This document shows positions 1 to 62,007 of a stretch of DNA of 62,007 nucleotides, piece by piece (the first letter of the stretch is position 1; each line of letters begins with the position of its first letter). This DNA is from Alphaproteobacteria bacterium. Its GTDB lineage: Bacteria > Pseudomonadota > Alphaproteobacteria > Rs-D84. The translations under genes and the position numbers were made by a program. The notes below the pieces were generated by a model. The model was not told the DNA's origin. It did no database searches and was given only the letters and a program-made list of their open reading frames with translations. Where the stretch lies: positions 1 to 62,007 of the forward strand of contig JAFGMC010000007.1 in NCBI GenBank assembly GCA_016927735.1, read 5' to 3'.

Positions 1-428
1 ACAATTATAAATAAAATTGTACGTACCATAAATTTTCTGCGTTTCACATTTTTTAAGAATTCTGGCATTGGTGGATTAACCACTTTCAGCTTTTGAACAA
101 TAGAAGCAGTTAATAAAAATAAAATTCCAGAAATAATATATGGCAGAACAGAAGTCGATTCACGCAATACATCATAATTTCCAGGGATTAATACCAACCA
201 TGCAAAAATAATAACTTCTGTACAAAATGTAAAATTAAAAGAACGCATTTTAGAATTATTCAATTCTGTCCATTTTAATTTGCTGATAAAATCATTACCG
301 TACATATAAACCAGCGCAAACAAAGGCAACATCAGAAACGCCAACCATAAAAATGTTGGGGCAACAATTGCTGAATTATTAAAACTACTGACTGCACTTT
401 GTACAACCAAAGAAGAATCTATAAACAT
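1..428 (-). CDS. Membrane protein, N-terminal part; runs off the left edge
   Basis: Manual reverse translation from ATG at 428: MFIDSSLVVQSAVSSFNNSAIVAPTFLWLAFLMLPLFALVYMYGNDFISKLKW..., open to base 1; several hydrophobic segments. Missing from the ORF track because it is truncated. Confidence 0.7.
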   Translation of the reverse strand, partial: MFIDSSLVVQSAVSSFNNSAIVAPTFLWLAFLMLPLFALVYMYGNDFISKLKWTELNNSKMRSFNFTFCTEVIIFAWLVLIPGNYDVLRESTSVLPYIISGILFLLTASIVQKLKVVNPPMPEFLKNVKRRKFMVRTILFII

Positions 429-447
429 AACTTGCCTTTTTATTGTA

Positions 448-1137
448 ATGAATTATTATATAGCCATGGTACAAAAACAAGCTATTTTTACTATGATGGG
501 TGGTTTGGTTAAATTATATTCATCTGATTATAATCCTACATCTGATGCGGTATGGTTAGCAGCATTTGCAAAACCCGCTAAAACAGTTCTGGACGTTGGT
601 ATTGGAAATGGTGGCGTTGCATTATGTTTTATGGCAAATAATCCGAAAGCATCTGTGACCGGTATAGATATTTCTGAAAAAATGCTGACACAATGTAATG
701 AAAATGCAAAATTAAACAATCGTGAATTGGAACTGATTAATAAAGATATTTTTGATTGGAAAACAAATCGCACTTTTGACTTGGTTATAACTAATCCACC
801 TTATTTCAAAGGTACCCCTGCAAAGCATAATGCACATCATAATATAAATATATACGAATGGACACAAAAATGTGCCAGACGTGTTCGCCCCAGGGGTTAT
901 TTCTATACAATTGTTGATACCAGTGTGGTTGCCGATATTATATCTGCATTAACACCAAACTTTGGTGATATAACAATTTTTCCACTGTTTGGATCAAAAA
1001 ACACAGCAGAGCGTGTTCTGATAAGCGCGCGCTTGGGGGTTAAGGGTGGATCAAGGCTATTTTCTGGACTTTCTATGAATTGTGATTTGGTCTTGCGTGA
1101 TGGCTTGACTATTTGGATGGCATTAGCTAAACTCTAG
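448..1137 (+). CDS. Class I SAM-dependent methyltransferase, TrmN6/YfiC-like
   Basis: VLDVGIGNGG SAM motif and ITNPPYF (NPPY) motif; true start may be internal. Confidence 0.75.
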   Translation: MNYYIAMVQKQAIFTMMGGLVKLYSSDYNPTSDAVWLAAFAKPAKTVLDVGIGNGGVALCFMANNPKASVTGIDISEKMLTQCNENAKLNNRELELINKDIFDWKTNRTFDLVITNPPYFKGTPAKHNAHHNINIYEWTQKCARRVRPRGYFYTIVDTSVVADIISALTPNFGDITIFPLFGSKNTAERVLISARLGVKGGSRLFSGLSMNCDLVLRDGLTIWMALAKL

Positions 1138-1142
1138 GATAA

Positions 1143-2420
1143 ATGTTTAATTTTATAACAAGAAATTTTTCATCCATTAGATCGCTGATAACAGCGCCAT
1201 TCCGCGCATCTTGGGGATTTATTGTAAGCATTTTCCCCGAGCGGGACTTTACAATCATGGATACGCCACATGGAAATGTTTACTCATTTCATCAGAGCAG
1301 TTTTTGGCGTTTTACTAAATTCTGTGGAAAAGTTGGATTGGTTATTTGGGCATCTTGGTCTACGTATGTATTTGTTTATCACAGACCATTACTTCAAAAA
1401 CGTACCCAACAGCTGGAAGAATACAAAGAAATACATGCCCGACAAATCAGCGACATGTTAACTTATTTAAAAAAATATAATGAATTGGCCCGAAATCTGA
1501 ACATAATTGACTATAAAGTTTTAACTTCTAAAAAATTGAGTGATAATGAAAAAGACTCTTTGATGAAGAAACGCGTGAATACATGGGGGGAATTGGACTT
1601 TTTACAAACTCGTCTGACCAGCACTTTTTCAGATATAGAATATGTTCCAGAATTTAAGAAATTATCCGAATTGTCTGTTGAATACGATTTAATAAGATCT
1701 GAAAATGACGAATTAAAAAAACAAAATCAAGAATTAACAGAAAGTATGATTACCATTTCTGATGCAGACAATCAAATTGTTGGGGTAGTCACAAAATTAA
1801 CAAAAGATAAAACCGAAGATTTACGTAATAATCTGAAAAAAATCAAAGGCACAATTATTAATCTTGGACTAAATGAAAATGTCATGATAGAACGTGCAAA
1901 TAAATTCTCTAATCAACTGGTTGGTTCCGCATTTGTTCCATTAGAACTGGACAGTAAATTAGATCCAAAATATCAAAAATTGGCAGATAGTCTAAAGTTA
2001 TGGAGTGGGTTATCACGTTTAAATACTATGCTTCCAATGGGTGCACCTGTTGATAGGGTTCGTATAACTTCGACTTTTGGTACAAGAACTGACCCATTTG
2101 ATGGCAGTTTAAAGAAACACAAAGGGCTGGATTTTGCAGGTAAAATAGGAACGGAATTATATGCAATCGCACCGGGACGTATCGTATCAGCTGGCGAACG
2201 CGTAGGGTATGGAAAAACAGTAGAGGTTGATCATGGACTCGGCTTCTCTACACTCTATGCACACTTGTCCAGAATCAATGTAACACGTGGGGATTGGGTA
2301 CGTCCTGGTTCTATTGTTGGACTTGCCGGTTCATCTGGTAGATCAACAGGACCACATCTGCATTATGAAATCAGATATAACGGTGTACCATTTGACCCAT
2401 CAAAATTTGTAAAGGAATAA
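1143..2420 (+). CDS. M23 family metallopeptidase with N-terminal TM and coiled coil
   Basis: C-terminal STFGTRTDPFDGSLKKHKGLDFAG...GRSTGPHLHYEIR. Confidence 0.9.
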   Translation: MFNFITRNFSSIRSLITAPFRASWGFIVSIFPERDFTIMDTPHGNVYSFHQSSFWRFTKFCGKVGLVIWASWSTYVFVYHRPLLQKRTQQLEEYKEIHARQISDMLTYLKKYNELARNLNIIDYKVLTSKKLSDNEKDSLMKKRVNTWGELDFLQTRLTSTFSDIEYVPEFKKLSELSVEYDLIRSENDELKKQNQELTESMITISDADNQIVGVVTKLTKDKTEDLRNNLKKIKGTIINLGLNENVMIERANKFSNQLVGSAFVPLELDSKLDPKYQKLADSLKLWSGLSRLNTMLPMGAPVDRVRITSTFGTRTDPFDGSLKKHKGLDFAGKIGTELYAIAPGRIVSAGERVGYGKTVEVDHGLGFSTLYAHLSRINVTRGDWVRPGSIVGLAGSSGRSTGPHLHYEIRYNGVPFDPSKFVKE

Positions 2421-2422
2421 AA

Positions 2423-2767
2423 ATGCTAGCTTTTACCAATTCAAACGAAAAAACTTCACCGACCATTATTGGTGCTGGATGTAAATTAACCGGTGATATC
2501 AAGACTGATCATTCTGTCCAAATTCATGGAATTGTATTTGGTACTGTTTATGCAGATACTGTTGTTATTGGGCATGGTGGCAAAATAGTTGGCAAGGTTG
2601 TTGCTGGTCAGCTTTTTTTGCACGGTACAATGGAAGGTCCCGCCACAGTTGATATTGCAAATGTATTCAGAAATGCACAAATGACTGGTACATTATCTTA
2701 TCGAACACTTAATATAACCAGTAATACAGGACTGGAATGCAAGTTATCTAAAAGAAAGGAAAAATAA
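2423..2767 (+). CDS. Bactofilin / polymer-forming cytoskeletal protein
   Basis: TIIGAGCKLTGDIKTDHSVQIHGIVFGTV...; directly downstream of the M23 gene, a common gene pair. Confidence 0.88.
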   Translation: MLAFTNSNEKTSPTIIGAGCKLTGDIKTDHSVQIHGIVFGTVYADTVVIGHGGKIVGKVVAGQLFLHGTMEGPATVDIANVFRNAQMTGTLSYRTLNITSNTGLECKLSKRKEK

Positions 2768-2769
2768 TT

Positions 2770-3216
2770 ATGAGTAAAACCGTATCCAAGATTTATATCG
2801 CATCTGATCATCGCGGGGTAGGTTTAAAATTATACCTTATTGAAATGTTGTCTACTGCGGGATATTCTGTTGTAAATATGGGTATTGATAATCCTGAACA
2901 GATGGTTGATTTTCCGGAAATAACAAAGCTGGTGACAGACGCAATGTTGGACGATGAAAACGCGCGCGGCATTTTAATTTGTGGAACCGGCGCTGGGGTC
3001 CAGATCGCCGCAAACCGTTATCGCCATATTCGTGCAACCAGATGCGAAAGACCAGAACAGGCCAGGGAAGACCGTTTTCATGATGATGTAAATGTTTTGG
3101 CACTTGGTGCAGAAGAAATTGATATCGAAGTTGCATTTTTATGCGCACAAACTTTTCTGGAAAGCCCATTCGAAGCGAACGAACGCCGGATCCGCAGAAT
3201 AAAAGAAATTTCTTAA
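2770..3216 (+). CDS. rpiB: Ribose-5-phosphate isomerase B
   Basis: IASDHRGVGLKLYL...GILICGTGAGVQIAANRYRHIRATRC. Confidence 0.9.
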   Translation: MSKTVSKIYIASDHRGVGLKLYLIEMLSTAGYSVVNMGIDNPEQMVDFPEITKLVTDAMLDDENARGILICGTGAGVQIAANRYRHIRATRCERPEQAREDRFHDDVNVLALGAEEIDIEVAFLCAQTFLESPFEANERRIRRIKEIS

Positions 3217-3220
3217 AAAT

Positions 3221-3248
3221 AAAAAACCGCCAAATGGCGGTTTTATTT
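3221..3248. terminator. Intrinsic terminator between convergent rpiB and leuS
   Basis: aaaaaaCCGCCAaaTGGCGGttttattt. Confidence 0.8.
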
Positions 3249-5633
3249 TATAACAAAATTTACCATTTTTCCAGGTACGACTATTGTTTTAACAATCTCG
3301 CCGGTCAAGTATTTTTCACCAACAGATTTTGCTGTCGCAACTAAATCTTTTTCTTCTGATTCAACCGGTACAACAAAATCAGCACGACGTTTTCCATTTA
3401 CGGAAACAACAATCGTCATTGTTTTCTTGCCCAATTTTGTTTCGTCGTATATTGGCCAAGGTTCAAAAACCAGCATATCTTTATGACCCAATTTTTCCCA
3501 AATTTCTTCAGTCAAATGTGGGGCAAAAGGATTCAAAACCTGAATCAAAATTTCATATGCGCGACGTGGCATTTTTCCAACAAACGCATTTATGAATTCC
3601 ATCATTGCTGAAATTGCAGTGTTGAATTGCATATTTTCCACACGATCAGTCATATCCAATATTAATTGATTTACCAAACGTTCTTGTTCATCGTTCAATT
3701 CATCGTCTGTCAAATTATCCGCAAAATTTTCAACACGTTTCAAGAATCTTGAAACACCTACTAATGTTTCTTCTGACCAATTTATATTTGCACCAAATGG
3801 TCCTAAAAACAATATGGTCATACGACATGAATCAGCACCACTGCGTTCAACAACATCATTACTGGAAACCAGATTACCCAAAGATTTTGACATCTTTCTC
3901 CCATCAGGTGCCATCATCAAACCATTCAAGGTTCTTTTCTTATATGGTTCAACACCTGGTACAAATCCCAGATCATACAATGCCTTGTACCAAAATCTGG
4001 AATAAATTAAATGTTTGGTAACATGTTCCATAGGGCCATTGTAATGATCAACTGGCATCCATTTATCCATTTGTTCACGTGAGCAAAATTCAGAATCATT
4101 GTTTGGATCCAAGTAACGCAAAAAATACCAAGATGATCCTGCCCATCCCGGCATAGTATCAGTTTCACGTTTTGCTGGGCCACCACATACAGGGCAGGTT
4201 GTATTAACCCAATCTGTTGCACGCGCCAATGGACCTTCGCCATTTTCGGTTGGTGTATAATCTGTTAAATATGGTAATTCCAGTGGCAATTGGTTTTCAG
4301 GCACTGGAACCCATCCATGTTCTGGGCAATAAACCAATGGTATAGGTTCACCCCAATACATTTGTCTGGAAAAAGCCCAATCGCGCATTTTATATTGCTT
4401 GGCGCTACGAGCGAAACCATTACCATATTCCAGCGCAACTTTAATAGCATCATCTTTGTTCAATCCGTTCAAATACTCACTGTTAATATGTAATCCATCA
4501 CCTTCTTGGGCATGTTCTGAAATATCGCCATTATCTAGAACCTGTATAATTGGCAAATCAAACTTTTTTGCAAAATCATAATCGCGCTGGTCATGTGCAG
4601 GTACAGCCATAATTGCACCAAAACCATAGTCAGCTAAAACATAATCCGCGACAAAAATTGGAATATCTTTGCAATTAAATGGATTCTTTGCTGTAATACT
4701 ATCCAGTTTTACACCTGTTTTTTCTTTTGACTCATTTGTTCTTTCAAATTTATCTTTGGCAGAGGCAGCTTCTATATATTTTTTAACATCAGATGCATTT
4801 TGTATTTTATTTTCTGATAACAATTTTGCAACCAGCTTATGTTCAGGTGCAATCACACAGAATGTTGCACCAAATATAGTATCAACACGTGTCGTATAAA
4901 CAGTCATTACATCATCACCAACTTGGAAATCTACTTCGGCACCAAAACTTCTGCCGACCCAATTTATTGTACCGGTCTTTACACGGTCGCTGTAATCAAC
5001 CAATTCCAAATCATCGACTAATCTATCGGCATATTTTGTAATTGCCATCATCCATTGCAATTTATTTCTTTGTTCTATTTTTCCATGACATCTTGGGCAT
5101 TCATCCAATCCATCTAATTCTTCATTTGTAAAAGATGTCTGGCAACTAGGACACCAATTCATTGGATATTCAGCTTTATAAGCCAATCCAGCATTAAACA
5201 ATTGTATAAATATCCATTGGGTCCATTTTATAAATTTTGAGTCGGATGTTCTTAAGAAAGATTCTGGATCAATAGATAAACCAACCTTGGACACATCACG
5301 ATTAAAAATTTCAGTCAGCTGTTCCACAGATTCTGCCGGTGATTTTCCTATTTTCTTGGCATAATGTTCTGCTGCAATCCCCATAGAATCCAAACCCATT
5401 GGGTACAAAACATCCAATCCTTGCATACGACGATAACGCGCCATAATATCCATACTGACATAGGGAACCAAATGTCCAACGTGCAAGCCATTTCCAGAAG
5501 GAAAAGGAAATTCGAATAAGTTATAATATTTCTGCTTTACACCATCGTTTTTTGGCACAAAAGAACGGGTCGCACGCCATTTTTTCTGCCATTTTGCTTC
5601 ACGATCATGAATTTTTTTGATATTTTCAGACAT
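3243..5633 (-). CDS. leuS: Leucine--tRNA ligase
   Basis: HVGHLVPYVSMDIMARYRRMQG, KMSKSLGN, CPVCGG zinc motif, AGSSWYFLRYLDP. Confidence 0.92.
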   Translation of the reverse strand: MSENIKKIHDREAKWQKKWRATRSFVPKNDGVKQKYYNLFEFPFPSGNGLHVGHLVPYVSMDIMARYRRMQGLDVLYPMGLDSMGIAAEHYAKKIGKSPAESVEQLTEIFNRDVSKVGLSIDPESFLRTSDSKFIKWTQWIFIQLFNAGLAYKAEYPMNWCPSCQTSFTNEELDGLDECPRCHGKIEQRNKLQWMMAITKYADRLVDDLELVDYSDRVKTGTINWVGRSFGAEVDFQVGDDVMTVYTTRVDTIFGATFCVIAPEHKLVAKLLSENKIQNASDVKKYIEAASAKDKFERTNESKEKTGVKLDSITAKNPFNCKDIPIFVADYVLADYGFGAIMAVPAHDQRDYDFAKKFDLPIIQVLDNGDISEHAQEGDGLHINSEYLNGLNKDDAIKVALEYGNGFARSAKQYKMRDWAFSRQMYWGEPIPLVYCPEHGWVPVPENQLPLELPYLTDYTPTENGEGPLARATDWVNTTCPVCGGPAKRETDTMPGWAGSSWYFLRYLDPNNDSEFCSREQMDKWMPVDHYNGPMEHVTKHLIYSRFWYKALYDLGFVPGVEPYKKRTLNGLMMAPDGRKMSKSLGNLVSSNDVVERSGADSCRMTILFLGPFGANINWSEETLVGVSRFLKRVENFADNLTDDELNDEQERLVNQLILDMTDRVENMQFNTAISAMMEFINAFVGKMPRRAYEILIQVLNPFAPHLTEEIWEKLGHKDMLVFEPWPIYDETKLGKKTMTIVVSVNGKRRADFVVPVESEEKDLVATAKSVGEKYLTGEIVKTIVVPGKMVNFVIK

Positions 5634-5699
5634 TATTTATAAGCCTTTGTATTTATGGATAGTAATATATAGAAATAGGGCGCGCTTTTCAAGCCGATT

Positions 5700-6413
5700 T
5701 TATAAGGATTTTTCAAATAATGCCAAATATTCTATATTACCACTGCCACCTTTAATCGGCGATTCAATAATTCCGGAATTTATAAATCCTGATTTTTCAA
5801 ATGCGACAATAACATTATGTATAGTTGATTGTCTATCGGATTCAGATTTTATGACCCCATTCGTTTTTGCTGCGATATTTTTTGGAACTTCGAATTGCGG
5901 CTTTATCAGTGTTATAATTCTTGGTGATTTCCAAGCGACCAAATTTTCAGCTATGTTCGTCAAAGATATGAATGAAACGTCAACCACAATTAAATCGACT
6001 TTCTCAAAAGGGCTCAGATTTCGAATATCGGTTTCTTCTATTGACATAACTCGTTGATTATTCTTTAATTCTGAAATAATTTGATTTGTTCCAACTTCTA
6101 CAGCTATAACTTTTTTAGCCCCACGATTTAATAAAACTTCGGTGAAACCGCCCGTTGATGCGCCCACATCCAGACAAATAAATCCAGTAATATCAATATG
6201 AAACGCTTCCAGGGCGTACATCAGCTTCAAACTGCCGCGACCAGAAACATATGGCAGGGCATCTGCCACTATTAAATCATCCGAATTAATGTTTTGACTT
6301 GGTTTTTGTGCAATCACACCATTAATTGACACCAAACCAGATTTAATAGCTGCAACAGCCTTTGCACGCGAAGGATAAAAATTTCTGTTAACCAGTTCTG
6401 TGTCTAATCTCAT
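5700..6413 (-). CDS. tlyA: TlyA family rRNA 2'-O-methyltransferase (S4 plus FtsJ-like domains)
   Basis: MRLDTELVNRNFYPSRAKAVAAIKSGLVSING (S4) and LDVGASTGGFTEVLLNRGAKKVIAVEVG. Confidence 0.88.
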   Translation of the reverse strand: MRLDTELVNRNFYPSRAKAVAAIKSGLVSINGVIAQKPSQNINSDDLIVADALPYVSGRGSLKLMYALEAFHIDITGFICLDVGASTGGFTEVLLNRGAKKVIAVEVGTNQIISELKNNQRVMSIEETDIRNLSPFEKVDLIVVDVSFISLTNIAENLVAWKSPRIITLIKPQFEVPKNIAAKTNGVIKSESDRQSTIHNVIVAFEKSGFINSGIIESPIKGGSGNIEYLALFEKSL

Positions 6414-6726
6414 AATAAAAATGATACCTCATATAAAAAAATTTTTCAATCTGGAAAAAAGTTTATTAATCAAATATATTTTATATCGTTTAAAATCTGA
6501 GATGTATAAGGATATAATGAATATGAAGCTATTTCCAGACTTCTATATATTAGACTATACATAATATACATTATACGCTTATTATATATAATAACCTGTT
6601 ATAAAAAGCATCTGCGAAAAATATCAAATTTATACAACTCACCTCAATATTAACGCACACTTATTAAAAAAAAATAATAAACTATAATCAATATATTAAA
6701 ATATAATTTTAATAAAATAAATCAAG

Positions 6727-7308
6727 TCAATTTTGTGTTTTTAAAACACCTACACCTTTTTCTATATGATCACGTATCGCAGAAAGAACCTTTGATAATG
6801 TTTTTTGTAAACTTTCATCTCTGGTTTCAACAGTTATATCCGCTTCAGAGTATATCTTATACCTTTCTTCAATCAATTTTGACAAGATACTTTTACTATC
6901 TGCATTCAATAACTGTGGTCTTGTATTTCGAAAATTTGTTCTTTTTACAAGCAGTTCCAAGTCAGCCTTCAACCAAATAGTTAAAGCTTTATCCAAAACA
7001 AGTTCACGCACTTCTGGGGTTATAAATGCACCCTCGCCCGTGGATATAACTTTTAATGTTGTCGAACCAGAATCTAACAAACGCGAAATAATCCTCTGTT
7101 CTACACGACGAAATTCCTCTTCACCGTATAAAGAAAATATATCAACAACACTGCACCCAGCAGCAGCTTCAATTTCTTTATCAGAATCAATAAACGGTAT
7201 ACCCAGCTGACGTGAAAGCGCGCGACCAATACTGGTCTTGCCAGCCCCCATCAGACCGACCATTACAATTGGTTTATTCAAAGAAAATTCAACATTTTTA
7301 TTCATCAT
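6727..7308 (-). CDS. aroK: Shikimate kinase
   Basis: [33 protein letters not shown]...STGEGAF; stop overlaps the prfA region. Confidence 0.88.
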
Positions 7309-8369
7309 AACTGATTGATATTAGATAATTGTTCCAATTGTTCCGCTGAAATAACAGCACTTATCATTTCGTCTAAACCCAGACCTCCAGCCAAAATATC
7401 ATCTAACTTATACAAAGTAAGTTTTATTCTATGATCTGTGACGCGCTGTTCTGGGAAATTATATGTTCTTATTTTTTCACTTCTATCCCCTGACCCGACC
7501 ATACTTTTTCTTGATGTATTACTTGAATTAACTTGTTCAAGTCTTTGTTTTTCATATAATTTAGACCGCAATACATCCATTGCAAAATCTCTATTTTTAA
7601 GTTGCGAACGTTCATTCTGACACGAAACGACGATACCCGTAGGCAAGTGGGTTATACGCACAGCACTATCGGTTTTATTAACACTCTGTCCACCCGCTCC
7701 TTGTGAACGATAAGTATCAATACGCAAATCTTTATCTTCTATAACAACATCTATATCTTGGGCTTCTGGCATAACCGCCACCGATGCTGCACTGGTATGA
7801 ATTCTGCCACCTGCTTCGGTTTCCGGTACACGTTGAACACGATGAATACCAGATTCAAACTTCATTCTTCCATACACCCCAGAACCATCGATTTTAAATA
7901 TTACTTCTTTATAACCATTCAAAGAAGTCGCATTTTCTTCTATAATTTCAACTTTCCATCCTTGGCGCAAAGCATAAGCCCTATACTGACGAAAAAGATC
8001 GCCTGCGAATAATGCAGATTCTTCACCGCCAACACCGGCGCGAATTTCCATAATAACACTGTTATCATCAGCGTCATCTCGTGGCAAAAGAGCCAATTGA
8101 AGTTTATTCTCAATTTCTGGCAATACCTCTCGAAGTTCACCTAATTGTTCAAAAGCTATATCTTTTAATTCTGGGTCGTTTTGCATACCTTCTGCATCAG
8201 ATATTCCACGTTGAATTTGGAAATAATCTGATATAATTGGCAACAACTCTGACAAGCGAGAATACTCTTTTGACAGTTTCGTCAGCTCTGATCCTGATAT
8301 ATTACCAGAATTCATCAGGTTTTCGACTTCTGTCGCCCTTTTCTGTATATCTTTTAATTTATTATCCAT
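7305..8369 (-). CDS. prfA: Peptide chain release factor 1
   Basis: [19 protein letters not shown] and [22 protein letters not shown]; start chosen at MDNKLKDIQ (ORF track extends to 8405, overlapping hisS). Confidence 0.93.
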
Positions 8370-8371
8370 TC

Positions 8372-9667
8372 TCATTTTGCAATCTTTAACATTTCTATCG
8401 CACAAGATAAAGATAAATTCTGCTGATCACCAGTCTTCATATTTTTGACCGCCAGTATTTGATTTTTTACTTCATCTTCGCCAATTATTATACTGAATTT
8501 AGATTTTATTTTATCTGAAAATTCTATCTGATTTTTGAACTTTTTATCCGTATCTAAGTACGGTATAGCTGTTATTTCCGCATCGCGTAAAGCAGCAAGT
8601 ACAGACATTGAATAAACAACCTGATCTTGACCCATAATCAAAACAGAAACACTGATTGGTTGCTCAAATCCTGATAAATCTATTTTATTATCGTCCATCA
8701 GTGCAACCATCAAGCGTGAAAAACCAACCGCGGCCCCAACACCTATGATTTTTGTCTTGGAAAACTTAGACACCAGGTCTTCATACCTTCCACCACCGCC
8801 AACCGCACCTAATTCTGGAAATTTGGTTAAAAAGAATTCAAAAACTATACCTGTATAATATGCATGACCGCGCATAATACCCAAATCTATTTCGGCGTTA
8901 TTTATCCCCATCGCAGACAACTGAAGCATAAAATTATCCAGGTCTGAAATAGCTGAATCCAAGTTAATACTTTTGTTCCTAAATGACGAATAACCATCTA
9001 TAAATACTTTATTAATACTATCTGCTTTTTCTTTACCAATTTCTTCTGATAACGCACCGATAAAATCATCCAGTTTATCTTTTTTATCAATCAATATGAA
9101 CGATGATCTGGATTGTTTTTCATTCAATTCCAAGTATTCAAACATAGCATTCCAAAATCTTCGATTACCAACCCTGATTTTTGTTGGACCAACGAAATTT
9201 TGAATTGATTCATATGCTTTTGATAACACAGCAACAATTTCTGCATCATAATTTTCAGATAATGCGCACTGTCCCAGAACATCCAAATCAATTTGATAAA
9301 ATTCACGATATCGTCCACGTTGTGGTCGTTCGCCACGATAATTTCTGGCAAATTGGTATGCACGGAATGGGAAAGTCAGATTAGACATATTTCCAGAAAC
9401 ATATCTGGCCAGTCCAACTGTACCATCATAACGCAATCCCATTTTGGTTTCGCCTTTTTGGAACATAAACATCTGGGTTTCAATTTCATCCCAATTATCT
9501 TTGTCTGTTAAAACTTCGGCACGTTCAATAGCCGGCAGATCCAAGTGTGTAAATCCGGCAATTTTTAAAACATTTTGCATTCTGCGTGCACATTCGTCAA
9601 AACAACGTTGTTGGATTGGCAACAACTCGATAAATCCTGATAAAGGCTTGGTGGGTTTTAAGTTCAT
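8372..9667 (-). CDS. hisS: Histidine--tRNA ligase
   Basis: [56 protein letters not shown]. Confidence 0.88.
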
Positions 9668-9928
9668 TTTGTTTTTCCTTATCTTTTATATAGAACCCAA
9701 AGCATTAATATGCTTTTTATTATATCATACACTTCATAAAAATTAAAACGCTAGAAATACACACCCGCACGGGCGTGATTAAAAAAAGAAAAAACAACAT
9801 ATTTGTCTGACATAAGACGATACTAGGACACTTTTTGTCTATTTTCAAGATTTTTTTATCTGGATTTGATTATAAATTTTGATTTTCAACAAACTTTGTG
9901 TACAATTATTGTTCAAAAGGATGAAATT

Positions 9929-10678
9929 ATGAAAAAAATATTGGTAGTGGTTAATCCAACAGAAGATTATGAAAAAGTTTTTTCCAAAGCAATTGAAAAT
10001 GGTTACATCAATGAAATTATAAAAACAACAAATGAAACATTTGATTCAGATGTAGATTCTTTGTTTACGGAAGGAAATTCCCCAATTTTTATGAAGGGTT
10101 TAATAGAAACTGCTGATTTTATGCGTCTGATTTTGAAACGCAAAGATTTATACGAGCCAGGAAATCTGCTGTCACATTGCGGATTTTTTGATGATCGCTT
10201 TATATTAACTGACGCAGCGATGAACTTAAATCCTGATGCCGAATCAAAACTGAAAATTCTTCAAAATGCGATTTTCCTGTATAAAAAATTAAACCCAGAA
10301 AAAAATGCAAAGCCAAAGATATCTGTACTGACCCCGGCTGGAAAATATAACCCAAAAATTCAATCTTCTGTTGATGCTATGTATCTGGGGGAAAAATTGG
10401 TCGACCAAGCAGATGTCGTTATGGATCAATTGGATACCGCAATTTCATCAAAAGCATCAGAAATTAAAGGAAAAGGTTCTGGAAAACCGACCAATATAAT
10501 ATTATGTCATGATTTGGATTCTGGTAATATTTTATATAAAGCCTTTACACTTCTGGGAAATTATACGGTTGCTGGACTTATAATTGGTGCAAAATATCCA
10601 ATTTGTGTCACCAGTCGCGCGGACAACTTTGAATCTAAATTAAAATCTATTCAGTGTGCTGCCAAGATTTTAAACTAG
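9929..10678 (+). CDS. Phosphate acetyl/butyryltransferase-family protein
   Basis: MKKILVVVNPTED...LLSHCGFFDDRFILTDAAMNLNPD...IILCHDLDSGNILYKAF; start at internal Met of the ORF at 9866. Confidence 0.65.
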   Translation: MKKILVVVNPTEDYEKVFSKAIENGYINEIIKTTNETFDSDVDSLFTEGNSPIFMKGLIETADFMRLILKRKDLYEPGNLLSHCGFFDDRFILTDAAMNLNPDAESKLKILQNAIFLYKKLNPEKNAKPKISVLTPAGKYNPKIQSSVDAMYLGEKLVDQADVVMDQLDTAISSKASEIKGKGSGKPTNIILCHDLDSGNILYKAFTLLGNYTVAGLIIGAKYPICVTSRADNFESKLKSIQCAAKILN

Positions 10679-11385
10679 AAATATTTATGCAAACCATGAC
10701 CATTTTTGATTAACCACAGTTTAGCACGACCAACCCCGTCGCCATATAATTTTGAAACTGTTGCCCAAAAATGCACAGAATGATCCATAAATTTTGTGTG
10801 TGCTAATTCGTGCATTATTACATATCGCATCACTTCTGTCGGAGCAAAAGCCAACCGCCAAGAAAAAGAAATTGTTCCAGTTGATGAGCAACTGCCCCAA
10901 CGACTGGTTGTATCACGAATCGCAACTTTTTTGGGGTGAAATTCTGATGGAACGGTTTTTATGATTTTTTTCACCTCTGCTAGAAACTCATTCTTTACAA
11001 AATCACGAACCCGATGAGTCAACATTTCAGACGTTCCACCAATAATTAAAATATTTTCACCTGCTCTACTATTTTTTGAATAAAAATTCGATTTTTCCGC
11101 TGAATTATGTTGAATCAGAACTTTTTTACCCAAGAATTCAACCGTATCACCATCTTTTATAGATATTTTTTGTGGTGCATTCATAAAAATACTTTCCAAC
11201 CATTTACGTTTTTGCTCTAAAAACTTTATTGCGCTGGATACAGATATTAATATCGGTTTTGAAATATGTATTTCACGTTTTGGTGTTATTTTTGGACGTA
11301 AAGTTATATTGCGCAAACCACGTCGCGCTTCAAATATAATTGGAATCTCTTCCCCATTTGATATTATGAAAATATAATCTGTCAT
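10675..11385 (-). CDS. YgjP-like (DUF45) M48-type metallopeptidase
   Basis: SRWGSCSSTGTISFSWRLAFAP...YVIMHELAHTKFMDHSVHFW. Confidence 0.88.
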   Translation of the reverse strand: MTDYIFIISNGEEIPIIFEARRGLRNITLRPKITPKREIHISKPILISVSSAIKFLEQKRKWLESIFMNAPQKISIKDGDTVEFLGKKVLIQHNSAEKSNFYSKNSRAGENILIIGGTSEMLTHRVRDFVKNEFLAEVKKIIKTVPSEFHPKKVAIRDTTSRWGSCSSTGTISFSWRLAFAPTEVMRYVIMHELAHTKFMDHSVHFWATVSKLYGDGVGRAKLWLIKNGHGLHKYF

Positions 11386-13175
11386 TTTAATTTTTTAATA
11401 ATTTCTGCCGCGATTATTTCTGCATCAAAACCGAAATGCTTATAAACTTCATTGCCAGAACCTGTTGCACCAAATTCATCAATTCCCATAACTGCGTCTG
11501 CAAATTCAAACCAACCTGCGGTTGCACCGGCCTCTATCGCAACAATATAACCCACCAAAACTTTATTTTTATATTCCACCGGTTGTGCACGAAATTTTTC
11601 AACCGATGGCATACTGACAACTTGAGCATTTTTTAATTTATTTGCAACCTCTACTGCCAGTGGGACTTCGCTGCCAGTTGCAATCAGTGTGATTTTGGTT
11701 CTTTTTAAATCCGATGGTTTTATTACATATCCGCCTTTTTTAATATCTTCTAAATCAATTGTACTAATTTGTGCAAATTCTTGACGTGATAAAATAATAC
11801 ATGATGGACGCTTGGTTTCGGATAATGCCTGTTCCCAACAAGATACAACCTCTGCGGCATTACATGGACGAAATACATTTAAATTTGGAATTAATCGCAA
11901 AGATTCCAATTGCTCAATTGGTTGATGTGTTGGACCATCTTCGCCCAGTGCTATACTGTCATGGGTCAACACATAAATAACTGGCAATTTTGAAAGTGCA
12001 GATAATCTGATGGCTGGTCGCATATAATCGCTGAATATCAAGAAAGTTCCACCATATGGACGCAATCCCGCAATACACAGACCATTCATAATTGCACCCA
12101 TGGCATGTTCACGCACACCATAATTTATAAAGTTTCCAGAAAAATCGTCGGCGGTTATATCATAATGTGATAATGTTTTTGTTTTTGTACTGCCGGCCAG
12201 ATCCGCACTGCCACCCACTAAAAATGGTTCTACCTTTAATAACTTTTCAATACATTTTCCAGATAATTCGCGTGTAGAAATATTATCTGCAAAAGAAATA
12301 TCCCCCACAAAATAATCTTTATCTTTTACAATTTTTTTATCCGATTTAATTTTTTGTTTTGCAACCCGTGCCCACAGTTTTAATCCATTTGTTGATGTAA
12401 ACTTTTCTTCCAGTTTCAATAATTCCGAATCACCCAAATCAAATGCGTGCGCACGGGATGTCCCAGCAACACTGGTCCCCAGCCCAATTACTGTTTTACA
12501 TTGAATAAATAATGGTTTCACAGATTTTTTTGCAACAGAAATTGCCTTATCAATATCTTTAAAATTATTTCCATCCGTCTTTAAAACATTCCAGCCCGCT
12601 GCATGCATACGCGCAGGAATATCCAAATCCGTCAAAGCTTCGCCATCAATGGATACCTGATTATCGTCCCATAACATTACCAAATTATTCAATCTGTATA
12701 TGCCTGCAAATGCGATTGCTTCTTGGGCGACACCCTCCATTAAATCACCATCTGAACATAAACAATAAACATTACCATTTTCCGATTTTCGTTTCGCACC
12801 ATTGATTTTTTTTGCCAATGCGATTCCAACCGCGTTACCAATTCCCTGCCCCAGTGGTCCCGTTGTTGCTGTGACACCATCAATTCCAATTTCTGGATGA
12901 CCCGCCAATCCGCAAAATTTTCGAAAAGTTTTAAGCGATGGTATTTTATAGCCAGCCAATTTTAATACTGAATATAACAATGCGCTGCCATGCCCCGCAC
13001 TTAATACAAATTCATCAATTCCAGGTCGCAAATAATTAGCATAAACCGTCGTGATAATATCCGCCGCACCCATTGCAATACCAATATGACCACTGTGCGC
13101 ATTACGCAAAGCATACAGACTGCCCGCACGGACAGCATTCGACATATCTTTCAATTGTTTGGAATCAAACTTCAT
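11382..13175 (-). CDS. tkt: Transketolase
   Basis: NAHSGHIGIAMGAADI...GHGSALLYSVLKLAGY...REHAMGAIMNGL, LGEDGPTHQPIEQL. Confidence 0.9.
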   Translation of the reverse strand: MKFDSKQLKDMSNAVRAGSLYALRNAHSGHIGIAMGAADIITTVYANYLRPGIDEFVLSAGHGSALLYSVLKLAGYKIPSLKTFRKFCGLAGHPEIGIDGVTATTGPLGQGIGNAVGIALAKKINGAKRKSENGNVYCLCSDGDLMEGVAQEAIAFAGIYRLNNLVMLWDDNQVSIDGEALTDLDIPARMHAAGWNVLKTDGNNFKDIDKAISVAKKSVKPLFIQCKTVIGLGTSVAGTSRAHAFDLGDSELLKLEEKFTSTNGLKLWARVAKQKIKSDKKIVKDKDYFVGDISFADNISTRELSGKCIEKLLKVEPFLVGGSADLAGSTKTKTLSHYDITADDFSGNFINYGVREHAMGAIMNGLCIAGLRPYGGTFLIFSDYMRPAIRLSALSKLPVIYVLTHDSIALGEDGPTHQPIEQLESLRLIPNLNVFRPCNAAEVVSCWEQALSETKRPSCIILSRQEFAQISTIDLEDIKKGGYVIKPSDLKRTKITLIATGSEVPLAVEVANKLKNAQVVSMPSVEKFRAQPVEYKNKVLVGYIVAIEAGATAGWFEFADAVMGIDEFGATGSGNEVYKHFGFDAEIIAAEIIKKLK

Positions 13176-13210
13176 TTTATGATATTATAACATAAAAATA
13201 TGGATGAATC

Positions 13211-13642
13211 ATGATTAAAATATGGACCGATGGCAGTTGTCTTGGAAACCCGGGTCCGGGTGGGTGGGCATTTGTTGCATCAGACGACAAAAATATCGCA
13301 GAACGATCAGGCAACGAACCTGACACAACAAATAATCGTATGGAACTGACCGCGGTTATACGTGCACTGACCGCGTCGTCCAAGAAACATACAGAGGTTG
13401 AAATTCATACCGACAGCCAGTACGTAAAAAACGGAATGGAATCCTGGGTAAAGAATTGGAAAAAAAATAATTGGCGCACGGCTGATAAAAAACCTGTAAA
13501 AAATCAAGATTTGTGGATAGCACTGGACGAAGTTGCCAGCGGAATAAAAATTCATTGGCATTGGGTCAAGGGGCACGCTGGTCACGAAATGAATGAACGT
13601 GTTGATGAACTGGCCAGAAATGCAGCCGAGAAAATTAAATAA
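13211..13642 (+). CDS. rnhA: Ribonuclease HI
   Basis: IWTDGSCLGNPGPGGWAF...TTNNRMELTAVI...WVKGHAGHEMNERVDELAR. Confidence 0.94.
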   Translation: MIKIWTDGSCLGNPGPGGWAFVASDDKNIAERSGNEPDTTNNRMELTAVIRALTASSKKHTEVEIHTDSQYVKNGMESWVKNWKKNNWRTADKKPVKNQDLWIALDEVASGIKIHWHWVKGHAGHEMNERVDELARNAAEKIK

Positions 13643-13648
13643 ACTTTA

Positions 13649-14245
13649 TTAAATTTTTTGTAAAAAACATCGTAGCCATTTTCTATTCCTATCTGGCCTG
13701 GAATCTTTTGAAGTAAAAATATCTTTTATCTTTAAATCAGGAACTTTTAATAACACATCGTTAAGTCTATCTTCGTTCATATCAGTAAAATTTCGACCAT
13801 CATCTTTTATACGTTCATTGTCGCCATACATAAAATCACAATAAAATATTCCTTTTTCCTTTAATGAATTTAACAATTTATAAAAAACAATATACATATC
13901 ATCATAAGATGAATGAAGTAATACAGAACTTGCCCAAATTCCATTAAATTTATTTTTCCAATCTATATCGAACATATCTATACAAACAACATCTAAGTTG
14001 GGTATATTTTTCAATATTTCACATCTTTTTGGAGAATTATCTATTGCGGAAACATTACATTTTTTATTAATAAAATATTTTGCTGCATATCCAAGCCCGG
14101 CACCAACATCAAGAATTTTTGGATTATCTATTCTTATAAAATTTAAAAACTTATCATATAAATCATGTTTTTCTGGATCATTGTAAGACAAAATCTCGTT
14201 TACTCTTTCTATATTAGAGTCATAAAATTCAAATGTTTTATTCAT
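13649..14245 (-). CDS. Class I SAM-dependent methyltransferase
   Basis: ILDVGAGLGYAAKYFINKKCNVSAIDNSPKRC. Confidence 0.8.
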   Translation of the reverse strand: MNKTFEFYDSNIERVNEILSYNDPEKHDLYDKFLNFIRIDNPKILDVGAGLGYAAKYFINKKCNVSAIDNSPKRCEILKNIPNLDVVCIDMFDIDWKNKFNGIWASSVLLHSSYDDMYIVFYKLLNSLKEKGIFYCDFMYGDNERIKDDGRNFTDMNEDRLNDVLLKVPDLKIKDIFTSKDSRPDRNRKWLRCFLQKI

Positions 14246-14903
14246 TTTTAAATCCCAATGCGACTATAAACATTTCAACACTGTCCTTGCGAGATGCTGG
14301 GGGTTTTATATGATGAACGTGTTCAAAATTCAATTTAATTTCTTTCAACAACTCATTTGTTGTTCCACCAGTAAAAGATTTAGCAACAAATGTTCCACCT
14401 GGTTTTAATGCACGTTTTGCAAAATCCCAAGCATATTCCAACAAAACCATTTGACGAAGATGATCTGTTTTTTGATGTCCCGTGGTATTTGGTGCCATAT
14501 CAGAAACAATAACATCAACAACACCATGATTTACGGCATTTTGTTCTGGTAAATTCAATTTTTCTTCCAACCAGTCTATTGCTTCATCTGTTGTAAAATC
14601 ACCTTGATAAAATTCTACATTTGGGATTGCGTTTATTTCCAGTAAATCCATTGCAAAGATTTTTGATTTTGGAAAATCACGGGCAATATATTGTGACCAA
14701 GAACCTGGTGCCGCACCCAAATCAACAACGACCTGACCATTGCGCAGAAATTTAAATCTTTCGTTTATTTCTATTAACTTATAGGCAGCACGTGCTCGAT
14801 AGCCCTCTTTCTGGGCACGCGCAACATATGGATCACTAGCCTGGCGTCTAATCCATGCGACCGAAGAGTTTTTTGCAGCAATTTTTTTATTTAATATTTT
14901 CAA
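14238..14903 (-). CDS. rlmE: RlmE/FtsJ 23S rRNA 2'-O-methyltransferase
   Basis: SYRARAAYKL-like GYRARAAYKLIEINERF...VVDLGAAPGSWSQY...SDMAPNTTGH. Confidence 0.92.
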   Translation of the reverse strand: MKILNKKIAAKNSSVAWIRRQASDPYVARAQKEGYRARAAYKLIEINERFKFLRNGQVVVDLGAAPGSWSQYIARDFPKSKIFAMDLLEINAIPNVEFYQGDFTTDEAIDWLEEKLNLPEQNAVNHGVVDVIVSDMAPNTTGHQKTDHLRQMVLLEYAWDFAKRALKPGGTFVAKSFTGGTTNELLKEIKLNFEHVHHIKPPASRKDSVEMFIVALGFKNE

Positions 14904-15395
14904 CTATACCCCTGCTGGTTTTGGGCCTGGAACATTTTTCATTTTTTCCATAACCGCTTCCATACCACCCATACGTTGAACCATTGACATCTGACGTTTC
15001 ATGGTTTGATATTGTTTTATAATATGTTCAACCTCACGAACACTTGTACCAGATTTTTCTGAAATCCTGGTTTTTGCATTTGCAAAAATCTTTTCTGGTT
15101 CAGCGCGTTCTTCGGATGTCATAGCTTCCAAAATTTTTATTTGATGTTCAACACTGCCATCTTTAATTTTTTCTTTCATCGCGCCAACAGCACTGGACAT
15201 TCCTGGAACCATTTTTAACAATCCACTGAAGTTGCTCATTTTTTTAATCTGTTTTAATTGTGCCAACATGTCATTCATATCAAACTGACCTGACATCATA
15301 CGTGCAGCAGTTTCCTTCATACCACTTGGAATTTTTTCTTCTTTTATAGAATCTAATTCTGTTTCATCAATTTTCTTTTTTCCGAATCCAAACAT
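14904..15395 (-). CDS. Stand-alone SRP54/Ffh M-domain-like protein (no NG GTPase domain)
   Basis: GQFDMNDMLAQLKQIKKMSNFSGLLKMVPGM...EAMTSEERAEPEKIFANAKTRISEKSGTSVREVEHIIKQYQTMKRQM matches the Ffh M-domain pattern; only 163 aa, own Met start. Confidence 0.8.
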   Translation of the reverse strand: MFGFGKKKIDETELDSIKEEKIPSGMKETAARMMSGQFDMNDMLAQLKQIKKMSNFSGLLKMVPGMSSAVGAMKEKIKDGSVEHQIKILEAMTSEERAEPEKIFANAKTRISEKSGTSVREVEHIIKQYQTMKRQMSMVQRMGGMEAVMEKMKNVPGPKPAGV

Positions 15396-15406
15396 TTTTT
15401 ACTCCT

Positions 15407-15976
15407 TTAAAACTGTGTATTAAAATGTAAATATGCGCCACCATCTGTTGGTTCAACAGAAACAGTTGTACCATCTTTATATTCATTAGTGAAGATATAA
15501 CTGAACGCTGTACCAACAACCGCACCTCCAATTACGTCGGCCCAATTATGTGCTTTTGCCTTGATTCTGGAATATCCAACAAAAGAAGCTGCTGCATACA
15601 TTGGTGCACCAATTGCCCAACCATATCTATTTTGCCAATACCCTGCCCCTGAAAACGCAAGCGATGTATGACCAGATGGGAAAGATGTTCCCACACTGCC
15701 ATCTGGTTGTGTTGGACGATCTGCGTGAACCGTATATTTTAATAATTCTGTGGTTGCAAAAGTAGAACCAACAGATTTTGCCAATTGCCAATTACCTTCC
15801 CAATCCTTGATATAACTTGAATATGCCAACGCAGATAATGGGATTGCAAATTGCAAAACACTTCCAATAGCCTCCATTTGTTGTTGATCTATACTGACTG
15901 GTCCACCACGCGCAAATACATTTTGACTAAAAACAATTGAAAATAATCCAATTGCTAATATTTTTGTTATTCCCAT
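15407..15976 (-). CDS. PAP2 family phosphatase, exported
   Basis: KYTVHADRPTQPDG...SFPSGHTSLAFSGAGYW...GYSRIKAKAHNWADVIGG; signal peptide MGITKILAIGLFSIVFSQNVFA. Confidence 0.88.
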   Translation of the reverse strand: MGITKILAIGLFSIVFSQNVFARGGPVSIDQQQMEAIGSVLQFAIPLSALAYSSYIKDWEGNWQLAKSVGSTFATTELLKYTVHADRPTQPDGSVGTSFPSGHTSLAFSGAGYWQNRYGWAIGAPMYAAASFVGYSRIKAKAHNWADVIGGAVVGTAFSYIFTNEYKDGTTVSVEPTDGGAYLHFNTQF

Positions 15977-16048
15977 TTTTTTCTCTTTTTTATTTATAAT
16001 CACAGATTCCATTCTTGGATATTTATGAAAAGATTTCAACTTATAAAA

Positions 16049-18886
16049 TTATTTTAAATATTTCTGTAAATACTTTCCTGTCAATGAATTTTTATCTGCT
16101 GCGACCTGCTCTGGTGTCCCAACTGCCATGACCTGACCGCCAAGCGCACCACCAGTTGGACCCAAATCTATAACCCAATCAGCTGTTTTTATAACTTCCA
16201 AATTATGTTCAATAACTACAACTGTATTGCCTTGATCTACCAATTCTTGCAGAACCGACAGCAGCATTTTTATATCTTCAAAATGTAGACCAGTGGTTGG
16301 TTCGTCCAGTATATATAGTGTTTGTCCCGTACTACGCGCAGCAAGCTCTTTTGATAATTTTATTCGCTGCGCTTCACCACCAGATAAGTCCAGACTGCTT
16401 TGTCCCAGTTTTATATAATCCAATCCAACACGTTTCAACAATTCTAATCTTCTGGCGACTTGTGGAACATTTACAAAGAAACGATACGCTTCTTCAACCG
16501 TCATATTTAATACATCAGCAATTGATTTTCCCTTGTACTTAACCGTCAGTGTTTCTTCATTATAACGTTTACCATGACACTTATCACATTCAACATAAAC
16601 ATCTGCCAAGAAATTCATTTCGATTTTTATTTGACCGTCACCCTGGCAAGCTTCGCATCGACCACCTTTTACATTAAATGAAAAACGACCTGGTCCATAT
16701 CCACGTGCTTTTGCTTCGGGCAGTGCTGCAAAGAAATCACGAATATTTGTAAACACACCTGTATAAGTTGCTGGATTACTGCGTGGTGTACGACCAATTG
16801 GACTTTGATCTATATCAACAACTTTATCAATATTTTCCATACCAGTAATAATATCGTGTGCACCAGATTCCAGTTTAGAATTATACAGTGCACGCATAAT
16901 TGATGGATACAAAGTATTCAACAACAATGTTGATTTTCCAGATCCAGAAACACCAGTCAGTGTAATAAACTTGCCCAATGGAATTTCGACATTAATATTT
17001 TTTAAATTATTTTCGCGTGCACCCTGGATAGTAATTTTTTTACCGTTTCCAGCGCGACGCATTTTTGGAACATCAATTTTCTTTTTGCCTGATAAATATT
17101 GTCCTGTCAAAGAATCTTTATTTTTAATTACTTCTGCTGGTGTACCAAATGCAACAATATTACCACCATTAACACCGGCATGACGTCCGATATCAACCAA
17201 GAAATCTGCATTACGCATTGCATCTTCATCATGTTCAACAACGATAACTGTATTATCTTTATCGCGCAGCATCTTTAATGTTTCCAATAATTTATCATTA
17301 TCACTTTGATGTAAACCAATTGATGGTTCATCCAAAACATACAAAACACCAGACAATCCACTGCCAATTTGTGAAGCCAGACGAATACGTTGTGATTCCC
17401 CCCCGGACAGCGTTCCTGCAGTCCTGGAAAGTGTTAAATACCCTAAACCAACATTTTGTAAAAATTCCAATCTGCTGGTAATTTCACGTAAAACGATTCG
17501 CGCGATATCATTTTCTTTTTGTGTCAAATGATTTGGTAAATCACGGAACCATTCTACAGAATCATTAACCGACATGGCGGATATATCCATAATATCCATG
17601 CCAAATATTTTGATACACAATGCCTGAACATTTAATCTTTTTCCATGACATACTGGGCAAGGTTTTTGTGATTGATATTTGGTCAATTCTGCGCGCATTG
17701 ATTCGGATTCAGATTCACGCCAACGACGTTCCAGATTTGAAATAACACCTTCGAATGGTTTTTCATATTCAAACCCATTCCAATTTATTTTTACAGATTC
17801 ATCACCAGTACCATAAAGAACTATATTTTTTTGTTCTTCGGTCAATGTATGCCAAGGCTTTCCCATTGGGATTTTATATTTACGTTTCAATGCTTCCAAT
17901 AAATGATCATACTGGGTCAGCATTCCACCACGTGACCAGGGTGCAATTGCACCATCCAGAATAGATTTCGAAGGATCCGGTATAACCAAATCCAGTGACA
18001 TATTTAATTGAACCCCCAACCCATCACAATTCGTACATGCGCCCGCAGGTGCATTAAATGAGAATAATCTGGGTTCTATTTTTGGAACTGTGAATCCACT
18101 AACTGGACATGCATAATTTTGCGAATACAAAATATCTTCGTCCGTATCCAAACGGCGCACCAAGACCGATCCTGGAACCAATCGCAATGAACTTTCAAAA
18201 GAAGAATATAATCTGGAATTAAATTCTTCCTGTTCTTCATTGTTTAATTTATTTTTTGGCAAAGTCAACCTGTCAACAATTACAAAAATATTATGTTTTT
18301 TATTTTTATCCAATGCCGGAACCGAAGATAAATCATAAACCACACCATCAACAATTGCGCGTTGATACCCTTGCTTTATCAAGAATGCTATTTCTTTTCT
18401 GTATTCGCCCTTGCGATCACGAACCAGTGGTGCCATTACATAAATTTTGTTACCAGCTGGGATTTTCAAAGTCCAGTCAACCATCTCTGCAATTGTTTGT
18501 GATTTTATTGGTAATCCAGTCACAGGCGAATGCGGTACACCGATTCGTGCCCACAGTAATCTGAAATAATCATAAATTTCCGTTACCGTACCAACGGTAG
18601 AGCGTGGATTTTTTGAAGTTGTTTTTTGTTCAATTGAAATTGCTGGTGACAATCCCTCGATAATATCTACATCTGGCTTTTTCTGCATATCCAAAAACTG
18701 ACGCGCATAAGATGACAAAGATTCAACATATCTGCGTTGACCCTCGGCATAGATAGTATTAAATGCCAAAGAGGACTTTCCAGAACCGGATACACCTGTA
18801 AATACCACCAATTTATTCTTTGGTATGTCTAAGTCTATATTTTTAAGATTATTTTCGCGTGCACCGCGAATTTTAATTGCATTCAT
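16049..18886 (-). CDS. uvrA: Excinuclease ABC subunit A
   Basis: [39 protein letters not shown]... two ABC domains with Cys zinc motifs. Confidence 0.96.
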
Positions 18887-18927
18887 GGTATAGGATATAG
18901 AGAAAAAAATGAAAAATTCAATGATAA

Positions 18928-18957
18928 GGGGCGAAAATTAAATCGCCCCCATTTTTT
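18928..18957 (-). terminator. Stem-loop with T tract between rodZ-like gene and uvrA
   Basis: GGGGCGAaaattaaaTCGCCCCcattttttt. Confidence 0.6.
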
Positions 18958-19823
18958 TATTCTTTTGTATCTGAAGATACATCTGGTGAGGGCATCAAAG
19001 CATCAGGAGTCATAATAACACCTGATTTTCTGGTATTAACCGAACCCAATTTAGGTATAAGTTTTCCATTAACCCAAATATCAATACCACCAGCATTCCC
19101 AAATGTCCCTTTGTACTTTTCGCCAGCAGGAACATAATAAACATCACCCGTGACCAAAACGCGACTGAATACTGTATTACCACGTGCATCTTCAATTTTT
19201 ACCCAAGATTCTTGATTAGCCTGAATCACTACATTTGCAGTTGATGAATTTTCCGTACCAAATTTTTCACGAATTGGATGTTTATAACCTGGTTCTTTTA
19301 CAACAGCAACAACTGTTTCTTCGTTATTATAAGCATCGGATTCATTACCCAAAGAAATTATAAAAGATACACCAAAAATCAAAATCAAAACCGCAACAAG
19401 CGATGCAACCAACCATTTCCAATTTTTATATAAATACTTTGACAGTTTTTCAAAAGCCATATTTGTTTGTTTCGGATTTTTTTTCGTAATATTTTCAGAA
19501 TTTAGCATATTTCTTTCAGTTTCTTCGTCAGAAGCATCGATATAACCCGATTCGAGTTCGTTTTCGATACCCATTTCTTTTTTTATCTTGGAAACAATTT
19601 CTGTAGGATCCAATCCCAATTCCATTGCATAATTGCGTGCAAAACCCAATACATAAACCATTTCTGGAATCATATCATATTTACCATTTTCCAGCGCAAC
19701 CAGGTATTCTTCCCTGATGCATAATAATCTTGATATTGTAGAAATTTCACGCTTACGACGACCGCTTGTTCTGGCTTCGAACAACATCTGTGCAGCTGTT
19801 AATTCTTTATTACGTTCAGTCAT
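18957..19823 (-). CDS. RodZ-like HTH / TM / DUF4115 protein
   Basis: LTAAQMLFEARTSGRRKREISTISRLLCIREEYLVALENG...YVLGFARNYA; TM; WVKIEDARGNTVFSRVLVTGDVYYVPAG. Confidence 0.8.
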   Translation of the reverse strand: MTERNKELTAAQMLFEARTSGRRKREISTISRLLCIREEYLVALENGKYDMIPEMVYVLGFARNYAMELGLDPTEIVSKIKKEMGIENELESGYIDASDEETERNMLNSENITKKNPKQTNMAFEKLSKYLYKNWKWLVASLVAVLILIFGVSFIISLGNESDAYNNEETVVAVVKEPGYKHPIREKFGTENSSTANVVIQANQESWVKIEDARGNTVFSRVLVTGDVYYVPAGEKYKGTFGNAGGIDIWVNGKLIPKLGSVNTRKSGVIMTPDALMPSPDVSSDTKE

Positions 19824-19867
19824 TTTATCTATCCTATACTCATATTTACAGTTAATAATAATAGAAG

Positions 19868-20791
19868 CTATATGTCGCCAAAGCAATTGAAAAATTCGCT
19901 TATTACCGTTTTTAATTCAGTTATTTCTGTTATTTGATTAACTTTTATCCTAAATTCAGAGGAATTTTTTATCCCAGCAGAATACCAAGCCGCATGTTTT
20001 CTAAATAATGGAACCCCTGCAGATATACCATAATAATCCAAAACCAGGTCCAAATGTTCCAAAACCAATGATTTTATATCAATAGATTCTGTATTTTTTC
20101 CTGTTAATTGTCGCAAAAGCCAAGGTTTACCCAATAACGCACGCCCAATCATTACACCATCATATCCCAGAGATTCTATTTTTGATACATCTTCTACGCT
20201 TTTTATATCACCGTTTCCTATTACAGGAATCAATCCAGATGGTTTTTGTTCCAGAGCTGACTGCCCTGAATATCCTTGGGCACGTGTCCGTCCATGCAGA
20301 ACTGCAAATTTTGCGCCTGCATCACCAGCAATATGAATAAGTTTTTCCCAATCTTTGTGTGAATCGTCCCAACCCAGTCTTGTTTTTATGGAAACAGGAA
20401 TTTTAACCGCGGCAACAACCGTGGATATAATTCGACCCGCCAAAGCATGATCACGCATCAACCACGCCCCTGCCCCTGCCTTGGTTGCAACCTTGGGCAC
20501 TGGACAACCCATATTTATATCTATCCATTTTGCCCCTTGGGATTCCAGTATCTTTGCAGCCTGGGCCATCAGTTCTGGTTTTGCACCAAAAATTTGTGCA
20601 CCGATTTCGCCTTCGTCAGAATAATCATCAAAATTACGTAAACAATTCTTGTGCTGACCCGTCAAAGAATGACAAGAAATCATCTCTGTCACCATTGAAA
20701 TATCTGGCGAAAATTTTCGTAAAATTTTACGAAAAGGTTTATCAGTTATCCCAGCCAGCGGTGCAGCAAAAATTTGATTATCAGTAAACAT
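19868..20791 (-). CDS. dusB: tRNA-dihydrouridine synthase (DusB-like)
   Basis: MFTDNQIFAAPLAGITDKPFR...IDINMGCPVPKV...VSIKTRLGWD...GDIKSVEDV...GYDGVMIGRALLG; upstream ORF extension unlikely. Confidence 0.9.
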   Translation of the reverse strand: MFTDNQIFAAPLAGITDKPFRKILRKFSPDISMVTEMISCHSLTGQHKNCLRNFDDYSDEGEIGAQIFGAKPELMAQAAKILESQGAKWIDINMGCPVPKVATKAGAGAWLMRDHALAGRIISTVVAAVKIPVSIKTRLGWDDSHKDWEKLIHIAGDAGAKFAVLHGRTRAQGYSGQSALEQKPSGLIPVIGNGDIKSVEDVSKIESLGYDGVMIGRALLGKPWLLRQLTGKNTESIDIKSLVLEHLDLVLDYYGISAGVPLFRKHAAWYSAGIKNSSEFRIKVNQITEITELKTVISEFFNCFGDI

Positions 20792-20801
20792 TTGTGCTAT
20801 A

Positions 20802-21137
20802 ATGGCATGTATGTGGGACAAAATCAAAATTTTATTTGAATTCTTGGGACGCGCTTGGGCTGCTGGTATTCGTGGTAAGATTGGTATATTTTCTGCAATA
20901 TTCGCACTCTTTATGTTCGTCAGAATATTTTTTGGTGATGTCAGTGTGCAAAAATTTGTAATAAACATATGGCGACAAAATGAAGAGCAACAGCAATTGG
21001 CATCCGAAGAAAAAAAACTGAACACTCTGAAACATCATATAGAATTAATTCAAAATTATTCCCCAGATTATATTGAAGAATTGGGATTAAAATATTTAAA
21101 CATCGGTGATCCAAGCGCTAAAATATTAAAAGTATAA
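20802..21137 (+). CDS. FtsB/DivIC-like septum formation initiator
   Basis: Short protein, one TM, coiled coil, C-terminal YSPDYIEELGLKYLNIGDPSAKILK; start may be internal. Confidence 0.7.
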   Translation: MACMWDKIKILFEFLGRAWAAGIRGKIGIFSAIFALFMFVRIFFGDVSVQKFVINIWRQNEEQQQLASEEKKLNTLKHHIELIQNYSPDYIEELGLKYLNIGDPSAKILKV

Positions 21138-21212
21138 CCCCCGGAATTCGTACCTATTATCCAGACTATATTTTTTTGATATGATATCAAGGAATTATAA
21201 AAAGGATAAAAA

Positions 21213-21680
21213 ATGGTTAAATTAATATTTTCTTTATTCTTATCTTTCTTTCCGGGAATAATTGGAATGTTTTGGCTTCCGACTGGCGGGTTGGATCCAT
21301 GGTATAATGCTTTGGTAAAAACCCCGCTTACACCAGGGGTAAATATAATTTTTCTGATATGTTTACCGATTATTTATATTCTTCTTGGTACTGCATTTTA
21401 TTTAGTTATAAAACCAAAGTATACTAAACGAAGTATAGATAGCGCTGTCACATTATTTGGTATCAATATGTTTCTAAGTGCACTCTGGAATTTCGTATTT
21501 TTTAAACTTCATCTGGTTATAACAAGTGCAGTTATTATTTTGGCGCTATTTACTATTGCATTTATGATGCAAAGAAAATTTTCGCTTGAAAATAAATACG
21601 CAGGTTATCTAGTTCTTCCTTATACATTATTTCTCATTTTTGCATTTTATTTAAATGGTGGATTGGTTTTACTAAACTAA
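21213..21680 (+). CDS. TspO/MBR family protein, copy 1
   Basis: FWLPTGGLDPWYNALVKTPLTPG..., five TM-like segments. Confidence 0.8.
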   Translation: MVKLIFSLFLSFFPGIIGMFWLPTGGLDPWYNALVKTPLTPGVNIIFLICLPIIYILLGTAFYLVIKPKYTKRSIDSAVTLFGINMFLSALWNFVFFKLHLVITSAVIILALFTIAFMMQRKFSLENKYAGYLVLPYTLFLIFAFYLNGGLVLLN

Positions 21681-21731
21681 TTGAAAATAAAAATGTATGA
21701 CAAACTAAAAATAATTCTAAAGGAATTCGAC

Positions 21732-22199
21732 ATGATAATGAAATTTTTATTTTCAATGGTTTTATCTTTTATGCCTGGGATAATTAACTTGTTTTGGTTA
21801 CCAAAAGGTATAGAAAGTGAATGGTATACAAATCTAGATAAATTTCCTTTTACCCCTGCCATATTTGGTTTTGGTTTTATGTGGGCAGTGATACATATTT
21901 TTTTGGGTATAGGATTATTTATAATTATCAAGGGGCATGAAGAAACCGATAATAAAAATAAAGCTGTCGGATTATTTCTAACAAATATTATTCTAAGTTC
22001 GGTCTGGCCTTTTGTACTTTTCCAATATCATATAATTATTGGAAGCACTATTATCGCATTTGCATTGGTGACAATGGCTTATTTTATGCAAAAAAGTTTT
22101 GCCCAAGAAAGTAAACTGGCGGGCAATATTGTTTGGGTATACATTTTATGGTTAATCTTTTCCTTGTATTTAAATATTGGTTTGCTTATATTAAACTAG
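21732..22199 (+). CDS. TspO/MBR family protein, copy 2 (divergent)
   Basis: MIMKFLFSMVLSFMPGIINLFWLPKGIESEWYTNLDKFPFTPAIFGFGFMWAVIHIFLG. Confidence 0.75.
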   Translation: MIMKFLFSMVLSFMPGIINLFWLPKGIESEWYTNLDKFPFTPAIFGFGFMWAVIHIFLGIGLFIIIKGHEETDNKNKAVGLFLTNIILSSVWPFVLFQYHIIIGSTIIAFALVTMAYFMQKSFAQESKLAGNIVWVYILWLIFSLYLNIGLLILN

Positions 22200-22219
22200 T
22201 ACAAGAGAAAGGAGAAAGC

Positions 22220-22684
22220 ATGCTAAAACTTTTATCTGCAATTTTGTTATCTTTTATACCCGGAATTTTTGGTGCGTTATGGACACCTGGCGGCGGAATT
22301 GATGGTTGGTATAACACTTTGGTTAAAACACCATTGACACCAGATGGATGGGTATTTGGTGTTGTATGGCCTATTCTTTATTTATTACTGGGTATTGCAC
22401 TGTATCTGGCAATAAGAAACAAACAAAAAAATAAAATCATTAATCCTGGGACAATATTATTTTTAATTCATATATTCCTGAATGGGTTATGGAGTTTTGT
22501 ATTTTTCGGACAACATTTAATTATTTTGGGTGCAATTAATATATTAGTATTGATATTTGTTGCATGTATGATGCAGAAAAAATTTGCTGCTGAAAATAAA
22601 TATGCAGGACTTTTAATCTGGCCATATATTTTATGGCTGATGTTCGCATTATATTTAAATATTGGGATATATTTATTAAATTAA
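22220..22684 (+). CDS. TspO/MBR family protein, copy 3
   Basis: MLKLLSAILLSFIPGIFGALWTPGGGIDGWYNTLVKTPLTPDGWVFGVVWPILYLLLG. Confidence 0.82.
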   Translation: MLKLLSAILLSFIPGIFGALWTPGGGIDGWYNTLVKTPLTPDGWVFGVVWPILYLLLGIALYLAIRNKQKNKIINPGTILFLIHIFLNGLWSFVFFGQHLIILGAINILVLIFVACMMQKKFAAENKYAGLLIWPYILWLMFALYLNIGIYLLN

Positions 22685-22710
22685 AACCGCCAATGGCGGT
22701 TTTTTTATTT
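22683..22710 (+). terminator. Intrinsic terminator after the tspO cluster
   Basis: aaaACCGCCAaTGGCGGTtttttta. Confidence 0.85.
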
Positions 22711-22711
22711 C

Positions 22712-22788
22712 TGGTGCGCCCAAGAGGATTCGAACCTCTGACCTGCAGATTAGAAATCTGATGCTCTATCCAGCTGAGCTATGGGCGC
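22712..22788 (-). tRNA. tRNA-Arg (anticodon TCT), CCA encoded
   Basis: Reverse complement GCGCCCATAGCTCAGCTGGATAGAGCATCAGATTTCTAATCTGCAGGTCAGAGGTTCGAATCCTCTTGGGCGCACCA folds as a cloverleaf with loop TTTCTAA. Confidence 0.93.
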
Positions 22789-22842
22789 AACTGACTGATT
22801 TTATACTATTAACAAATCAATTTCAAGCCCAGGTTGAAAAAA

Positions 22843-22873
22843 AACACCACCTACTTCTACTCAGGTGGTGTTT
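22843..22873. terminator. Hairpin terminator
   Basis: AACACCACCTacttctactcAGGTGGTGTTT flanked by A and T tracts. Confidence 0.75.
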
Positions 22874-22894
22874 ATAAATATTTTTATTTAAATC

Positions 22895-23473
22895 TTATGA
22901 CTTTAAATTTGACAAGTTTTTATACATACGAATGTCTGCAATTGCATACAAAGTCAGCATTATACCGATGTAATACATAAATGTGACAATCCCAAATCTT
23001 GGAAAAAACAGCACAAAAGATGATAAAAACACCATTATACTGGACATAATAACTTCAAATTTATAATTACCAGCCTTGGCCTTATAAAGTTTTATAGATA
23101 AAATAAGTGATTTTATCGCCTTTACAAAGAACATTATTGCCAGCACATAGACTATGGTTATCATCGCGCCAGATGGTGCGATAAAGAAAATAAGCCCCAA
23201 TATCAAATTAATTATACCGAAAACAAGATGCATATTTTTTCCAGACGCTTTCTTTTCATTAATTCCGGTTATGGTTTGATACAAACCAAAAAAGGTTAAA
23301 ATCATACCGAATATAAATGTCAAACTGGTAAGTATTTGAACCGGCTTTATAAATATAAACAAAGCTGCAAATCCGAATAAAATTGCCTCGATTAATAAAA
23401 ACGAGGATGTTTTATTATAAGATTTTTGTTTTATTTTCCGAACTGTTTTTTTTGGTTTAATTGGTTTTACCAT
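22895..23473 (-). CDS. HdeD/DUF308-like multi-TM membrane protein
   Basis: Repeated hydrophobic helices with GLYQTITGINEKKASGKNMHLVFGIINLILGLIFFIAP. Confidence 0.65.
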   Translation of the reverse strand: MVKPIKPKKTVRKIKQKSYNKTSSFLLIEAILFGFAALFIFIKPVQILTSLTFIFGMILTFFGLYQTITGINEKKASGKNMHLVFGIINLILGLIFFIAPSGAMITIVYVLAIMFFVKAIKSLILSIKLYKAKAGNYKFEVIMSSIMVFLSSFVLFFPRFGIVTFMYYIGIMLTLYAIADIRMYKNLSNLKS

Positions 23474-23550
23474 TTTCCACTCCTGGGTATATAATTAATA
23501 AGCGATATAGTTTATATTATATCACATATAAAAATAAAAAACACAACATA

Positions 23551-23679
23551 CCTGTGCAAAAAATTATAAATGACATTGTGGACGGCAAAATCCCATCAGA
23601 AATTACACTGCAAAAATTATTTAACATAGGCAGTAAATACTATAAATTCATTGACCAAGAAAAAGCGTTTTATAATTAA
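23551..23679 (+). pseudogene. Relic of a serine recombinase C-terminus
   Basis: IPVQKIINDIVDGKIPSEITLQKLFNIGSKYYKFIDQEKAFYN aligns to LSPRIINDIIDGKIPHEAKLQSLIEIASKYDSFKEQEKMFYN, the end of the recombinase at 29511. Confidence 0.8.
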
Positions 23680-23694
23680 ATATGTTTTATATAA

Positions 23695-24291
23695 TTATTT
23701 TTTTATCGGAGGATCTGTTCGTCTTCCTCTTTTATTAATTTTATTATATGCACGTCTTTGTTTGGTTATTTCATACAAGACTATTCCTGTTGATGTAGCC
23801 AAATTTAAACTTTCTACAATTCCATATTGTTCAATTGCAACACAAGCAGAGCTTCTTTCGACCGCACGGTCACTTATTCCCCTGGATTCAGTTCCAAACC
23901 AAACAGCCAATCTTTTTTGTGTAAAGTCACCATCTTGTAAAATTACATTTGTTCTGCCTTTAATATGCGGAGATGTTACAATTGATATGAATTTATTTTT
24001 TTCCAGATGATCCATACATTCATCAGTTGTCTTAAATTTTTTCACAAAAGTCCACCTGACTGACCCAACCGATGGCTTCAGCAAATCTCTTTTATCTCTC
24101 ATCGCATCCCAATCTTTTGGGATAACATTTTGATTGTCGATAACATAAAGTTTTTCAACCCCAAGCGCGTTTATGTTTCTAATCACGGTACCGATGTTTT
24201 TTACGTCGCTTGGTTCTTCAAGAACAGCGATTAGATTTTTGCATCTACCAATTTTGGCTTTATCGGCTTTTTGTCTTAATGGTGTTTTCAT
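23695..24291 (-). CDS. TrmH/SpoU family RNA methyltransferase
   Basis: VLEEPSDVKNIGTVIRNINALGVEKLYVID...VWFGTESRGIS...GIVESLNLATSTGIVLYEI. Confidence 0.9.
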   Translation of the reverse strand: MKTPLRQKADKAKIGRCKNLIAVLEEPSDVKNIGTVIRNINALGVEKLYVIDNQNVIPKDWDAMRDKRDLLKPSVGSVRWTFVKKFKTTDECMDHLEKNKFISIVTSPHIKGRTNVILQDGDFTQKRLAVWFGTESRGISDRAVERSSACVAIEQYGIVESLNLATSTGIVLYEITKQRRAYNKINKRGRRTDPPIKK

Positions 24292-24355
24292 AACCGTTCC
24301 TTATTCATTTATTTATAGTTGTAATTATAAGATATTAATACAATTTTATCAATCA

Positions 24356-24466
24356 GTGACTTTGGAAAATTGCCCGTGGATTTAAGCTCTGATATATTGG
24401 GGTAAATTGCCCAAGATTCCAGACATACCAAAGTCACATCCAATGTAAAGCCCGCGGGTTGCGGGC
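24356..24466. repeat. Structured repeat copy 1: 82-bp element with terminal inverted repeat plus GC hairpin
   Basis: GTGACTTTGG(24356)...CCAAAGTCAC(24437), then GCCCGCGGGTTGCGGGC (24450-24466). Confidence 0.85.
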
Positions 24467-24507
24467 AACAAATAAATCCAACAATATTTATTGTTTCTTA
24501 TTTATAT

Positions 24508-24903
24508 TTAATACTCAATGTCTTTTTGTGGTAAATTTAAATGAATTCCTGAATCACTTTTTGAAAGCATTAAAAATCTAGCTCTATAATCATTATGAAT
24601 TAACGTGATAGCATTCGGTATGTTTTTATTAATAAAACTAAATATTTCAGCTTTTTGTTTTTCATCACAAAGAGTTTCAAGTGTATCTAAAAATTCCATA
24701 CTTCTGCGTTCATTAAAAGGCGATTTGCTGAATCCTATTTTAAAAAGATCTCTCCAGTCCAATCTGTCCAGCGCGCTAATAATACCCAAATTAAAAACAT
24801 CATTATCATTTAATAATTGTTCACATGTTGAAAAAGCCGCCAATACTCTTGTATCTTCTTTGAATGCAATGTCGGTCAATTCACCAATACTTTTAATTTT
24901 CAT
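24508..24903 (-). CDS. Hypothetical protein, 131 aa
   Basis: Intact ORF MKIKSIGELTDIAFKEDTRVLAAFSTCEQLL...; no recognised family. Confidence 0.65.
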   Translation of the reverse strand: MKIKSIGELTDIAFKEDTRVLAAFSTCEQLLNDNDVFNLGIISALDRLDWRDLFKIGFSKSPFNERRSMEFLDTLETLCDEKQKAEIFSFINKNIPNAITLIHNDYRARFLMLSKSDSGIHLNLPQKDIEY

Positions 24904-24964
24904 ATTTCTTCATCTTTCTATTTTTACTTTAATTTTAACACGACCTCGCGAAATATGCAACCAA

Positions 24965-25078
24965 GTGACTTTGGGGAAAATCGGGCTTGGATGTAAGCTC
25001 TGATAGATTGGGGTAAATTGCCCAAGATTCCAGACATACCAAAGTCACAACCCTTATTCATCCCGCAGAACCGCGGGA
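24965..25078. repeat. Structured repeat copy 2
   Basis: GTGACTTTGG(24965)...CCAAAGTCAC(25048), then TCCCGCAGAACCGCGGGA (25061-25078); strongly conserved core GATTGGGGTAAATTGCCCAAGATTCCAGACATACC. Confidence 0.85.
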
Positions 25079-25116
25079 TAAAATAAAAAATACCCCCAAA
25101 CGGCGGTATTATTTTT

Positions 25117-25147
25117 ATTCTGGTCGGGGCGAATCCGAGTACGCGAA
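25117..25147 (-). pseudogene. Partial tRNA-Pro 3'-end relic
   Basis: tggtcggggcgaatccgagtacgcga versus tggtcggggcgacatgattcgaacacgcga at the intact tRNA-Pro (30166-30195). Confidence 0.55.
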
Positions 25148-25256
25148 AACGGTGGCTGTTTTCTGCCGTTTGAGCGACTATGAGGATACGCGAAGTGCAA
25201 AGCACAAGCGACCTAATTCGCGAATCATAGTTGCGACGACATCATAATGATTATTA

Positions 25257-25287
25257 AAAAAATGCCACCTATTGGTGGCATTTTTTA
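25257..25287. terminator. Hairpin terminator
   Basis: aaaaaaaTGCCACCtattGGTGGCAtttttt. Confidence 0.75.
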
Positions 25288-25611
25288 TTAATCATGGTCG
25301 GATGGTAAACACTCTGCTGTTAAGGCATTGACGAATACAGAAATTTTTCATCACAAAATATAAATAACAGGGAATTTACAGGGAATATTCGCATTTTTAG
25401 CCAATATTTCACAAACCCCGCACCATGCTTATTCGTCTAAACACTTACCCACAAAGCCTTTCAAATCCCATACCACCCAAATTCCCTAAAAAATTAACAG
25501 GGAATTTATTTTCAGTATCAAGGAAATTTTATTAATAAACAGCGAAATGGCTCAAATAATTATAACTCAGATTTTATAAATGGCATAACACTGTTTATAA
25601 AAAATTACAAT

Positions 25612-27369
25612 TTAACTATTATTGTTTTGGCGTTTGTGCATTTTAGCATAAATACCATTATGTTTTTTCATAAGCTCATCATGACTGCCCACTTCAACAA
25701 CTTTACCATTTTCCATAACCAGAATTCTGTCCATTTTTCGTAATGTAGACAATCTGTGCGCTATAACAATGGTTGTACGACCAATCATTAGCTTTTCTAA
25801 TGAATTTTGAATTGCGATTTCATTTTCACTATCCAGTGCACTTGTTGCTTCATCAAATATTAATATTGGTGCACCACGTAATATAGCACGCGCAATAGCA
25901 ATTCGCTGTCTTTGACCGCCGCTTAGTTTTATTCCATTATTCCCAACAATAGTGTTATATTTTTCTGGTGTCGTCATTATAAAATCATGAATATTTGCAC
26001 GCTTGGCGGCATCTATAACCTTTGCACGTGAACCATTCCAATTTCCATATCTTATATTTTCCAATATTGTTCTATTAAAAAGCTTGTTATCTTGTGGAAC
26101 AAAAGAAATGTTTTCACGTAATGATTTCTGGGTACAATTTCGAATATCTGTTCCGTCAATTAAAATTTTTCCATCTGATACATCAAACAATCGTAATAAT
26201 AAATGTACAATAGTTGTTTTTCCTTCACCGCTGCGACCGACCAACCCTATCTTTTCACCCCCATTAATTTTGATAGAAAAATCATCAACAACAGCACCTT
26301 TCTTATTATACCTAAACGTAACATTTTTTAACTCTATTGTTCCATTTTTTATTTTTAATGCTTTGGCGTTGTGCTTATCTAATACTTTCATTACAACCGT
26401 CAGTTCTTCGTATGCTTGTCTTGCATCTGCATGCTTTTCAGTAAAATCTGGGATCATCTCGGACAATTTTGCCAAGTTATTAAACATTGTCCAAAATGCA
26501 GCAGTTATCATCGCCACATCTGATACTAAAATCTGTCCACGGACAAACAAGTAAACTAAAAACACATAAACAGCTATATCCATACCAGATCTGATAAAAG
26601 TGTCCGGAAAACTTATTAATCGGTTTATAAAGAATGTTTTTCTTTGTGCCTCGATATGTAAAAGTCTTTCATTTTTTATAATTTTACTTTCAATTTCACT
26701 GCCATTGAATATTTTTATTGCATTAAAATTTTCCAAACTATCAACCTTAATCCCATTAAACTTTGAACCCATTTTTGATTGTTCTTTACTTGCTTTATCT
26801 AATTTTTTTCGCAAAAAAATGTACCATATTGTTTTTATGCCTATAATTGATATTCCCATAATCGCAATTCTCGCATCTACAAACATAATCAAACCAATAT
26901 TTATTAACACACCAATTAATATACCGATAACATTTGTAAAAAGATCAATTGTTAAATTAAAAAAATTATCTGTGACTTTATTTACCAAGTTAGATAATTT
27001 TCCCGCAGAATTATTAACAAAAAACATCCAATCTTGTCTGTATAAATAATTAAATAACCACTCGCGCCGAATGTCGTGTAAAACTGGGTTCTTTTTATTC
27101 TGCATATATGTGGATATCATTCTAAGAGTGTTTTGTACAAAATACATGCCAAACACAATACCGAAAACAGGAATTGAGGCAACCAACCAATTATCAACCG
27201 ACAAACTCATTTCAAATAAAGAAAATATCAATTTATTAGAAATTGGAGACATTATTTTACCAATAACTGACGAACAAATTATGATAATACACAATGGTCC
27301 ATAAAACCATTTTGATTGCTTTATATTTTTCCAATAAAAACCCATTACAGTTTTTGGTAGATCATGCAT
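25612..27369 (-). CDS. ABC transporter half-transporter (TM domain plus ATPase)
   Basis: GLVGRSGEGKTTIVHLLLRLFD...NGIKLSGGQRQRIAIARAILRGAPILIFDEATSALD. Confidence 0.94.
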   Translation of the reverse strand: MHDLPKTVMGFYWKNIKQSKWFYGPLCIIIICSSVIGKIMSPISNKLIFSLFEMSLSVDNWLVASIPVFGIVFGMYFVQNTLRMISTYMQNKKNPVLHDIRREWLFNYLYRQDWMFFVNNSAGKLSNLVNKVTDNFFNLTIDLFTNVIGILIGVLINIGLIMFVDARIAIMGISIIGIKTIWYIFLRKKLDKASKEQSKMGSKFNGIKVDSLENFNAIKIFNGSEIESKIIKNERLLHIEAQRKTFFINRLISFPDTFIRSGMDIAVYVFLVYLFVRGQILVSDVAMITAAFWTMFNNLAKLSEMIPDFTEKHADARQAYEELTVVMKVLDKHNAKALKIKNGTIELKNVTFRYNKKGAVVDDFSIKINGGEKIGLVGRSGEGKTTIVHLLLRLFDVSDGKILIDGTDIRNCTQKSLRENISFVPQDNKLFNRTILENIRYGNWNGSRAKVIDAAKRANIHDFIMTTPEKYNTIVGNNGIKLSGGQRQRIAIARAILRGAPILIFDEATSALDSENEIAIQNSLEKLMIGRTTIVIAHRLSTLRKMDRILVMENGKVVEVGSHDELMKKHNGIYAKMHKRQNNNS

Positions 27370-27433
27370 ATTTTAAGCCTCTATATTTCTGTCTACTATA
27401 CCATATTTGTAGCCTTATTTTAGTATTTTATTA

Positions 27434-27769
27434 TCAAAACCCAAAGAAATCATAGCCGGAGGTTTTGTAGCCTGTGACTTCAATGCTAATTGCGGATAAT
27501 GAATCATATACTTTGCCATTGAATGCAAATTTATTCGTTGATATCACATCAACAACAATTTGTTTGCCTTTGAATTTCTTAATCAATTGCGTTCCTGGCT
27601 TTAACCTATATTTATTTTTATTGCTACGTTCTATGCAATTTTCTGGATCGCGCGCATAGGAATTTAATTTTGTGATGTTTTTTTGTTCTATCTTTTGTCC
27701 GGTTCCCCTACATTGTTCGCGATTTTTTGCCAAACGCTGCGAATATCCGCGACTGGTTTTATTATTCAT
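27434..27769 (-). CDS. DUF2924-like protein, recombinase-associated
   Basis: LKPGTQLIKKFKGKQIVVDVISTNKFAFNGKVYDSLSAISIEVTGYKTSGYDFFGF; divergent neighbour of the serine recombinase. Confidence 0.78.
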   Translation of the reverse strand: MNNKTSRGYSQRLAKNREQCRGTGQKIEQKNITKLNSYARDPENCIERSNKNKYRLKPGTQLIKKFKGKQIVVDVISTNKFAFNGKVYDSLSAISIEVTGYKTSGYDFFGF

Positions 27770-27885
27770 TTTACCCCTTTTTATACATACACACTAATGC
27801 TCTAAACACCTTATAAATCAAGCACTTTAATGACTTGACTTGTCTGCGAATGTAATCACTAATGACACGAGTTAAAGGGATAAAA

Positions 27886-29511
27886 ATGCAACAAATTAAT
27901 TGTGCTATTTATGTGCGTAAATCGACCGATCATGGCTTGGAACAACAGTTCAACAGTTTGGATAATCAAGAGCAATCATGTAAGGCATACATTCAATCGC
28001 AACAGTTCCAAGGTTGGCAGTTTTATAAGACTTACAGCGATGCGGCGATTTCTGGCGGCACGATGGCGCGGCCAGCCCTGAAAGAAATGCTGGGCGAGAT
28101 TCATGCTGGTAAAATTCAATGTGTTTTGGTCTATAAAATTGACCGATTGTCGCGTTCTATATTTGACTTTAAAACCATGATGAAGGAATTTGATAAACAT
28201 AACTGCAATATGGTGTCTATTACGCAAAGTTTTGATACCAGTTCAGCCATGGGTAAACTAACCCTGAATATGCTGTTAAGTTTTGCAGAATTTGAGCGCG
28301 AGGTCGCATCTGAACGCGTTCGTGATAAAATGCGTGCAACCAAGGCCAAGGGAATATGGATTGGTGGTATTCCACCAATTGGATATGATATAGCGTTTGG
28401 AAAACTTGTACCCAATGAATCCGAGGTTCCAATTGTTCGTACAGTTTTTGAAACTTATTTGGAATCACGTGGTTTTAATGATTGTTGCTATAAATTGATT
28501 GAAATGGGCATTCAACAAAAACAATGGACAACAAGAAATGGCGAAGTCAAAGGTGGTGCAAAAATTACACCAAATGTTGTTGAAAGAATTTTAAAGTCAG
28601 AAATATATCTGGGCAAGATTCCGAACAGAACAACTAATGAAGTTTTTGATGGATTGCACGAACCAATTATAGATAAAGAATTATTTGATAGCGTTCAAAA
28701 GAAAATCAGCGAAAATAATAATCATCCAGATTCAAGATATAATTTATCTAAAACCCTGTTGCATAACAAAATGTTTACCACATCTGGCGTGCCATTTAAA
28801 AACAAGAAGGGATGTAGACAATTCAAACATTATCGTTATTATCGGGCGGCTGGTATATCACTGCCCGCAGGGGATTTGGACAAAATTGTTAGTGATGAGA
28901 TTATAGTGTTTTTGGATTCTGATATGACTGAAAAATTATCCGAAGAAAAACGATTGGCGTTTAAACAAACCCTATTTAATGAAAAACTGTTGCACGAAAT
29001 GATTGATAAAATTATTTATGGGGAAAACAAAATAACGATATTTATAAATTCTGATAATCTTGAATACTTGAATAAATTCCAACCATATAATTATCTGAAT
29101 CAAAAAGCGATTCAAATGAATAATTACTTTATAAATGACAAACAACAAATTGTGATAGAAAAAGAAATCTTTATAACCCGTGGAGTTTGCGTTAAAAATC
29201 GCAATGGCGGATTTGAAACCTGCGTTTTAACCCGCTGCGAAAACGCAGATATATTTATCCATGCCCTGGCTGTGGGGTGGAAATACAAACAAATGTATGA
29301 AAGTGGAACGTGCATAAAACACATTGCAAATGGCGAAAAACGAGACATCAGAACAATTTATAAATACCTGAACCTGGTATACCTGTCACCCAGGATTATA
29401 AACGACATTATTGATGGTAAAATTCCTCACGAAGCCAAATTGCAATCATTGATAGAAATAGCCAGTAAATATGATAGTTTTAAAGAACAAGAAAAGATGT
29501 TTTACAATTAA
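27886..29511 (+). CDS. Large serine recombinase (resolvase plus recombinase domains)
   Basis: CAIYVRKSTDHGLEQQFNSLDNQEQSCKAYI...DAAISGGTMARPALKEML...KIDRLSRS...ERVRDKM. Confidence 0.93.
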   Translation: MQQINCAIYVRKSTDHGLEQQFNSLDNQEQSCKAYIQSQQFQGWQFYKTYSDAAISGGTMARPALKEMLGEIHAGKIQCVLVYKIDRLSRSIFDFKTMMKEFDKHNCNMVSITQSFDTSSAMGKLTLNMLLSFAEFEREVASERVRDKMRATKAKGIWIGGIPPIGYDIAFGKLVPNESEVPIVRTVFETYLESRGFNDCCYKLIEMGIQQKQWTTRNGEVKGGAKITPNVVERILKSEIYLGKIPNRTTNEVFDGLHEPIIDKELFDSVQKKISENNNHPDSRYNLSKTLLHNKMFTTSGVPFKNKKGCRQFKHYRYYRAAGISLPAGDLDKIVSDEIIVFLDSDMTEKLSEEKRLAFKQTLFNEKLLHEMIDKIIYGENKITIFINSDNLEYLNKFQPYNYLNQKAIQMNNYFINDKQQIVIEKEIFITRGVCVKNRNGGFETCVLTRCENADIFIHALAVGWKYKQMYESGTCIKHIANGEKRDIRTIYKYLNLVYLSPRIINDIIDGKIPHEAKLQSLIEIASKYDSFKEQEKMFYN

Positions 29512-29987
29512 TTTTTATATTTTTCGTATAATAACGAAGCCAAGCCTTCAAGAACTTCAAAGTGTTGAAATATCAAAGATGCACTTTCGGTTAAGTCATT
29601 ATACCTAGCTCTTATAGATATAGAATTATTAGCCTCTAATGCCTTCTCTAGAGAACATAAATATTTATTACTTACATCAATTTCTGATTTGAAATTATTT
29701 TGTGTCTTTGGATTTAATTTTTTATATAGGTCATAAATTTTATGTGTTTTCAATTTTTGTAATTTCAGACCTTCTTTTAACAGCGCAATTTTCAGGAAGA
29801 TTTCTATTGTGAATAAAAGATTTGAATAATAAGGTGCTTGTAATCTTACTCTTTCCAGACCATTATTTTTTCGCAATTCCGCATCAAGAATACGGCTAGC
29901 TAGATAAAATCCAATTGCAGAATCCTGCAAACATATAATATTGCAAAAATTCGTATTATCCTTATTAAAAGATGTTTTATCGTCCAT
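29508..29987 (-). CDS. HEPN-domain-like small helical protein
   Basis: AELRKNNGLERVRLQAPYYSNLLFTIEIFLKIALLKEGLKLQKLKTHKIYDLYKKL; helical E-x-x-LK and KTH-x-x-x-L pattern; converges with and overlaps the recombinase end. Confidence 0.5.
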   Translation of the reverse strand: MDDKTSFNKDNTNFCNIICLQDSAIGFYLASRILDAELRKNNGLERVRLQAPYYSNLLFTIEIFLKIALLKEGLKLQKLKTHKIYDLYKKLNPKTQNNFKSEIDVSNKYLCSLEKALEANNSISIRARYNDLTESASLIFQHFEVLEGLASLLYEKYKN

Positions 29988-30011
29988 TTTTATCCCTAAT
30001 TTATTAACCTA

Positions 30012-30122
30012 GTGACTCGGCAAAAACGCCCTTGGATGTAAGTGGGGATGGATTGGGGTAAATGCCCCTAAATAAAAGCCATACCAAAGTCACATCCGCT
30101 GCTGCGCCCGCGGATTGCGGGC
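30012..30122. repeat. Structured repeat copy 3 (diverged left arm)
   Basis: GTGACTCGG(30012)...CCAAAGTCAC(30093), then GCCCGCGGATTGCGGGC (30106-30122); core TTGGATGTAAG...GATTGGGGTAAAT. Confidence 0.8.
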
Positions 30123-30131
30123 GATAAATAA

Positions 30132-30158
30132 AAAATGACGCCAAAATGGCGTCTTTTC
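30132..30158. terminator. Hairpin terminator downstream of tRNA-Pro
   Basis: aaaatGACGCCAaaATGGCGTCttttc. Confidence 0.7.
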
Positions 30159-30165
30159 TTTATTC

Positions 30166-30242
30166 TGGTCGGGGCGACATGATTCGAACACGCGACATCT
30201 TGGTCCCAAACCAAGCACTCTACCAGACTGAGCTACGCCCCG
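30166..30242 (-). tRNA. tRNA-Pro (anticodon TGG), CCA encoded
   Basis: Reverse complement CGGGGCGTAGCTCAGTCTGGTAGAGTGCTTGGTTTGGGACCAAGATGTCGCGTGTTCGAATCATGTCGCCCCGACCA; loop TTTGGGA. Confidence 0.95.
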
Positions 30243-30275
30243 ATATGGACAAGATTTTAACAATATTTATATAAA

Positions 30276-31277
30276 ATGCAAGTCTTAAAATATATTTTCT
30301 TCTTGTCTAAATTTAACAAAGTTTCTACAATGAGTTATATGATCAGATTTCTGACTTTTTTGGTTTGTCTTTTACCCATGATCACAATGGGTGCACAGGC
30401 CGCAACTGGTGCGGCATCTGACTTTATGCCGGTCGGGACATATGAGAATTTATATCCTTATATGAATAACAAAATGCGGGTCGCATTGAACCCTGGCACC
30501 AGCCCGAGCCTGTCGCAAGATTCAATTTCAACAATTGCACGTACGAGTAATACCACAACTGGTCGACGCGTTGTTGCACGATCTGGAACGAGAACATCTG
30601 CTGCTGGTACCGGCTCTGCATCAATCGGTCGTACTGCCGCAATATCAACCACCACACCACAATCAAGACGTGTTGTTGCACGAAGAACTTCTGGCACAAC
30701 TGAAGGTTCTCGGACTGGTTCACGATTGGACAGTTCATATGTATATCAAACTGCAAATGCTTATGAAACCAATACAACAGAATCGTTATCTTCTGATCGA
30801 TGCTTGGCAGATTACATACAATGTATGAACGGATATTGTGAACGAAAAGATACAGAATATAATCGCTGTTATTGCAGTTCCAAATTGGCACAAATAGATT
30901 CAGAATATCAACCTGCTATTGATTCTTTGATTCTTCAAATACTGGAACTTGAAGGTTCTGGTACATACACAGAAGAAGAAATGAACGAATACTGGGAACA
31001 AACAATTGGACAATATACCGGTGATAATTCTTGGATTACATTAGATAATGCACTGGATATAAATTGGGCAGATACCGAAAGCCGTGTTCGTGGGCAACAA
31101 GCATTCCTGACCGGGCATGAATATTGCGCCCAACATTTACGCGGTTGTTATTACATGGCTGCAAATATGCGTGACGCTTATCGTTCAGAGATTGCACGTG
31201 ATTGCGCATCTTATGAAACTTCACTGCAAAAAGTAAAAAATGTTGCAGAAAGCGTGATTGAAAATTACAACGACTAG
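30276..31277 (+). CDS. Exported Cys-containing protein with low-complexity RRVVAR repeats
   Basis: Signal peptide MIRFLTFLVCLLPMITMGAQA; GRRVVARSGTRTSAAG and SRRVVARRTSG; C-rich YIQCMNGYCERKDTEYNRCYCSSK. True start probably near MSYMIRF. Confidence 0.75.
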   Translation: MQVLKYIFFLSKFNKVSTMSYMIRFLTFLVCLLPMITMGAQAATGAASDFMPVGTYENLYPYMNNKMRVALNPGTSPSLSQDSISTIARTSNTTTGRRVVARSGTRTSAAGTGSASIGRTAAISTTTPQSRRVVARRTSGTTEGSRTGSRLDSSYVYQTANAYETNTTESLSSDRCLADYIQCMNGYCERKDTEYNRCYCSSKLAQIDSEYQPAIDSLILQILELEGSGTYTEEEMNEYWEQTIGQYTGDNSWITLDNALDINWADTESRVRGQQAFLTGHEYCAQHLRGCYYMAANMRDAYRSEIARDCASYETSLQKVKNVAESVIENYND

Positions 31278-31462
31278 ACTTTATTTTTTTCTTCGCACAT
31301 TCTGTTATGTCTGTAAATATTTCGTGCCATATCATCGCTGATATTATCCCAATCACCGCTGCGTCCATATATCGGTTCGCAATTATAATCAATCTTTGAT
31401 TGTGTATTTATCGCGCAGGCGCCCACGAATATCAACAGTGGCAGTATTATAAGTTTCTGCAT
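31274..31462 (-). CDS. Small lipoprotein, o-spanin (Rz1)-like
   Basis: MQKLIILPLLIFVGAC lipobox; nested overlap with the upstream ORF at 31389-31643. Confidence 0.55.
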   Translation of the reverse strand: MQKLIILPLLIFVGACAINTQSKIDYNCEPIYGRSGDWDNISDDMARNIYRHNRMCEEKNKV

Positions 31463-31616
31463 TTATTTTCCCTTTTATTTTAATTATATTTTGTATGTCT
31501 ATGTTCTGTTGTTTGGCAAATTCTGCACGACATTTTTCAGATGCGATACGTGCGCCTGACCAATAAGACCCAATAATAAAAAGCCCTGCCCCCAGAATTA
31601 TATAAAGTTTATTCAT
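31389..31616 (-). CDS. Small TM protein, i-spanin (Rz)-like
   Basis: MNKLYIILGAGLFIIGSYWSGARIASEKCRAEFAKQQNIDIQNIIKIKGKINAETYNTATVDIRGRLRDKYTIKD; overlaps the lipoprotein ORF in another frame. Confidence 0.55.
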   Translation of the reverse strand: MNKLYIILGAGLFIIGSYWSGARIASEKCRAEFAKQQNIDIQNIIKIKGKINAETYNTATVDIRGRLRDKYTIKD

Positions 31617-31631
31617 ATTATTTTTCCTGTT

Positions 31632-31657
31632 AAAAAACCGCACAATGTGCGGTTTTT
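31632..31657. terminator. Hairpin terminator
   Basis: aaaaaCCGCACaatGTGCGGttttt. Confidence 0.75.
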
Positions 31658-31686
31658 AATATTTTTATATATTTATTGTTTTAAAT

Positions 31687-32955
31687 TTATCCATTCATTG
31701 ATGAAAAGAAATCATCATTTGTCTTGGTCGTGCGTAATTTATCCAACAAGAATTCCATTGCTTCCAATGTTCCCATTGGGTTAATTATACGACGCAAAAC
31801 ATACATCTTTGATAATGTATCTTTGTTAACCAACAAGTCTTCTTTACGCGTTCCAGATTTTGTTATATCAATCGCTGGATAAATACGCTTGTCAGATAAC
31901 TTTCTGTCCAAAATAATTTCACTGTTACCAGTTCCTTTGAATTCTTCAAAAATCACTTCATCCATTTTTGATCCGGTATCCACCAATGCTGTCGCAATAA
32001 TTGTCAAACTGCCACCAAATTCAATATTACGTGCCGCACCAAAGAAACGTTTTGGACGTTGCAAAGCGAATGCATCAACACCACCAGTTAAAACCTTACC
32101 CGAACTTGGAACAACCGTATTATATGCGCGTCCCAATCTGGTAATAGAATCCAAAAGAATTACAACATCTTGACCAGCCTCTACCAATCTTTTTGCCTTT
32201 TCAATAACCATTTCAGCGACCTGGATATGACGTGAAGCAGGTTCATCAAATGTACTGGATATAACCTCTCCCTTTACACTGCGCTGCATATCAGTCACTT
32301 CTTCTGGGCGTTCATCAATTAACAAAACGATTAATTTTACCTCTGGATAATTTGAAGAAACTGAATTTGCAATATTCTGCAACATTACAGTTTTACCTGT
32401 ACGTGGTGGTGCAACAATCAAAGAACGTTGTCCTTTACCAGTCGGTGAAATCAGATCGATAACACGTGCAGACAGTGAACGACCTTTTTCTGTATCGTTT
32501 TCAACCTCCATCTTTAATCTTTGATCTGGATAAAGAGGTGTCAAGTCATCAAAAGAGACGCGATGACGCAAATTCTCAGGATCAGCTGCATTTACACGTT
32601 CAATTGATTCCAGTGCAAAATATCGTTCAGATTCATTTTGCGGTGCCTGGATTTGACCTTCGACATAATCGCCAGTCTTCAGACCATATTTTTTTATCAA
32701 AGTTGGTGATACATATAAATCATCTGGTCCAGCCAAATAATTACTTTCTGGTGCGCGCAAGAACCCAAATCCATCCTGCATACGTTCCAATACACCGTCA
32801 CCAATAAGTGTAGTTTTCTTATCGCCGGCGATAACACGCAAAACAACAAAACGTAATTGCTGAACATTTAATTGGGATGGGTTTTCAATTCCCATATCTT
32901 CTGCCATTTTCAAAAGCTGTTGTGGCGTTTTAGCCTTTAATTCATTTACATGCAT
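31687..32955 (-). CDS. rho: Transcription termination factor Rho
   Basis: [25 protein letters not shown]...[15 protein letters not shown]...[13 protein letters not shown]; start at internal Met. Confidence 0.95.
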
Positions 32956-33060
32956 AAAAAATCCTTTTGGAGAATTAAAAACGAGAGATCTCCCGTCCTG
33001 TATGTTCTTATTATAGTACGACACTGTTAAAAAGTCAAGTATTCACCATAAAATCAAATA

Positions 33061-33092
33061 AAAAATGCGAGAAAATCCCCCTCGCATTTTTT
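33061..33092. terminator. Hairpin terminator
   Basis: aaaAATGCGAGaaaatccccCTCGCATTtttt. Confidence 0.75.
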
Positions 33093-33116
33093 ATAATTCC
33101 AGTTTTAATTATATAA

Positions 33117-33278
33117 TTATTTTTCGTTTTCACTGTTATTTATAACAACGCCAGACTTTCTAAATGCACCGACTATGTCAAAAACCTCGGATCCTTTATT
33201 GAATCCGACAGCCTTTTCCGATTTTGGGAAAGCGCTTTCTAACTTTTTTCCAGCTTCAACAAAATTTTTCTTGTTCAT
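33117..33278 (-). CDS. Small hypothetical protein, 53 aa
   Basis: Not in the ORF track: MNKKNFVEAGKKLESAFPKSEKAVGFNKGSEVFDIVGAFRKSGVVINNSENEK, upstream of an intrinsic terminator. Confidence 0.55.
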   Translation of the reverse strand: MNKKNFVEAGKKLESAFPKSEKAVGFNKGSEVFDIVGAFRKSGVVINNSENEK

Positions 33279-33379
33279 TTAATAACCTTTTAAATAAACA
33301 TTCTCACGCTAAGGAGAATATACTAATAAATTATTTTTGTCAAGTATTAAACGATTATCGTTAAGAATACTTTTTAATA

Positions 33380-34819
33380 TTACTTATCACAACCATACAT
33401 TCCGCAACTTTCATCGAAATAAATGCGTTGTTGTTTTTCTACTTCTACGGCTGCAACTGGTACAGATTTTTGTGGCTCTGTATAATGAACCTCTTTTACA
33501 ACACGAACACGACGATTTTCTGAGTTTGGAACACCGTCACCTGTTGGTACTTTGTTATCTTTTTCACCAGAAGAAACAGCAACTATCTGTGAAGAAGGAA
33601 TACCATATTTTACCAACATTTTCTGTACTGCCTCGGCCCTACGTCCACCCAGTGCATAATTATAAGAACTGCTGCCAGCGGTGTCTGTGTGACCAATTAC
33701 AGAAACTTTGATATTTTTATTTTCCTGGGTCGCGGTTGCCAATTTACGAATTAAATCTTGATATTCTGGTTTAATAGTAGATTTATTAAAATCAAAACGA
33801 ATTTCAAATATTTCTTCCATAACATGTTGTTTTGGTTCTAATGGAATCTGTTGAACCTTTAATATTGTCTTTTCGCCTGCACTTTCTTGTATTTTATCCA
33901 ATCTGGCATTAATCGCTGTCAATTCTGAGCGCATAGCCATCATCATGTTGATAAACTCTTCACGACTTACCATTTCTTCACCAATCATTGGAATATCACT
34001 CTCTTCTGAAGCAGTATTTCCATCGACCCTATCATTACTGTAGATATTCTGATTAAATACCATTGGCTGAACAGGAACTGGGTTAATCAAATGTTCTGGT
34101 ATATTTACATTATTAACAATTATAACACCATCACGTGCGTGACCTGTTCCATTCATAGCAGACATTCTGCTTGTTTCTGGGTAATAAGATTCCTTTACCA
34201 TTTTCTTGGTTTCAACAATTGTGCTGGTATTTTTTTCTGTTGTATTTAAACTCAAAGTCTTTCCGCCACAATCAAGTGCTGCCATTGCTTTTTCAAAACG
34301 ATCTTGACATTCTTGTGCTGTACCATTTTGCCCACTTGCAGATGCAGACAACCAACAATCAAACTTTGCCTGTGCTTCGGCTGCAACATCTGGATTTGTA
34401 TCAGACGCATCATTCTTCAATTGATCCAATAATCTGTTATAAGCATTATGAAATTCAAAACTTTGATTTTCATCGTTTATAACCCAATTATCCAAGCTTT
34501 CTGGGAATGGTAATTCACCAGAGAATGCAGTCACAGCTTTTTGTGCGAATATTTCACCCATATCAAAATGACCACTGGTACGAGCATTATAAATAGCATA
34601 AGAACGATAATTCATAGCAAGTTGATTTAAGAAAGAGTCCTGATGTGGGGCAGAATAAACATCCAAAGATTCTACGTAATCAACCGTTGGTGTAGCAATC
34701 ATACCACCTTGTGTATTATTACCATTATTATTTAATCCCGCACAAGCGGCCAAAAACAAAATCGACATCATAGCCAAGAAACGAGGAAGTGATGTTAATG
34801 TATAAGATTTATTTTTCAT
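33380..34819 (-). CDS. OmpA-family lipoprotein with peptidoglycan-binding domain
   Basis: Lipobox FLAAC; IRFDFNKSTIKPEYQDLIRKLA...VIGHTDTAGSSSYNYALGGRRAEAVQKML. Confidence 0.88.
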   Translation of the reverse strand: MKNKSYTLTSLPRFLAMMSILFLAACAGLNNNGNNTQGGMIATPTVDYVESLDVYSAPHQDSFLNQLAMNYRSYAIYNARTSGHFDMGEIFAQKAVTAFSGELPFPESLDNWVINDENQSFEFHNAYNRLLDQLKNDASDTNPDVAAEAQAKFDCWLSASASGQNGTAQECQDRFEKAMAALDCGGKTLSLNTTEKNTSTIVETKKMVKESYYPETSRMSAMNGTGHARDGVIIVNNVNIPEHLINPVPVQPMVFNQNIYSNDRVDGNTASEESDIPMIGEEMVSREEFINMMMAMRSELTAINARLDKIQESAGEKTILKVQQIPLEPKQHVMEEIFEIRFDFNKSTIKPEYQDLIRKLATATQENKNIKVSVIGHTDTAGSSSYNYALGGRRAEAVQKMLVKYGIPSSQIVAVSSGEKDNKVPTGDGVPNSENRRVRVVKEVHYTEPQKSVPVAAVEVEKQQRIYFDESCGMYGCDK

Positions 34820-34935
34820 AAAAATCCTCTTGCAAACTTTTTTTTAATTATACGAATTTAAAGCATACGAGTAAAGGGAAAAAGTAAGCGGAAAAACAAT
34901 ATATTTTACAAATCGACAACATTTTATAATGTTTG

Positions 34936-35736
34936 TTATTTATTCATAAACTGGGTTGCAATAGAACCCAAAGAACTTACCGCACCCAAACCACCACTGG
35001 AGCTGATTACACCAACCTGTTCCATAATAGTACTGGTACTTGTTTTCTGTCCCAATCCACCAGCTGTATTAACCAAAAATTCACCCCACAGTGCTTTTTT
35101 CTTGGCGCTTAATTTGGTACTGGTGCAACTTTCAACCTTGTTTAATAATTTGGCAGCCATCGTTAGCTCGGACGGTTTATAATCACTGGGACTAAAATCA
35201 ATCATTGCAAACAAATCATAAGTATCAGATTCAGTTATTTCTTTACCTGGACATGAATATTCACCATCTTTACAATATGTACCCTTGCCTGTTTTTGGAA
35301 ACCATTCCCATACTTTACCCTCATTACCGGGTCCACGGAACGAGTTATAACAAGTTTTTAATCCAGGTGTGAATGATGTTTTTATATCGACTGCATACCC
35401 ATCAGCTGCATCACAAGGTTTACGACCATTAATTTCACTTTTATCACTATAACTTGCAGCACCGGTTTTTGCCCATTCTTTCATTGTGTTATCAACAAAA
35501 GTCATTTCAAGACCACTTGGAATACATTCAGCAGATAAAGCTTTTTGCTTTGCATTCATTTCCATTGCGCCAGATACCAAACCAATAACGCTGGGAACAA
35601 GACTGGTCTTGCCATCGGTGCCAGAAGATGAACTGGATGCAACTGGGGATGCCTTTTTAACCTGGATAGCCGCGCTGGCTGAAAAAAGCGGCGCGACACA
35701 AAGAATAGCTATAAAAAATCGAAAACTTCTGTACAT
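34936..35736 (-). CDS. Exported hypothetical protein
   Basis: Signal peptide FRFFIAILCVAPLFSASAA; no recognised domain. Confidence 0.65.
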   Translation of the reverse strand: MYRSFRFFIAILCVAPLFSASAAIQVKKASPVASSSSSGTDGKTSLVPSVIGLVSGAMEMNAKQKALSAECIPSGLEMTFVDNTMKEWAKTGAASYSDKSEINGRKPCDAADGYAVDIKTSFTPGLKTCYNSFRGPGNEGKVWEWFPKTGKGTYCKDGEYSCPGKEITESDTYDLFAMIDFSPSDYKPSELTMAAKLLNKVESCTSTKLSAKKKALWGEFLVNTAGGLGQKTSTSTIMEQVGVISSSGGLGAVSSLGSIATQFMNK

Positions 35737-35821
35737 TCTCTCTTAGTCTATTATAACACAAAAGATTATATTAAAAAATATAAAAATTGCTTTTTATTTT
35801 ATGTTATTCTAAACTACGCAC

Positions 35822-36301
35822 ATGCGTAAAACCAATCGCAACTTTATAATTTTTGATAAACACAGACGATGGAAACGCCTGTGGCAATTCTTTTTTACCG
35901 GATGGGGACTGGTTATGGTCGCCGCACTGGTGGCTGGTACATTATTTACCAAGCAATTATTATGGACACCGATATCCGCAATAAACATGAAAGAAATTGT
36001 GACTAATCAATTTAAAATGTCAAACGCCTCTTTTGCGGGAACAGACAAAAATAATGAACCTTTTAAAATACTTGCCGGCACTGCCCGTCAAGAATATGAT
36101 CGTCCTGATATGATATACATAGAAAAAGTCAATGGAACTTTTATCAGAATTACTGATGGTCAAAAAATAAAAGATAACGTCAGCGCAGATACTGGGGAAT
36201 ATAATCGTAACGATAGAACTATTACATTATTTGGAAGTGTTCGTGTAGATTCTGATAATGGTGATAAAATTTTAACAGATGAACTGATGATACAATTATG
36301 A
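35822..36301 (+). CDS. lptC: LptC-like LPS export protein
   Basis: N-terminal TM then beta-rich FAGTDKNNEPFKILAGTARQEYDRPDMIYIEKVNGTFIRITDGQKIKDNVSADTGEYNRNDRTITLFGSVRV; linked to lptB. Confidence 0.75.
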   Translation: MRKTNRNFIIFDKHRRWKRLWQFFFTGWGLVMVAALVAGTLFTKQLLWTPISAINMKEIVTNQFKMSNASFAGTDKNNEPFKILAGTARQEYDRPDMIYIEKVNGTFIRITDGQKIKDNVSADTGEYNRNDRTITLFGSVRVDSDNGDKILTDELMIQL

Positions 36302-36414
36302 AACCGAATGTATAAACACACCGCGCGGCGCGTTATTAGCGACAAGCAGATGTGTGTGCATCATAAGGTTACAATGAATCATACAGAACAAAAGTAAATC
36401 AAGGGGAATATAAA

Positions 36415-37143
36415 TTGAAAAGAAGTGTTCTACAAATTCAACATTTATCTAAATCGTATGGTAAACGTATGGTTTTAAAAGATATATCTATGGAAGTTAA
36501 ACAAGGTGAATCGGTCGGACTATTGGGACCAAATGGTGCAGGAAAGACAACTGCATTTTATTGTATCACAGGTCAGCTTAGTTCAACTGGTGGACAGATA
36601 TTTTTAAATTCCCAAGATATTACTCATCTTCCATTTTATCAACGTGCACGTTTACATATCGGATATCTGCCACAAGAAAACAGTGTGTTTCGTGGATTGA
36701 CCGTTGAACAAAATATTATGGCAATATTGGAAGTTGTTGAACCAGACAAGAAAAAACGTAAACAAAAACTTGATGATTTATTAGACGAGTTTTCTATTAC
36801 CAGTTTACGCAAAAGTCCGGCAACATCACTTTCTGGTGGTGAACGCAGACGTGTTGAAATTGCACGTGCGCTGGCAAATGATCCTAAATTTATTTTATTA
36901 GATGAACCATTTGCTGGTATTGATCCGATTGCCGTTAATGATATACGTGGTTTGGTGTCACAATTAAAAAATCGTGGACTGGGTGTTATTATCACCGATC
37001 ATAACGTTCGTGAAACTTTGGGTATTACAGATCGCAGTTATGTTCTGCATGATGGAAAAATATTAAAACATGGAACAACTACTGAAATTGTTAAAGACGA
37101 AATGGTTAAAAAAGTTTATCTGGGCGAAGACTTTGTAATGTAA
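36415..37143 (+). CDS. lptB: LPS export ABC transporter ATP-binding protein (TTG start)
   Basis: LGPNGAGKTTAFYCITGQLSSTGGQIFLNSQDITHLPFYQRARLHIGYLPQENSVFRGLTVEQN...LSGGERRRVEIARALA. Confidence 0.92.
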   Translation: MKRSVLQIQHLSKSYGKRMVLKDISMEVKQGESVGLLGPNGAGKTTAFYCITGQLSSTGGQIFLNSQDITHLPFYQRARLHIGYLPQENSVFRGLTVEQNIMAILEVVEPDKKKRKQKLDDLLDEFSITSLRKSPATSLSGGERRRVEIARALANDPKFILLDEPFAGIDPIAVNDIRGLVSQLKNRGLGVIITDHNVRETLGITDRSYVLHDGKILKHGTTTEIVKDEMVKKVYLGEDFVM

Positions 37144-37155
37144 AACTTGAATTAT

Positions 37156-37189
37156 AAAAAAACGGTTTGTTTTTCAAACCGTTTTTTTT
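37156..37189. terminator. Bidirectional hairpin terminator
   Basis: aaaaAACGGTTTGtttttCAAACCGTTtttttt. Confidence 0.85.
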
Positions 37190-37193
37190 ATTT

Positions 37194-40100
37194 CTAGAAT
37201 CTGTATGATCCTGACAATCTAATCTTGTGCATCTGCATATCAGCGTTGTACTGATAACGATAATCAATACCAAATTGCATTCCATTTGCAGACAAGAACT
37301 CTATACCTGCACCAGCATTTGCCCATAATGGATCAATATCAACCTTATAATCTTCATAATCATTTGCCATTGCGAATTTAAATTGTGCATTTGGCATACC
37401 TATCAAGTCATACTCTGCACCAATAGAAATACTAGGACGAATTTGGAACCATGGTGAAGTATAAATTTTCTTCTGCGCAATCAAAGAATATCCAGGTGTC
37501 AAAATAAAATAACCATCAGATTGTAAATTCATATATTCATTACTGCCAGATTTTTCATTAATTGTAAATCCAGAGCTGTATCCAGCACGCGAATACAAAT
37601 TACCAACAATATATTGATTCAATATATCATGCATTAATCCCCATTCTGAAATTAAGCTGAATGATGTCCCGGTGCCAGATATTTGATCTTCAACAAAAGT
37701 TTGTTCGCGTGATACATCAAGCATAGAAACATCTATAAATGCATTACCATATGCACGTGTACCTTCACTCAAAATCTTCATCAAATATCCACCAATACCT
37801 ATATTTGTATTAGAAACATCTACATCCACCCTGCCAGACACAGGTTCTGCTAATCTATAACTCAGATCAATTTTATCTACACTGCTGTCAGACATACGTG
37901 TTATACGTCCAGTTAATCCCATTAATAATGTTTCAGATTCTTTCCAATCAAATCCACCATATATAGAAAAACGATCTCCGCTGGCTTTGTTCTCGGTACC
38001 AACTGTTTGATTAAACATTCCAAAATCCATATCCAACCAAGATTTTTTTAACTTACGATTTCTATTCCAAATAAATTCATCAAATGCATGATCTTCGAAA
38101 TCACGGAAGCTGGTATGTTCATTCAAAGATATAGTTCCAGCAAGTTGATCAATTTCTGTTGGTTGGAACAAACGACTGAAACGCGCCAAATAAGAACCGT
38201 CATGATCCAATTGATATTGTTCCATACGATCATAAAGTTCTGTTGCAACTTCTTCCATATAAGTATCTTGGAAAACAACAGGTATTGTTTCTATTGGATT
38301 ACGATTAAAGAATCCCAAATCTTCCATTCTGCCAGAAATCAAGTTATCCAATGCACCTGCTGCTGCATATTCACCATATGTATGATAATCTTCGCGGTCA
38401 ACAATTGGTTGTATTTTAAATACTTCTACTGGGCCACCGAAACGTGGATCAAATACCACATACAAACTATCAGGATCACCATCACCGTCTGTATCACGAA
38501 CAGAAATATATGCAGGTAAATCATCTTCGTCTGTACTGCCTACACCCAAAGAATCTAAATAGTTATAACAAATACTGCCGTCTGCGTTGCAGAATTTTAC
38601 ATACAAATTACGTGTTTTTAATCCCAGTTCTTCTATACCATCATCGGCATGCAAAAACCAAATTGCAGTACCTTGATCAACAATATCAAATAGGTCAATA
38701 CCAATCTGAGTATCTTCCAAAGCACCAACAGCACCAGATCCAAGAACACTTAAATCAGATATAAATTCACCATTTATTGAAATCAATGGCTCACCAGCAA
38801 CACCATTTGTAATTTGTCCCAAAGTATCATCTTCCAGCAAGCTGACAGTGGACCAATAATTATGTGGTGCAGTTGCGCGTGGTAAAATGGCGGCATGCAA
38901 CATGCTGTTATCATCAAACAGATAATCACCACCAACAACCAATCTTTCCAAACCGATAATATCAACATTACCATTAATATTACCATCTACATTCATGGTT
39001 AACCAATCTGTACCATTTGCAACTATACTTAAATCATCTACATTAATATCACCACTGACATTCAAATCACTGGTATTTAATAACAATGTTCCAGATGTTT
39101 GATCAATAACGGCAACATCAATATTAGAAGCATTTATTATAAAATCGGATGCCAATATATTCAAAGAACCATCTGCTGGTGTGATTGCAGCATTTTGTAA
39201 CAAGCCACCTGCCAATGTAACTGCACCTGTAGAATCTAATTCTGTTCCAGTAATTTCTACACCGCCAGTTCCAATTGTTGTCAAACTGTTAACATATGTA
39301 ATATCATCAGTATTTATTTCTAAATAACCAGATGTTTGAACATCACCCAAATCAACATCATTTGAATTAAAAATCAAATTACCAGCATTATCAATTCCAC
39401 CCAAAAGTATACTTGTTGCAGTAAAATCAACATTTGCAGAACTGGCTGTATTTAAAATTCCTGTAATATTCAAATCCGATAATAAATTGTATGATGCTGT
39501 ATATTGCAACGCACTAAAATCACCACCAATTGTTAAATTATCAGCATCAAATGTTGCGTTATGTTGTGTAAAATTCAACATACCAGTTGTACCACCTTGA
39601 ACAAAATCCCCAGTAACTGAAACATCACCAATCACATTAAAATTTGTTGTGTTCAAATTTGTATAACCACCAGTCACCGACAAAGAAGTAAAATTTATAT
39701 AATCCGCAGTTATATCTAAACCACCCGCGGTCGAAGATACAGTATTTACAACAACACTATCAACTGTTGATAATGTGATATCACCACTGTTTATTATGTT
39801 ATCAATATAAATATCACTGTCTGTATCAATTACAATTGTCCCGCTGTTTGTTATATCAGTCGTTGCAATTGTAAGTGCATCTATATTCATTATTCCTGTG
39901 TTTACTATTTCATCATTTATATTTGTAATATTATCAGATGCTAAATCCAGTTCTCCATCAACAGTTATTAAACCGCTTAAATTAATTTCATCAATAGAAT
40001 CTAATGTTAATTTATTGCCAGAACCAACTGATATACCACCATCAACAAATATATCCGCACCTGCAGCAGTAGTCTCTAGGGTTAAGTCATTTGTATCTCT

Positions 40101-42188
40101 GATTACAAATCCATAAAGTGGATCTGAACCATCAAACAAAATTCCATTTTCCAAATTTATGACATTATCTAATGCTGCTGTTGCACGTATTATTGAACCA
40201 CGTGCAATAAATTTACCATTACCATATAAACTTCCAATTTCTGCATTAATTGAATTTATATCAATTAATCCGCCAACAGTTGAATTAACATCACCATCTA
40301 TATATAAATTTGTTGTTATACCATTACCAAATATCAAACTTCCCCTGTTTGAAGCGATTGCACTGCCAGTAATATCAATAACATCAGCATCCAAAACAAT
40401 TGTTCTAGAAAGATCGTTTTCTATGGCAGAAACACTGCCACCAATATTAATATTTCCACCAGCAGATTCCATCAAAAAGGCTTGAACACCGGCATTCGCA
40501 GCATTAACATCACCACTGCCAATTGCTTGTACAGAACTGGCCGTTAAATTACCAGAAATATTTACATTACCACCAACTGAAACAGTGTTTGTACCGGCAC
40601 TAAAATTCAACCCACCACTTGTCACAGAAATATCATTATCAATAGATACAGAGCCCATTAATGAATCAATAGTTAATATACCAAGCTGTGAATCAATTCC
40701 ACCAATTGCAATAGAATTTGAACCTATAACAGATATATTTCCACCAATGTTTGTTATAACACCACCTATATCAATATCACTTGAATCAATATCTATCATT
40801 CCACCTTGATTTGTTATATTAGAGGCAACAGTCAAGCTACCAACAACAGGTGATGATGGGATATATATACTACCTGTATTTACTATGGAATTCAGATTTA
40901 TACTCAAACCATTCAATGTCAAATCACCATCATTATCAACATTTCCAGCAATATTTATATCATTATCGGAAATCATGCTTATTGTTGAATCGTTGGTTAT
41001 GCCAGATGTTAAATAGATTCCACCATATGTACTGGTAGATGTCATATTTAATTCATTACCATAATTATTTACAGAAGCCGCATTTATAGAACTTCCCGTC
41101 AAAATCATATTTGCATTAACATTACCGCCAGAACCGTTGGTAATATCATTTGCATTAATAATAGACCCTGTAATCAAAGTATAACTATCAAGTTTATTGG
41201 AAAAAAATTGTAATATTGAATCTGCTGTAACCCCAGTACCAAACTCTAAAACACTAGCTTGTAAATTAAATTCGTTATATGTATTCATAGTACTTAAATC
41301 AATACCATATTCAAAACGCGCAGTATGTGAAATATCCGCAATAAAATCGCCAGAATTAACAAAAGATGCATTCAGTGCATCACCACCAGTTACCCGGAAA
41401 TCAGAAGAATTAACCGTCATAACACCAGATGCATTATCATTTTTTACGGTACCATTAATATTAATAATTGATGCACTGATAATATTCAGCCCATCACCAG
41501 AATTTTCTATATCACCAGTACTGGATAAATCACCCGTCAGGGTAATATTTGTTACACCTGTATTATTTTGAAGATTTGATACATATAAATTATTTGCAGT
41601 AAAATTTGCAGTTCCAGTACTGTCATTGGTAAAATCTGAAATTGTAATATTACCAGAAGAATTTAAATTCATATTTCCAGCAGAACTTATAATTGATCCC
41701 ATTTCTATTTGTGCCGCAGAAATTGAAAAATTACCAGAACTTAATGTCGTACCAGCCACATCAAAATTATCAATATTGTAAATATTTATCGTACCGTTGT
41801 TTGAAATACTACCAAAACTGGCATCTATTAAACCGCTTCCACTATGAATACCAAAATCTTTTCCAGAATAAACATTCAATGCACCAACAACATTTATTAA
41901 ACCATCGGAAACAATTGTAAAACTTGGGTCAATTGTGGATTCTGCATATAACTGTCCTGTTGCGGAACCCTGGTCATCCAGACCAATATACATATTACCA
42001 GCCAAGGTTATTCCACCGGTCAGAACCCTGATACCATTTCCAGATTGTATAATTATTGATTCACCAGCATTTAATCCAGTAAGTGATAAATCTTCGCCAA
42101 CTGAATGTCCAGTACCCGGGTCATAAGTGACACCCATTGCTGTAATTGGTATCAAACAAAGTATAAAAGATAATAGCTTTCTTATCAT
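37194..42188 (-). CDS. Large autotransporter-type outer membrane protein
   Basis: Signal peptide [19 protein letters not shown]; long repetitive beta-helix passenger (N/D/I/S/G-rich); C-terminal barrel ending in [22 protein letters not shown]. Confidence 0.85.
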
Positions 42189-42301
42189 ATTTATGTTTAT
42201 TTTACGTCACGTTTGTGTTTATATTGTACCATAAATCGATGACCAGACCAAGCGAAACAATATTAAAATGTTCATATATTTTAAGACCAAGAGGGAAAAC
42301 A

Positions 42302-43564
42302 ATGTTTTTAATTAAAAATATCCGCAGCAGACAAATAATTGACAGTCGTGGAAACCCAACAATTGAATGTGACGTTATATTATCTGGCGGTGCGATTGGA
42401 CGTGCGGCTGTGCCATCTGGCGCATCCACTGGCAGTTTCGAAGCCTTGGAATTACGTGATGGTGGTTCGGCTTTTATGGGCAAAAGTGTTTTAAACGCTG
42501 TAAAAAATGTAAATGATATTATCGCCCCTGCCCTGATTGGTATGGATGCATCTAATCAATATGCTATTGATAATAAGATGATTGAACTGGACGGAACTGC
42601 GAACAAGGGAAAACTGGGTGCAAATTCAATATTGTCTGTTTCATTGTCTGTGGCGCATGCGGTTGCAAAACAAAAAAATATTCCACTATATAAATACATC
42701 GCCGAAATTTATGGAAACGATTCGCCAAACTTATTGCCACGACCGATGATGAATATTATCAATGGTGGCGTACATGCAGACAATGGCTTGGACGCACAAG
42801 AATTTATGATTATACCGAATGGTGCTAAAAATATCACAACTGCGATTCGTATGGGATCCGAAATATTCCATAATTTAAAATCTATTTTGAAGAAATCCGG
42901 CAAATCCACAAATGTTGGTGACGAAGGTGGTTTTGCCCCAAATTTTAAATCATCACGCGAAGCATTAGATACAATTATGGAAGCAATCAAGTTGGCCGGA
43001 TATAAGGCTGGCGAACAGGTTTCAATTGGTCTGGACGTTGCAGCAAACGAATTTTTTCATGACGGGGTTTATAAATTCGAAGGCAAAAAATTATCAGCCG
43101 CACAAATGATAGAATTCTATGAAAATTTAATAGCAGATTATCCAATTATATCAATTGAAGATGGACTGGCCGAAGAAGATTGGGATGGATGGAAAATAAT
43201 GACTGAAAAATTGGGTGACAAATGCCAATTGGTCGGTGATGACTTATTTGTGACAAATCCAACCCGCTTGCAAAAAGGAATTGACGGCGGAATTGCGAAT
43301 GCTATACTGATCAAGGTTAATCAGATTGGTAGCCTGAGTGAAACATTGCATGCTATCAAGATGGCACAGGATTCAAAATACGGCGTGATAATTTCACACC
43401 GCAGTGGTGAAACCGAAGATACAACAATTGCCGACTTGGCTGTCGCGACAAATGCTGGACAAATTAAAACAGGATCTATGTCACGTACAGACCGCGTTGC
43501 AAAGTATAATCAATTGTTGCGCATCGAAGAACAATTGGGCGCAACTGCAAAATATGGTATGTAA
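42302..43564 (+). CDS. eno: Enolase
   Basis: [19 protein letters not shown]...[18 protein letters not shown]...[17 protein letters not shown]. Confidence 0.96.
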
Positions 43565-43578
43565 AAATAAAGAAATAA

Positions 43579-43785
43579 ATGTTTAGTATTTCGAACATAT
43601 TATTATTTATAAAATATATTATATGCGGCGCCATTGTGGTGGGTGTTGTTTTGGCCCCGGCTTATATTGCACGTTTAAACGGCAAAGATAAGTATAACAT
43701 GTTATTGGTCAGGGCATCCAGTTGGCTACTCGGTTGGACAGGTATTGGATGGTTATGGTCATTATTCTGGAGTACCAAAAAATAA
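43579..43785 (+). CDS. Small membrane protein, Imm-superinfect-like
   Basis: APAYIARLNGKDKYNMLLVRASSWLLGWTGIGWLWSLFWS resembles the phage superinfection immunity (Imm) family pattern LLGWTxIGWxxALxW. Confidence 0.6.
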   Translation: MFSISNILLFIKYIICGAIVVGVVLAPAYIARLNGKDKYNMLLVRASSWLLGWTGIGWLWSLFWSTKK

Positions 43786-43875
43786 ATATTCATACCCGGT
43801 ATTTTCATAATTTTTCCTTGATTTTTCTTCGTTTTCCAACAATAATCGGCGTATACTAAACAAAAGGACAGCAAT

Positions 43876-44325
43876 ATGGCAGGCAGCATAAACAAAGTGA
43901 TACTGGTTGGAAATCTGGGTCAAGATCCACAGGTCAGAACAATGCAAAGTGGACAAAAAGTTGTAAGTTTCTCTTTGGCTACCAGCGACCGCTGGAAAGA
44001 CAAGGCAACAGGTGAACAAAAAGAACAAACCGAATGGCATCGTGTTGTTGTTTTTAACCCTAATTTGGCAGAGGTTGCTGAACGTATGCTGCAAAAAGGT
44101 ACAAAACTATATATAGAAGGCTCGTTGAAAACACGTAAGTGGCAAAATACCCAGGGTGCCGACGTTTTTACAACCGAAGTTATATTGAATCCGTATTCTG
44201 GTCAGATGGTTATTCTGGGTGGTGCCAAGGGTGTTGATGGCGGTGAACACTCACACGCTGCAATGCCACAACAACCACGCGAAGAAATATCTGTTACAGA
44301 AATTGGTGATGATATCCCATTTTAA
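43876..44325 (+). CDS. ssb: Single-stranded DNA-binding protein
   Basis: SINKVILVGNLGQDPQVRTMQSGQKVVSFSLATSDRW...C-terminal GDDIPF. Confidence 0.95.
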   Translation: MAGSINKVILVGNLGQDPQVRTMQSGQKVVSFSLATSDRWKDKATGEQKEQTEWHRVVVFNPNLAEVAERMLQKGTKLYIEGSLKTRKWQNTQGADVFTTEVILNPYSGQMVILGGAKGVDGGEHSHAAMPQQPREEISVTEIGDDIPF

Positions 44326-44340
44326 TAGAATTTATAATTT

Positions 44341-44367
44341 AAAAACCCGCACATTGCGGGTTTTTTA
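44341..44367. terminator. Hairpin terminator
   Basis: aaaaACCCGCacattGCGGGTttttta. Confidence 0.85.
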
Positions 44368-44382
44368 TAAATATTTTATTTA

Positions 44383-44943
44383 TTAATCTTCTTCGTCTTC
44401 GATTTCGTCTTCGATTTCGTCAACCGCATTCAAATCAATTTCCCTTGGGATACCCAATATGTCTTCAATTTTTTCAGATGCTTCGTCTATATCCAGTTTA
44501 TGTAAAACTGCAAATTCTTGTGCCATACGTTCCAAAGCACGCAAATATAATTGACGTCCAGAAAAAGTCATTGTGTCTGCACTGCTGCGACGTTGCAAAT
44601 CACGTACAACCTCGGCCAATTTCATCGGATCACCAGAATTAATATTTTCTTCATATTGTGCCGCACGACGTGCCCAAATCATACGTTTTGCCCCAGCCTT
44701 GCCCTTTGCAGATGCAATAGCTTCGTCCATTTTTCTAAGACTGGAAAGGGGACGCAATCCTGATATTTCGGCGCGATCCAATGGAACACGCAAAACCATG
44801 TGATTTTTTTCAAAATCGATAACCAACATTTTTATTTTCTGACCTGCAATAAGTTGATCTTCCAAACGAATTAACTTACCAACACCCTGGGTTGGATAAA
44901 CTACGTATTGTCCGGTCTTAAATTCTAATTTTTTATTTGGCAT
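44383..44943 (-). CDS. carD: CarD family transcriptional regulator
   Basis: FKTGQYVVYPTQGVGKLIRLEDQLIAGQKIKMLVIDFEKNHMVLRVP; acidic tail. Confidence 0.88.
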   Translation of the reverse strand: MPNKKLEFKTGQYVVYPTQGVGKLIRLEDQLIAGQKIKMLVIDFEKNHMVLRVPLDRAEISGLRPLSSLRKMDEAIASAKGKAGAKRMIWARRAAQYEENINSGDPMKLAEVVRDLQRRSSADTMTFSGRQLYLRALERMAQEFAVLHKLDIDEASEKIEDILGIPREIDLNAVDEIEDEIEDEED

Positions 44944-45027
44944 AGGATAATCTCTACGGTTGCCATTCTCTCTGTGTATTTGATTATATCATAAAATTAA
45001 GAAAAAACAAATAACCAAAAGATTTTT

Positions 45028-45588
45028 TTATCTGGTCATTCTTCTAAAAGAGCCCGTTCTGCGTATACTGGAATCATAATCACCAACTGTTGAACTGCTG
45101 GAAGTGACACAAATCCATTCACCATTCTGTAAAATTGAAGACTCGCCTGTGGCACAATTAGGTTTTTCTAGACGCCAAGTGAAACAACTGCCCTTTTGAT
45201 ATGAACCATAAGTTGCAGTATCAGAACCACCACGGGTATATGCACCATATTCAGGATTCCATGCACCTGCAGTTTCCCCAGCGCACCAACGTCTATTACC
45301 AAAACATTCTATACAATCACCATCGGCGTCGCATAACTCAACGGGTGATGAAGTAATTTTATAACCACTCGCTGCTGCATTACTGGTTCCCATTGTTTTA
45401 CCATTCTCTAAATCACGACACCACAGCTTTTGGCATTCGTATGTAGTAATACCATCAATATTGGTATCAGTGGCCAAAACATATCCAGGATCACAATAAA
45501 AGAATTTTTCATCAGTAACAGGTGCAGCAATACTGGTTGAATTCAGCGCCAAACAACAAAGACTTATAAATAAACATTTTATATTCAT
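45028..45588 (-). CDS. Exported Cys-rich hypothetical protein
   Basis: Signal peptide MNIKCLFISLCCLALNSTSIAAP; about 14 Cys. Confidence 0.7.
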   Translation of the reverse strand: MNIKCLFISLCCLALNSTSIAAPVTDEKFFYCDPGYVLATDTNIDGITTYECQKLWCRDLENGKTMGTSNAAASGYKITSSPVELCDADGDCIECFGNRRWCAGETAGAWNPEYGAYTRGGSDTATYGSYQKGSCFTWRLEKPNCATGESSILQNGEWICVTSSSSTVGDYDSSIRRTGSFRRMTR

Positions 45589-45673
45589 CAGAAACAGTTC
45601 CCGTCCAGGGTATTTTACCCTTTTTTTAAATATTTATCAATCCAAATTTATTAACAGGATTTTTATCCCAAAC

Positions 45674-46117
45674 TTATTGTCCCAGACCAGCTGGTGTAAA
45701 TCTGCCGATATTATTAAACAATTCTTGTAATGCGTTCAATTTTATTGCTGCTGGAATTTCTGTTTCACCTTTTGCAATCTTCAATTTTTCCAAATCCGAA
45801 TCATGTAAAATCTTTGTTTGTATTATTTTATCTGATCCATTTGTCCAAACCAATAAAACTGTCTTATCATTGTATGTCACTGGCATCGGTCCATGATAAT
45901 TTTCATCAACACTGTAATAAATCCGAACAGGTTCACCATAAATAGTTTTAACCTGTGGGCTGCCCAATTTATCTTCCAGCGCAGTGGTTGTTTTTAAACC
46001 GCTGATTTCAGATTCCAAATTTTCTGGAAAAACATACCCGCGATGTTTTGTCTGAAAAGTACAAGCAGACAGTGCCACAAATAATAAACACTTTACAACA
46101 ATCGCGGATATTTTCAT
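45674..46117 (-). CDS. bamE: BamE (SmpA/OmlA) outer membrane assembly lipoprotein
   Basis: Lipobox ALSAC; HRGYVFPENLESEISGLKTTTALEDKLGSPQ. Confidence 0.72.
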   Translation of the reverse strand: MKISAIVVKCLLFVALSACTFQTKHRGYVFPENLESEISGLKTTTALEDKLGSPQVKTIYGEPVRIYYSVDENYHGPMPVTYNDKTVLLVWTNGSDKIIQTKILHDSDLEKLKIAKGETEIPAAIKLNALQELFNNIGRFTPAGLGQ

Positions 46118-46128
46118 TTTATTACCTT

Positions 46129-49100
46129 TTAACCTTCGCCATTTTCTTTCACAGTATTACTCATTAATGTAAATTGTGCAATATGCTTTTTTAATTCAGT
46201 CTTATACGAATTGTTATTTTTTGCACTTTCGACCAATTTATCAAAGTTTGCATTTACACTTTTCGCTGCACCAAAACGACTCTCGGTTTTCAAGAAGTCT
46301 TCCAAGGCCAATGGATTGTCATGATTAGAATCCATAACCAATGGATTTTGCCCATTTTCAATCAAACTTGGATTAAATCTGTACAACGGCCAAGCACCAG
46401 TTTGAACCATCTTTGTCTGATGTTCTGGTCCATTCTGCAACACAAAACCATGTGCAATACAAGGCGAATATGCCAAGATTATCGATGGTCCATTAAATGC
46501 TTCGGCTTCGCGGAACGCTTTGACTGCCTGGGCTTGGTTTGCACCCAATGATATTTGTGCAACATACGCACCCGACATCATTGCAATCATACCCAGATCT
46601 TTCTTGGCCATTTCTTTACCACCAATCGCAAATTTCATACTGGCACCAAACGGTGTTGACTTGGATTGCTGACCGCCAGTGTTTGAATAACCCTCGGTAT
46701 CCAATACCAAGATATTTACATTTTCACCACTGTGTAGAATATGATCCAAACCACCATACCCAATATCGTATGCCCAACCATCGCCACCAATAATCCAAAC
46801 AGATTTATCAACGATTTCACCAATCAGACTTTCTACCATTTTGGCGTGTGGGTTTTTCATTTTTGCAATTTGTGCACGCAATTTTTTTTCATTTTCGCGT
46901 TGCTTTTTAATATCGGTTTCATCAAACATTTCTTCAACATTTGGTATTTCCAATTCAAACAACAAGCTTTTCAATGCCGCCTTTTTCTGATTCAGTGCGA
47001 CACGCATACCCAAACCATATTCAGCATTATCTTCGAATAATGAATTTGACCAAGCAGGTCCACGACCAGATGCATCACATGCCCATGGTGTTGTTGGTAA
47101 ATTTGCACCATAGATTGACGAACATCCTGTTGCATTTGCAACAACCATTCTGTCACCAAACAGATGTGCCAACATTTTTATATAAGGTGTTTCACCACAA
47201 CCCGCACATGCCCCTGGGAATTCAAAATAATGTGGCAACAGTTCCACATGCTTTGGAATATTCAGGTTTAATTTTTCAGCTGGAAATTCTGGCAACTTAA
47301 CCGCAATATCAAAATTTTTCTGATTTTCATCAACGTCTTTTATTGGTGTCATTTGCAGTGCTTTGACCGGACAATTCTTTACACAAACATTACAGCCCGT
47401 ACAATCAGATGGCGAAATATTCAGTGTGAAAAACATATTATCGCCCAGTTCTGATGTCTTCATTGGAACAACCGTCAGACCTTCTGCGCGTGCTTCTTCG
47501 GCTTGTTGTGTATTTAAAACATTCATTCTGATTGCAGCATGCGGACAAAGTGTTGAACATTTTCCACATTGAATACACGCATCTAAATTGCAAGTTGCGA
47601 CTTTATCTGAAGTGGCACGTTTTTCATATTTTGATGTTCCAACCGGATATTGCCCTGCCCCAAATTCACCATCTATTTTAAAAGTAGATACTGGCAATGA
47701 ATCTCCACGACCAGCGGCAATTTCGCCCAATGTTCCTGCAATTTCAGCTGGTGCATCTAATGTCATCGCAGGAATAAAATCTGGCGCAAAATTAGAAACA
47801 CTTGATGGTAATTTATATTCATGTAAAAATTCTGCTGCGCGATCAACCGCTGCCCAATTGGCTTCTACAACATCATTTCCTTTTTTCTTATATGTTTTTT
47901 CAATTGCTTCTTTGGCAGATTTTATTGCCATTTTTGGATCTATCACTTTGGTCAAATTGAAAAAGTTCAACATAATAAAAGTGTTAATTCTATTTCCCAA
48001 TCCCAGTTCTGTTGCAGCAGTATTAGCATCCAAGAAATACACCCGCGCACGCATTCTGATTAAATATTCTTGGGTGTCACGTGGTAAGTTTGCAAATGCA
48101 ATTTCTGGTTTTATACTGGTGTTAATCATAACTGTTCCACCGGCGCGCAGACCGCGAAAAACATCAAATCTCTGTGCTATTACGAAATTAGAAACACTTA
48201 TAAAATCAGCGGATTCTACCAAATACTGACTTTTTATATATTCATCTGAAAAACGAATATGTGATGCTGTCAGTCCACCTGATTTTTTCGAATCGTATAC
48301 TGCATAAGATTGTGGGTATAAATCTGAATTATCACCAACAATTTTTACAATATTTTTAACCGCACCAACTGTACCATCACTACCGATACCGTACAACAAT
48401 GCAGTCTTTACTTTTGGATTTTCAATTGCGAAACTCGGATCTGTTTTCAATGATAACTTTGTTAAATCATCTTCAATTCCAACTGTAAAATTGTGATGCA
48501 GTTTTCCCAACATCAGATTCTCTACAACCGCCTTGACATCGCGTGGTTTAAATTCTTTTGAGCCCAACCCATAACGTCCACCAGATACTTCTATACCGAC
48601 ACCAACGACAGATTTTACATTCAGATATAATGGTTCACCCAAACTTCCTGGTTCTTTTGTTCTGTCAAGCACCGCAATTCTTTTCGCTGTTTTTGGTAAT
48701 GCTGCCAAAAATGCGTCGGTTGGGAATGGATTGAATAAATGAACCTTCAATAATCCCATCCCCTTTGGTAAATGTGACAAAGTCTCTTCAATAGTTTCGC
48801 AGCTACTGCCCATAGCAACAATTATATTTTCAGCTTTTTTATCGCCAACATAATCAACCAATCCGTATTTACGACCGGTTAATTTATAAAATTCGCCCAT
48901 AACCTGTTCCACGATTCCTGGAACCGCATCATACAATCCGTTTACCGCTTCACGTGATTGAAAGAATACGTCTGGATTTTGCGCCGTTCCACGAATGGTT
49001 GGTTTATCTGGGGTCATACCACGTGTACGATATTCCAATAAATCTTTTTCTGGAATCAGTTCGCGCAGAACTTTATCTTCGATTCTATCAATTCTTGATT

Positions 49101-49632
49101 CTTCGTGACTGGTTCTGAAACCATCAAAAAAATGAACAAATGGAACCCGGGAACGCAAAGTTGCCGCATGGGCAATTGCCGCCATATCCTGTGCTTGTTG
49201 AACATTATGACTGGATAATAATGCAAATCCTGTTTGACGGACAGCCATAACGTCACTGTGATCACCAAAAATAGATAGTGCATGTGTTGCCAATGATCGT
49301 GCAGCAACATGCATTACAAAAGGTGTTTGCTCGCCTGCAATTTTATACATATTTGGTATCATCAGCAATAATCCCTGGGACGCGGTAAAAGTTGTCGCTA
49401 ACGATCCCATCTGCAATGCACCGTGCATGGCACCAGCGGCACCACCTTCGGATTGCATTTCGATAATACCAGGGATTGAACCCCAAATATTCTTTTTGTG
49501 TTGAAAAGCCCATTCATCAGCCAATTCCCCCATTGTGCTGGATGGGGTTATAGGGAAAATCGCAGCAAACTCACTACACCTGTACGCAACATCGGCGGCT
49601 GCCCAATTACCATCAACTATTAACTTTGACAT
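46129..49632 (-). CDS. nifJ: Pyruvate:ferredoxin (flavodoxin) oxidoreductase
   Basis: MSKLIVDGNWAAADVAYRCSEFAAIFPITPSSTMGE...CIQCGKCSTLCPHAAIR...CTGCNVCVKNCPVKAL...GCAGCGETPY-like GACAGCGETPYIKML; start at internal Met. Confidence 0.95.
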   Translation of the reverse strand: MSKLIVDGNWAAADVAYRCSEFAAIFPITPSSTMGELADEWAFQHKKNIWGSIPGIIEMQSEGGAAGAMHGALQMGSLATTFTASQGLLLMIPNMYKIAGEQTPFVMHVAARSLATHALSIFGDHSDVMAVRQTGFALLSSHNVQQAQDMAAIAHAATLRSRVPFVHFFDGFRTSHEESRIDRIEDKVLRELIPEKDLLEYRTRGMTPDKPTIRGTAQNPDVFFQSREAVNGLYDAVPGIVEQVMGEFYKLTGRKYGLVDYVGDKKAENIIVAMGSSCETIEETLSHLPKGMGLLKVHLFNPFPTDAFLAALPKTAKRIAVLDRTKEPGSLGEPLYLNVKSVVGVGIEVSGGRYGLGSKEFKPRDVKAVVENLMLGKLHHNFTVGIEDDLTKLSLKTDPSFAIENPKVKTALLYGIGSDGTVGAVKNIVKIVGDNSDLYPQSYAVYDSKKSGGLTASHIRFSDEYIKSQYLVESADFISVSNFVIAQRFDVFRGLRAGGTVMINTSIKPEIAFANLPRDTQEYLIRMRARVYFLDANTAATELGLGNRINTFIMLNFFNLTKVIDPKMAIKSAKEAIEKTYKKKGNDVVEANWAAVDRAAEFLHEYKLPSSVSNFAPDFIPAMTLDAPAEIAGTLGEIAAGRGDSLPVSTFKIDGEFGAGQYPVGTSKYEKRATSDKVATCNLDACIQCGKCSTLCPHAAIRMNVLNTQQAEEARAEGLTVVPMKTSELGDNMFFTLNISPSDCTGCNVCVKNCPVKALQMTPIKDVDENQKNFDIAVKLPEFPAEKLNLNIPKHVELLPHYFEFPGACAGCGETPYIKMLAHLFGDRMVVANATGCSSIYGANLPTTPWACDASGRGPAWSNSLFEDNAEYGLGMRVALNQKKAALKSLLFELEIPNVEEMFDETDIKKQRENEKKLRAQIAKMKNPHAKMVESLIGEIVDKSVWIIGGDGWAYDIGYGGLDHILHSGENVNILVLDTEGYSNTGGQQSKSTPFGASMKFAIGGKEMAKKDLGMIAMMSGAYVAQISLGANQAQAVKAFREAEAFNGPSIILAYSPCIAHGFVLQNGPEHQTKMVQTGAWPLYRFNPSLIENGQNPLVMDSNHDNPLALEDFLKTESRFGAAKSVNANFDKLVESAKNNNSYKTELKKHIAQFTLMSNTVKENGEG

Positions 49633-49732
49633 TTTTCTTCCTTTTTTTAAGCGGACACAAACCCCATAATATCGTAAATTACCCCAAAAAGGCAAGATTA
49701 AATAGACATGTTGACAAATTATAAATAATGTA

Positions 49733-49762
49733 AAATCCCCTCGCAAAGCAAGGGGATTTTTA
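49733..49762. terminator. Hairpin terminator
   Basis: aaaATCCCCTcgcaaagcAAGGGGATtttt. Confidence 0.75.
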
Positions 49763-49786
49763 TTAAATACATTACTAAAATATTAT

Positions 49787-51163
49787 TTATTTGATTCTTT
49801 TTTTATACGGTTTTATTTTTTCATCTGAATTTGATTTTTCCTCTTTTTTACTTTTTTTAACATCTGTCTTTGTTTTAATCTTTGCAATCGCACGAACCAT
49901 ATCCATACCACGTTGCAGTTGATAATCTTTGGCTTCTTTTTCTTCATCAGACAGATTTTTATCATCTTCTTCTTTGTCATCCGATTTCTTTTTGTCTGAA
50001 TCTTCATTTTTCAAAGCATTTTTAAACGAAGCCTCGGAATATAAACTCTGTTTTTTCTCCAGAACTTCTACCTTGCTTTGCAAGACTTCTACATCTGGTG
50101 TTATACCTTCACCTTGGATAGATTTACCACTTGGGGTGTAATAACGTGCAATTGTTATATGAATCGCTGTTCCATCACCCAATGGCTTTTGCTGTTGAAC
50201 ACTGCCTTTGCCAAAGCTTTGTGATCCCATAATCAACCCACGATTATTATCCTGGATTGCACCAGCAATAATTTCAGATGCAGATGCAGAACCATGATTA
50301 ATCAAAACAACAACTGGTTTTCCGTGTGTTAAATCACCAGGTTTTGCAAAACTGCGAATTACATCATTTTTATCTTTACCACGTGTAGAAACAATCTCAC
50401 CACCATCCAAGAACGCGTCTGCAACATCTATGGCAGCGGTTAAATATCCACCAGGATTATTTCGAACATCAACCACATATCCGATAACTTTTTTCTTTTC
50501 CAGTTTTTTTATTGCTTCAATCAATTCTTTTGAAGTTGTAGCACCAAAGTCAGATATACGAATATATCCAATTTTCTTATCTTCACCTTTTTCTTCAAAC
50601 TTTATTGACTTTACCTTTATTATTGCACGTTTTAATGTCAGAGTTTTAGGTTCTTTACCCTCGGAAACAATTGTCAATTTTATTTTTGTTCCTGCACGAC
50701 CTTTCATTTTCTTAACAGCCTGGTTCAATGTCATATCGAATACTTGTTCACCATCAATGTGTGTAATATAATCACCCGCTTTTATTCCGGCTTTTTCTGC
50801 AGGCGTATCATCAATTGGTGAAATAACCATAACTGCACCCTTATCACTGGTTATTTGAATTCCCAAACCACCGAATTCGCCATGCGATTTGTCATTAAAA
50901 TCTTTAAAATCATCTTCGGATAAATATGAAGAATGTGGATCCAATGCCCCCAGCATTCCATTCATAGCCCCTTCGAGCATCTTTTTTTCATCAGCTTCTT
51001 CTACAAAACTTTCACGGGCAACTTCGAACATCAGTGCCAGTTTTTTTAATTCTGAATAAATTTGTTCATCATTCAGGTGTTTTACAGGCTCTTTCTTTTC
51101 GGCTGCAAAACTAGTCGCAGGAACAATTATTAAAACTAATAAGATTAAGATTTTTTTGAACAT
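49787..51163 (-). CDS. S41 family C-terminal processing peptidase
   Basis: PDZ ISPIDDTPAEKAGIKAGDYITHIDG; YVVDVRNNPGGYLTAAIDVADAFL; HGSASASEIIAGAIQDNNRGLIMGSQSFGKGSVQ. Confidence 0.93.
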   Translation of the reverse strand: MFKKILILLVLIIVPATSFAAEKKEPVKHLNDEQIYSELKKLALMFEVARESFVEEADEKKMLEGAMNGMLGALDPHSSYLSEDDFKDFNDKSHGEFGGLGIQITSDKGAVMVISPIDDTPAEKAGIKAGDYITHIDGEQVFDMTLNQAVKKMKGRAGTKIKLTIVSEGKEPKTLTLKRAIIKVKSIKFEEKGEDKKIGYIRISDFGATTSKELIEAIKKLEKKKVIGYVVDVRNNPGGYLTAAIDVADAFLDGGEIVSTRGKDKNDVIRSFAKPGDLTHGKPVVVLINHGSASASEIIAGAIQDNNRGLIMGSQSFGKGSVQQQKPLGDGTAIHITIARYYTPSGKSIQGEGITPDVEVLQSKVEVLEKKQSLYSEASFKNALKNEDSDKKKSDDKEEDDKNLSDEEKEAKDYQLQRGMDMVRAIAKIKTKTDVKKSKKEEKSNSDEKIKPYKKRIK

Positions 51164-51307
51164 TTTTTATCCTTATATTCTATCCCATTCTGTTCTATGA
51201 CAAACCATACCCCAAAATACAAATCCCCGCAACACGATTTTTTTATGCCCTTACAAAAAATATTGACAAAATATATAATCCGTCTATAATAATAAAAATG
51301 GGATAAA

Positions 51308-52027
51308 ATGACTACAATAGATATAAAACAAAATATTGAAATGAATAAAAAAACCATATCTGAACTTTTGTCAGGTAATTCTTGTAGACGCCTCAACAGT
51401 TTAAATTGGTTAAGACATGAACTTTCAAACGAAACCAGAATTTTATTCCATCTTAGCGCAAAAGAACAAAAACCTTTCCTGGACTATAGCAATATGAGAA
51501 ACCTTGGTGAAGCCTGGGATTACATTTTAGAAAATAAAAAAATAGAAATAATTGATGAACTTCAAATTTGTAAAATTCATTCCATATTATGTAAAGATAC
51601 GCACATAAAAAGCGGTTCTTTCAGAACAACAGAAAAATATCTAGATTTATATGTTAATGGTCAAAAAATGCATGCTCCACACTATAGTGAAATTTCAAGT
51701 CGTTTAAGCGAAATAACTTATAACCTAGTTAACAGTAAATGCGGCCCATTAATAAAAGCTTTTAATTTACATTTTGATTTAATAAAACTTCAACCATTTG
51801 AAGATTTCAATAAACGTACCGCCAGAATGATTATGAATTGGGTTCTTATACAAAATGGTTACAGACCAATTATATTTAATTATAAATCTGATAAAAAAGA
51901 ATATATGGAAGCTTTACGTAATCGGGCACACAAAGATTGTAAATCATATTCTAGATACATGTATTCATGTATGCTAAGAACACAAAACGATTTAATAAGA
52001 ATGTTAAAAAATTCTAAAATACTTTAA
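51308..52027 (+). CDS. Fic family protein with non-canonical motif
   Basis: HFDLIKLQPFEDFNKRTARMIMNWVLIQNGYRPI. Confidence 0.8.
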   Translation: MTTIDIKQNIEMNKKTISELLSGNSCRRLNSLNWLRHELSNETRILFHLSAKEQKPFLDYSNMRNLGEAWDYILENKKIEIIDELQICKIHSILCKDTHIKSGSFRTTEKYLDLYVNGQKMHAPHYSEISSRLSEITYNLVNSKCGPLIKAFNLHFDLIKLQPFEDFNKRTARMIMNWVLIQNGYRPIIFNYKSDKKEYMEALRNRAHKDCKSYSRYMYSCMLRTQNDLIRMLKNSKIL

Positions 52028-52030
52028 AAA

Positions 52031-53101
52031 CTATGGTTCTTTGAACAAGCGTGCTGGATTTACGGTATGAATTCCACGACGAACCTCCAAATACATTTCT
52101 GGTTTATCAGGATCCATACGTCCAATTGGTTCACCAGCTAAAACCTCTTGTCCAACCAATGCATCCAAAGATCCCAAATTTGTCATAACAGTGTTATAAC
52201 CATTCTTATGTGACATAATTACTATTTTCCCAAAGCCACGGAAATTATCTGCAAATTTTATTACACCATCTGCTGGTGCAACAACCAAAGAATTACCACG
52301 AACACGAATTCGCCATCCATTTGATTCCAGCCCCAATGCGGTCTTTTCTCCAAAATGAACAACCAAACGACCACGTACTGGTGAATTCATTTTTCTACCC
52401 GATAATCTTGAGTCTTCTGACATTTCAGAACTTCCCACACCAGCTGACAATTCTGATATATTTTTTGCACGATCTGATAAATCACGTAATTTTTGTTGCA
52501 CAGTATATTGTTGGTTTTTTAATTTTTCATTCTGCGAAGCACGCGTATGAAGTAATTTATCTAGATCTTTTTTTTCTTTTGCATATTTTTCTGCTGTTCT
52601 GTCTAATTTTTCCTTTTCTAATGCACGTTCTTCGCGAATTTTTTCTAATTCTTTAATTTGTTTTATTGCATTTTGCATCTCGGAATCAAATCTTTGTGAT
52701 GCGCCAGAAAGTATACTGGAAGTTAAAACATAATCGTGCATATTTTCAGAATCAAAACTGGGACGTGATGATATAAAAAGAATCGTTGCAGCGGCATCCG
52801 AAATTCGTTCTTTATTTTCAGACAAAGATTTATCTAACCTATCGTGCTCTGTATCCAATTGTAATATTTTTCTTGCCAGTACAGCACGTTGTTCTTCCAA
52901 TGTTATCACTTTATCTGCAGCCTTGACCAGTTTCTTTTTTGTTTGTTCTATATCACGATCTGATGATTTTACTTTTTGTTCTATTATTTTATTTTGCTGT
53001 TCGGTTTTCTGTATTTGCGAGTTTATTTGTGCAAGTTCACTGGCGGCAAATGCCCTAGAAAATGAAAGAATAAAAAAAATGGAAAACGATATAAATTTCA
53101 T
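52031..53101 (-). CDS. Coiled-coil M23 / EnvC-like murein hydrolase activator
   Basis: Signal peptide, long coiled coil, C-terminal GRLVVHFGEKTALGLESNGWRIRVRGNSLVVAPADGVIKFADNFRGFGKIVIMSHKNGYNTVMTNLGSLDALVGQEVLAGEPIG; catalytic residues of M23 appear degenerate. Confidence 0.82.
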   Translation of the reverse strand: MKFISFSIFFILSFSRAFAASELAQINSQIQKTEQQNKIIEQKVKSSDRDIEQTKKKLVKAADKVITLEEQRAVLARKILQLDTEHDRLDKSLSENKERISDAAATILFISSRPSFDSENMHDYVLTSSILSGASQRFDSEMQNAIKQIKELEKIREERALEKEKLDRTAEKYAKEKKDLDKLLHTRASQNEKLKNQQYTVQQKLRDLSDRAKNISELSAGVGSSEMSEDSRLSGRKMNSPVRGRLVVHFGEKTALGLESNGWRIRVRGNSLVVAPADGVIKFADNFRGFGKIVIMSHKNGYNTVMTNLGSLDALVGQEVLAGEPIGRMDPDKPEMYLEVRRGIHTVNPARLFKEP

Positions 53102-53110
53102 CTAAATACC

Positions 53111-53140
53111 TCCTGTGCCAAATGACACAGGATTAAAAAA
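53111..53140. terminator. Hairpin terminator
   Basis: tCCTGTGccaaatgaCACAGGattaaaaaa. Confidence 0.55.
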
Positions 53141-53147
53141 CAAATAA

Positions 53148-54392
53148 TTATTTTATATTAACTTTTAAAAATGTTTTTTTGCCTTTTTGCAACATTACAG
53201 ATTTTGCAGGCTGAACAATAAAATCTTTATCTGTAATTTTTTCGCCATCAACAATCAGTCCGCCTTGTTCTAACATTCTACGCGCTTCGGATTTACTTGG
53301 CACAATTCCACTTGCAACTACAAAATCAACAATATTCATTTTTTCAGACATTTTTATTTCTGTACTTGGAATATTAGCCGCCTCTGCCCCGCCAGAAAAC
53401 AAAGATTTTGCCGTTGCAACCGCATCAACAGCCAATGTTTCACCATGTATCAGTTTTGTAACCTCGTATGCCATTTTCTTTTTTGCTGCAACAATATCGT
53501 TTGTGCACATAGCAATAATTTCTGGCATTGGAATATCTGTAAACAAAGACAATAGTAAACCAGTATTTTCATCTGGCATATTGTAAAAATATTGATAAAA
53601 ATCAAACGGTGTGGTTCTGTCACGTGCCACCCAAAGGGTACCCTTTTCGGTCTTGCCCATTTTTTTACCGTCCACCGTCATCAACAATGGTGATGTTAAA
53701 CCATAAATTTCAGATTTATCATTTCCATCTTCTATATTCATTTTTCTAAATAGTTCTGTACCTGCTACTATGTTCCCCCATTGGTCACTGCCACCTATTT
53801 GAAGAACACAATTTTTTTCACGATTTAAATGAACAAAGTCATAGGCCTGCATTGGCATATATCCCATTTCCAAGAATGTCAAACCGCCACTCTCGCGACG
53901 ACGTGCATATGCTTCACTTGCCAACATTGTATTAACATTAAAGTGCGTACAAACCAAACGCATAAAATCAACATATGTAAATTTATTCATCCATTCTGCA
54001 TTATCAACAATTTCTGTTTCTGGCAAAATAAATCGCTGGGCCAGAGTTTTAACCTCGTTGATATTATGTTTAACTTGTTCTTTGGTCAGCATTTTACGCA
54101 TGTCTGATTTGCCAGTCGGATCGCCAACTAATGCAGTTGCCCCACCAATTACAAGTATTCCGTTATGTCCCGCATTTTGCAAATGTCGAAACATACGCAA
54201 AGCAAAGAAATGCCCAATATGCAAAGAATCAGCTGTTGGGTCAATTCCTAAATAGAATGTAACTTTTTTGCTACCATTCAATATAGATTTTATTTGTTCC
54301 ACATGCGTCATATCTTTTACAAAACCGCGTTCGTTCAGCATATCAAAAAGTTTCTGTGTCATAATGATTCCTTTATATACAAATTCTATCAA
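53148..54392 (-). CDS. tyrS: Tyrosine--tRNA ligase
   Basis: LGIDPTADSLHIGHFFALRMFRHLQNAGH...IGGSDQWGNIVAGTEL...TVDGKKMGKTEKGTLW. Confidence 0.95.
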   Translation of the reverse strand: MIEFVYKGIIMTQKLFDMLNERGFVKDMTHVEQIKSILNGSKKVTFYLGIDPTADSLHIGHFFALRMFRHLQNAGHNGILVIGGATALVGDPTGKSDMRKMLTKEQVKHNINEVKTLAQRFILPETEIVDNAEWMNKFTYVDFMRLVCTHFNVNTMLASEAYARRRESGGLTFLEMGYMPMQAYDFVHLNREKNCVLQIGGSDQWGNIVAGTELFRKMNIEDGNDKSEIYGLTSPLLMTVDGKKMGKTEKGTLWVARDRTTPFDFYQYFYNMPDENTGLLLSLFTDIPMPEIIAMCTNDIVAAKKKMAYEVTKLIHGETLAVDAVATAKSLFSGGAEAANIPSTEIKMSEKMNIVDFVVASGIVPSKSEARRMLEQGGLIVDGEKITDKDFIVQPAKSVMLQKGKKTFLKVNIK

Positions 54393-54422
54393 ATTTTATG
54401 TTTAATCGCAATCTTCTTAATA

Positions 54423-54452
54423 AAAAAACCGCGCTGTTTGCGCGGTTCTTTT
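54423..54452 (-). terminator. Intrinsic terminator after tsf
   Basis: aaaaaACCGCGCtgttTGCGCGGTtctttt. Confidence 0.85.
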
Positions 54453-55320
54453 ATTTTAACATCTTAGCCACTTCGTCGGCCAGATTGTCTTCGCGCTTTT
54501 CGATTCCTTCACCCAACAAATAATATGCAAAACCAGACAATATTCCACCATGATCTGCAATTACCTGTTTTACTGTTTTACTTGGGTCCATAACAAATGG
54601 TTGTTCTTCCAGAACGGATTCAGCATAATATTTTTGAATACGTCCAGCTACCATCTTTTCGATAACATTTTCTGGTTTACCAGCTGTTGCACCAGATTCA
54701 ATAAATACCTTCTTTTCACGTTCAACCGCTTTTGTATCTACATCTGCAATTGTCATAAATTCTGGCTTATTTGCAGCAATATGCATTGCAATTTTTTGAC
54801 CAATTTCATTAATTTTTTCTTTATCACCATTAATTGCAACTGCAACACCAATTTGTCCCATTCCTGGTACTAATGCGTTATGAATATATGTATAAATATT
54901 ATCACCAGTTACCTTGGCAACGCGACGAAAATTAAGATTTTCACCAATTGTTGAAACCGTTGCTGCAACATCATCTTTTACTGCATCGAAAGTAGTTTGA
55001 AAATCACCCGCCATTTCCAAAGCTTTGTTAGCAACATCAGAAACCAATTTTTGGAATTTCTCATTTTTTGCAACAAAGTCTGTTTCTGCATTAACTTCGA
55101 CGACACAACCCATTCCATCGCATTTAACAACAGTTACCAAACCAGATGCAGCCACACGTCCCGCCTTAGATGCAGCCTTTACAATACCTTTTTGACGTAA
55201 CCAATCAGCTGATTCTTGAACATTTCCATTATTTTCAATCAAAGCTTTTTTGCAGTCCAACATACCTGCACTGGTCATTTCGCGCAGTTCTTGAATTAAT
55301 TTTGCTGTAACCTCTGCCAT
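54451..55320 (-). CDS. tsf: Elongation factor Ts
   Basis: AKLIQELREMTSAGMLDCKKALIENNGNVQESADWLRQKG. Confidence 0.96.
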   Translation of the reverse strand: MAEVTAKLIQELREMTSAGMLDCKKALIENNGNVQESADWLRQKGIVKAASKAGRVAASGLVTVVKCDGMGCVVEVNAETDFVAKNEKFQKLVSDVANKALEMAGDFQTTFDAVKDDVAATVSTIGENLNFRRVAKVTGDNIYTYIHNALVPGMGQIGVAVAINGDKEKINEIGQKIAMHIAANKPEFMTIADVDTKAVEREKKVFIESGATAGKPENVIEKMVAGRIQKYYAESVLEEQPFVMDPSKTVKQVIADHGGILSGFAYYLLGEGIEKREDNLADEVAKMLK

Positions 55321-55349
55321 TGTTTTCTCCTAGATTTCTTATTCAATCT

Positions 55350-55372
55350 GTGGGGGAATTTATCCCCCAGAT
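55350..55372. terminator. Hairpin between rpsB and tsf
   Basis: TGGGGGaatttatCCCCCA. Confidence 0.5.
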
Positions 55373-55376
55373 ATTA

Positions 55377-56231
55377 TTATTCGCCTTTTTCAGCTTTTTC
55401 GGCCAATTTTTCGCGACGTTCTTCACGTGCCTCGGAAGTTTTAAGTTTTTGCTTTACTTCTTTTTCTTTTGTTTCTTCTTCGATTTTCTCGGCAACAATT
55501 ATCATATCTGATTCAACTTTTTTACCGGCAACCCCACCTAATCTTTTTTCAATACCAGACAATATTGCATCTACAAATAAATCACAATAAAGCTGTATTG
55601 CGCGTGATGCATCATCATTTCCAGGGATAGCATAATCAACTATATCTGGGTTTGCATTGGTGTCACAAATAGCAATTGTTGGAATATCCAAATTCTTTGC
55701 TTCACGAACAGCATTCATTTCACGTGGCATATCAATTATAATAACAGCCTGTGGTGTTCCATGAATATCCATAATTCCACCAAAGATTCCGCGCAACTTT
55801 TCAACTTCTTTTGTTATAACGCCGACTTCTTTCTTGGTTAAACCCAATTTTTCAGCGTTTTCAATATCAGCTTCCATTTTTTTCAAGCGACGTATGCTCT
55901 GTGAAACAGTGGACCAATTTGTCATCATTCCACCCAACCAACGATTATTTACATAAAATTGTCCACAACGTTCTGCTGCATCTTTTACAATATCTTTTGC
56001 TTGGTGTTTTGTTGCAATAAATAATACTTTTCCACCTGCTGCTGCAATTGCTTCCAGCGAAACCAGTGCGCGATGCAACATCGGTGCTGTTTTATTCAAA
56101 TTAATAATGTGAATTTTATCTTTAACACCGTAAACATATGGTGTCATTAATGGGTTCCAACGACGTGTGTGGTGACCAAAATGTACACCAGCTTCCATCA
56201 ATTGTTTCATAGTAAACTTAGGCAATGCCAT
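55377..56231 (-). CDS. rpsB: 30S ribosomal protein S2
   Basis: FTMKQLMEAGVHFGHHTRRWNPLMTPYVYGVKDKIHIINL. Confidence 0.96.
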   Translation of the reverse strand: MALPKFTMKQLMEAGVHFGHHTRRWNPLMTPYVYGVKDKIHIINLNKTAPMLHRALVSLEAIAAAGGKVLFIATKHQAKDIVKDAAERCGQFYVNNRWLGGMMTNWSTVSQSIRRLKKMEADIENAEKLGLTKKEVGVITKEVEKLRGIFGGIMDIHGTPQAVIIIDMPREMNAVREAKNLDIPTIAICDTNANPDIVDYAIPGNDDASRAIQLYCDLFVDAILSGIEKRLGGVAGKKVESDMIIVAEKIEEETKEKEVKQKLKTSEAREERREKLAEKAEKGE

Positions 56232-56396
56232 GATTTTTTTCCTTTTTCTGTTATTATCCTCATCGTATGCGTAAACCCAGATTTATCCAATCCAGACAGA
56301 AAACAGCAATACGATTGTGTTCTTCGCGTCAAACGCGTGAGTTGATTTTAGAACAATATATTAGAAAAATCAAGGGAAAATGAATAAATTTAATAA

Positions 56397-57128
56397 TCAA
56401 TATGGATTACAACTTAAATCAGTCATCATTCTTTTCATATATGCTTCATCAGCTTTCAATAGCTTATTTATAATTCCATTACGTTTCAAGTGTGCAAAAG
56501 CGAGCGAATAGGCAACCATACCAATAGAATAATCATCCCATGATTTCAATCTACGATTTTTCATATGACTGTATAAACCAGAAAGTTCTTTGTGTCTGGT
56601 TTTATCTTTTAAAACAGAATTTATCATTTTTTTCATTGCCAAATAATACAAATTTGTCTTATATCTCATAATTTTTAGTTCTTTATCACTATATTTTTTT
56701 GGATTACGAAGCCACTTCTTCTGAATCAATGAATACCGTACAAAGTCAAAATCTCTACTTATAAAACCTATATCGACACTTATACCATTTATTTTAGGAG
56801 AGTATTTATTTGTAAAAAATGTTCTTATAAAGCTATTAAATTTAATTAATAAATCAGGATGTATTTTTTCCAAATATCTATCCGGTCTTAGAATTATATC
56901 TATATCTATATCAGATTTTTTACTATAAAAATATTCTTTTGAAGAACCGCATAAAATAACATCAACAACGTCACGTTCCAGATCCATTGGAATATTATAA
57001 TATATTGACAATACTGTCATGAGTGAAATATATATTCTGTTTAACATCTCTGCAACTTCTGGTCGCAAAGAGTTATCTGGTAACCATATTTTTGGATTTA
57101 ATGTTTTATGATTTTTTATTTGCAACAT
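56397..57128 (-). CDS. Polymerase-beta-superfamily nucleotidyltransferase, type A (A1)
   Basis: LNPKIWLPDNSLRPEVAEMLNRIY...VILCGSSKEYFYSKKSDIDIDIIL...INGISVDIGF: GS-x(n)-DxD plus third Asp. Confidence 0.8.
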   Translation of the reverse strand: MLQIKNHKTLNPKIWLPDNSLRPEVAEMLNRIYISLMTVLSIYYNIPMDLERDVVDVILCGSSKEYFYSKKSDIDIDIILRPDRYLEKIHPDLLIKFNSFIRTFFTNKYSPKINGISVDIGFISRDFDFVRYSLIQKKWLRNPKKYSDKELKIMRYKTNLYYLAMKKMINSVLKDKTRHKELSGLYSHMKNRRLKSWDDYSIGMVAYSLAFAHLKRNGIINKLLKADEAYMKRMMTDLSCNPY

Positions 57129-57129
57129 A

Positions 57130-57852
57130 TTAATCTGTATCCCTTATCACTAAATCCTGTATTAATTCTTTATTAATATCAAGCATTTTATCAATCAGTC
57201 CTGTATCTCTGATGTATGAAAATGCAATTGAAAAAGGAGCCCTATTTTCAAAACTTTCGCTCCATGATTTATATCTTTTTTTTACAAGATAATCATAAAA
57301 CTTTGGTATATCAGCATGTTTATTTTTATCTTTAATAATATTATTAATCATTTTTTTAATAGCCAGGTAATATAAATTGGACCTGTAACTTATATATTTA
57401 AAATCTTCATCAGTTAGTCTTATCGGATAAATAACCCACTTATTATTCTTAACAGAGTAACATGATTTAGTGTATTTTTTTCTCGTTATGGATATATCAA
57501 CTGAAATTCCATTAATTTTTGGAAGATATTTTTTAATAAAAAAATTTCCAACAAAATTGCAATATATATCAAAAGCTTTTAAATCCATTTTGTCTAAATA
57601 TCTATCTATATTAACTATTATTTTAATATCTAGATCAGATTTATTTCTATAAAAATAATTTGCAGAAGATCCACATATAAAATAATCTTCCATATCTTTT
57701 TCAACATCAACTGGAATTTTTGCCAAAGCAGCTAAGGAAGTAATAACTGATACAACGATATTATTTATTACATTTTCAACATCGACCCTTAAAGACCCAT
57801 CCTGATTCCATATTTTAGGATTTAATATTTTATGATTTTTTATTTTCACCAT
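57130..57852 (-). CDS. Nucleotidyltransferase, type B (B1)
   Basis: LNPKIWNQDGSLRVDVENVINNIVV...FICGSSANYFYRNKSDLDIKIIV...INGISVDISI; start overlaps the end of the preceding type A gene by 23 bp. Confidence 0.8.
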   Translation of the reverse strand: MVKIKNHKILNPKIWNQDGSLRVDVENVINNIVVSVITSLAALAKIPVDVEKDMEDYFICGSSANYFYRNKSDLDIKIIVNIDRYLDKMDLKAFDIYCNFVGNFFIKKYLPKINGISVDISITRKKYTKSCYSVKNNKWVIYPIRLTDEDFKYISYRSNLYYLAIKKMINNIIKDKNKHADIPKFYDYLVKKRYKSWSESFENRAPFSIAFSYIRDTGLIDKMLDINKELIQDLVIRDTD

Positions 57853-58576
57853 AATTTTTATTTTCCATTATTAATTTTCTTATAAAACTTATATGACTAT
57901 TAACCAGCTTTTGTATAAATCCATCATGAACTAGATGTGATATAGCAGATCCAAAAGGCAAATATTCTTTTAAATTACCATTCCATGCAGCTGCGCGTTT
58001 TTTCGCTATATCATTAATAAATTCAGGGATTTCTGTATATCTTTTTTTATTTCTTAATAAAGATAAAATATCATTTCTTATAAGAAAAAATATTCTTTCT
58101 GATTTTTTATTTATTTCTTTTATTTCTGAACACGTTAATTTTGTAGGTTTTCTAAGCCACTTCTTTTGAATTAATGAATATCTTGCAAAATCATAATTAT
58201 CAGCCGGTTCAAAACTTATATCAACTGGTAAACCATAACAATTAGGAGAATATTTTTTAATAAAGACAGTCTTCACAAACCTTAATATTTTGCTGAATAT
58301 TTCCGAATTCATATTTTGTAAATATCTATCTGGTCTTAGAATTATAGTAATATCTATATCTGAAGTTTTTCTATAAAAATATTCCACCGAAGAGCCACAT
58401 AATATAACATCTATGACATCTTTTTCTATATCCAATTCCATACCAAAATAGTTTGACAATGTATTCATAAAGGATACGTATATTCTCGTCAAAGTCTCTG
58501 CAACTTCTGGTCGCAAAGAATTATCCGGAAGCCATAACTTCTGATTTAATTTTTTCTGATTTTTTATTTTAAACAT
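57830..58576 (-). CDS. Nucleotidyltransferase, type A (A2)
   Basis: LNQKLWLPDNSLRPEVAETLTRIYV...VILCGSSVEYFYRKTSDIDITIIL...YGLPVDISF. Confidence 0.8.
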   Translation of the reverse strand: MFKIKNQKKLNQKLWLPDNSLRPEVAETLTRIYVSFMNTLSNYFGMELDIEKDVIDVILCGSSVEYFYRKTSDIDITIILRPDRYLQNMNSEIFSKILRFVKTVFIKKYSPNCYGLPVDISFEPADNYDFARYSLIQKKWLRKPTKLTCSEIKEINKKSERIFFLIRNDILSLLRNKKRYTEIPEFINDIAKKRAAAWNGNLKEYLPFGSAISHLVHDGFIQKLVNSHISFIRKLIMENKNYGENKKS

Positions 58577-58594
58577 ATAAATACCAATAATTAA

Positions 58595-59224
58595 TTATGG
58601 TACAACACTTGATGATGAAGATGATGCTACTGGACAAATAGATGATACCCGCAACTGGGCAATCATTGTTCCATATCCATTTGTCATACTGCAACTTGAT
58701 GTACAATAACATTTTCCAGAATCTAAAACATCACTTGCAACAGCACAAGATGTATAAGTACAGGCGCCATATGAACCCCACATATAATAAGTAGAACCAC
58801 CTACAACTATAGCTTCACAACTTCTTGTCTGCGTCCCAGTTCCAACCTCAGTCGTACAAGATGTACTCGATGTTTGACCCAACGAACATTGATTAGAATA
58901 GTACTGACAACTTCCAGAATTCACCCAATCTGTTCCAGTATCTGTTCCTAACACAAGTTCTGAATTAGGACAATTAGAAGATCCATCTTGACAAACCCAA
59001 GCTTCAAAAGTACAAGACGAACAAATTTGTTTTTGTAAATAAGACGTTCCGCATGATACATATCGTGTATCACCTAATGTACAAGAAGTGTAAAAACAAA
59101 CGCCATATGCATCACTACCTATACCGAGTAATCTTAATAAAGGTACTACTAAAATACCAAATAATGTCACAAAAATCTTATTGTAAAAAAACCTTATTTG
59201 TTTTGCCATAATAATATCTCTCAT
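58595..59224 (-). CDS. Cys-rich exported protein, Sec1
   Basis: MAKQIRFFYNKIFVTLFGILVVPLLRLLGIG leader; many Cys; GTGTQTRSCEAIVVGG...MWGSYGACTYTSC; C-terminal CYCTSSCSMTNGYGTMIAQLRVSSICPVASSSSSSVVP. Confidence 0.75.
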   Translation of the reverse strand: MRDIIMAKQIRFFYNKIFVTLFGILVVPLLRLLGIGSDAYGVCFYTSCTLGDTRYVSCGTSYLQKQICSSCTFEAWVCQDGSSNCPNSELVLGTDTGTDWVNSGSCQYYSNQCSLGQTSSTSCTTEVGTGTQTRSCEAIVVGGSTYYMWGSYGACTYTSCAVASDVLDSGKCYCTSSCSMTNGYGTMIAQLRVSSICPVASSSSSSVVP

Positions 59225-59383
59225 CTTTATATTAATATATTATTGCCGTATTAATCTTATAGATTTATTGAAGTTGGCAAAAAATTTAAAGAATTCTATA
59301 ATAAAATAATAAAAAGAACTCTGTTTGATACTATGATAAATATAAAAACAAAGCAAGAAATTAATTATGTTGATTTGTATACA
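59225..59383 (-). promoter_or_regulatory. Conserved upstream region of Sec1
   Basis: Shares TTAATTTCTTGCTTTG, ATCATA/GTCATA, AAACAGAGTT, TTGCCAA and AAAGATGAGA blocks, in order, with 60142-60270. Confidence 0.4.
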
Positions 59384-59470
59384 TCATGAATCCTGTATTG
59401 ATTCCTTATTAATATCAAGCATTTTATCAATCAATCCTGTATCTCTGACGTATGAAAATGCAATTGAAAA
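59384..59470 (-). pseudogene. Relic of a type B nucleotidyltransferase C-terminus
   Basis: FSIAFSYVRDTGLIDKMLDINKESIQDS matches FSIAFSYIRDTGLIDKMLDINKELIQDL of B1. Confidence 0.85.
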
Positions 59471-59514
59471 ATCGGATTTAATATAAAAGTATAAATAAAA
59501 TATCAATTGATTAA

Positions 59515-60141
59515 TTATGGTACAACACTTGATGATGATGATGAAGCTATTGGACAAAGAGATGATACCCGCAACTGGGCAATCATAGTTCCATATCCAT
59601 TTGTCATACTGCAACTTGATGTACAATAACATTTTCCAGAATCAAGAACATCTGTTGATTCAGCACAAGATGTATAAACACATGTTCCGTATTCACCCCA
59701 CATTAAATAAGTAGTGCCACCAACAACAATTGCAGCACAAGTTCTGGTTTGTGTTCCACTTCCAACCTCGTTCGTACAAGATGTACTGGATGTTTGTCCA
59801 ACATAAGAGCATTCATTTGCATAAGTTGTACAACTTCCAGAATCTTTCCAATATGTCCCATCAACAATAGTTAGTACCCAATTTGAATCAGGCCATTGAA
59901 AAAAAACCCATTGTTCATATGTACAAGAATTACATACTTGTTTTTGTAAACCTGTTGCACAAGCAATATAACGTGTATTGTTTAAAGTACATTGACCCGC
60001 ATAACAGGCCGTATCCGTAGCAAACGCCTCGCCACCTATACCAAGTAATCTTAATAAAGGGACTATTAAAATACTAAATAATGTCACAAAAATCTTATTG
60101 TAAAAAAACCTTATTTGTTTTGCCATAATTTTATCTCTCAT
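59515..60141 (-). CDS. Cys-rich exported protein, Sec2
   Basis: Leader MAKQIRFFYNKIFVTLFSILIVPLLRLLGIG nearly identical to Sec1, diverged middle, C-terminus nearly identical. Confidence 0.75.
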   Translation of the reverse strand: MRDKIMAKQIRFFYNKIFVTLFSILIVPLLRLLGIGGEAFATDTACYAGQCTLNNTRYIACATGLQKQVCNSCTYEQWVFFQWPDSNWVLTIVDGTYWKDSGSCTTYANECSYVGQTSSTSCTNEVGSGTQTRTCAAIVVGGTTYLMWGEYGTCVYTSCAESTDVLDSGKCYCTSSCSMTNGYGTMIAQLRVSSLCPIASSSSSSVVP

Positions 60142-60270
60142 CTTTATATCTGATATTTTATTTGCTAAATTAAAAATAACTTTATGAATTTGGCAAATAA
60201 ATTTAAAAAATTATGTAATAAAAACAACTCTGTTTGGATGGTATGACAAATAAAAAACCAAAGCAAGAAA
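60142..60270 (-). promoter_or_regulatory. Conserved upstream region of Sec2
   Basis: Shares ordered blocks with 59225-59383. Confidence 0.4.
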
Positions 60271-61002
60271 TTAATTATCTTGATTTATATCCGTCATCAA
60301 ATCCTGTATTAATTCTTTATTAAGATTAAGCATTTTATCGATAATACCCGTATCACTTAGATTTGATAATGCAATAGAAAATGGCTCTCTATTATTAAAT
60401 TTATCATCCCATGATTTTACACGTTTTGTTCTGAGATATGCATAAAACTTTGGTGTATCAGCATGTTTATTTTTATCTTTAATTATATTTTTAACCATTT
60501 TTTTAATTGCTAGATAATATAATTTTGACCTGTAATTTATATATTTGCACTCTTCATCAGTTAATCTTTCTGGTTCTATAATCCATTTTTTTTGCATCAA
60601 AGAATATTTTGTTATTTCTGCAGCAGTACCAACAATTCCAATATCAACCGGTATTCCAAAAATATTTGGTGAATATTTTTTAACAAAATAAGAGCTTATG
60701 AATTTAGAAAATACTTTATACATTCCCATATCCATTTTTTCAAGATATCTAGCTTGTCTGACAATTATTTTCATATCCAAATCAGATTTTTTTCTGTAAA
60801 AATAATTTGCACAAGATCCACACAAAACAACTTCTTCTATATCTTTTTCAAAATCAATCGGTATTTTTGAGAATGTAGATAACGAACTTATAATAGATAC
60901 AACCATATTATCTAATACAACAGCAACATCAGGTCGTAAAGAGCCATCTTTAAGCCATATCTTAGGGTTTAATCTTTTATGATTTGGTACTTTTATAATC
61001 AT
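60271..61002 (-). CDS. Nucleotidyltransferase, type B (B2)
   Basis: LNPKIWLKDGSLRPDVAVVLDNMVV...VLCGSCANYFYRKKSDLDMKIIV...FGIPVDIGI; 4-bp overlap with A3. Confidence 0.8.
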   Translation of the reverse strand: MIIKVPNHKRLNPKIWLKDGSLRPDVAVVLDNMVVSIISSLSTFSKIPIDFEKDIEEVVLCGSCANYFYRKKSDLDMKIIVRQARYLEKMDMGMYKVFSKFISSYFVKKYSPNIFGIPVDIGIVGTAAEITKYSLMQKKWIIEPERLTDEECKYINYRSKLYYLAIKKMVKNIIKDKNKHADTPKFYAYLRTKRVKSWDDKFNNREPFSIALSNLSDTGIIDKMLNLNKELIQDLMTDINQDN

Positions 61003-61724
61003 TTATCTAATTTTCCCATCATAAGTTTTTTAGTCATATTATCATTAGCATCCAGCATTTTTTGAATAAGGCCGGAACGATTAATACATGAATAAGCACT
61101 CGAAAATGGTAAATAGTCTTTTAAACTGCCATTCCATGCATTTGTGCGACGCATTTTAAGTTTATGCATAATTTTTGTTATTTCAGCATATCTACTCTTA
61201 TCCCTTAATAAACTGATAATTTCTTTACGCATTTCTTTATAAATTTTATTAGCTTTGTATTGTACTTCTTTCATTTCTTTATCTGTTAATCTTGTCGGTT
61301 CTTTCAACCATTTTTTTTGAACCAAAGAGTATCTTGCAAAATCAAAATCAACAGGGGCAAAACCTATATCTACCCTTTTACCATTAATCTTAGGAGAGTA
61401 TTTATAAATAAAAAAATTTCTGATAAATTTTATAAAAACCTCAAATACTTCTGGTTTTATTCTTTTTAAATATCTATCCGGTCTTAAAATTATGGTAATA
61501 TCTATATCTGAATTTTTATTATAAGAATATTCTTTTGAAGAACCACATAATATAACATCAATAATATCATGCTCTAAATCAAGAGGAAATCCCGAGTAAA
61601 GAGATAAAACAGTCATAAGTGAAATATATATTCTGTTTAACATCTCTGCAACTTCTGGTCGCAGAGAATTATCCGGAAGCCATAACTTCGGATTTAATGT
61701 TTTGTGATTTTTTATCTTAAACAT
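60999..61724 (-). CDS. Nucleotidyltransferase, type A (A3)
   Basis: LNPKLWLPDNSLRPEVAEMLNRIYISLM...VILCGSSKEYSYNKNSDIDITIIL...INGKRVDIGF. Confidence 0.8.
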   Translation of the reverse strand: MFKIKNHKTLNPKLWLPDNSLRPEVAEMLNRIYISLMTVLSLYSGFPLDLEHDIIDVILCGSSKEYSYNKNSDIDITIILRPDRYLKRIKPEVFEVFIKFIRNFFIYKYSPKINGKRVDIGFAPVDFDFARYSLVQKKWLKEPTRLTDKEMKEVQYKANKIYKEMRKEIISLLRDKSRYAEITKIMHKLKMRRTNAWNGSLKDYLPFSSAYSCINRSGLIQKMLDANDNMTKKLMMGKLDK

Positions 61725-61748
61725 ATAAATTTAAACCAATTTTGCCTA

Positions 61749-62007
61749 TTATGGCACAACACTCGATGATGATGATGATGATGCTATTGGACAAACAGAT
61801 GATATTCGCAACGCGGCAATCATTGTTCCATATCCATTTGTCATACTGCAACTGGTCTTACAATAACATTTTCCACTGTCTAGAACATCAGTTGGTTCAA
61901 CACAAGAAGTATAAACACATGTTCCGTAATCCCCCCACATTAAATAATTGGTGCCACCTATGGTTCTAGTTTCACAAATTCTGGTTTGTGTTCCACTTCC
62001 AACCTCG
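61749..62007 (-). CDS. Cys-rich exported protein, Sec3; runs off the right edge
   Basis: EVGSGTQTRICETRTIGGTNYLMWGDYGTCVYTSCVEPTDVLDSGKCYCKTSCSMTNGYGTMIAALRISSVCPIASSSSSSSVVP. Confidence 0.75.
   Translation of the reverse strand, partial: EVGSGTQTRICETRTIGGTNYLMWGDYGTCVYTSCVEPTDVLDSGKCYCKTSCSMTNGYGTMIAALRISSVCPIASSSSSSSVVP

Follow-up and report, generated by a model that had tools for sequence, protein, structure and literature searches.

An apparently undescribed operon family of small-genome Alphaproteobacteria linking a cysteine-rich, predicted-exported protein to tandem nucleotidyltransferases

Background

The known partners of the nucleotidyltransferase superfamily are toxins, RNAs and small molecules. 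Aminoglycoside and lincosamide nucleotidyltransferases act on small molecules, MntA nucleotidyltransferases neutralise HEPN toxins, and the MNT antitoxin and DrrA are protein AMPylators. In lasso peptide tailoring the nucleotidyltransferase homologue PsmN acts, following a phosphorylation step, on the C-terminal serine (PMC9266682). The locus described here lies in the window (the whole stretch of 62,007 nucleotides that was analysed) and represents an apparently undescribed operon family of small-genome Alphaproteobacteria, in which an exported Cys-rich protein is encoded together with one or more nucleotidyltransferases (NTases).

Results

The minus strand of the window carries, at 56397-62007, three tandem copies of a unit composed of a Cys-rich predicted-exported protein (Sec) and two nucleotidyltransferases, A and B (Table 1). 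The preliminary description, made from the sequence alone, had proposed this threefold unit, and its genes, the stop/start overlaps of A3 with B2 and of A2 with B1, and the loss of most of one unit were all found as it had them: the relic unit lacks the A gene and most of B. In minus-strand order A1 is followed by rpsB, which from its reading frame and general knowledge of the family we take to be the gene of ribosomal protein S2, and by tsf. The first unit of the array extends onto contig C6; the two contig ends meet inside a stretch common to Sec2, their joining order is supported by synteny with the same-genus genome G001, and only the contig break within Sec3 stems from a repeat. A profile search of the genome found no further NTase copy elsewhere, and a scan of genome contigs gave one locus, on the same contig as G001. 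The protein encoded upstream of Sec0 has a weak match to Tox-MPTase4 (0.067). A 378-aa upstream protein containing the motif HEHKH was rejected as a core component, being found beside Sec only in genomes G000 and G003.

Table 1. Features of the Sec-NTase array and its flank. Positions are those of the window unless prefixed by L019.
Feature	Position	Strand	Remarks
Sec0, small predicted-exported protein	L019 10683-10952		precedes Sec3; heads the array on contig C6
Sec3, N-terminal half	L019 10965-11327		at right end of contig C6
Sec3, C-terminal half, Cys-rich predicted-exported protein with poly-Ser tail	61749..62006	-	runs off contig
A3, Pol-beta-fold nucleotidyltransferase, A type, 241 aa	60999..61724	-	PF01909 24.2 bits; phrog_36119 8.5e-16; AlphaFold2 pLDDT 93
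B2, nucleotidyltransferase, B type, 243 aa	60271..61002	-	4-bp overlap with A3; PF01909 18.0 bits
Sec2, Cys-rich predicted-exported protein, 208 aa, tail SSSSSSVVP	59515..60141	-	
B-gene relic, 3' end only	59384..59482	-	78% protein identity to B1 residues 203-234; 95% over 83 bp to B1
Sec1, Cys-rich predicted-exported protein, 209 aa, tail SSSSSSVVP	58595..59224	-	
A2, nucleotidyltransferase, A type, 248 aa	57830..58576	-	PF01909 26.7 bits
B1, nucleotidyltransferase, B type, 240 aa	57130..57852	-	23-bp overlap with A2; PF01909 13.8 bits
A1, mosaic nucleotidyltransferase, 243 aa	56397..57128	-	sliding identity; sits between A and B in tree; PF01909 19.1 bits
rpsB (presumed ribosomal protein S2)	55377..56231	-	constant downstream neighbour in G000 and G001; outside the system

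All five intact NTases of the window share the signature CGS[SC]-x-x-Y-x-Y...SD[IL]D and the Asp of a VDI motif, as first described, and thus have the G[SG]...DxD motif and the third Asp of the Pol-beta nucleotidyltransferase core. A2 and A3 score above the PF01909 gathering threshold of 21 bits, and A1, B2 and B1 below it. Among 119 NTase domains the residues G[SG]-D-D-D are kept in 96, and Glu replaces the last Asp in eight more; the loss of catalytic Asp in most homologues that would have spoken against the preliminary description is thus not seen. Of note, 11 of 14 degenerate NTases are the first in their array. The likeness to phage NTases that the preliminary description had pointed out was borne out by profile matches to phrog_36119 (E 3e-11 to 8.5e-16), which align four of the five NTases from residue 2-3 to 194-228, and by fold matches in phages over the full length (E 5e-14, TM ~0.7). 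Full-length relatives were found only in phages; a phylum sample gave three short, core-only matches, the plasmids searched gave no match, and no close solved structure or curated family was found. The strongest of the distant fold matches are to AAD(9), AadA and LinB, and the MNT antitoxin and DrrA are among the others; solved AMPylators are matched weakly (E ~0.03-0.2).

The stretches before Sec1 and before Sec2, already noted as conserved, are 76% identical over 141 bp. A1, first taken for an extra A gene, does have an A-like catalytic domain (59-92% sliding identity to A3), but beyond roughly column 140, close to the boundary of the helical C-terminal domain, its identity is 40-60% to the relative's B versus 18-48% to A genes. 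Judged by these identities, A1 is a mosaic of an A-type catalytic domain and a B-type helical C-terminal domain. G001 carries one unit only at the corresponding site ahead of rpsB, and in the genome studied here one ancestral Sec-A-B unit has been multiplied to three, probably through unequal recombination together with gene conversion. An assembly artefact was rejected because likeness between the copies is just 41-82% and because of the lone unit of G001 at this locus. The Sec proteins have a divergent middle (dS 1.01) between a more similar leader (0.21) and C-terminus (0.33), in agreement with the shape originally reported; the middle appears divergent because the two ends have been homogenised, and not through positive selection, which was rejected since dN/dS is 0.15-0.51 in every finite comparison. 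By this measure the system is under purifying selection, and the suggested diversifying conflict system gains no support. A promoter scan found no excess.

NTases were found by whole-genome profile searches in three families of Alphaproteobacteria (f1, f52 and f55), which share the same architecture with partners that have no visible sequence likeness. Counting arrays (n=60), 45 lie directly after a protein whose Cys content is 4% or more, in most cases with a hydrophobic N-terminus, although 45/60 does not mean 45 independent events, many arrays being related by descent; eight more have a GT2 glycosyltransferase gene between the Cys-rich protein and the NTases. This GT2 gene is within the operon in eight genomes (PF00535, best 2.8e-10). 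In a complete relative only 27 of 940 genes (2.9%) have such a Cys-rich neighbour, and about 10% of the genes of the complete genome G036 combine Cys richness with a hydrophobic N-terminus. Four arrays lack a Cys-rich neighbour: that of G735, the orthologous pair of G725 and G731, and one of two in G615. Operons hold one to eight NTases, the tandem sets of two to eight having at least three independent origins in the tree (g1/g3, f52 and G180), and the NTase genes come immediately after the exported-protein gene or overlap it. Sugar-activating or other biosynthetic genes are absent from most operons. Sec itself was matched in four of 191 relatives, all four with NTases, so that in this sample no Sec homolog stands alone. 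Co-occurrence in other genomes, on which the preliminary description depended, is seen in many.

At least four consecutive Ser within the last 14 residues, the definition used here for a poly-Ser tail, occur in 14 of 20 f1 partners, so that in the window's family the partner usually ends this way; in G036 the partner is the sole such gene of 942 (0/941 others). Mixed TCN and AGY codons encode the stretch, which indicates that the tail is kept at the protein level. It is absent from f52 partners, f55 partners and 6 of 20 f1 partners, and so poly-Ser cannot be a universal acceptor. The Sec2 model, of low confidence (pLDDT 66), predicts an N-terminal helix, a beta-rich middle and a disordered tail; a fold search with it returned no match, and searching PDB sequences with a profile of Sec brought nothing useful. 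Pfam identified no toxin domain among the partners scanned.

Discussion

The genes and their linkage, the fold with its catalytic residues, the tail and the amplification are computational results, from which we infer export, the pairing of A with B, the substrate and the reaction itself. The best explanation, which is favoured tentatively, is that the NTases nucleotidylate the exported partner, or a group on it, before export. The operon would yield one disulfide-type Cys-rich exported protein, often with a small second one encoded before it, and, because the NTase genes follow or overlap the Sec gene, the Pol-beta-fold enzymes would be made in the cytosol next to the nascent precursor and could move NMP onto the partner or an attached group while it is still there. 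In the window's family the acceptor would be the C-terminal poly-Ser tail, which is flexible and would be the last to go through the Sec channel. Precedents for action on a protein are PsmN and, among the distant fold matches, the MNT antitoxin and DrrA. A and B may work as a pair, the first member in another family being sometimes a dead enzyme; paralogue sets of independent origin, and the position of most degenerate NTases at the head of their arrays, point to pairing, and the GT2 genes suggest decoration. Modification of the exported protein by the NTases, put forward in the preliminary description, remains an inference, sharpened by the order of the genes, the GT2 genes and the poly-Ser tails; of its overall reading the unit, co-occurrence, catalytic residues and phage likeness stand, and diversifying conflict is not supported. 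That a dedicated NTase pair nucleotidylates, before export, a Cys-rich surface protein on its poly-Ser tail, and that this constitutes a new modification class, is a bolder and doubtful proposal. Several points count against the best explanation: the tail is missing from the f52 and f55 partners and some f1 partners; fold matches to solved AMPylators are weak; many arrays share descent; partner sequences are unlike one another, which is unexpected for one protein-modifying specificity; a modified cytosolic precursor must still traverse the export channel; phage relatives have no Cys-rich exported partner; and four arrays have no Cys-rich neighbour.

It is conceivable, if rather improbable, that the target of the NTases is instead a glycan, a lipid or a free small molecule, later to be carried or bound by the exported protein, which would account for the unlike partners and would suit both the intervening GT2 gene of eight genomes and the best distant fold matches (AAD(9), AadA and LinB), with their common catalytic and helical two-domain layout; that most operons have no biosynthetic genes, sugar-activating ones included, speaks against it, and direct gene overlap and the partner-specific tail favour a protein target. 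Action on RNA (tRNA or mRNA ends) or synthesis of a nucleotide signal, the link with the exported protein being one of regulation, is unlikely: it does not explain why the NTases are so tightly paired with exported proteins rich in Cys, and no CD-NTase, RlaP or RNA-binding domain was matched, although profiles of MTPAP, TUTase, Gld-2 and CutA are matched weakly and phage relatives lie among replication, tail or lysis genes.

Still less probable is a toxin-antitoxin or polymorphic-toxin locus, with the exported protein as toxin and the tandem NTases as MntA-like immunity or antitoxin proteins, for which the action of MntA on HEPN toxins offers a precedent. Tandem paralogues do occur in known polyimmunity loci (PMC3482391), and the weak Tox-MPTase4 match upstream of Sec0 is compatible with such a locus, but no Pfam toxin domain was matched in any scanned partner, the MntA model scores far under its cut-off, active-site residues are kept in most copies, selection is purifying, and the plasmids searched gave no match. 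Least credible of all is functionless hitch-hiking, i.e. linkage inherited from a common ancestor beside abundant Cys-rich genes; their abundance in G036 and the descent of many arrays agree with it, yet adjacency far exceeds background, amplification was repeated independently, and the linkage persists while partners change.

The linkage is strong, crosses family borders and offers a candidate acceptor site, and would add to the superfamily an apparently undescribed partnership of an exported protein with tandem nucleotidyltransferases. If modification were shown, it would be a new bacterial route to nucleotide-decorated exported proteins; with the tail as acceptor, reduced-genome, probably partner-dependent bacteria would have a surface decorated with nucleotides or nucleotide-linked glycans. 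The hosts being uncultured reduced-genome bacteria, this bears on how such cells contact partner cells, and would hint at what a phage NTase family, at present labelled as of unknown function, may do.

Several described systems resemble the locus in part. Its full-length homologues are phrog_36119 and the fused phage NTases of cyanophages, Caulobacter phage Cr30 and uncultured Caudovirales (tblastn to 8e-10 in addition to the profile and fold matches above), which differ in being single copy where seen, in having Glu as the third catalytic acidic residue (5/5 checked) and in lacking an exported Cys-rich partner. AAD(9), AadA and LinB likewise place a helical domain after the catalytic one, but are distant (fold E 9e-3 to 0.03, TM ~0.25), and the family name ANT(9) was rejected (16.3 bits, cut-off 340). 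CBASS was rejected, PADLOC having found no CD-NTase, just weak PDC-S09 matches and one weak ThsA match, as was the RNA-repair NTase RlaP (no Pfam match at E up to 1). MntA-HepT (type VII toxin-antitoxin) also combines a GS...DxD nucleotidyltransferase with a dedicated partner in a small operon, the partner there being a HEPN protein and here an exported Cys-rich one. Kinship with MntA-HEPN proved weak, and MntA was rejected (14.4-16 bits in three of the five NTases and none in the other two, cut-off 60), with no domain match to a HEPN toxin adjacent to the NTases. The PsmN (pseudomycoidin) system, likened by described activity and not by sequence, uses an NTase homologue on the C-terminal Ser of a ribosomal product (PMC9266682); it includes lasso genes and a kinase that are missing here, where the partner is a Cys-rich protein of 200 aa.

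NTase arrays and their exported partners

The genome to which the window (contig C8, 62,007 bases) belongs comprises 764 kb in 14 contigs, and every gene listed in the preliminary description was found, with the overlaps reported there. The other four nucleotidyltransferases (NTases) are 41-58% identical to A1, and the exported partners Sec1 and Sec2 are 73% identical to each other. No extra copies of array genes are present elsewhere in the genome except the N-terminal half of a Sec at the end of contig C6. This contig terminates in ...TGTACGA, C8 in reverse begins CGAGGTTGG..., and Sec2 at the same place reads TGTACGAACGAGGTTGG; thus, a single gene, Sec3, was very likely split in two by the assembler at a repeat. 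The 378-aa protein encoded on C6 adjoins Sec only in this genome and in G003 (a different genus), matches Tox-MPTase4 weakly (0.067), and is possibly a zinc metallopeptidase. The proteins of about 1000 aa near the array in this genome and in G001 (same genus) contain YYSCMDEFC...RCAC, and in G005 a similar protein is encoded immediately before the NTase.

Features of the arrays, their neighbours and comparable genes
Feature	Location	Remarks
Exported protein, 1007 aa	C6, first in order before Sec3; L019 3966-6989	contains Cys
Outer-membrane-like protein, 481 aa	C6, after the 1007-aa protein	PF17251, 4.7e-8
Protein, 207 aa	C6, between the 481-aa and 378-aa proteins
Exported protein, 378 aa	C6, between the 207-aa protein and Sec0; L019 9550-10686	HEHKH
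Sec0, 89 aa	C6, last before Sec3
Homologue of the 378-aa protein	L050 5999-7423	HEDDH replaces HEHKH (G003)
Exported proteins, ~1000 aa	L049 3-1376; L051 8164-11124	contain Cys
Serine recombinase	L050 2923-3561	beside G003 Sec-A-B unit
Subtilisin-like autotransporter	L050 1064-2926	beside G003 Sec-A-B unit
Fused double NTases, ~500 aa	L130 2984-4495; L131 3137-4651	end of 7-8 gene arrays
Partner in family f52	L148 1916-3112	phage tail collar domain (PF07484, 2.9e-8)
Pairs of small exported Cys proteins	G036 260255-260971, 322932-323684, 330262-331035, 364953-365705, 984011-984838	~150 aa ending FSGLSD or FSNLSD; ~92 aa ending TSACPLE

Recent amplification

G001 possesses a single unit, representing the ancestral state, in the order 488-aa and 208-aa homologues, small protein, Sec, A, B, rpsB, tsf, and G003 has a single Sec-A-B unit at another site, adjoining a serine recombinase. 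In the tree both B genes of the window group together, apart from that of G001 (support 100/98), which indicates recent amplification. Close to the border between its domains the mosaic gene A1 passes from A type to B type, and the B relic and repeated intergenic stretch are consistent with unequal recombination. Synonymous divergence between Sec1 and Sec2 reaches 1.01 in the middle, against 0.21 for the leader and 0.33 for the C-terminal region, and dN/dS is near 0.3-0.4 in each of these parts; thus, the ends have been homogenised, and diversifying selection is not the cause.

Distribution and linkage

A single NTase query matched 16 of 191 relatives (including the genome of the window), and a Sec query matched four of the 191, every one NTase-positive. 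A profile built from 25 NTases matched 35 of the 202 genomes in the order, 25 of the 157 in family f52, and four tandem genes in G180, of a third family; there was no other convincing match in the class sample, and three core-motif matches only in the phylum sample. With genomes of 0.7-1.1 Mb and one large genus, the hosts would fit order Rs-D84 with the genus Enterousia, which is described as partner-dependent (PMC12306168). Genus g11, of the family of the window (f1), has the operon Sec0-Sec-NTase, its Sec0 and Sec alignable with those of the window and the NTase start lying within the Sec end in many genomes; a second g11 group has the order exported protein, family 2 glycosyltransferase (GT2), NTase. 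In f52 a Cys-rich exported protein precedes two to eight NTase domains, some paired by fusion.

Among 60 arrays, which are not independent events, 45 come immediately after a protein whose Cys content is 4% or more, eight have GT2 between exported protein and NTases, two follow exported proteins with 2.5-3.3% Cys, one is interrupted by a contig end, and four (in G735, G725, G731 and one of two in G615) have no Cys-rich partner. The background in complete genome G036, with genes called simply as longest open frames, is 27 of 940 genes with such a neighbour. Export was judged by a hydrophobic N-terminus only, and only where upstream frames were not partial at contig ends. The partners are unlike in sequence across three families, so pure inheritance of one gene pair seems unlikely. 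Orthologous NTase pairs in L133, L137 and L114, the first member degenerate, directly follow an IF-1-like (translation initiation factor) gene, without a Cys-rich partner. A recurrent pair of small exported Cys proteins occupies many sites in G036 (L160-L210).

Sec and NTase proteins

In the Sec model a hydrophobic helix at the N-terminus is followed by a beta-rich body, and the C-terminal tail has pLDDT 34; the sequence contains no Pfam domain, and the model has no fold match. A poly-Ser tail, encoded by mixed TCN and AGY codons, is found in G000 (the genome of the window), G001, G003 and most direct-type g11 genomes; at least four consecutive Ser occur in the last 14 residues of 14 of 20 direct f1 partners versus none of 941 other G036 genes. 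Partners in f52 and f55 (another alphaproteobacterial family) have no such tail.

In the AlphaFold2 model of A3 (mean pLDDT 93), four long helices come after the NTase core. Its best match among solved structures is AAD(9) (E 9e-3, TM 0.27), then LinB, MNT and CdnE, with DrrA lower, which signifies superfamily kinship only. Eleven viral models match with E below 1e-7 and TM about 0.5-0.7 over full length; these phage proteins are large and for the most part uncharacterised, although one bears the name amidoligase. G[SG]-D-D-D is kept in 96 of 119 NTase domains, with Glu last in eight; 14 are degenerate, 11 of them in the first gene of an array, and the remaining domain is the B relic. Nearly all first genes of f52 form one clade (99/93) and later genes another (99/94), and the A/B split of the window lies within its own family; thus, pairs have arisen more than once. 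The first member of some pairs has turned into a pseudo-enzyme, as expected of a heteromer.

Proposed function

The computation establishes the linkage, the catalytic residues, the fold, the tail and the amplification. The system probably works as follows: cytosolic NTases, synthesised beside the new Sec precursor, would transfer NMP to the precursor or to a group on it, and in the family of the window the acceptor would be the Sec tail, exposed and exported last. In the nearest rival reading, the NTases have a glycan or small molecule as their substrate. For some lineages, the GT2 operons suggest the involvement of a sugar. No published description of the system was found among open-licence papers. 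Nucleotidylation of protein is backed by analogy, as MNT and DrrA are protein AMPylators. Likewise, in a lasso peptide the NTase homologue PsmN acts at the C-terminal Ser (PMC9266682).
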